32,798 nucleotides of DNA, from assembly GCA_012520525.1 (NCBI GenBank), contig JAAYOA010000087.1, positions 1 to 32,798 on the forward strand. Direction: 5' to 3'. The position numbers were made by a program, and so were the translations under genes. Positions 1 to 32,798 of the stretch are shown here, in pieces; the first letter of the stretch is position 1; the number at the start of each line of letters is the position of its first letter. Under the pieces are notes generated by a model. The model was not told the DNA's origin and made no database searches. It was given only the letters and a program-made list of their open reading frames with translations. This stretch comes from Clostridiaceae bacterium. GTDB lineage: Bacteria; Bacillota; Clostridia; Saccharofermentanales; Fastidiosipilaceae.

Positions 1-894
1 ATAGCGAGCCGCCACACCTTCATCAGCGCCATTATAGCGAATGGAAACCGGCAGATACATGGCATTGCCAAGACCGTGGGGTACGTGTTTAGCGAAAATT
101 GTGCCGATGCTGTGTGCCATGGCATGGACCATACCTAATAGTGCGTTATTAAACGCGATACCAGCCATATTCTGGGCGTAGTGCATTTGTTCCCGAGCCT
201 TGAGGTCACCATTATAGGAGGCGACAATGTTGTCGGAAATCATCTTAATAGCTTCCGCCGCATAGGCGTCGGCAAAGGGTATGTTCAAGATCGAAACATA
301 AGCTTCGACTGCGTGGGTCATAGCATCCATACCGGTATTGGCAATTTGACTAGGCGGCAAATTCTTTACCAGGGCTGGGTCCAAGATGGCAATGTCGGGC
401 ATCAGCTGGGGATGGGCAACTGGGAATTTAATATGCTTTTCGGGGTTGGTAATGACGGCAAAATAAGTGACTTCGCTGCCCGTGCCTGAAGTGGAGGGAA
501 TCGCCACAAAGCGGGCTTTTTTACGCAGTACCGGGAAGTTTGTTCTTAAAGTCTCATATTTTGCTTCGGGATCTTCGTAGAACACCCACATGGCTTTGGT
601 AGCATCGATGGTGGACCCGCCACCCAAGGCGATAAGCCAGTCAGGTTCTTCATCTTGCAGGAATTTAGCGCCTTTAGCAACCGTCTGAACGGTGGGATCC
701 GATTCAATGCCACTGAATACAGCGACTTCCATACCGGCACCTTCAAGCAATTCGGTGACTTGATCTAAGAATCCTTGTTTTTTCATGGACGAACTGCCCG
801 TTGTGATGACGGCTTTCTTGCCTTGTAATGTTCCGAGAACAGACAGGGCATCTTCACCTGTGACGAGTTGGCCAGGATATAATAGTCTCTTCAT
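1..894 (-). CDS. Iron-containing alcohol dehydrogenase, C-terminus cut by window edge
   Basis: This is a group III (Fe-ADH) NAD(P)H-dependent alcohol/aldehyde oxidoreductase, the family of butanol, lactaldehyde and 1,3-propanediol dehydrogenases. 298 residues are present and the C-terminal ~80-90 lie beyond the left edge. The nucleotide-binding GGGS loop is at residues 91-94, followed by PSTSGTGSE at about 133-141. The four expected iron ligands are Asp190, His194, His261 (in AMAHSIG) and His273 (in HGLGNA), so the visible part looks catalytically intact. The ATG at 892-894 has GGAGA about 6 bases upstream; a second ATG four bases further up is out of frame. It is the last leftward gene behind the 2-oxoacid dehydrogenase genes, separated by 263 bp. 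It may reduce an aldehyde made by the pathway to regenerate NAD+ (inference). The exact substrate cannot be read from the sequence. Confidence 0.93.
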   Translation of the reverse strand, partial: MKRLLYPGQLVTGEDALSVLGTLQGKKAVITTGSSSMKKQGFLDQVTELLEGAGMEVAVFSGIESDPTVQTVAKGAKFLQDEEPDWLIALGGGSTIDATKAMWVFYEDPEAKYETLRTNFPVLRKKARFVAIPSTSGTGSEVTYFAVITNPEKHIKFPVAHPQLMPDIAILDPALVKNLPPSQIANTGMDAMTHAVEAYVSILNIPFADAYAAEAIKMISDNIVASYNGDLKAREQMHYAQNMAGIAFNNALLGMVHAMAHSIGTIFAKHVPHGLGNAMYLPVSIRYNGADEGVAARY

Positions 895-916
895 ACATGC
901 TCTCCTTACGAGTAGA

Positions 917-935
917 CAAAGGTGATATACCTTTG
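917..935. promoter_or_regulatory. 7-5-7 dyad just upstream of the alcohol dehydrogenase RBS
   Basis: CAAAGGT and ACCTTTG form a perfect inverted repeat around a 5-base centre, ending about 12 bases before the ribosome binding site of the leftward alcohol dehydrogenase. It could be a repressor operator or a small leader hairpin. No known regulator motif is recognised. Confidence 0.35.
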
Positions 936-1045
936 GTTGTGTCAGTGTAATTTTATTAAATATTTGCCATATAAATGGCGAGGTTCAACTGAAAAACAAG
1001 TTGCCTACAGTCAACGGCTGTACATTTGCGCTAATAGTGCGAGCA

Positions 1046-1081
1046 TACCCGCCCTCAGTCACATATTGCCAAAGGCGGGTA
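1046..1081. other. Inverted repeat between E1 and alcohol dehydrogenase genes
   Basis: TACCCGCC (1046-1053) and GGCGGGTA (1074-1081) can form an 8-bp GC-rich stem with a 20-base loop. There is no following T-tract on either strand. It is better read as an intercistronic processing or attenuation hairpin than a classical terminator. It lies about 75-110 bp after the E1 stop codon. Confidence 0.4.
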
Positions 1082-1157
1082 CATCCGCTGGAAGTGTTTG
1101 TAGACCGCTCTGTCATGTCACATTACAGGACAATTCAGTGCAGAATTATGGATTAAA

Positions 1158-3623
1158 TTAGACACCGAGTTCTGCTCTGCGCATTTTTTCAGCAACGGTG
1201 TAGTTATTGATCGGAGTGTATCCTTCGAGAGGCAAAAGTCTCTGATGGATGGCATCCAAGATCCAGTGTTTCTGCGGATAGTAGAACTTATCCAGATAGG
1301 CGAACGGCGAAATGACGTTCGGGGCGCCGACGACGACCGGCGGTGCATCCAAATATGTAAAGGCAAAGTCGGTCACGTTGCGGGCAATATCATTGGCGAA
1401 CGAGCCGCGCTCAACCCCATCGCAGACGATGGCCAAACGACCGGTCTTCTTGATGGATTCAACGAGTTTCTCATAGTTGAAAGGTACGAGCGAACGGGCG
1501 TCGATGACTTCCATCTGATAGCCATACTTCTCTTCGAGTTCTTTAGCTGCGTCCATAGCGATGTACAGGCTCGGACCAATGGTCAGAACGGTGACGTCGC
1601 TGCCTTCGCGCTTGACATCTGGCTCGCCGATCGGAATCTCATAGTATTCCTTCGGCACGCCTTCTTCATGGAAGAGTTCGCCGACGTCGTAGATACGCTG
1701 AGATTCAAAGTAGACAACCGGGTCAGTGCCGGACAGTGCAGCATTCATAATACCTTTGCAGTCATAAGGTGTAACTGGATAGACGACCTTCAAGCCAGGC
1801 ATATGGGTGCAGAGAGAACTCCAATCTTGTGCGTGTTGTGGACCGTATTTAGCACCGCAGGAGAGTCGCAGTACCACTGGCATCTTGAAAATGCCGGCAC
1901 ACATGCTCTGCCACTTAGGCAACTGATTAAATACAGCGTCCGCAGCGCGGGCCATAAAGTCGGTATACATTAACTCCGGAATGGCGCGACCGCCGGCCAT
2001 GCCATAACCAATTGCACAAGCGACGATCTGTTCTTCGGAGATCGGTGCGTTAAAGAGACGGTGATAAGGAAGAGCCTCTGTCATGCCGCGGTAAACACCA
2101 AAAGCGCCACCCCAGTCGCGATTTTCTTCACCTAAAGCGATCAGTGTAGGATCCTCATAGAATTTATCAAAGATAGCCTCAAAGATCGCGTCGCGGATAT
2201 TGAAAACTTTAAGTTTGGAAAGTTCTTTACCGTTCTCGTCGTAGCCGTAGCGGGCTTTCTTTTGGTTCATCTGCCAGCGAGGATTGTCTTCTTTTGCCAT
2301 CAATACTTCGGGTTCACCTTCTCCCATCTTGGGTTGGTGTCCGTGGGACAGCATGAGGTTTCTGATCTTGTTCGGATCATCAGCCAATGTATAGAGTGGC
2401 GAAATTTCGTCATTGATGGAGATCTTTAGGAGATTGCCGATACGTGCTTTGACGTCATCTTCGATCGAGACGAGTTCATTTTCATCAGCGAATTTGTGGT
2501 CAATCATGTTTGCCTTGTATTCGGTGATAGAATCTTGTTCGACCCAGAGATTAAATTCTTCTTCGGTACGATAAGACGATGCGTCTGTCGTAGAGTGACC
2601 TGATTGACGATAGGTTAAGACGTCTAACAGAACAGGACCGCGACCGTTGATCAGGAATTCTCTCTTTCTGCGGTGTGCGTCGATAACAGAGAATACATTC
2701 AGACCGTCAATGCGCTCGGTGTGCATCTGATCTGCATTGATACCTGCACCTAGGCGGGCCAGGACATCATAAGCCATCGTTTCACCGGCGGTCTGTCCGC
2801 CCATGGCGTAGAGATTGTTTTGGATACTGAACATCAGTGGTAGATTGCCGCGATATTCTTCGTCCCAAAGTTGGGTGAACTGTTGCATACCAGCGAAGTT
2901 CATGGCCTCAAATACAGGACCACAACCAGTTGCACCATCACCGATACTACAGACGACAATACCAGCTTGTTTTTGTAATTTTTTGTACAGAGCGAGACCT
3001 GTACTCATACCGGCAGAACCACCGACAATCGCGTTGTTTGGATAGATTCCAAAATCGGGGAATGCTAAGTGAGGCGCGCCGCCCAAACTCTTATGGAAAC
3101 CGTTTTCGCGACCAAAGGTCTCACACATAAATCCATAGAGGAAGAAGTTTTTGGCTAAATCTTTGACATCGGCCGAATCACAGTGTTTTTCAACCACTTT
3201 GAGCAGTGCAGGCCATTTTTCCATGATCTCCATCAGCTCTTTGTCGTCGCTGCGGCGAATTCTCCAGAATGCCTTTGCCATGACTTCACCGTGGGCGCGG
3301 TGAGCGCCGATATAAAAGTCATCTGTGGTCAGACTATAGCCAAGACCGGCGGCTAAAGCTTCCATACCAACTGACAAGTGGGCGGGACCGATGTAGGTAT
3401 ATTTTATACCTTGGTATTCTTTGACTGTACGGAGAGCATTCAGCATTGTTTCAAACTCACGATTCAATTGCATATCGTGATAGAGAATGAGCAGGTCTTC
3501 TTTGCTGAATTCACTGGCCGACTCTTTAAATGATTTGTCGTATTGGTTTACCGGAATATCTTTTAATTCTATAACTTGACTTTTCCGTAATACCTTGGGA
3601 TCTAGTATTTGACTTTTAGGCAT
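1158..3623 (-). CDS. Fused E1alpha-E1beta subunit of a 2-oxoacid dehydrogenase complex
   Basis: This TPP-dependent decarboxylase would oxidise a 2-oxoacid (pyruvate, branched-chain 2-oxoacid or acetoin-like) and acylate the lipoyl group of E2. It has 821 residues, with an E1alpha-like half (about 40-400) and an E1beta-like transketolase half (about 470-815) that are separate genes in most Gram-positive bacteria. The TPP motif starts with GDG at 228-230 and ends with NN at 269-270; the ~38-residue gap is longer than the usual 25-30. A further insertion of about 45 residues lies between HRAHGE (108-113) and FGRENG (170-175). GHSTTD matches the usual E1alpha phosphorylation-loop region, and GEEN plus GPQHAQDW mark the beta half. 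The ATG at 3621-3623 follows AAAGGA. E3 and E2 lie upstream in the same direction, so it is the E1 of that complex. The substrate is not determinable; the E1 fusion resembles annotated branched-chain-type enzymes. Confidence 0.9.
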   Translation of the reverse strand: MPKSQILDPKVLRKSQVIELKDIPVNQYDKSFKESASEFSKEDLLILYHDMQLNREFETMLNALRTVKEYQGIKYTYIGPAHLSVGMEALAAGLGYSLTTDDFYIGAHRAHGEVMAKAFWRIRRSDDKELMEIMEKWPALLKVVEKHCDSADVKDLAKNFFLYGFMCETFGRENGFHKSLGGAPHLAFPDFGIYPNNAIVGGSAGMSTGLALYKKLQKQAGIVVCSIGDGATGCGPVFEAMNFAGMQQFTQLWDEEYRGNLPLMFSIQNNLYAMGGQTAGETMAYDVLARLGAGINADQMHTERIDGLNVFSVIDAHRRKREFLINGRGPVLLDVLTYRQSGHSTTDASSYRTEEEFNLWVEQDSITEYKANMIDHKFADENELVSIEDDVKARIGNLLKISINDEISPLYTLADDPNKIRNLMLSHGHQPKMGEGEPEVLMAKEDNPRWQMNQKKARYGYDENGKELSKLKVFNIRDAIFEAIFDKFYEDPTLIALGEENRDWGGAFGVYRGMTEALPYHRLFNAPISEEQIVACAIGYGMAGGRAIPELMYTDFMARAADAVFNQLPKWQSMCAGIFKMPVVLRLSCGAKYGPQHAQDWSSLCTHMPGLKVVYPVTPYDCKGIMNAALSGTDPVVYFESQRIYDVGELFHEEGVPKEYYEIPIGEPDVKREGSDVTVLTIGPSLYIAMDAAKELEEKYGYQMEVIDARSLVPFNYEKLVESIKKTGRLAIVCDGVERGSFANDIARNVTDFAFTYLDAPPVVVGAPNVISPFAYLDKFYYPQKHWILDAIHQRLLPLEGYTPINNYTVAEKMRRAELGV

Positions 3624-3687
3624 TTTTGGGGTCCTTTCTTTCTTACGTTTATTTGTTGTTTGGTTCGCTGGACTTAATTTGTAATTC

Positions 3688-3753
3688 GGAATCGCACCCG
3701 GCTCGGTTGTCTGAACTGATATATGTCATTACAACCGATTGCCGGTTCGATCC
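3688..3753. other. Large imperfect hairpin between E3 and E1 genes
   Basis: An inner CGGTTGT/ACAACCG pair (3704-3710, 3731-3737), a CCGGC/GCCGG pair (3698-3702, 3741-3745) and an outer GGAATCG/CGATCC pair with one bulge (3688-3694, 3748-3753) nest into one stem with a 20-base loop. No T-tract follows. It sits in the 158-bp gap between E3 and E1 and could set differential mRNA stability or processing. Confidence 0.45.
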
Positions 3754-3781
3754 CTAGGAAGGTTTAATATGTAAAGATCAA

Positions 3782-5131
3782 TTAACGAATAATCTCTGCC
3801 ACAGTGGGGTGAGGGAAGATTACTTTCTTCGCCTGGTTGACCGTCATATTCTTCTCTACGAATGTTACAGCTGTGCTGACAATTTCGGAGGCTAGATTGC
3901 CCAGCATACCAAAGCCAAGAATGCGGTCGGTATTGGCATCGACGATCATATAAGCATCACCTGCAGTGTCCACATTTTCCACCATAAAGCGACCTGAAAA
4001 GACCATTGGCAGGGTGTGGCGAACCGGCTTATAACCAAGGCGCTCTGCCTCTTCTTCGGTGATGCCCACAGTAGCTACTTCGGGAGAAGTATAAATGACC
4101 GAAGGTACAGCATCGTAGTACATTCTGTCTCCCTTGCCAATGATGTTGTTGACAGCTACTTCGGTCTCCCGATAGGCCACATGAGCAAGGAGTATTTTGC
4201 CCGTTACGTCGCCGGCAGCATATACATTAGGCATATTGGTCTGCATGGATTCGTCGGTAACGATGGCTCCTCGCTCGGTCAAGACGCCAATCGTGTCAAG
4301 ACCGATGTCTGCACAAGACGCCCGTCTGCCGACGGACAACAATACTTTTTCCGCTTTTAATGTTTCAGTTTTACCATCTCGGTCGTAGACCACTTCCCCA
4401 TCGGCAATTTTTGTGACGGTGGCATCGGTAATGATTGTGATACCTTGCTTCGTCAGCTGTTTTTCCAGATCTTTAGCAATCTTGCTATCGATGGGTCCGC
4501 CGATCTGAGAGAGCATCTCCACAACGGTAACCTGGCTGCCTAGGAGAGCGAATGCGTGGGCCATTTCCAACCCGATGACACCGCCGCCGACGACGACAAA
4601 TTGCTCGGGAATCTGAGTTAAATCCAGAACTTCTCTGTTGCTGAGTACGAAGCCACTGTCGATGCCTTCGCGGACGCCGTCGATGGGCGGCACAATGGCT
4701 TCGGAACCGCTGGCAATCAGTAGGTAACTCGCTAGATCGGATTCGCCATCACATTCCACCCTATATCTGCCGTCGGCAGCCCGACCGTTGATAACGGCCT
4801 TGCCGATTTTGATGTCTACTTTAAGTTTTTTGAGGGTAAAGCCGACGCCGCCGGTCAAGGTTTTAACCACCTTATTTTTGCGTTTGACGATTGTTTCAAG
4901 GTCAACCTCGACGGAACCGACTTTGATGCCGCAGGCTTCGCCATTTCTGGCGTCGTGGACCAAGTGGGCGGCGTGCAACAAGTTCTTGGACGGGATGCAA
5001 CCTTCGTTGAGGCAGACACCGCCAATTTCACGTTTTTCAAATATTTTTACTTTGAGGCCGGCTTCGGCAGCGCGCTGAGCGCCGAGATAACCCGCCGGTC
5101 CTCCGCCAATTACAATCAGATCATAGTCCAT
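3782..5131 (-). CDS. lpdA: Dihydrolipoyl dehydrogenase (E3)
   Basis: This FAD flavoprotein reoxidises the dihydrolipoyl group of E2 with NAD+. It has 449 residues, slightly short for the family, and no N-terminal lipoyl domain. The FAD dinucleotide motif GGGPAG is at residues 9-14. The redox disulfide is in GGVCLNEGCIPSK (Cys40, Cys45). A second GGGVIGLE motif near residue 182 binds NAD, and AAGDVTG is the C-terminal FAD motif. The catalytic His-Glu pair is His441-Glu446 in HPTVAE at the C-terminus. The ATG lies 4 bp after the E2 stop, with its Shine-Dalgarno inside the E2 gene, so translation is probably coupled. Identity as a disulfide oxidoreductase is certain, and context fixes the E3 role. 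Confidence 0.95.
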   Translation of the reverse strand: MDYDLIVIGGGPAGYLGAQRAAEAGLKVKIFEKREIGGVCLNEGCIPSKNLLHAAHLVHDARNGEACGIKVGSVEVDLETIVKRKNKVVKTLTGGVGFTLKKLKVDIKIGKAVINGRAADGRYRVECDGESDLASYLLIASGSEAIVPPIDGVREGIDSGFVLSNREVLDLTQIPEQFVVVGGGVIGLEMAHAFALLGSQVTVVEMLSQIGGPIDSKIAKDLEKQLTKQGITIITDATVTKIADGEVVYDRDGKTETLKAEKVLLSVGRRASCADIGLDTIGVLTERGAIVTDESMQTNMPNVYAAGDVTGKILLAHVAYRETEVAVNNIIGKGDRMYYDAVPSVIYTSPEVATVGITEEEAERLGYKPVRHTLPMVFSGRFMVENVDTAGDAYMIVDANTDRILGFGMLGNLASEIVSTAVTFVEKNMTVNQAKKVIFPHPTVAEIIR

Positions 5132-5135
5132 GTCA

Positions 5136-6473
5136 TCACCCCTTCGCCAAGAGTTCGGTGAAGTTCTCGAGGTAGTAGCAAATCATGGCCATGAATTTAC
5201 CCGATGGCGTACCATCCGAGACGCGGTGGTCAATGGTCAGGGCCAGCGGCATAGCTTTATAAAGCTCAATGCCACCATCTTTGCTTTCGCGGACGCGGTA
5301 GTCGATACGGCAGATGCCAACGATGGCTACCTGAGGCGGATTTACGATGGGAATGAAAGTTTCCGCCGCCGCGTTACCCATGTTGGAAACGGTGATCGAA
5401 GCACCTTGGAGCAAGGCTGGGTCGATATTGCCGTCGCGACACTGACCGGACAGCCGTTTGATTTCTTGAGAAAGCTCACCGAGAGTCAATAGATCAGCGT
5501 TTCTGACCACTGGAACGAGCAGACCTTTAGGTGTATCAACGGCCACACCCAATTGAACGTGATCAAATTCGCGAACGATATATGTATCTTTAATAATATG
5601 AGCATTAAAGAATGGGAAGTCTTTGACGACCCGAGTAACCGCGTAATAGACCATATCGCCCAAGCCAATGCCTTGGATAACGGGGTCATTAGATGCCTTA
5701 AATTTCTTACGCAGGGCTAAAATACCGGTGGCGTCGAAAGAGGTGGTCATGCTTGCCTGTGCCATCTCGTTGGTCGCAGCCAAGAGATTGTCTGCAATGG
5801 CTCTGCGAGCAGGTGACATTTTGCGATCTTGATAAGTAACATCGACAGCCTTAACGATCTGATCTGCCCGTGTAGGTGCAGGAACAGCTTGTGCCGCTGG
5901 CGCTGGTTTAGTGGCTACCTCTGCCGCCGGAGCTTGACCCGCTTTGTCGAGGGATGCCATGACATCACGTTCAATGATGATACCGTCGGGACCTGTCATT
6001 TGTGTCACTAAACTCAAGTCCAAACCGGACCGCTCAGCTAGTGCGCGGGCTCTCGGGGAAGCCGGGATGTGTCCGCCTGCCACTGGGGCAGCGCCTTGGG
6101 ATTCGGTACCCAGCATGGACTGTAGGCTTTCGGGCGTTAAAGCTTGGTCTGCTACAGGTGCAGCAGCTGAAGTTTCCGCCGGAGCTGCTTCTACTGCGGC
6201 GACGGGAGCAGCCCCGCCTTCGGGAACATATTCTTCGCCCGGTTCACCGACGACAATCGCTGGTGTTTGGACGGGAACTTCATCTCCTTCTTCGATCAAG
6301 ATGGCTAAGACTGTACCGGCGACTTCAGATGCTACATCGTAGGTCGCTTTGCCGTTCTCGATCGAAAATAAAGTGTCGCCTATTTCGACAGTGTCCCCGA
6401 CCTTGACACTATATGAGGCGACAATCGCCGATTCCTCAGATAGTCCGATCATCGGAACTTTAATAATTTCCAT
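5136..6473 (-). CDS. Dihydrolipoamide acyltransferase (E2)
   Basis: This is the core acyltransferase of the complex, moving the acyl group from lipoamide to CoA. It has 445 residues. The N-terminal lipoyl domain (about 1-78) has its likely lipoylated Lys42 in ENGKA rather than the common ETDKA. An Ala/Pro/Glu-rich linker covers about 80-135. The peripheral subunit-binding domain at about 138-172 begins ASPRARALAERSG. A second flexible linker precedes the catalytic domain (about 205-445), which has active-site His416 and Asp420 in DHRVSDG. One lipoyl domain is present. The ATG at 6471-6473 follows AGGAG, 9 bp after the end of the oxidoreductase gene. Whether it is acetyl-, acetoin- or branched-chain-specific cannot be decided by eye. 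Confidence 0.93.
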   Translation of the reverse strand: MEIIKVPMIGLSEESAIVASYSVKVGDTVEIGDTLFSIENGKATYDVASEVAGTVLAILIEEGDEVPVQTPAIVVGEPGEEYVPEGGAAPVAAVEAAPAETSAAAPVADQALTPESLQSMLGTESQGAAPVAGGHIPASPRARALAERSGLDLSLVTQMTGPDGIIIERDVMASLDKAGQAPAAEVATKPAPAAQAVPAPTRADQIVKAVDVTYQDRKMSPARRAIADNLLAATNEMAQASMTTSFDATGILALRKKFKASNDPVIQGIGLGDMVYYAVTRVVKDFPFFNAHIIKDTYIVREFDHVQLGVAVDTPKGLLVPVVRNADLLTLGELSQEIKRLSGQCRDGNIDPALLQGASITVSNMGNAAAETFIPIVNPPQVAIVGICRIDYRVRESKDGGIELYKAMPLALTIDHRVSDGTPSGKFMAMICYYLENFTELLAKG

Positions 6474-6482
6474 GTTTTTCTC

Positions 6483-8450
6483 CTATTCTTGTGTTATACG
6501 CCAGACACTTTCGTAGGCATCTCGTGTGGCTGAGGCAATCGTGCCGCCACGACGGGCATCGCCCACTGTGTATACCGCTTTTATACCTTCACCCTCGTAA
6601 TCCGAAGGGTTAATCTCGCCACGAATTCCCATCGCAATGATGACCAGATCGGCGTCGATGTGAATTTCTTCGCCTTCATGGACACAATTGATGCCTTTTT
6701 GGTCAAAGGAAACAACGCGGTGATTGAGCAGAGCCTCGGAACCTCGCCCCACAATGCGCTTAACCAGAACGCCGCTGATCATCGGCGAGACAGTTCCGCC
6801 AAAGGAGGACAGCATCTCTACGATGGTGACGTGATTGCCCTTGCCTTCCTGGGTTAACTCATCGCCTAATTCCAGACCAGTCACGCCACCACCAATGATG
6901 GCAATTTTCTGATTGTTAATGTCTGCACAGTGGTCGATGACGTCATTCCAAAGCTTTACGTTGGGATGGTCGTTCTCGAGGAATGCTTGGGGCGCGATGG
7001 GCACGCCGCCGCAAGCCAAGAAAACTCTCTCGGGCTTGTAGGACTTGACAACTTCAGGTGTCCCATCCACACCCGTTTCAATTTTAACACCGGCATTCTT
7101 TGCCTGTCTTACTAATACATCTTTATATTCTTCTATGAGATATTTTTCATCACTGATGGAAGCAGCTTTTAGAGTGCCTCCCAGTGCTTCATTCTTTTCT
7201 AAAACAGTGACGTCATAGCCTTCGTGAACAAGCAATTTCGCCGCAGTTAAACCGGCCGGACCGGCACCGACAACGACGGCTTTCGGACCATTCTCTATTT
7301 TTACTGCTGTACTCTTCTTGGTCAGATTGGCAAACTGTTTCTCTCTGCCTACCCGAGGATTGACGGCACACTTGACGCATCTGCCGCCGGTATATTCATT
7401 CAGGCAATGCATACAGCCTATACAAGGAATGATGTCGTCACTTTGTTTTTTCTTTGCTTTATTGACCCAGTCGGGATCTGCCACCAGTGCCCTTGCTAAA
7501 CCGACAAAATCCGAAACCCCTTCTTGTAACAGAGATTCAGCAAATGCCGGGTGCTTGACGGTGTTAACCGCTATGACCGGGATATTGACCGCTTCTTTTA
7601 TAGTCTTGCCTAAATGCTTCTTCCAACCTTCCGGATAGAAATAAGGCTCCATAAATTTATAAGTAAAAGCGTAAGTTGCGTTGCTGACGTTAATCGCATC
7701 GGCACCCGCTTTTTCAAAACGCTGTGCCATTTGGGTAGTTTCATCTAATTGCAGACCACCTTCGATGTATTCCTCGCCGCTGATGCGCACCGAAATACCA
7801 AACTTAGGACCACAATATTGACGAATGCCACCAATAATTTGTTCGACAATCTTGGCACGATTCTCCAAGCTGCCGCCGTAGGCATCCGTCCGTTTATTTG
7901 TTGCTGGACTTAAAAATTGATTTAAAAGATAACCATGGGCCGCGTGTACTTCAACGCCGTCGGCACCTGCGGTTTTGGCTAATACTGCCGATGTAACAAA
8001 TTTTTTGATCATGCCACCGATTTCTTTAAGCGTCATTTCCCGCGGTTTTTCTTGAATCAGTGGGCAGGGAATTGCTGACGGGGCAATGAGTTCACCAGCA
8101 GGTTGCAAACTACTTTTAGTTTGACGACCCGGATGGTGAAGTTGAACAAAGAATTTAGCTCCATATTGATGAATAGCTGTAGCTAATTTTTCGATATCAG
8201 CTAAATGTCTGGGATTGTTGAGCGCTATTTGACGAGGTGAACTAACACCCGTCTGAGAATCCACCTGACAATACTCGGTGATAATTAGACCTACTCCACC
8301 TCTCGCACGAGCGGAGTAAAATTCAATAGAATCTTCGGATACTGTGGAGTCCGCTGCCGCCAGTCCGTTACCCATGGCGGTCATTACTGTACGATTGCGA
8401 ATAGGCACCGCGCCGATCTGGCCGGGCGTGAATAATTTCATATCATTCAT
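6483..8450 (-). CDS. OYE-family FMN/FeS/FAD oxidoreductase (2-enoate or 2,4-dienoyl-CoA reductase type)
   Basis: This enzyme would reduce an activated C=C bond with NAD(P)H, as in the FadH, BaiCD/BaiH and clostridial enoate reductase family. It has 655 residues. The FMN TIM barrel (about 1-340) carries HHPGR (105-109) and HAAHGYLLNQFLSP with the likely proton donor Tyr174. The FeS cluster cysteines are Cys343, Cys346, Cys349 and Cys361; extra Cys358 lies between the last two. FadH has x3 between the second and third Cys, while here it is x2. A GAGPAG motif (395-400) starts the FAD domain, and GGGVTGLE marks the NAD(P)H domain. The ATG at 8448-8450 has AAGGAGAG upstream. It is the first gene of the leftward unit that continues into E2-E3-E1. 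The substrate is unknown, and position suggests it acts on an enoate or enoyl-CoA from this locus (inference). Confidence 0.88.
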   Translation of the reverse strand: MNDMKLFTPGQIGAVPIRNRTVMTAMGNGLAAADSTVSEDSIEFYSARARGGVGLIITEYCQVDSQTGVSSPRQIALNNPRHLADIEKLATAIHQYGAKFFVQLHHPGRQTKSSLQPAGELIAPSAIPCPLIQEKPREMTLKEIGGMIKKFVTSAVLAKTAGADGVEVHAAHGYLLNQFLSPATNKRTDAYGGSLENRAKIVEQIIGGIRQYCGPKFGISVRISGEEYIEGGLQLDETTQMAQRFEKAGADAINVSNATYAFTYKFMEPYFYPEGWKKHLGKTIKEAVNIPVIAVNTVKHPAFAESLLQEGVSDFVGLARALVADPDWVNKAKKKQSDDIIPCIGCMHCLNEYTGGRCVKCAVNPRVGREKQFANLTKKSTAVKIENGPKAVVVGAGPAGLTAAKLLVHEGYDVTVLEKNEALGGTLKAASISDEKYLIEEYKDVLVRQAKNAGVKIETGVDGTPEVVKSYKPERVFLACGGVPIAPQAFLENDHPNVKLWNDVIDHCADINNQKIAIIGGGVTGLELGDELTQEGKGNHVTIVEMLSSFGGTVSPMISGVLVKRIVGRGSEALLNHRVVSFDQKGINCVHEGEEIHIDADLVIIAMGIRGEINPSDYEGEGIKAVYTVGDARRGGTIASATRDAYESVWRITQE

Positions 8451-8842
8451 GCTTTTGCTCTCCTTTTTTATACATCAGCCAGGGTAGAAAAGACTGATTG
8501 AACGTATAAAGACAACAAATAGCTTGAATCAACTCGTCAAATTAATCATACCAACCTGCAGTCAATTATCATATGGTCTAACGGTATAAGATAAAATATG
8601 TCACTTGTACTCTCGTCACATTCATTCCCCGTCTTATTGCATGAAGATTAGGCTCACCGGCTAAAGTTCTCTGTGAAGTATTGACATATATTTGTTAATC
8701 TGACACACTACACTCACACATAATTTAATTGAGTTTGATTGAGTTGTTCTGACAGTAAATTAATTTTATCCACCGTTTATTTATAAAAATCTATAAATTT
8801 ATTTATTTTTCTATTTTTCACATTTACTGAAAGGAACATAAA
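8451..8842. other. Divergent intergenic promoter region (392 bp)
   Basis: AT-rich spacer between the leftward oxidoreductase and rightward SDR genes, so it must hold the promoters for both. It contains a candidate leftward promoter (8504-8532), a TTGACA at 8681-8686 without a good -10, and an 8-bp direct repeat ATTGAGTT at 8728-8735 and 8738-8745 with a 10-bp period. No ORF with an acceptable start and RBS is seen. Confidence 0.5.
8504..8532 (-). promoter_or_regulatory. Candidate promoter for the oxidoreductase-E2-E3-E1 unit
   Basis: On the minus strand TTGATT (8527-8532) and TTATAC (8504-8509) are spaced by exactly 17 bases, giving a start near 8497 and a leader of about 45 bases before the oxidoreductase ATG. 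The match to sigma-A consensus is moderate. Confidence 0.35.
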
Positions 8843-9616
8843 ATGGCTTACTTCGATTTTACTGACAGAGTTGCAATTATTACAGGCGCAAGCGGCGGCA
8901 TTGGATCCGTTGTAGCACGCGCATTTGCGGAGCAGGGGGCTTCGTTGGCCTTGTTGGACATCAGCGAAGAATTATTAGAACCCATCTACACAGAACTAAA
9001 AGAAAAAGGATGCGACTGCATCACAGCGGTCTGTGACAACACCAAAGAAGAAGACATCAAAGCAGCTGTAGAAAAAACTGTTGAACACTTTGGTAAAATT
9101 GATATTCTGCTCAGCATCGCTGGCGGTAGCGGCGGTGGAAAAGTTGAAGACATGGACCAGGATTACTGGGACAATACCATGGCATTTAACATCCGTGGTG
9201 CCATGCAGCTCGGCAAATACGTCGTACCACATATGTTAGAGAGAAATTATGGACGTATTGTCTTAACTTCATCCGTTAATGCAGTCTTTGGCGAAAAAGT
9301 GGATCCCCTCGTCCGCACCGGATATTGTACGGCAAAAGCAGGTATCCTCGGTCTAACCTTAGCAATGGGTACCTATCTCGGTAAATATGGCATTACAGTT
9401 AACGCAATATGCCCAGGTGTTACCGATACCCCACAACCACGCAACTCATTGATGAAGTATCCTCCGTTTGAGCAGTGGTATAACGACCACAATCCGATTG
9501 GTCGGATCGCACAACCGGAAGAAATGGTAACAACTTATCTTTACCTCGCAGACGAAAATACAAGCCACACCAACGCGCAGTGGATCGTCGTTGACGGCGG
9601 CTTCACCAAGGCATAG
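8843..9616 (+). CDS. Short-chain dehydrogenase/reductase (SDR)
   Basis: A classical SDR of 257 residues, NAD(P)-dependent, oxidising a secondary alcohol or reducing a ketone. The coenzyme motif TGASGGIG is at 14-21. Asp39 at the end of beta2 suggests NAD(H) preference. Asp65, Asn116, Ser143/144, Tyr161 and Lys165 (YCTAK) form the catalytic set. The usual NNAG motif is altered to SIAGG. CPGVTDTP follows in the expected place. The ATG has AAGGA 7 bases upstream. It is the first rightward gene of the divergent locus, and 568 bp separate it from the next gene, so it may be transcribed on its own. It resembles 3-oxoacyl-ACP reductase and gluconate 5-dehydrogenase-type SDRs, but the substrate cannot be named. 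Confidence 0.9.
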   Translation: MAYFDFTDRVAIITGASGGIGSVVARAFAEQGASLALLDISEELLEPIYTELKEKGCDCITAVCDNTKEEDIKAAVEKTVEHFGKIDILLSIAGGSGGGKVEDMDQDYWDNTMAFNIRGAMQLGKYVVPHMLERNYGRIVLTSSVNAVFGEKVDPLVRTGYCTAKAGILGLTLAMGTYLGKYGITVNAICPGVTDTPQPRNSLMKYPPFEQWYNDHNPIGRIAQPEEMVTTYLYLADENTSHTNAQWIVVDGGFTKA

Positions 9617-9776
9617 TTTATCTAATTATATTTAATTATATTTTTTAGCATTATCGTATTCCTTTACTGATCACTGAATGTATCAACTATAAATTATTTG
9701 GCATCAATTAATAATGTACACTTGATGACATCATAACTTTTTAATTATTTTAACGCCTTGGATTACGTTTGCGATT

Positions 9777-9808
9777 AAGAGGACTGGTCGAATTCGATCA
9801 GTCCTCTT
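9777..9808. terminator. 32-bp near-perfect palindrome, possible terminator
   Basis: The two 16-base halves (9777-9792 and 9793-9808) are complementary apart from one G-T pair, with no unpaired loop; AAGAGGACTG and CAGTCCTCTT are the outer arms. It lies about 160 bp after the SDR stop. Only a short, impure T-run follows on the plus strand, so a DNA-level regulatory palindrome is also possible. Confidence 0.4.
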
Positions 9809-9937
9809 TGCTTGTGCATTGAACACATAAGCGCCGAATTATCTTGTATTAACGAACCATGGGTATTTTGATCGCAATGTTTTAAACTGTGCATAAAGAC
9901 AATAAATGATCGATCCATCTTACAGCATTTGTATACT

Positions 9938-9957
9938 TTGATTAACATATTAATCAA
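9938..9957. promoter_or_regulatory. Perfect 8-4-8 dyad, putative operator
   Basis: TTGATTAA, CATA, TTAATCAA reads as a perfect inverted repeat about 230 bp before the transaldolase-like gene. It is reminiscent of Rex or Crp/Fnr half-sites but matches neither spacing exactly. The regulator is unknown. Confidence 0.4.
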
Positions 9958-10184
9958 TTTGATGAGATAAGTATCTATTTGTCATCGGAATCAACTTTGA
10001 TCAATGTGTTCCCAATACAAAATTCAAATGTTCATATGTGTCGAACCAAATCGGTTATTAAGTCAACTCGTCATTGATTTAATCCAAATCTTACTTGTCA
10101 GCTAATGCACAACACAACCCTATCAAACAAAATTATGTGTACTGAAACGGATCTTTATTTACATGATCGAAAGGAGATACTATC

Positions 10185-11231
10185 ATGTCTAAAACTTTTA
10201 TTGAATGGATGGCAACTGAAACCCCTACTCGTTGGTGCGTAGACCGTGGTAACGTCGTCGACGTTAAAAAGGCTATCGCACAAGGTTTCGAATTTGGTGC
10301 TGGTAACCCCTTGCTGACTCTGAAATCCATCAAGATGGAATGGGACCGCATGGAAAAAGAAGTCGAAGATACACGTCATCTTAAAGGCAAAGAGCGTTCA
10401 TATGAACTCTATCGCCGTTACATGCTCCCCGTTTTCGAAGCTTGGATGCCTGTATTTGAGAAATACGAATCCGGCAACCGCGGCAGACAGTGCGTTATGG
10501 TTAACCCCAATGCCGGCCATGACTACGAAGAAATGGTCGAAGCTGGTCTTATGATGAGCAAATGGGCTCCGAACGTATCGATTAAGATTCCGGTAACCCA
10601 AGCCGGTTTGGTCGCTACCGAAGAATTGGCAGCTAGAGGTGTCCACGTCACCGGTACAGTCGGTTACAGTGTCACTCAAGGTGTCCAGTTTGCTGAAGCC
10701 CACGCACGTGGTGTAAGACGCGCTAAAGCCGCCGGTATCAAACCGCACGGTGCTAACTTCGCTCTCTTTACACTCCGTCTGAACCAATGGGTTGAAGAAC
10801 ACGCTAAGGGTGCTGGCTACAGCTACATCGACTATGATGTCGCTAAATGGGCTGGTATCGCTGTTGCAAAACGTATCAACAACGTATATGACGACTTTGG
10901 TTATATTGATGACAACGATCTGTGGTTCGTTCCTGCAGCTATTGAAACACCTCACTCACTACTCCAGTTCGTCGGTGGCCGTGTCCACTGTGACCTCTAC
11001 TGGCCGGTAGTTGAGAGATTGAACGAGCACTTCAAGGATGCACCTCGCGAGTATCACTACGATGATCCGATCGATCCTGACGCATTGGATCGCTTGATGG
11101 GTAGCTCGCTGTTCCGCCAGATGTACGAATATGACGGCATCCCGACAGAAGATCTGCTGACCTTTGGTCCGATCCCCCATATCGCCGCATTGTTCGGTAC
11201 CATGGGCTTTGATATGATCGCCAATCTCTAA
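10185..11231 (+). CDS. Divergent transaldolase-family aldolase
   Basis: A probable TIM-barrel Schiff-base aldolase of 348 residues. By-eye alignment to E. coli TalB places Asp20 (WCVDRGN) on TalB Asp17, the GNP at 40-42 on the TTNPS loop, Lys134 (in SIKIPVT) on the Schiff-base Lys132, and GTVGYSVTQGVQFAEA (157-172) on the LLFSFAQARACAEA stretch. TalB Glu96 and Asn154 seem not conserved: the equivalent region reads CVMVNPNAG and HVTGTVG. The substrate is therefore probably not the usual sedoheptulose or fructose phosphate exchange (inference). The ATG follows a strong AAAGGAGA. Codon use is even and favours C-ending and preferred codons, as in a highly expressed gene. The OFA transporter follows 118 bp later. 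It may cleave a sugar-derived compound made or imported by its neighbours. Confidence 0.75.
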   Translation: MSKTFIEWMATETPTRWCVDRGNVVDVKKAIAQGFEFGAGNPLLTLKSIKMEWDRMEKEVEDTRHLKGKERSYELYRRYMLPVFEAWMPVFEKYESGNRGRQCVMVNPNAGHDYEEMVEAGLMMSKWAPNVSIKIPVTQAGLVATEELAARGVHVTGTVGYSVTQGVQFAEAHARGVRRAKAAGIKPHGANFALFTLRLNQWVEEHAKGAGYSYIDYDVAKWAGIAVAKRINNVYDDFGYIDDNDLWFVPAAIETPHSLLQFVGGRVHCDLYWPVVERLNEHFKDAPREYHYDDPIDPDALDRLMGSSLFRQMYEYDGIPTEDLLTFGPIPHIAALFGTMGFDMIANL

Positions 11232-11261
11232 TTAAGTTTCCCAACCTTTCATAAGTTAATG

Positions 11262-11297
11262 AAGTGGGTTTGAATGGAAGTCCATCCAAACCCACTT
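11262..11297 (+). terminator. Intercistronic hairpin after the transaldolase-like gene
   Basis: AAGTGGGTTTG (11262-11272) pairs with CAAACCCACTT (11287-11297), and ATGGA pairs with TCCAT inside, leaving a two-base loop and one mismatch. The T-tract is poor. It probably acts as a leaky terminator or a 3'-end stabiliser between a highly expressed enzyme gene and the transporter gene. Confidence 0.55.
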
Positions 11298-11349
11298 TCA
11301 CAAAATCAAGGGAATTTATTTGTCTTTGAAATAAGATGAGGGTAAAAGT

Positions 11350-12627
11350 ATGAAGAAACAAAAATTTCATTATGCATGGGTCATAATGATTGCTTGTGCA
11401 CTGACACAGATCGGTTCCCTCGGCGCCATAGTATATCCAATGGGTATTTTCTATCTTCCAGTGGCAGAAAATCTAGGCGTTGGTGTAGGTAGTGTCGCAC
11501 TATCCCAGACAATCTTAGCTTTAGTGCAAGCATTCTCACTCCCCTATGCGGGCAAAATTTTAGCCAAAAAGAAAATTAATGTGGTCATGTCGATCGCCGG
11601 CGTCGGTTTCGCAATAGGCATGGCTTTACTATCATTCTATACACAAATCTGGCAATGGTATATCACCACTGCAATCATGGGCTTCTGCGCAGCATTCCTG
11701 TGCTTTATCCCCACACCTATCTTAATTAACAACTGGTTTGACAAGAAATCTGGTCTCGCACTCGGTATCGCAACTGCTACTGGTAGTTTGGGCGGCGCCG
11801 TTATCACGACGATTGGCGGCAAATTCATTGCTCAAAACGGTCTCCAATCAGGTTTCTATCTGTTGGCCGTGATCAGCGCTATCTTTGTCATCATTCCGTC
11901 GTTATTCTTAATTCGCTTCCGACCTGAAGACAAGGGTTTGGCGGCCTACGGTGCAGAAGAAGCCGCTGTCGAAGCAGCCGCTACTCCTGATGTCGCACCT
12001 AGAGCACTGCCGGGCATTTCTCTAGAACAAGCCAAAGGCAGTACCAGCTTGAAATTAATGCTATTGGGCGCAGCTCTTTATTCAACAACAGCTGTCTACC
12101 CTTCCCACTTGGTTCCGATTGGTACCTCCCTCGGCTTCGTAGAAAAAGCCGCACTTATTTCAGCTCTGTCCATGATCGGCTCCGTTCTATTAAAGATCAT
12201 TATCGGCGCAATCAAGGACAAATCTGGACCTGTCAAGACAACTGTGATCGTTGGTTTCATCTGCGTTGCCATCTTTGTCTTGATGAACTTTGCAGGCATC
12301 AGCTTCGGTTTAATGGCTGTACTTGGCTTACTTGCAGGTATTGGACCGGCGACAGTTGGTATGATCCCTGCCTGGATGACAGCTGTAGGTTTCGGTTCCA
12401 AGGACTACAGCCGGATCATCTCACGACTTACAATGGCTTACTCATTGACAATGGGTATCTACTCCGCCCTTGTCGGTTACATCTTTGACTGGACCGGCAG
12501 CTACAATGTGGCCTTTATCATCACGGCTGTGTGTGCTTTCCTAGGCATCACATTCTTCCGCAGTTCAGTCAGCGCAAAGAACAACTTGATGTTGCAGGCT
12601 AAAAACGAACCCACCGCTGAAGCATAG
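11350..12627 (+). CDS. MFS transporter, OFA (oxalate/formate antiporter-like) family
   Basis: A 425-residue inner-membrane permease with about 12 hydrophobic segments and a central cytoplasmic loop rich in Ala/Glu (about 190-235). The N-terminal KFHYAWVIMIACALTQIGSLGAIVYP-like opening and the helix with LPYAGKILAKK fit OFA-type monocarboxylate carriers (oxalate, formate, lactate or pyruvate). The ATG has GAGGG about 8 bases upstream. It lies between the transaldolase-like and CoA-transferase genes, so it probably imports or exports a carboxylate of the pathway (inference). Substrate specificity cannot be assigned from sequence. Confidence 0.85.
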   Translation: MKKQKFHYAWVIMIACALTQIGSLGAIVYPMGIFYLPVAENLGVGVGSVALSQTILALVQAFSLPYAGKILAKKKINVVMSIAGVGFAIGMALLSFYTQIWQWYITTAIMGFCAAFLCFIPTPILINNWFDKKSGLALGIATATGSLGGAVITTIGGKFIAQNGLQSGFYLLAVISAIFVIIPSLFLIRFRPEDKGLAAYGAEEAAVEAAATPDVAPRALPGISLEQAKGSTSLKLMLLGAALYSTTAVYPSHLVPIGTSLGFVEKAALISALSMIGSVLLKIIIGAIKDKSGPVKTTVIVGFICVAIFVLMNFAGISFGLMAVLGLLAGIGPATVGMIPAWMTAVGFGSKDYSRIISRLTMAYSLTMGIYSALVGYIFDWTGSYNVAFIITAVCAFLGITFFRSSVSAKNNLMLQAKNEPTAEA

Positions 12628-12806
12628 ATCTAATTAATAGTGTAGCCGCATAATAAAGAAAAGCGCGAAAAATCTGCTTGTCGGCGAATCAAAATCGCAT
12701 AACAGATTTATTAAACACTATATCGCCATATTCGCATAGCGAAAGCTGATAAAAACAGCATAATTTTAATCACGCAATTGTTGTAATTCTTATAGCAATC
12801 TCCTGA

Positions 12807-12871
12807 GACCCTAGGTGTCTAGACTTTATGTAATAGCCGCATACATCTAGCACCTAGGGTCGAAATTTTAA
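12807..12871 (+). terminator. Strong stem-loop terminator of the SDR/aldolase/transporter side
   Basis: GACCCTAGGTG (12807-12817) pairs with CACCTAGGGTC (12851-12861), and CTAGA (12819-12823) with TCTAG (12846-12850), giving 16 bp with one bulged base and a 22-base loop. It is followed by GAAATTTTAAATTT. It separates the transporter from the CoA-transferase transcript. Confidence 0.65.
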
Positions 12872-12934
12872 ATTTAATTAATCAACTTAATTCAAACTTT
12901 CATTGATCCCAAGATTTTAGCAGTACTAACAGAC

Positions 12935-12956
12935 TATAATAGTGGCTGAGCACTAT
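12935..12956 (+). promoter_or_regulatory. Candidate -10 element with overlapping dyad for the CoA-transferase
   Basis: TATAAT at 12935-12940 lies about 70 bp before the chosen start codon; the -35 region is poor. A dyad ATAGTG-N6-CACTAT (12939-12956) overlaps the -10 and the expected transcription start, a position suited to a repressor or activator-dependent control. Confidence 0.4.
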
Positions 12957-13012
12957 AGAATTTATTCAACCAAGCAATAGTGGAATCACGAGAAACGAAG
13001 AGGCACCTATCT

Positions 13013-14356
13013 ATGAGTTCATATTACGATCTTTATAAAGAAAAATTGACAACCCCCGAGGCAGCTGCAGCACTGGTAAAATCCGGTGATTGGCTCGACT
13101 ATGGCTGGTGTACAAGTCATTCTTACGACTTTGACCGAGCTTTAGCAAATAATCTGGACCATCTGCGAGATGTAAAAGTCCGCGGCGGTGTCGCCCTTTG
13201 GACGCCAGAAATTATCAAGGCCGATCCCACCGGTGAACACGTGGCCTGGCATTCATGGCATTCCACTGGTGCCGACCGCAAAGCCATCCAAAATGGCGGT
13301 GCTGCCTTCATCCCCGTTAAGTATTCCGAAATCCTGCGTCTGTATAGGGAAAATGTTGAACCCATCGATATTATGGTATTTCAAGTCACGCCGATGGATA
13401 AACATGGCTACTTTAACTTCGGTCCCAACGCCTCCCATACCCAGGCGATCTTAGAGCGCTCCCGCACCGTTATCGTTGAGATTAACGAACACTTGCCGTT
13501 CTGTTACGGTACCCGGGAGAACTTCATCCACATCTCCGACGTGGACTATATAATTGAAGGTACACAAGGCAAGATAGCCGCCATGCCCGCCGGCACATTT
13601 GATGATGTAGACATGGCAGTGGCAAAAATAATTACCGATGAAATTAGAGACGGCGACTGTCTGCAGCTGGGAATCGGCGGCATGCCTAACGCCATAGGCT
13701 CGCTCCTAGCTGAATCGGATCTCAAAGACTTGGGTATTCACAGTGAATTCTATGTCGATGCCTTTGTCGATCTCTCTGAGAAAGGCATTGTCACAGGACG
13801 CTATAAACCCTTAGATCCCTACACCCAAGTCTATGCCTTCGCGGCGGGTACCCAGAGATTGTATGACTTCTTGGATCAGAATCCCGCCTGTGTGACCAAG
13901 ACGGTAGATTATGTCAACGGCATCTCCTCCATCAGTAAGATCCCCAATTTCGTTTCTATTAATAATGCAATTAACGTAGACTTATTCGGCCAGGTGGCCT
14001 CCGAAACGGCTGGATTTAAGCACATTAGCGGCGCGGGCGGTCAGTTAGACTTTGTTCTCGGTGCCTATGCCTCTCCCGGAGGCAGAACCTATATGTGCCT
14101 CTCGTCTACTTTCACAAAAAGAGATGGTACCATGGTCTCCCGCATCGTGCCCACCTTGCCCACCGGCTCCATTGTGACAGACACCCGAGCCAACGCCCAA
14201 TTTATCGTCACCGAGTACGGCAAATTCAACTGCAAGGGCAAGAGTACCTGGGAACGCACCGAAGGACTCATAAATATTGCCCATCCTGACTTCCGGGATG
14301 AGTTGATTGAGTCGGCGGAAAAATTAGGCCTCTGGCGTCCATCTAATAAACGATAA
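13013..14356 (+). CDS. Acetyl-CoA hydrolase/transferase family: butyryl-CoA:acetate or 4-hydroxybutyrate CoA-transferase type
   Basis: A class I CoA-transferase that moves CoA between an acyl-CoA and acetate or another acid. It has 447 residues from the ATG at 13013, which has AAGAGG 9 bases upstream; an in-frame GTG at 12980 would add 11 residues but lacks a good RBS. GIGGMPNAI is at about 220-228. The catalytic glutamate is probably Glu245 in GIHSEFYVD. GGQLDF (342-347) followed by VLGAYASPGGRTYMCLSST is the hallmark segment of the But/AbfT subgroup. It could activate the pathway's acid with acetyl-CoA, or release acetate and conserve energy as in butyrate fermentation. It is convergent with the PfkB gene. 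The acyl substrate is not determinable, and CoA-hydrolase activity is an alternative. Confidence 0.88.
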   Translation: MSSYYDLYKEKLTTPEAAAALVKSGDWLDYGWCTSHSYDFDRALANNLDHLRDVKVRGGVALWTPEIIKADPTGEHVAWHSWHSTGADRKAIQNGGAAFIPVKYSEILRLYRENVEPIDIMVFQVTPMDKHGYFNFGPNASHTQAILERSRTVIVEINEHLPFCYGTRENFIHISDVDYIIEGTQGKIAAMPAGTFDDVDMAVAKIITDEIRDGDCLQLGIGGMPNAIGSLLAESDLKDLGIHSEFYVDAFVDLSEKGIVTGRYKPLDPYTQVYAFAAGTQRLYDFLDQNPACVTKTVDYVNGISSISKIPNFVSINNAINVDLFGQVASETAGFKHISGAGGQLDFVLGAYASPGGRTYMCLSSTFTKRDGTMVSRIVPTLPTGSIVTDTRANAQFIVTEYGKFNCKGKSTWERTEGLINIAHPDFRDELIESAEKLGLWRPSNKR

Positions 14357-14431
14357 AAAATCTCTCAGGTTAGGCGTGTAAACACCATCAGAGTTGAGCG
14401 GTGAATTTCGGTCACAGTTCGATCTCTTCGA

Positions 14432-15454
14432 TTAAATTGGACGAACCGCCACCTGAGGTAACCAACTAAGTACCTGGTCTTGACTAGGAACTTCGTTGCT
14501 CGGCAACCTAACCGTGGCCTGGGCATTAGCCATCGCAATTTTCAGCAACTCTGCAATCTCACAATTTTCAACATATTCTCCAAACCTCTGATTCAACGGT
14601 GTAGTTGAGGCAAAGGCAGCCAACACGGCGGTCATGGCATCACCGGCACCTGTAAGATTGACGATGGTGGCATCGGGATCCGGCACGGGAGAAAAATACG
14701 TGCGCTCCCCGTCGGTGATCACAGCACCCCGGTTGCCGAGCGAGCATAGTATCAAGTCGCACGCCTTTGATCTGCAATACAGTTCGGAGGTCCGTGCGAC
14801 TTGTTCTATTGTGTCACAGGGCAAACCAGTCAATTGCCTAAACTCGTCGAGATTAGGTTTAAATGCATCCACCCCCGCATTGATCGCCATTTTCATGGCA
14901 GCCCGAGATGCATCTAGGACTGTGATTCCGTTGGCTTCGTGGCTACTTTTGCTCAGGCGACTGTAGATATCTGCAGGAATTCCAGGCAATAAACTACCCG
15001 ACAAGACCAGTACATTGCTGATCTTGGCACTATGGATGAGCATATCCACAAGACCGGCGGCCGTATCCGAATCAATCCGATCTCCGGTGCCATTGATCTC
15101 GGTCATCACCATATTTCCGTCTTCTTGACGCACGTTAACCTTAATGTTGATCCGCAGCTTACCGGGCACTCTATATTCACATGCTCCAAATCGGGCATCG
15201 GCGAAGGCGTTACTAAAGCCTCGCGAAGTCTCGGGCATCGCTAAAAATGTGCTGCTGTTGATACCTTGTTTGCTGAGGTGAGCGGCCACGTTGAGCCCCT
15301 TCCCTCCCGGCTGGGCAGTAAGTGATTCATACAGATTGAGGTCCCCGATGACGAGATCGGGGGCCGATACGGCGATATCCAAGCAAGGATTCAGACAAAG
15401 TGTCTGGACTGATCTCACTTGGTCGTTAAATAAAGTTTTTGCTAAATTAGACAT
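14432..15454 (-). CDS. PfkB-family sugar-phosphate kinase (1-phosphofructokinase/tagatose-6-phosphate kinase-like)
   Basis: An ATP-dependent kinase of 340 residues from the chosen ATG at 15452-15454; an upstream in-frame ATG at 15508 lies inside proS and is unlikely. The opening TLCLNPCLDIAV matches the TLNPALD start typical of the FruK/LacC branch. PGGKGLNVAAHLSKQGI (about 49-65) is the N-terminal PfkB signature. TGAGD (268-272) carries the catalytic Asp272 and the anion hole. It begins 5 bp after the proS stop with an AAAGG site inside proS, so it is co-transcribed and presumably under the proS T-box. No fructose PTS gene is nearby, so calling it fruK would go too far. Confidence 0.82.
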   Translation of the reverse strand: MSNLAKTLFNDQVRSVQTLCLNPCLDIAVSAPDLVIGDLNLYESLTAQPGGKGLNVAAHLSKQGINSSTFLAMPETSRGFSNAFADARFGACEYRVPGKLRINIKVNVRQEDGNMVMTEINGTGDRIDSDTAAGLVDMLIHSAKISNVLVLSGSLLPGIPADIYSRLSKSSHEANGITVLDASRAAMKMAINAGVDAFKPNLDEFRQLTGLPCDTIEQVARTSELYCRSKACDLILCSLGNRGAVITDGERTYFSPVPDPDATIVNLTGAGDAMTAVLAAFASTTPLNQRFGEYVENCEIAELLKIAMANAQATVRLPSNEVPSQDQVLSWLPQVAVRPI

Positions 15455-15459
15455 TAAAA

Positions 15460-16896
15460 TTAATAAGCCTTTCCCCAGATCACCATATGTTTTGCAGGCT
15501 TGCCACAACAGATACAGGTGTCGGACAGCTGTTCTTGTTCAAAGGGAAGACAGCGCGAGGTAGCACTGGTCTCGTCTTTGATCTGCTCTTCACAAGCCAG
15601 GTCACCACACCACATGGCTCTGACAAAACCCGGCTTCTCGGCAATGAGTTGGGTAAATTCAGCCCACTCCGTGGCATCGTATATGCGCTCAGACAGACGA
15701 GCTGCCGCGGCGTCATAGAGCGACTGCTGTATGGTCTCTAACAGAGCGGGTATCGTCTCGGTTAAATCGTCGATGGACAAGATCGTCTTTTCACCAGTGT
15801 CGCGGCGCACTGCCACCACTTGGTTGTTTTTGATGTCCCGAGGACCGATCTCAAGGCGCAGGGGCACACCTCTCATCTCATGTTCACTAAACTTCCAACC
15901 AGGCATGCGGTCGCTGTCGTCAATATCGACTCTGACCACCTCTTTAAGTGCATCTTTTAATTCATTTGCCTTGTCTAGAACCCCTTCTTTGTGTTGAGCA
16001 ATTGGCACGATCATGACCTGAGTCGGGGCAACGTGGGGCGGCAAAACCAGTCCGCTGTCGTCACTGTGTACCATAATCATAGCGCCGATAATACGGGTGC
16101 TCATGCCCCAAGAGGTCTGCCAGACGTATTGCAATTCATTATTTTTATCGCTGTATTGGATATTAAAGGCTCGAGCAAAGCCGTCGCCGAAGAAATGAGA
16201 CGTTCCCGATTGAAGAGCCTTGCCGTCGTGCATCATCGCCTCCACGGTATAAGTTTCTTCAGCACCTGCAAATTTTTCTTTATCAGTTTTTTGCCCTTTG
16301 ATCACTGGGATGGCCAGCGTCTCTTCTAAGAAATCAGCATAGACATTCAACATCCTATGAGTCTCTTCTATCGCTTCCTCTGCAGTTGCGTGGGCGGTGT
16401 GACCCTCCTGCCAGAAAAACTCCGTCGTCCGCAGGAAGGGACGGGTGGTCTTTTCCCAGCGCACCACCGAGACCCACTGATTGTAAAGTTTTGGCAGGTC
16501 TCGCCAACTCTGGATGATCTGTGCATAGTGATCGCAGAAAAGGGTTTCCGATGTAGGGCGGACACACAGACGCTCTTGTAATTTCTCTTCTCCGCCGTGG
16601 GTAACCCAGGCCACTTCGGGGGCAAATCCCTCGACATGGTCTTTCTCTTTTTGGAGGAGACCTTCGGGAATAAACATTGGCATCAACACATTCACGTGAC
16701 CAGTCTCTTTAAAACGGCGGTCCAAATCTTTTTGACAGTTCTCCCAGATCGCCGTGCCAAGAGGGCGAACAATCATGCAGCCGCGGACACTTGAGTAGGC
16801 CGCCAGTTCGGCATTGCGAACCACATCTGTATACCACTGGGAAAAGTTTTCCGATCGAGAGGTAATGCTTTCAACCAATTTCTTTTCTTTACTCAT
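15460..16896 (-). CDS. proS: Prolyl-tRNA synthetase, short archaeal/eukaryotic-like type
   Basis: This class II synthetase charges tRNA-Pro. Its 478 residues, lack of the bacterial INS editing domain and C-terminal extension identify the short (type 3) Pro[12 protein letters not shown] (about 111-120) is the proline/ATP-site segment. [20 protein letters not shown] is motif 2. The C-terminal domain has Cys pairs ([10 protein letters not shown], and CICCGK near the end) forming a likely zinc site, and it ends in Tyr as in this subgroup. A complete T-box leader lies upstream, which independently supports aminoacyl-tRNA control. The ATG is at 16894-16896, with AAAGGA rather far upstream. Confidence 0.96.
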
Positions 16897-16989
16897 ACTG
16901 ATACTTTCTTAATCCTTTCCTTTTCGTTATATATCTTATCGATTTATTTAAGCATAACAATCGAATGACCTATGGATTCATTTTTGCTT

Positions 16990-17021
16990 AAAAAAACCGG
17001 ACAGCAAAGATTGCTGTCCGG
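16990..17021 (-). terminator. Intrinsic terminator of the proS T-box
   Basis: CCGGACAGCAA and TTGCTGTCCGG form an 11-bp stem with a 3-base loop, followed on the minus strand by seven T residues (16996 down to 16990). It is mutually exclusive with the antiterminator that contains the T-box sequence. Confidence 0.92.
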
Positions 17022-17189
17022 GACGATTATTACCGCGGTACCACCCGTTTTATCCCGCCATTGATCTGACGGAATCTCTCGCAACGATAACGGTCGCTAG
17101 CCGCCCGCCTCATCGGCGGGATCCTCGGGGGTGGGACGAAACAGCTGTTTCACATTCCCGTCAACGGATGGATCTCATATTCAATTGCG
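16990..17189 (-). promoter_or_regulatory. T-box riboswitch leader of proS
   Basis: On the minus strand the conserved T-box GGGTGGTACCGCG occupies 17046 down to 17034, followed by an intrinsic terminator. The promoter at 17196-17224 implies transcription from about 17189, so the whole leader is only about 200 bases and Stem I must be very short. A GATCC/GGATC closing pair encloses a 14-base palindromic hairpin (GAAACAGCTGTTTC) and an ACCCCCGAG stretch that could supply a CCC or CCG proline specifier (inference). CCCGCC at about 17115-17121 can pair either with the adjacent GGCGGG or with a distal GGCGGGAT at 17052-17059, an apparent alternative structure. Confidence 0.9.
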
Positions 17190-17195
17190 CATTCT

Positions 17196-17224
17196 ATTAT
17201 ATTAGTTATTAGAGTTTGTGACAA
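17196..17224 (-). promoter_or_regulatory. Sigma-A-type promoter of proS
   Basis: On the minus strand TTGTCA (17219-17224) and a perfect TATAAT (17196-17201) are spaced by 17 bases. The plus-strand 9-mer TGACAACTC, which covers the -35, recurs at 17246-17254, 27 bp upstream. Confidence 0.75.
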
Positions 17225-17410
17225 CTCAATTGCTACATCAGGTTATGACAACTCCGGTGGTCGAGGCAGAGCCTGTCTTGCCGCTAATTGTATTGGCGTG
17301 CGATCATGTCCTGCGAACCCGCTTTAGAGACATATAGTTTATGTAAATGCTATGTTGCCACTCTTTATTTCATCTCTATTTTTAACACTTCTGTGCTGAC
17401 TCTTCATTTG

Positions 17411-18736
17411 TCAACCTGCGTCATCTTCGACGACCGTTTCAGCTTCGCTATCTTCCCCTGATGCCTCGTCATCGGTGTCACCCGTACAGTAATATGCATA
17501 AACACCATTGGCAATGCCCCTCGCCACTTCTTCTTGTCCATCAGGCGCACTCAAGATCGTGCGATCCGAACTATTGCTCAAAAAGCCCATCTCGACCAAC
17601 ACACTGTCTATGCCTGTACAACGCAAAAAGGCATAGTCACCTGTCAAAATTGGTCTCGCCTCCCTAACTTCTAATGCCGGCACAACGGCCACCGTTTCTT
17701 TGTAAATTAATTCAGCTAAACGCTGCCGTCCTGCGTCGTCATAACCTTGATAAATAGGATAAACCCGCTGCAGAGGATCGGCTACCATATCATAACTCAC
17801 ATCCTCAGACACACTGTCATAGAGCGTTCCGTTATCTAAATAATAGACTTGCATACCACCCACATCGGAATAGTATTCGTTAAAATTACAGTGCAGCGAC
17901 AAATAGATCGCATGTTCGAATTGATTCTCGATGTCATAGAGCATACGAGTCTGACGCGACTGACCCACACCACCTAAGATATCTCCACCACCGCTGTCCT
18001 GATTTAATTCATAAATGCGATCAAAATGTTTTTGGTAGCTGTTGAGAGCGCTGACATTTGCATTCGGATCTGTGGCCAGCACATTCTTTTTAGCTTCATT
18101 AATAAAATATTCCCCGACCATGGCGCTGCGATAGTAAATAGAAATAAAATCATCGGTATCCCGCGTCATGATCACCGTAGCCCCCATCTCTTCGAGCATC
18201 GGTTTGAGTCGTTTGCCAATTTCAATATTGATATCTTTTTCTAGAACTTCGTGAGGAGCATAGACCGGATAGACGGTGCCTGCATCGATGCCACCGTGTC
18301 CACAGTCTAGAAAAATGACAGCTCCAGTCAAAGGTTTGGGATCATTGGCCTGGGATTTAAAGTCGCTTAGTTTAGGCGCTCCTCCCGTCACGTCTTCTGT
18401 GACACCGTTGACAGACGGCCACTTTCTAATAACCTCTCCCGGAGGCAAGAAATCCGCCTGTTGGGCAGTCAAAGACAGACCAACTCCTGACTTAGCCAGA
18501 AACTCATTGCTTCTACCTAAGTCTGACCTTTCGTCCGACTGTGACGGACTAGGCAAGTCAGCTTCTCCTGAATTAGAGCTGTCGGATTCACTTAAATCCA
18601 CAATTTGAGTTTCGCGTGTAAAAAGATCCGGAAAGAGATCATCAAAAACCCCAGCTTTATAACCGACAAAGCCCGCCAAGCCAAACAAAATTATTACAAA
18701 TACAATCAAAAAACGTAATAGACCCTTTGATCTCAT
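17411..18736 (-). CDS. Membrane-anchored N-acetylmuramoyl-L-alanine amidase (Amidase_3)
   Basis: A zinc amidase that would cut the MurNAc-L-Ala bond of peptidoglycan outside the membrane. It has 441 residues. An uncleaved-looking signal anchor at about 8-27 is followed by a Ser/Asp/Glu-rich stalk (about 42-80). The catalytic domain spans about 138-418. Zinc ligands are likely His147 (DCGHGGID), Glu166 and His282 (SLHCN), with catalytic Glu382 (VEMGFLSN). The segment between Glu166 and His282 is about 60 residues longer than usual for the family. The tail is acidic. Its ATG overlaps the glmM TAA by one base (TAATG), so translation is coupled to glmM, linking wall turnover to wall precursor synthesis. 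No SH3 or LysM wall-binding repeat is seen. Confidence 0.9.
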   Translation of the reverse strand: MRSKGLLRFLIVFVIILFGLAGFVGYKAGVFDDLFPDLFTRETQIVDLSESDSSNSGEADLPSPSQSDERSDLGRSNEFLAKSGVGLSLTAQQADFLPPGEVIRKWPSVNGVTEDVTGGAPKLSDFKSQANDPKPLTGAVIFLDCGHGGIDAGTVYPVYAPHEVLEKDINIEIGKRLKPMLEEMGATVIMTRDTDDFISIYYRSAMVGEYFINEAKKNVLATDPNANVSALNSYQKHFDRIYELNQDSGGGDILGGVGQSRQTRMLYDIENQFEHAIYLSLHCNFNEYYSDVGGMQVYYLDNGTLYDSVSEDVSYDMVADPLQRVYPIYQGYDDAGRQRLAELIYKETVAVVPALEVREARPILTGDYAFLRCTGIDSVLVEMGFLSNSSDRTILSAPDGQEEVARGIANGVYAYYCTGDTDDEASGEDSEAETVVEDDAG

Positions 18737-20094
18737 TATTTATCACCATATTTTTCGACAATATAAGCAGCGATGCGCTTCGCCTCCGCGTCTATAACAT
18801 CGTGGTCGTCCCCTTCAATCATGACACGAATCTGGGGTTCTGTGCCCGATGGCCGGACTAGAACGCGACCTTCATCGCCCATAGATCGATCCACTTCTTC
18901 AATTAGTGCCATGATCTCAGGATCAGCCATCGCCTTGGTCTTGTTTTCGTTGGGAATAAAAGCAGGTACGAGAACTTGGGGATAGACGTGCATGATACTT
19001 TCCATCTCTTCTAAGTCTTCGCCATGGAATTCAAGGGCCTGCAACAACGCCAAGGCACTCAAAAGTCCATCTCCCGTTGTCGCCAATTCAAGTAAAATCA
19101 TATGTCCAGACTGCTCGCCGCCAAAGCCATAACCTTTGGTCTGCATTTCTTCTAGAACATAGCGGTCTCCAACTTTAGTACAAGCAATCTTTAAATCCAG
19201 CTTCTCCGCTGCTCGATGCAGACCTAGGTTGCTCATGACTGTAACGACCAATGTGTCCTGGGGAAGTCTCTGGCTGGCCTTGAGCTGACTCGCAATTATA
19301 ACCATAATCTTATCGCCGTCCACCGGTCTACCTTGGGCATCGACAGCCAACATACGGTCGGCATCGCCGTCAAAGGCAAAGCCAATATCACACTTTTCTT
19401 CCCGGGTGATCTGGCAAAGTTTGTCCAAGTGAGTGGAGCCACAGCCATCGTTGATATTTAAACCGTTCGGTTGGTTTGCAATGACAACGATCTCTGCACC
19501 CAATTCCCTAAAGAGGGAGGGCGCTAAATAACTGGCCGCACCATTGGCACAGTCAATGGCAATCTTCGTGCCTTTGAGATCAAGACCCAGACTATCTTTC
19601 AGATACTGGAGATAAATATTTTGACCTTTGCTATAGTCAAAAACACGCCCTAAATCCTCGCCTATTTTTTCTTGGCGCGGATCGCGGCTGTCAGCTTTGA
19701 TCATCCGTTCTATCTCATCTTCCACAATATCAGCTAGTTTAAAACCTTGTTTATTAAAAAATTTAATGCCGTTAAATTCAAAACTATTATGGGAAGCAGA
19801 GATCATTACGCCGGCATCAAATCCCTGTGTACGAGTTAAATAAGCAACGCCCGGTGTCGGAATGACATCGGCAAGATACACATCGGCTCCGGACGATGTA
19901 ATACCGGCAACAAGAGCCGCCTGCAACATTCCCGCTGAAATCCGGGAGTCATGACCCACTAGAATGCGTGGTCTGGGACCCGCTGGTTCTGCCAAAACCT
20001 TCGCGCCACAATAGCCTAAATTAAATGCTAATAGCGGTGATAACTCTGTGTTCGCTACTCCACGCACACCGTCTGTACCAAATAATCTACTCAT
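18736..20094 (-). CDS. glmM: Phosphoglucosamine mutase
   Basis: Converts glucosamine-6-phosphate to glucosamine-1-phosphate for UDP-GlcNAc and peptidoglycan. It has 452 residues, the normal size. The phosphorylated serine is Ser101 in MISASHN; the following residue is Ser instead of the usual Pro. The magnesium loop DGDADR is at 242-247. The phosphate-binding RPSGTEPQIRVMIE is near the C-terminus. The start MSRLFGTDGVRGVAN is canonical, with AGAGG upstream. It follows the CdaA-YbbR gene by about 217 bp, reproducing the cdaA-cdaR-glmM order of Bacillota, where c-di-AMP synthesis and GlmM are physically and functionally linked. Confidence 0.97.
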   Translation of the reverse strand: MSRLFGTDGVRGVANTELSPLLAFNLGYCGAKVLAEPAGPRPRILVGHDSRISAGMLQAALVAGITSSGADVYLADVIPTPGVAYLTRTQGFDAGVMISASHNSFEFNGIKFFNKQGFKLADIVEDEIERMIKADSRDPRQEKIGEDLGRVFDYSKGQNIYLQYLKDSLGLDLKGTKIAIDCANGAASYLAPSLFRELGAEIVVIANQPNGLNINDGCGSTHLDKLCQITREEKCDIGFAFDGDADRMLAVDAQGRPVDGDKIMVIIASQLKASQRLPQDTLVVTVMSNLGLHRAAEKLDLKIACTKVGDRYVLEEMQTKGYGFGGEQSGHMILLELATTGDGLLSALALLQALEFHGEDLEEMESIMHVYPQVLVPAFIPNENKTKAMADPEIMALIEEVDRSMGDEGRVLVRPSGTEPQIRVMIEGDDHDVIDAEAKRIAAYIVEKYGDK

Positions 20095-20311
20095 GGGATT
20101 TCCTCTCTACTTCTCAAATGCATCTAAATTAAGCTCAACTATACTTTATTCTTAACTATATTTTGCTAAAACATTTGATTTGATCTTCTGTTTCAATTTA
20201 ATTGTTTTTACTCTTCAATCCTCAAACTGATATCTAGACATTTACAAACCTTGACAAGGAGGCATTTGCCCTGGCATTACACCGAAAATTCAGGACTTTA
20301 GACTGATCAGT

Positions 20312-21970
20312 TTACGAATCTGGAATAACCGAAGGCATCCCTACGGGAATTGTGGTTGTCTCTGAATCTGTCTGGCTCGTCGCTTCTTCCGCAGTCGGTG
20401 AACTGGATTGTGGTAGACTAATTAAACCTTGACTACTGGACTGCTCCGACGGCATTGTTGTCATCTCAGTTGACGTTGACTCTGTCTGCTGGGAAGTGGT
20501 CGTCTCGATAACAACGGTAGTCTGACCCGGCTCCAGAATCTCTTCATTATCAACAAAGCCATCTCCCGCCGGATAAAATGAGACATACAAGGTCGGCGGT
20601 ATGCGCTTTGTAACTTTATATGCGGTACGGAAGAGATGGCGCACATCAACCTTTACATCTAATTTGACCAACACCGATGGGGCTCCTTCGTTAAACTGCT
20701 GTTGAATAGCCGCTACATCCAAGTCTTTAAAATCCAAACTTGCCGTGATATTATCGCCTGTCATCATGGATTCGTACTCTTTTCGGGTGCGAATTTCCAG
20801 ATTGACTACGTTGTCGGCCTTGCGATAATCCATATTAGCCTGATCCAGTACATTCATATTGTAAATTTGAACCGGCACCGTCACAGTAACTGTACGGATC
20901 GGATTGATCGTTGCTTGGACGTAAAACCAGAACAGCAGGGCAGCGAGAATGGCAACAATCTTCAACGAACGCGTTTGGCGACGCTGGGGTGTTTCGACCT
21001 CACCGTCACCGATACCGATGGAACTATCGTCATCCCTATATTGTCGTACAAAAAATCGCTGCCATAATCGTTGCAACAGAGGTCCTTCTGCCCGTACTTT
21101 TTTCGGCATCATCAAGCGCAAAATTATACGACGCAATTTTTCACTATCGTTAATGCGGTATAAGCGACCTTCTAACGTAAGAGAAATTGTGCCCCTTTCT
21201 TCGGACACAACGACACCAATCGCGTCGCTCATTTCACTGGCACCAATGGCCGCACGATGGCGGGTACCCAGACCATCTTTTACCCGGGTATCTTCGGAGA
21301 GGGGAACATGGCAACGAGCCGCATATATCCTACCGTTGCGGATCAACACGGCTCCATCGTGCATAGGTGAACCCTCATAAAAAATCTGCATGAGATTCAT
21401 CGCCGTTACTGCTGCATCTACTTTTATCGCATTGGGCTGATCAGCTAACTCCGCCGTTGAAGTCTGTCGCTCGATAATAATCAGCGCACCACAGCGATCC
21501 CGTGCCATATTCTTGCAAGCGATGGCAATTTCTTGAGCCAATTGTTCCACTACTGTCTCCGTTGTCGTGGGCTCACCGGAAACTGTACTGAGCAAACCGC
21601 CGGTCTTTCGCCCCATCTTCTCTAGAGCGCGCCGCAATTCTGGTTGGAAAATAACTAATAAAGCAATAGCTAAAAATGATATGGTGCTGGAAAGTATATA
21701 GTTCATAGTCTGTAAGCCAAGAAAACCGCTAAATAGACTAAAAACAATGATCAAAATTAAACCTTTAAGGAGTTGCCAAGCTCGAGTGTTCCGCACAAGT
21801 GCAAGAACAAAATAAAATACGGCAGCACAGATTGCTATATCAATCACCGTGCGGACAATATCCCATCCATTGCCAAACACAAACAAGGCGCTCGCAATTC
21901 CTTCGAACACCTTATTGAAAAAGGCAACAACATCGTCAATAAATTGAATGGCGATGACTAAATGGGGCAT
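20312..21970 (-). CDS. CdaA-type diadenylate cyclase fused to a YbbR (CdaR) domain
   Basis: A membrane enzyme that makes c-di-AMP from two ATP. It has 552 residues, about twice the ~275 of a lone CdaA. Three transmembrane segments lie at about 41-60, 67-85 and 90-108. The DAC domain (about 125-290) has the two signature motifs: DGA at 205-207 in MHDGAVLI, and RHR at 237-239 in GTRHRAA. A charged linker is followed by a fourth transmembrane segment at about 337-353 and then one YbbR-like module (about 357-485). The remainder is a Ser/Thr/Gln-rich tail. In Bacillus and relatives CdaR is a separate protein with several YbbR repeats that binds CdaA. Here regulator and enzyme are one chain with a single repeat, and the topology fits (DAC inside, YbbR outside). 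The ATG follows AAAGGA by about 10 bases. Confidence 0.93.
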   Translation of the reverse strand: MPHLVIAIQFIDDVVAFFNKVFEGIASALFVFGNGWDIVRTVIDIAICAAVFYFVLALVRNTRAWQLLKGLILIIVFSLFSGFLGLQTMNYILSSTISFLAIALLVIFQPELRRALEKMGRKTGGLLSTVSGEPTTTETVVEQLAQEIAIACKNMARDRCGALIIIERQTSTAELADQPNAIKVDAAVTAMNLMQIFYEGSPMHDGAVLIRNGRIYAARCHVPLSEDTRVKDGLGTRHRAAIGASEMSDAIGVVVSEERGTISLTLEGRLYRINDSEKLRRIILRLMMPKKVRAEGPLLQRLWQRFFVRQYRDDDSSIGIGDGEVETPQRRQTRSLKIVAILAALLFWFYVQATINPIRTVTVTVPVQIYNMNVLDQANMDYRKADNVVNLEIRTRKEYESMMTGDNITASLDFKDLDVAAIQQQFNEGAPSVLVKLDVKVDVRHLFRTAYKVTKRIPPTLYVSFYPAGDGFVDNEEILEPGQTTVVIETTTSQQTESTSTEMTTMPSEQSSSQGLISLPQSSSPTAEEATSQTDSETTTIPVGMPSVIPDS

Positions 21971-22198
21971 ATACGCCGAATCCTTTCCTATGATCCTAAA
22001 TGAACAACCCTCGCGAAGATCTCAATGCTTATTTTATGTGTTCGGACTCTTTACGTCGAGCGACAATTTCGTTACCTATTAATTTCGCGTAACTGTTCAA
22101 TTTTAAGTTACTATTCGTTTACTAAATTCAAGCTGCTAATCTAAAACTGCGTTGCAAGCACTTATGTGCTCAAGCAGACCAATCGTTCTACAAATCCG

Positions 22199-23059
22199 TC
22201 AGGACTCCTCACTGTAAGTCATTTTGTCCCGCAGGAATGTACCGTTATTTAATTCGTCAAAGGCTTGTTGAAGCTCTTCCTTTGTATTCATGACAATCGG
22301 ACCACCCCAAACTACCGGTTCGTCCAAGGGCTGAGAACTCATAAAGAGTACTTGCGCCGGTTCTTCGGTAGCACCAATGGTAATGCGATCACCTTTCGAA
22401 GATAAGACAGCAGTTTTAGCAGCGACCCTCTCGCCACCGACCATGGCATCTCCTTCGATTGTAAATAACACCACTGTGTGGTTCGCCTCGGTATTAAGCA
22501 CCAAACTGGCACCCGCATCTAAATGCAGGTCATAATAATCCAAAGGTAGATACTGTGCCTGGTGTCCTTCGGCATCGTCGTAACGACCAGCCAATACCCG
22601 CAAATGACCACCTGGGAAAGACACTTCCGGAATGGCTTCCCGCTTGACGCTGATATAAGCAGGTGCAACCATCTTGTCATCTGCTGCCAAATTGAGCCAC
22701 AGTTGAACACCCAACATTCTTTCTACTGCAGGTAATGTCTCTTCATGTAAGATACCAGAACCCGCCGTCATCCACTGGACTTCACCATCGCTGATGGCAT
22801 CTTCGTGACCCAAGCTGTCCCTGTGGACCATGCCACCTTTATAAATATAACTGATGGTTTCAATGCCCCGATGAGGATGCATCGGAAATCCTGCTATATA
22901 ATCGTCGGGATTTACACTGTCAAAGGAATCCAACATCAGAAAGGGATCGAAGTCTTTTACTGTATTTTTTCCTAGTACTCGGATTAATTTGACGCCTGCA
23001 CCGTCGACGGCCGGCATGCCTTGCACCTTTTTTAAAACTTTTCTATCCAAAATGCACAT
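22199..23059 (-). CDS. Pirin family protein (cupin fold)
   Basis: A bicupin of 286 residues similar to pirin and the quercetin 2,3-dioxygenase-like YhhW. The metal ligands appear as HPHRGIE (His62, His64) and, in the same cupin, ILHEE (His and Glu near 104-106). The C-terminal cupin (about 165-260) has weaker signatures. Substrate and physiological role are unclear. The ATG at 23057-23059 is immediately preceded by its AAGGG, which is too close. A TTG at 23048-23050 (codon 4) sits about 9 bases after that site and may be the true start. It is leftward, downstream of the MFS gene with a gap of about 105 bp. Confidence 0.88.
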   Translation of the reverse strand: MCILDRKVLKKVQGMPAVDGAGVKLIRVLGKNTVKDFDPFLMLDSFDSVNPDDYIAGFPMHPHRGIETISYIYKGGMVHRDSLGHEDAISDGEVQWMTAGSGILHEETLPAVERMLGVQLWLNLAADDKMVAPAYISVKREAIPEVSFPGGHLRVLAGRYDDAEGHQAQYLPLDYYDLHLDAGASLVLNTEANHTVVLFTIEGDAMVGGERVAAKTAVLSSKGDRITIGATEEPAQVLFMSSQPLDEPVVWGGPIVMNTKEELQQAFDELNNGTFLRDKMTYSEES

Positions 23060-23164
23060 CCCTTCATCTACAAATGAATCTTATAGAATTTTTATTTTAT
23101 ATCAAATATCAAGTTCCTTTAAATTAACATCTAAATTACACCGTATAACAAATTATAATATACA

Positions 23165-24340
23165 TTACGCAGGCTTTGTTGCCATATGTCGTTTTATGAC
23201 AATACATAACAAAAATGTAATGAACATGCAAAGAGGCAACATAAAGAAGGAACGATAGGCATCTAGGTAACTATTTAAAACTCCCATAAACCCACTGATC
23301 AGCATAGCGATCAGTGTCGCTCCCGTCAGTATAAATCCCATGGCATAGGCCGATCCTTTAGGAAATACTTTTTTCACCGTCGTAACTACTCCGGGATAGA
23401 CAACGGCAAACGCAAGTCCCGAAGCACTGATTAGCCAGAGGCCATGTCGTCCAAGTATGGTACCGCCAAAGAGACTAAGCATCGCCACAGCCGCATAAAT
23501 AATCATACTGCGATAAAGTCCCAAGCGATCAGCAATGAAACCACCGGTAAATAGCCCGACAACCCGCAACAAAACAAAAGCGGTCATATAGAGACCCCGT
23601 TCATAACTGCCAAAGTTATACATCTCAGCCATGTAGTTGATGAACCAATTGCCCATACCATAAGTCGTTCCCAGATAAGTTGCCATTGCACCGATCAATA
23701 TGTAGAGGATGGGTTGGCGATGGATAGCCCGCCGGGTTGAACGATCTAAAGGTTCGCTCTCACCACCTGCCTTATAGGAAATTGGCGTTGGGATCAAGAT
23801 AATAAATACAATGACCAGACCGACAAGCATAGCACCATACAGATAAGGCCAAGGTACATTCCTAGCTAATAACTTGCCAGACACAAACTGGATCAAACCA
23901 TTGCCACCGCTATAACAACCGTGGATGACATTCATCACCACCGCTGTGGACGCCACGTGCAAAATAGGTCCGAGGGAATTGACAACTACATTAAACAGCG
24001 CCATACCGGTGTTGAGTAAGAACATGCCACAGACTAATTGAATGAACGAGCGGCTGGTCATAATGATTAGTAAACTGCCACTGCCGATCGCTGCCCCCAT
24101 ATAAAGACAACGTTTAAAGCCTAGGCGTTCGATCAAGAGACCGCTGAAAAATTGAAAAATAGCATAAGAAAGCATGGCACTCATAAGCAACACACTGATT
24201 CCTCGGTCATCCACCCCAAAATTATCCTTGAATGTAGGCACGAGGATGCCTTTAAGGTTGTCGCTCATGGCTACGATGACATAAATTACGGCCAAAAGTA
24301 TAACGATGACGGTGTTGCGCCTGTCATGCGTCTTTGCCAC
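23165..24340 (-). CDS. MFS transporter (sugar/fucose-permease-like)
   Basis: A 391-residue permease with about 12 hydrophobic segments. The loop between TM2 and TM3 carries ERLGFKR, close to the MFS signature, and FIADRLGLYRS repeats it in the second half. The start is GTG at 24338-24340, with AAGGA about 12 bases upstream. The substrate cannot be assigned. The gene is followed by the pirin gene in the same direction and could form a two-gene unit with it. Confidence 0.82.
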   Translation of the reverse strand: MAKTHDRRNTVIVILLAVIYVIVAMSDNLKGILVPTFKDNFGVDDRGISVLLMSAMLSYAIFQFFSGLLIERLGFKRCLYMGAAIGSGSLLIIMTSRSFIQLVCGMFLLNTGMALFNVVVNSLGPILHVASTAVVMNVIHGCYSGGNGLIQFVSGKLLARNVPWPYLYGAMLVGLVIVFIILIPTPISYKAGGESEPLDRSTRRAIHRQPILYILIGAMATYLGTTYGMGNWFINYMAEMYNFGSYERGLYMTAFVLLRVVGLFTGGFIADRLGLYRSMIIYAAVAMLSLFGGTILGRHGLWLISASGLAFAVVYPGVVTTVKKVFPKGSAYAMGFILTGATLIAMLISGFMGVLNSYLDAYRSFFMLPLCMFITFLLCIVIKRHMATKPA

Positions 24341-24649
24341 TTAATACTACCGTCCTTCCCTGAAAGAATGATTTATTTACGGTTAGAGTTACAACTGATT
24401 TAATAACTTTTCCACTAATTCGATAGCTCTCTAAATTCGATAGTCCTCTAATTAGATATTTGAATTTCATGTGTTAATTGACAATCATACTGTTACCCTT
24501 GATCACGCGACCTATCAAACAACCCGATCCGAACATCCTACAACTTACTCGTCATTCACATAAAGTGTGCATACCTCCAGTTTTACCTATAGCACATCTC
24601 AGCAATGACCGACAGCCTCTTTCAGAAATATAAATCGACTAGCCAGAGA
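24341..24649. other. Intergenic region upstream of the MFS gene (309 bp)
   Basis: Between the end of the transporter permease gene and the MFS start, both leftward. It contains a 17-bp tandem repeat at 24417-24450 and AT-rich promoter-like sequence. No RNA gene or ORF is supported. Confidence 0.5.
24417..24450. repeat. Two tandem 17-bp repeats
   Basis: AATTCGATAGCTCTCTA at 24417-24433 is repeated immediately as AATTCGATAGTCCTCTA at 24434-24450; only a CT/TC swap differs. It is about 77-110 bp upstream of the GTG start of the MFS gene, a reasonable place for tandem regulator binding sites. Confidence 0.6.
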
Positions 24650-25648
24650 CTAGCGCTCCTCTCGAAAATAGGAGTGTCCCAAAGCAGCCGGTCCCATCCA
24701 ACCCTTGCGACCGCGAATATAACTGGCAATTAAGACAATAATTGTCATGATATATGGATACATATTGAAGGCATACTCTGAGAAGATTGCCAGTCCAGCC
24801 ACACCGGGAAACAAGGTGGGCAAACGCAGGCCGATGATATCCAATAGACCAAAGAGGAATGATCCAAAAATCGCTTTAATCGGATGCCAACGGACAAAAA
24901 TAACTAATGCCACAACGATCCAACCTCGACCTCCGGTGATATTGTCTGTCCAGGTGCCGATATGAGCTAAGGGATAGTAGGCTCCCGCCAGACCAGCCAA
25001 TGCCCCGCCAATCAAAATACCTGTGTATTTCACTCGATTGACGTTGATACCTGAGGCATCTGCCGCCGCCGGACTCTCGCCGACAGCACGCAGATGCAGA
25101 CCCGCTCGCGTTTTAAACAGGAAAATATACAATATAATCGCTAAAATAATAGCCAAATAGACAAAGATATTGTGTTTCAAAATGGCCTCATTGATAAAAG
25201 TCAAGACCGGACCGATCACCGGTTTATTCTCTATGCCATCCAAATTCAGCGTCAGCGGACCTTTGCCAAAAAATTGGGTCACTGCGCTGGGCACATTAGC
25301 ACCGTTACCGAGCTTGCCGATCGTGTTGCCCAACCCAACACCAAATGTCGTCAAAGCCAAGCCCGTCACAGTCTGATTGGCTCTCAAAGCAACAGTTAAA
25401 AAAGCATATACTAGAGATCCAAACATAGCTCCTAACATACCGCCGAGAAGTGCTAAAATGACACTTTCAGTGTGCAAAGCAACTGTATAAGCTAGAGCTC
25501 CTCCGAGCATCATCATGCCTTCCACACCCAGATTGAGGTGTCCTGCCCGTTCAGTCACAGTTTCGCCGAGAGCACCGAGAATCAGAGGGGTGGATATACG
25601 AATGCCAGACGCCAGCAACAGCGCAATAGAGAGGGAAACGGAATTCAT
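24650..25648 (-). CDS. Nucleoside-type ABC transporter permease (NupQ/YufQ-like)
   Basis: A 332-residue membrane permease of the branched-chain/ribose permease superfamily. The region GETVTERAGHLNLGVEGMMM (about 28-47) is the conserved segment of BMP-linked permeases, and the EAA-like loop GESPAAADASGINV follows in the second half. About 8-9 hydrophobic segments. The ATG overlaps the stop of the preceding permease by one base (TAATG). It pairs with the next permease as a heterodimer, with the ATPase at 26724-28316 and the lipoprotein at 28618-29829. Confidence 0.9.
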   Translation of the reverse strand: MNSVSLSIALLLASGIRISTPLILGALGETVTERAGHLNLGVEGMMMLGGALAYTVALHTESVILALLGGMLGAMFGSLVYAFLTVALRANQTVTGLALTTFGVGLGNTIGKLGNGANVPSAVTQFFGKGPLTLNLDGIENKPVIGPVLTFINEAILKHNIFVYLAIILAIILYIFLFKTRAGLHLRAVGESPAAADASGINVNRVKYTGILIGGALAGLAGAYYPLAHIGTWTDNITGGRGWIVVALVIFVRWHPIKAIFGSFLFGLLDIIGLRLPTLFPGVAGLAIFSEYAFNMYPYIMTIIVLIASYIRGRKGWMGPAALGHSYFREER

Positions 25649-26727
25649 TACGCAGCCTCCTTCGTTGCTTTGGACGGATATTCCCGCACTAGGCGATAAT
25701 TAACAAAGAACTCACAGCCTAAAGTGCCAAATAAAATCAGTCCTTGAATGGATTCAGCCAGTGCGGCCGGAATACCTAAAGCAAGCTCCATGCCCACAGC
25801 CCCTTGGGTCAGAGCGCCAAACAGGAAGCCAACGATCAGGATGCCCACCGGCGATAGTTTGGCAAGCCAAGCGATGATAACTGCAGTGAAACCACTGCCG
25901 CCACCGATCGACTCGGACAAATTGTATGTCGTGCCGGAAAGTTTGACCATGCCCGTCAATCCAGCGATAGCACCCGACATACAGATGCCAATTAAAATAA
26001 CTCTGTTTACATCCATGCCGGCATATCGAGCGGTATTTACACTGGCACCGACGACGCGAATTTCATAACCGATTTTGGTACGGCGCAACAGCATTGAAAC
26101 TAGAACGACAAGTATGATAGCGATGATCCAACCGATATGGATACCAAACACCTTAGGCAATATGGCATTGTTGGGTACTGCTGCAATCTTGGGAAACCCC
26201 ATCGCTTTGGGATCTTTCCAGGTCTGGGTGCGCAGCATCAATACATAATATTGCATGACGTAGTTTAGCATTAGCGTAAACAACGTTTCGTTGACGCCAA
26301 ATTTAGCTTTAAAATATGCCGGAATAACAGCGATCAACATACCTCCCAAGAGACTCCCCGCCGCCATTGCCAAAAGCATAATGATCTTAGGCAAACTGGT
26401 GGGCAAATTGTGGGAAATAAATGTGGCAACCACCGCACCAGCTAAAAGTTGACCCTCGCCGCCAACATTGACATAGCCCATATGGAACGCAATGGCCACA
26501 CCGAGGGAAATAATGATCAGCGGAATGGCTGTTATAATTGTGCTCCTGATATTAGACATAGAGCCGAAAGCACTTTTAAACAGAGATCCGAAGGCCTGCC
26601 AAGGATTATAACCCATGACCCCTAGCAAAATAGCAGCAACCAAAAATGACAACACAATAGCGATGACTCGGATCAAAGCCGCCTTGCCGCCGGCAATGTG
26701 GTCCCGTTGGACAATTCTAATTCTCAA
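25648..26727 (-). CDS. Nucleoside-type ABC transporter permease (NupP/YufP-like)
   Basis: A 359-residue permease with about 9-10 hydrophobic segments; GYVNVGGEGQLLAGA (about 90-104) is the family's conserved segment, and EIRVVGASVNTARYAGMDVNR is the EAA-like loop. The start is TTG at 26725-26727, with AGGAGG 7 bases upstream and the ATPase stop TGA overlapping it (TTGA). The overlap implies equal, coupled expression with the ATPase. Confidence 0.9.
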   Translation of the reverse strand: MRIRIVQRDHIAGGKAALIRVIAIVLSFLVAAILLGVMGYNPWQAFGSLFKSAFGSMSNIRSTIITAIPLIIISLGVAIAFHMGYVNVGGEGQLLAGAVVATFISHNLPTSLPKIIMLLAMAAGSLLGGMLIAVIPAYFKAKFGVNETLFTLMLNYVMQYYVLMLRTQTWKDPKAMGFPKIAAVPNNAILPKVFGIHIGWIIAIILVVLVSMLLRRTKIGYEIRVVGASVNTARYAGMDVNRVILIGICMSGAIAGLTGMVKLSGTTYNLSESIGGGSGFTAVIIAWLAKLSPVGILIVGFLFGALTQGAVGMELALGIPAALAESIQGLILFGTLGCEFFVNYRLVREYPSKATKEAA

Positions 26728-28316
26728 CTCCTGACCTCCTTGTCTGCTGGATCTGCCTGCCCTTCCAATAGCGCAGCGGATCTCGATTTTTCTGCAGGTG
26801 ACAACTCCACTGTACCTGCCATCATCAAGCCCAGTTCCTCCTTGTCGGTCTCCCGCGCGTTAACAATACCTGTCACCTCTCCTTGGCACAACACCATTAT
26901 GCGGTCGCAGAGTTCCATCAATACATCCAGATCTTCACCGATATAGAGGATCGCTACACCTTTTGCCTTTTGCTGATTGAGCAAGTTATAGATCGTGTGA
27001 GAAGAGTTGATATCCAATCCCCGCACAGCATAAGCAGTAATTAAAAGTTTGGGATTTAAATTGATCTCCCGCCCAAGAATAACTTTTTGAATATTACCCC
27101 CGGAAAGCCGACTAACGACCTGATTGACGCTGGGGGTTCTGATCTCCAATTGGTCTACAATTGCCGTTGCCTTGTCTTCGGCCTCCTTGCGATGCAACCA
27201 AGGTCCTTTATAGAAGGCATAGTCCTTCAACATTACATTGTCCACGATGTCCATATTGGCCACTAGACCCATGCCCAATCGGTCTTCGGGAATAAAACTC
27301 ATGCTGATGCCCATTCTGATGATCTCTCTAGGCGTGTGTCCAAGTAGGGATTTTCCATCAAATTCGATGTGTCCTGTCGCCTTGGGCTGCAAACCAGCGA
27401 TGGCTTCACACAGTTCTTTTTGACCGCTGCCCGCCAGTCCGGCGACACCTAAAATTTCCCCGGGACGCATATCAAAGGTGACGCGATTCAACATCAAGCT
27501 GCCGTGTTCGTCTCGGACCGATAAATCCTCAACATTTAGACAGACAGGTCGAGGCAGGGGGTTGGGTCGCTCGATCGACAGATCCACTTGATGGCCCACC
27601 ATCAATTCAACCAATGTCTGAGGTGTAATTTTCTCTGTAGAAATCGTACCTACCATTTTACCTGCCCGCAAGACAGTCACCTGACTACAGAGATCCAAAA
27701 CTTCATTCAATTTATGACTGATAAAGATCACCGAGCGGCCTCTGTCCCGCATGCGGCGCAGGACATTAAACAGACCTTCGATCTCCTGCGGCGTCAGCAC
27801 CGCCGTCGGTTCATCCATAACCAGGATCGTGGCGCCGCGATACAACACCTTCATAATCTCCACATTTTGTTTCTCGCCGACGGACATATCTTTAACTAAT
27901 TTCAGGGGGTCCAAGACTATGCCGTATGCCTCGGAGAGTTCTTTCAGCTTTTTGACAACAGCATTTTTTCCCAAACTGAGACCACTGCCCGTACCTATAA
28001 TGATATTCTCCCAGGCTGTCATGTGGTCAATCAGCTTGAAGTGCTGATGAACCATGCCCACCCCTTTTTCTAGAGATTGACGGGGGGACGTAAAGCGACA
28101 AAGCTCACCGTTGATATATATCTCTCCAGCGTCAGGGCTGTAAATACCTGCCAGGATATTCATTAGAGTGCTTTTGCCAGAACCATTTTCGCCGAGCAGC
28201 GCATGGATCTCTCCTTTTTGAAGAGTAAAATCAACATTGTCGTTGGCCTTGACTTTACCAAAAGATTTGGCAATTCCGATCATCTCTAGGATCGGATTTG
28301 ACACTGTCTGTTGCAT
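26724..28316 (-). CDS. Double-domain ABC transporter ATPase (NupO/YufO-like, nucleoside uptake)
   Basis: 530 residues with two ABC modules, as in the RbsA/NupO group. Module one has Walker A GENGSGKST (42-50), signature MSVGEKQNVEI (144-154) and Walker B ILVMDEPT (164-171). Module two has the degenerate Walker A GLAGSGQKE (293-301), a good signature RLSGGNIQK (403-411), and LLITAYAVRGLD (424-435), where relatives usually read LLIAAQPTRGLD. The second site is therefore probably not, or only weakly, hydrolytic, as is normal for the group. The ATG is about 15 bases from AGGAGG, a long spacing. Leftward with both permeases overlapping. Confidence 0.94.
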   Translation of the reverse strand: MQQTVSNPILEMIGIAKSFGKVKANDNVDFTLQKGEIHALLGENGSGKSTLMNILAGIYSPDAGEIYINGELCRFTSPRQSLEKGVGMVHQHFKLIDHMTAWENIIIGTGSGLSLGKNAVVKKLKELSEAYGIVLDPLKLVKDMSVGEKQNVEIMKVLYRGATILVMDEPTAVLTPQEIEGLFNVLRRMRDRGRSVIFISHKLNEVLDLCSQVTVLRAGKMVGTISTEKITPQTLVELMVGHQVDLSIERPNPLPRPVCLNVEDLSVRDEHGSLMLNRVTFDMRPGEILGVAGLAGSGQKELCEAIAGLQPKATGHIEFDGKSLLGHTPREIIRMGISMSFIPEDRLGMGLVANMDIVDNVMLKDYAFYKGPWLHRKEAEDKATAIVDQLEIRTPSVNQVVSRLSGGNIQKVILGREINLNPKLLITAYAVRGLDINSSHTIYNLLNQQKAKGVAILYIGEDLDVLMELCDRIMVLCQGEVTGIVNARETDKEELGLMMAGTVELSPAEKSRSAALLEGQADPADKEVRS

Positions 28317-28510
28317 GGCTATACCGCTCTTCCTCCTTATCGGTTTTCTACCGACTTTACAGTTTCATACTGCATTTTTGTTTTAAGCTGCTCAAATAGC
28401 TCTTCACCGACCGGTAGTTAAACTCTAAATAAGATCTAATTGTGAATTTATCAAGTTGTCATTTCCCCTTTTAAAACCGCGGTTGGCGTCCTGGGAAAAC
28501 TACTTTCACA

Positions 28511-28558
28511 TTTATTAAAAACAACATTCGGTGTTAACCCTTAAGGGCTAACACCGAA
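28511..28558 (-). terminator. Intercistronic terminator after the BMP lipoprotein gene
   Basis: TTCGGTGTTA (28527-28536) pairs with TAACACCGAA (28549-28558), with CCC/GGG and a TTAA loop inside. On the minus strand it is followed by TGTTGTTTTTAATAAA. A leaky terminator here would give more binding protein than ATPase and permeases, a common layout in ABC operons. It lies inside the 301-bp gap 28317-28617, which has no gene. Confidence 0.75.
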
Positions 28559-28617
28559 AATTATTTAATCGATTAAATAAATCGAAAATTTAGCAGCAAA
28601 CGATCTCGCATAGTGCC

Positions 28618-29829
28618 TTAATTGCTGGGGATCTGACCCAAGACGCCTTCTACGAAATAGTTCATTTCCATCTGTTCTTCGCGGGACAGACTCTTGCCAG
28701 CCGGGCAAACTTCGTTGCCATCTTGATCCTTTAATGGACCAGCAAAGACAAAGGCATTGCCTTCTTCGGCGATTTGTGGCTCAAGTTCTTCCACGGCAGC
28801 TTTCGCTTCTTCCGGAACTAGGTCAGTCAACTCATCGAGGGCAACCAGACCTTCCTTCATACCGCCCCAGCTCTCTTCAATAGTCCATGTGCCATTCATA
28901 ACGGCATTCATTTTGTGCTCATAGTAGCTGGACCAATCCCACAGGGGTGCGGTCAAGTAAGCATCGGGAACCACTTCGGCAGCACTCAAGTCATAGCCAA
29001 TCGCAAATTTACCGGCATCCTCAGCGGCCTTTAATGTGGACGGCGTATCCTGATGCATGGCTAGAACGTCACAACCTTCGTCCAACAGTGCTTTGGCTGT
29101 TTCAGTCTCTTTGCCTGGATCAAACCAAGTCATGGAAAATTTCACCGAAACGGTCGCTTCGGGATTGACCGAGCGAACACCCAGTGTGAAGGCGTTGCAG
29201 CCACGGATTACTTCGGGAATCGGCTGAGCAGCGACGTAACCGATCTTATTGCTCTCAGTCTTATAACCGGCGACGATACCAGACAGATAACGAGCCTGTT
29301 CGATCTGACCAAAGTAGTTGTCCATATTTTCGCTTGTCATAAAGCCCGAGCAATGTTCAAATTTGACGTCGGGGTAGTCGTGGGACAGGCGCTCCAGCGT
29401 CTCCATATAACCAAAGCTAGTAGCAAAGATGAGACCACAGTTCTGCTCCTCAATCATTGTGCGCACTGCATTCTCAGTTGCCTGAGCATCTGTGTCCGGT
29501 ACATTTTCTTTTTCAAACAGCTGAACTTTGTCAGCGCCGATGGATTCAACAGCTTTGGCAAAGCCTTCGGCGTGTCCCTGAGACCAGCCACCGTCTGTTT
29601 TAGTACTTATATAAAGTATACCGACATTCAGTTTGTCTGTAGCAGCCGCGGTATCAGCGTCCGCCTCATCTTGCGCTGTCGTCTCTGCATCAGCATCAAT
29701 TTCTGTTTCGGCAGCCGCGGTAGTGGTATCTTCGTCACCCGACTTGACGCTGCCTTCACAGCCTGTCAGCGCGAAGCCCGCCACTATGCCCAAAGCGGCA
29801 ACCAGAGCTCCAATTTTTCTGAATTTCAT
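28618..29829 (-). CDS. BMP-family substrate-binding lipoprotein (nucleoside/purine type)
   Basis: 403 residues. The lipoprotein signal peptide ends in LTGC with lipidated Cys24. An unusually long acidic, Thr/Ala/Asp-rich linker follows (about 26-64), then the type I periplasmic-binding fold starting KLNVGILYISTKTDGGWSQGH. The BMP/PnrA-like segment GQIEQARYLSGIVAGYKT is near the middle. It is the binding protein for the downstream ABC ATPase and permeases. It lies 17 bp after xpt, with AGGAAAGA before the ATG, so ligands are probably purine nucleosides or bases (inference from context and family). Related BMP proteins also bind other solutes. Confidence 0.92.
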   Translation of the reverse strand: MKFRKIGALVAALGIVAGFALTGCEGSVKSGDEDTTTAAAETEIDADAETTAQDEADADTAAATDKLNVGILYISTKTDGGWSQGHAEGFAKAVESIGADKVQLFEKENVPDTDAQATENAVRTMIEEQNCGLIFATSFGYMETLERLSHDYPDVKFEHCSGFMTSENMDNYFGQIEQARYLSGIVAGYKTESNKIGYVAAQPIPEVIRGCNAFTLGVRSVNPEATVSVKFSMTWFDPGKETETAKALLDEGCDVLAMHQDTPSTLKAAEDAGKFAIGYDLSAAEVVPDAYLTAPLWDWSSYYEHKMNAVMNGTWTIEESWGGMKEGLVALDELTDLVPEEAKAAVEELEPQIAEEGNAFVFAGPLKDQDGNEVCPAGKSLSREEQMEMNYFVEGVLGQIPSN

Positions 29830-29846
29830 TGTACTCTTTCCTCCAA

Positions 29847-30419
29847 TTAATCTCTAAAGACAATTCTATGATTTGCCATCGATTCAATGATCGCAAGAGA
29901 CTCGATCCTGTAGCCTTTTTCGCGCAAGCGGTCACCACCATGTTGGAAGCCTTTTTCAATTACAATCCCAGCTCCGCACAGAGTCGCTCCTGCCTGCTCA
30001 ATAATTTCAATTAGCCCCCGCAAAGCCTGCCCCTCTGCCAAGAAGTCATCAATCAATAACACCGTATCGGCCTCGGTCAGGTACGCCTGCTCGACGACAA
30101 TACGGTATTCTTTGCGTTTGGTGAAAGAAAGAACTTTCGTTTCATAAGTTCTTCTGTCTAACGTAATTGATTTGGTTTTTTTGGCAAAAAGCAACGGCAC
30201 GCCTAGATGGAGACCCGTAAAAATGGCAGGCGCAATGCCCGAAGTCTCAATCGTCATCACTTTGGTTACTCCACAGTCAGCAAATCGTTCAGCAAACGCT
30301 AAACCGATCTCGTTCATCAACTGAGGGTCAATCTGATGATTCAGAAAGCTGTCTACTTTTAATACATCCACTCCGGAAATAACGCCCTTTTCCATTATGG
30401 CCTGTTTGAGCTGCTCCAT
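29847..30419 (-). CDS. xpt: Xanthine phosphoribosyltransferase
   Basis: Converts xanthine and PRPP to XMP for purine salvage. It has 190 residues from the ATG at 30417-30419, which has AGAGGTGAT just upstream and reads MEQLKQAIMEKG, matching the usual Xpt start. An in-frame ATG at 30446 would add nine residues and is unlikely. VLKVDSFLNHQIDP and IETSGIAPAIFTGLHLGVPLLFAKK are hallmark Xpt segments, and VLLIDDFLAEGQA is the PRPP-binding loop. It heads the transporter unit, so salvage and uptake are co-expressed. I see no purine riboswitch in its short leader. Confidence 0.96.
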   Translation of the reverse strand: MEQLKQAIMEKGVISGVDVLKVDSFLNHQIDPQLMNEIGLAFAERFADCGVTKVMTIETSGIAPAIFTGLHLGVPLLFAKKTKSITLDRRTYETKVLSFTKRKEYRIVVEQAYLTEADTVLLIDDFLAEGQALRGLIEIIEQAGATLCGAGIVIEKGFQHGGDRLREKGYRIESLAIIESMANHRIVFRD

Positions 30420-30437
30420 GATCACCTCTTTATGTTC

Positions 30438-30462
30438 ATTGATCAATAACGACTATATTATA
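30438..30462 (-). promoter_or_regulatory. Candidate -10 and start-site palindrome for xpt
   Basis: TATAAT on the minus strand at 30457-30462, about 40 bases before the xpt ATG; the -35 is weak. A 10-bp palindrome ATTGATCAAT (30438-30447) lies just downstream, near the expected transcript start, and could be an operator. Confidence 0.45.
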
Positions 30463-30563
30463 CACAGATCTTACCTTTAACGGCACCTTAACATTTAATT
30501 TTATTTGATTGTCACGAAAGATGGTATTTTTGTTGTCAGAGTTAAAGCAATTTATCCAAAGAA

Positions 30564-31352
30564 TCATAAGTCAGAGCTGCGTTGTCCAATTAGTGAATCA
30601 ATTTTCAGACCTTTCTCTAAGTCTGCTAAATTCAGTAACTGAATCTTACGACCGTCCACTTTGATCAATCCATCTTTTTCCATCTTGACTAACTCGCGAG
30701 AAAAAGAGGGGCGGGGCATCGCCAGTAGGCGGGAGACAACTTCTTTCGAAACAGGTAGAACCACCTGGGGAGGTTCCTTGCTTATATCGGAAGATACAGC
30801 CCATCCACTAATGCCATCTTTATTCTTTCGAGCCGCACTCCTCTGGGCTGCAGTCCGCTGATTGGAATACAGGTCTAGTAAATAATTGGAAATTTTTCCC
30901 CTCAATGTGCGCTGGGAAAGAACCATGATGCGCTGATTTTGCTCCTGAATCCGATCCGACATAAATGCCAAGAATGAACGGATGATCTCAGGATTCTCAA
31001 TAAGTAGGGGCAGAAGAACATCCATCGTCATAGAAATAACTTTAACGTGGGTAACAGCCTCAATACTATAAGGCCAAATCCGACGAGAACTGAAGACCAG
31101 ATCTTCACCGAACACATTCCCTGTACCGAGGAGATCCAGGGTCACAAACTCACCGTCGAAGGAATACTTCTGCAGAGCTACCTGACCTTCAAGAACGACA
31201 CCCAGTGCCTTACATTCGTCTCCTTCGTTGACCAACATTTCCCCTTTGTAAAATACTTTAATGGAAAGGCGGTTGCAAAAGTGACCGAATGTGTCGTGGT
31301 TTAATTTTTTGAAAATAGGCGATTTTGCCAGCGCATCGCACGCTTTTTTCAT
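30564..31352 (-). CDS. Crp/Fnr-family transcription regulator
   Basis: 262 residues. The N-terminal cyclic-nucleotide-binding-type beta barrel (about 12-120) includes FYKGEMLVNEGDECKALGVVLEGQVAL and GNVFGEDLVF. A long dimerisation helix (about 122-160) follows, then the C-terminal HTH with LPVSKEVVSRLLAMPRPSFSRELVKMEKDGLIKVDG. About 35 residues (SNQRTAAQRSAARKNKDGIS and onwards, about 163-196) are inserted between the dimerisation helix and the HTH, longer than in most relatives. Cysteines at 4, 26 and 47 do not form the Fnr FeS pattern. It is divergent from the AIM24 gene, with two perfect dyads between them. Effector and targets are unknown. Confidence 0.88.
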   Translation of the reverse strand: MKKACDALAKSPIFKKLNHDTFGHFCNRLSIKVFYKGEMLVNEGDECKALGVVLEGQVALQKYSFDGEFVTLDLLGTGNVFGEDLVFSSRRIWPYSIEAVTHVKVISMTMDVLLPLLIENPEIIRSFLAFMSDRIQEQNQRIMVLSQRTLRGKISNYLLDLYSNQRTAAQRSAARKNKDGISGWAVSSDISKEPPQVVLPVSKEVVSRLLAMPRPSFSRELVKMEKDGLIKVDGRKIQLLNLADLEKGLKIDSLIGQRSSDL

Positions 31353-31743
31353 ATTTCTCTCTCTGCCATTCCTTTTTAAATTTTAAAAACAACTCTATTC
31401 TAACATATTCGAATTATAATAATAAATGTGCAATCTTGTTTATAAATTGGCTCTGTCCAATTATTCATAAAAAAGATTGACTGTGACCTCGTATTATTTT
31501 GACAAATAGCTTTGTCGCCTCCTATTTGAAAATCATTTCAAACAATAGCGATATCATTTTTTAGCTGCATATAACACTTGGTTTTGTCATTAAAATTAAA
31601 ATAATTTGCTTAGAAATCGACTATAATAAAACTATAATAAATCATCAAATTATTATAATGCAATCAATGCACGATAAGATGAAAATCTCAAGAACTATGT
31701 ATTGTCAAAATCACAAATATAACACTTAATTAAGGAGGCTAAT
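31353..31743. other. Divergent promoter region between the regulator and AIM24 genes (391 bp)
   Basis: Very AT-rich, no ORF. It contains two dyads (31501-31542) and three TATAAT hexamers on the plus strand (31622-31627, 31633-31638, 31654-31659), about 85-120 bp before the AIM24 start. TATAAT also occurs on the minus strand at 31413-31418, about 60 bp upstream of the regulator. No clear -35 partner could be fixed for any of them. Confidence 0.5.
31501..31542. promoter_or_regulatory. Two adjacent perfect dyads, candidate Crp/Fnr operators
   Basis: GACAAA-TAGC-TTTGTC at 31501-31516 and TTTGAAA-ATCA-TTTCAAA at 31525-31542 are perfect inverted repeats, both with 4-base centres and about 25 bp apart centre to centre. 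The N4 spacing equals that of Fnr-type boxes, although the half-sites differ. A TTGACA at 31499-31504 overlaps the first. Confidence 0.5.
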
Positions 31744-32415
31744 ATGGAGTATCGCATCGAAGGTAGTAATCTGCCCGTTGTCACCTGTTATCTTAATAAT
31801 GGCGAGCGCATGATGAGTCAGGCAGGAGCTATGTGCTGGATGAGTCCCAATATTAAAATGGAAACTATTGGCGGAGGCTTTGGCAAGGCCATAGGACGTA
31901 TGTTCTCAGGAGAAAGTCTGTTCCTGAACCAGTACTCCTCTAACGGTCAAGGCATGGTTGCATTTGCCACCAACGTGCCGGGTTCTATCCGACCCGTTCA
32001 AATTCTGCCCGGTCAAGATATCATTGTTCAGAAAAGCAGCTTCCTAGCCATGGAACCGGGCGTTGAATTATCCGTCCACTTTCAGAAACGTCTCGGCGCC
32101 GGATTTTTCAGCGGCGAGGGATTTATAATGCAGCGCCTGAGCGGTCAAGGTATGGCCTTTGTAGAGATCGACGGATCAAGTGTGGAATTTGACCTGCAAC
32201 CAGGTCAACAAATGATCGTAGATACCGGCTATCTAGCTGTCTGCTCCGCCACTTGTACTATTGACATTGTCACTGTGCCCGGCATGAAAAATGTCCTCTT
32301 CGGCGGTGAAGGTCTCTTCAACACCGTCATCACCGGACCTGGTCATATCATTCTCCAATCCATGCCAATTGCCAAATTGGCCGGCTCTTTAGGTCCATTT
32401 ATAGCTAAATCCTAA
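31744..32415 (+). CDS. AIM24 (TIGR00266/DUF124) family protein
   Basis: 223 residues made of glycine-rich beta repeats, with no signal peptide or membrane helix. MSQAGAMCWMSPNI near residues 24-37, GLMGGFGKAIGR-like GGGFGKAIGRMFSGES at about 43-58, and the repeated LPGQDIIVQKSSFLA / LQPGQQMIVDTGYLA segments (about 86-100 and 157-172) are typical of the AIM24 family. The family's molecular function is unknown; relatives are associated with mitochondria in yeast and with membranes or stress in bacteria. The RBS is a strong AAGGAGG. Expression is probably controlled from the shared region with the Crp/Fnr gene. Confidence 0.9.
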   Translation: MEYRIEGSNLPVVTCYLNNGERMMSQAGAMCWMSPNIKMETIGGGFGKAIGRMFSGESLFLNQYSSNGQGMVAFATNVPGSIRPVQILPGQDIIVQKSSFLAMEPGVELSVHFQKRLGAGFFSGEGFIMQRLSGQGMAFVEIDGSSVEFDLQPGQQMIVDTGYLAVCSATCTIDIVTVPGMKNVLFGGEGLFNTVITGPGHIILQSMPIAKLAGSLGPFIAKS

Positions 32416-32503
32416 AAGATCGGTTGTAAGGACCTCCATGACAACCCAATCCGGTTAGAAGGAACGTCAATACCAAGTAAGTTTTACACATTTTTATCTT
32501 AAA

Positions 32504-32538
32504 ATTAGACGGCGACCCACGTCAGGTCGCCGTTTAAT
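32504..32538. terminator. Bidirectional terminator between AIM24 and pdxS
   Basis: ACGGCGACC (32509-32517) pairs with GGTCGCCGT (32525-32533), extended by ATTAG/TTAAT to 14 bp, with a 7-base loop. It lies between two convergent genes and has A-rich and T-rich flanks, mainly suiting termination of the leftward pdxS transcript. Confidence 0.72.
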
Positions 32539-32595
32539 ATGTAATTTCTCTGTTGTAATCACTCTTTTCGCTGCAACCATCTTGCGAGGTAAGTG

Positions 32596-32798
32596 TTAAA
32601 TATCACTGCGATCTTCACGTAGGCGAGCAGCTTCTTCGGGGTTCAACCCCACCATGGCTTCACCCAAATTGGTTGATACTTCGGTCAACAGGTCGTAATT
32701 CTCATAGTTTGCTACCGCCTTGACGATGGCTTTGGCTCGCTTGACAGGATCGCCAGAGCGGAAAATACCTGAACCGACAAAGACACCCTCAGCTCCCA
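32596..32798 (-). CDS. pdxS: Pyridoxal 5'-phosphate synthase lyase subunit, C-terminal end only
   Basis: Only the last 66 residues are in the window. The sequence GVFVGSGIF (4-12 of the visible part), then [16 protein letters not shown] and LGEAMVGLN match the C-terminal part of PdxS, which with the glutaminase PdxT makes PLP from ribose 5-phosphate, glyceraldehyde 3-phosphate and ammonia. GSGIF is the phosphate-binding loop of the TIM barrel. The C-terminus after [10 protein letters not shown] is shorter than in B. subtilis. The rest of the gene, and any pdxT, lie beyond the window. Confidence 0.93.

Follow-up and report, generated by a model that had tools for sequence, protein, structure and literature searches.

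The gene at the centre of this analysis encodes in one chain the diadenylate cyclase CdaA and, by homology, the core of its partner CdaR. The reading we favour, at a probability of roughly 0.7, is that the added membrane helix and YbbR module fix the two at a 1:1 ratio and would let c-di-AMP output be tuned from the membrane or wall, with GlmM acting from the cytoplasm. The window, by which is meant the whole 32,798-nt stretch of contig JAAYOA010000087.1 (Clostridiaceae bacterium) that was analysed, comes from an order which we take to be Saccharofermentanales, and the reading of its open frames finds the gene as a single uninterrupted frame (Table 1). Relatives have the same frame, and the central proposal of the initial annotation, a cyclase and its YbbR partner in one reading frame, holds good.

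Table 1. Features of the fusion gene and its neighbours, in window coordinates
Feature	Position	Strand	Basis or remark
CdaA-CdaR(YbbR) fusion gene	20312..21970	-	552 codons + stop; frame kept in relatives
CdaA N-terminal membrane region, residues 37-112, three helices	21635..21862	-	Pfam CdaA_N, hydropathy, AF2
Diadenylate cyclase (DAC) domain, residues 150-269	21164..21523	-	Pfam PF02457; Foldseek to CdaA crystal structures
DGA catalytic motif, residues 205-207	21350..21358	-	Invariant in 29 relatives
RHR catalytic motif, residues 237-239	21254..21262	-	Invariant in 29 relatives
Cytoplasmic linker, residues 288-332 (~45 aa)	20975..21109	-	Alignment, AF2, hydropathy
Fourth membrane helix, residues 333-356	20903..20974	-	Hydropathy; profile match to CdaR N-terminal helix; conserved Trp
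Single YbbR module, residues 357-470, predicted extracytoplasmic	20561..20902	-	AF2, Foldseek, YbbR Pfam in relatives
Gln352 codon, outer end of helix 4	20915..20917	-	Fusion versus separate CdaR comparison
Arg396 codon, within YbbR module	20783..20785	-	Fusion versus separate CdaR comparison
Ser/Thr/Glu-rich disordered tail, residues 471-552 (82 aa)	20315..20560	-	Composition; low pLDDT; absent from most relatives
glmM, phosphoglucosamine mutase	18736..20094	-	NCBIfam TIGR01455, 543.6 bits, over cut-off
N-acetylmuramoyl-L-alanine amidase-like protein, overlaps glmM end	17411..18736	-	CwlD-like match, E=4.5e-27, below cut-off

Identity of the two parts

The cyclase part is matched by the DAC family (Pfam PF02457, residues 150-269) at E=1.2e-36, with 125.3 bits against a cut-off of 27, and by CdaA_N (PF19293, residues 39-111) at E=2e-6, with 28.3 bits against 23.8, and the protein also passes the curated cut-off of the NCBIfam equivalog TIGR00159 'CdaA' (198.5 versus 188.8 bits). 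The DGA and RHR motifs lie at the residues claimed for them (205-207 and 237-239) and are invariant in the 29 aligned relatives. By hydropathy, residues 37-110 form the CdaA membrane region and 333-356 a further helix, bearing out the fourth membrane helix that had been proposed. In the full-length AF2 model (mean pLDDT 75.1, pTM 0.46) the N-terminal helices run from 35 to 60, 64 to 83 and 87 to 128, the DAC and YbbR parts are well resolved, and a Foldseek search with the whole model retrieves CdaA crystal structures at E=7e-16; at a pTM of 0.46 the mutual arrangement of the two parts is not predicted, and packing of helix 4 against helices 1-3 draws no support from the model.

A Pfam search of the genome yields this one DAC protein only. 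There is also one 7TMR-HDED protein of the PgpH type, so that both synthesis and breakdown of c-di-AMP are plausible. The window gene is the cell's only detected diadenylate cyclase and, by predicted identity, a CdaA. With ordinary CdaA/DacA (TIGR00159; PF19293 plus PF02457) it shares the three membrane helices, the DAC domain with DGA and RHR, the standing of sole detected cyclase and the glmM neighbour, but while the length of ordinary CdaA is about 270-300 aa, the window protein has some 260 residues more, made up of helix, YbbR module and tail.

Identification of the YbbR module could not come from the single-protein Pfam search that missed it, and relatives and fold were used instead. PF07949 (YbbR) has no match in the window protein nor anywhere else in its genome, which taken literally speaks against the single YbbR module of the initial annotation; relatives, a CdaR profile and the fold overturn that objection. 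The same family matches 18 of the 29 aligned fusion relatives over the same stretch (best 3e-7). Of the 98 genomes of the order, 49 give a score above its cut-off, and in the loci inspected the match falls in the DAC's own frame wherever the DAC is present on the contig. When fusion residues 334-470 are made into a profile, it picks up separate CdaR proteins of many Clostridia and other Bacillota, with E values down to 1e-29, over residues ~15-135, where their N-terminal helix and first YbbR lie. Helix 4 corresponds in this match to the single N-terminal helix of separate CdaR. With the helix left out, a profile of the module has its highest score on repeat one in 76 of 101 CdaR proteins. Modelled alone from 51 sequences (AF2), the module reaches a pLDDT of 95.7, and its top four PDB matches in Foldseek (5hqh, 4qdy, 3lyw and 2kxy) are all YbbR domains, the best being 5hqh, Listeria Lmo2119 (E=1e-4, probability 1.00).

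As judged from profile and predicted fold, then, the C-terminal part is homologous to the helix and first, membrane-proximal YbbR of CdaR, the later repeats being absent, and the covalent 1:1 arrangement with one module only that had been claimed is found as described, both being in one chain. Like CdaR/YbbR proteins (PF07949 repeats), the fusion has a helix with a conserved Trp, then Asn-Pro, then YbbR. It differs from them in that separate CdaR has its own gene and three or four YbbR repeats (PMC10243994), whereas here one repeat shares the chain of the cyclase; other genomes of the class mostly give two to four YbbR matches. No separate YbbR is found elsewhere in the window genome by the PF07949 search, this being a 92.7% draft in which a separate cdaR of the window species might still be missing from the assembly, and no separate CdaR was found in the sampled genomes of the order.

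Linker length varies among relatives, with mostly low AF2 confidence and basic residues just before helix 4. The tail (T16 S15 E10 P7 Q7) is peculiar to the window species and in part to its family; in the 29-relative alignment most sequences stop near residue 470. Its pLDDT is mostly 33-39 beyond residue 490. The tail had been described as rich in Ser, Thr and Gln; the first two stand, while Glu outnumbers Gln.

Distribution, origin and gene neighbourhood

Searched at the protein level, 92 of the order's 98 sampled genomes hold a relative, and in 88 of these the open frame spans 435-569 aa. Four genomes (G025, G068, G079 and G083) have short frames at or near contig ends; that of G025 was checked and stops at the contig end. 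Cyclase and CdaR-like part are in one frame in the 57 loci inspected with profiles, the fused frame is present across four families of the order, and clostridial MAG records (L052-L058) are among the carriers. Searching genome contigs with a single sequence (P0001) gave no match and the alignment-based scan succeeded. A tree built from 101 cyclase domains separates the 52 fusions from the rest at a branch whose SH-aLRT is 100, which entails one state change. By these comparisons the fusion is of single origin within one clostridial order and fixed across the sampled genomes. The window cyclase itself (L001 in the tree) has a long branch that falls outside the remaining fusions, those of its own family included; it may have evolved fast, or the branch may be misplaced.

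Beyond the order, among the matches listed from a class sample of 293 genomes, cyclase frames reach no more than 353 aa, and a phylum sample of 398 genomes gave no other true fusion among the matches listed, that sample lacking the streptococci reported to have fusions; rare fusions elsewhere could have escaped both sets of matches. Two long DAC frames considered as independent fusions were set aside, one (G716) being two genes separated by a single stop and the other (G458) a frame extended on the N-terminal side with cdaR separate.

How the two genes came to be one is suggested by their arrangement elsewhere. In other lineages a single stop codon is all that separates abutting, in-frame cdaA and cdaR in 5 of 94 split pairs examined, and a further family, f149, is arranged likewise (...FKWRR*GLKKIA...). 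Loss of one such stop could fuse them, and the likely origin is a loss of this kind together with the shortening of cdaR to its helix and first repeat. Single-stop in-frame pairs were noted at L063, L069, L060, L098, L074 and L171-L174, where stop-codon readthrough to give a fusion product is conceivable.

The claim that glmM stays next door is confirmed by a TIGR01455 match 217 bp downstream on the same strand. Of the 57 fusion loci, 47 have glmM on the downstream side in the same orientation, often abutting, and several of the rest have short flanks. The order of the cdaA-cdaR-glmM operon of Bacillota is kept, with its first two genes merged so that there are two genes and not three; the initial annotation was right that a one-gene fusion beside glmM replaces the usual three-gene order, though it is no trait of the window genome alone, being order-wide. 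One family of the order (L055, 4053-11182) departs from this in having glmS between fusion and glmM, the run of genes being nagA, fusion, glmS, glmM, a GlmU-like hexapeptide acetyltransferase-type protein and nagB: a compact amino-sugar operon enclosing the c-di-AMP synthase.

In the window the fusion and glmM are separated by a 217-bp A+T-rich gap (20095-20311), most relatives having them abutting, and glmM may have its own promoter there; a promoter and terminator scan of the locus gave promoters near chance level, and no RNA family matches anywhere in the window, this gap included. A search for a c-di-AMP riboswitch found none in the window genome; one occurs in 2 of 12 relatives searched. 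Farther off, 24650-30446 holds by eye a nucleoside/BMP-type ABC transporter (ATP-binding protein, two permeases and lipoprotein) and a phosphoribosyltransferase-like gene, which looks like a cluster for purine nucleoside uptake and salvage, and 1158-6473 what resembles a dehydrogenase set for 2-oxo acids or acetoin (fused E1, lipoamide dehydrogenase and E2).

Proposed working and its rivals

Contact between CdaR and CdaA through their membrane helices has been reported experimentally (PMC8573169, PMC6368335, PMC10243994), and GlmM contacts the cyclase domain, inhibiting it by blocking active oligomers (PMC8573169, PMC6368335). In the fusion the DAC domain would be cytoplasmic and the YbbR module outside the membrane, facing the wall. 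Helix 4 would pack on CdaA's own helices, as the helix of separate CdaR does, and the fixed 1:1 ratio could bias pairing or oligomerisation of the cyclase domains. Output of c-di-AMP would then follow changes in membrane or wall by way of YbbR, and the cytoplasmic influence of GlmM. The module may sense a ligand or tension, or nothing at all, and the extracytoplasmic sensing put forward in the initial annotation is a conjecture. What CdaR does to CdaA is variously described, with reports of both activation and repression (PMC8573169), and for S. aureus YbbR no conclusive regulatory effect was seen (PMC6368335).

That last result lends weight to a serious rival, to which we give about one chance in five: that the module senses nothing and is a passive anchor or stabiliser, holding the cyclase or aiding folding of the membrane region. 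Its fast divergence fits such a role, the modules of relatives being only 16-36% identical to the window sequence. Yet the module is kept in every full-length fusion examined, two positions of helix and module (Gln352 and Arg396, discussed below) are near-invariant while the rest diverges, and in other species CdaR does alter CdaA output (PMC8573169), all of which tells against a purely passive part.

Two further explanations would make the fusion less than it seems. The gene might be fused and its product nonetheless cut, or its CdaR part started internally, so that the working proteins are separate as elsewhere. The variable linker, mostly predicted to be disordered, is something a protease could cut, but the window protein has no Met codon from residue 289 to helix 4 for an internal start, and retention of the fused frame across four families tells against either version, which strikes us as quite improbable. 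More improbable by far, indeed scarcely credible, is that an assembly or sequencing error, or a recent stop loss in the window strain, accounts for the frame. The assembly is admittedly a draft in 165 contigs; however, an error at the junction is excluded by dozens of independent genomes in which the frame is likewise unbroken (the 88 of 98 and the 57 inspected loci, in one clade), and the frameshift or misassembly there that the initial annotation had named as a danger was not borne out by the survey of related genomes.

To see what might distinguish fused from separate regulators, conservation over the helix and first YbbR was compared between 57 fusion loci and 87 separate CdaR proteins. 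Most of the conserved positions are common to both, namely the helix Trp (98% of fusions, 95% of separate CdaR), the Asn-Pro after the helix and an Asp in the module. What sets the fusions apart is a near-invariant Gln and Arg: the position of Gln352 is Q in 98% of them and uncommonly so in separate CdaR, and that of Arg396 is R in 100% against 30%. Since the fusions share one ancestor this conservation is partly inheritance; both positions are nevertheless kept, far as the module has otherwise diverged. A tentative extension of the favoured reading, for which we would not claim better than a minority chance, is that the fusion is a minimal self-contained CdaA-CdaR unit, helix and YbbR-1 being enough, in which Gln352 and Arg396 form a fusion-specific relay from outer face to cyclase.

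Novelty and meaning

Fusion of CdaA to CdaR is not as such new, for a 2023 review notes it in some streptococcal strains, as large proteins (UniProt A5LQF8, E1M7C3, V8IIN0; PMC10243994). The likeness is that both proteins are in one chain. Going by the published description, the streptococcal cases belong to some strains only, whereas the fusion here is fixed across an order and has one YbbR. As far as has been checked, what appears to be new is the order-wide fixation, the one YbbR, the lack of a separate CdaR and the Gln352/Arg396 pair; no description of an order-wide, one-YbbR fusion without separate CdaR was found, and Galperin 2023, 'All DACs in a row', may list the architecture. Automatic annotation would say plain 'CdaA', because TIGR00159 passes and YbbR goes undetected, and the fusion is thus easily overlooked.

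The regulation of CdaA by CdaR, unsettled in the literature (PMC8573169), is complicated by there being two proteins of unknown ratio, a complication that the natural fusion bypasses; the fusion also offers a single-chain construct for structure determination. Retention of a one-YbbR fusion across an order implies a workable fixed 1:1 ratio, partners that can function without separating and later YbbR repeats that can be lost. The prediction for model species is that CdaR cut down to its helix and YbbR-1 should still act on CdaA, the fusion pointing to the minimal working unit of the CdaA-CdaR pair.
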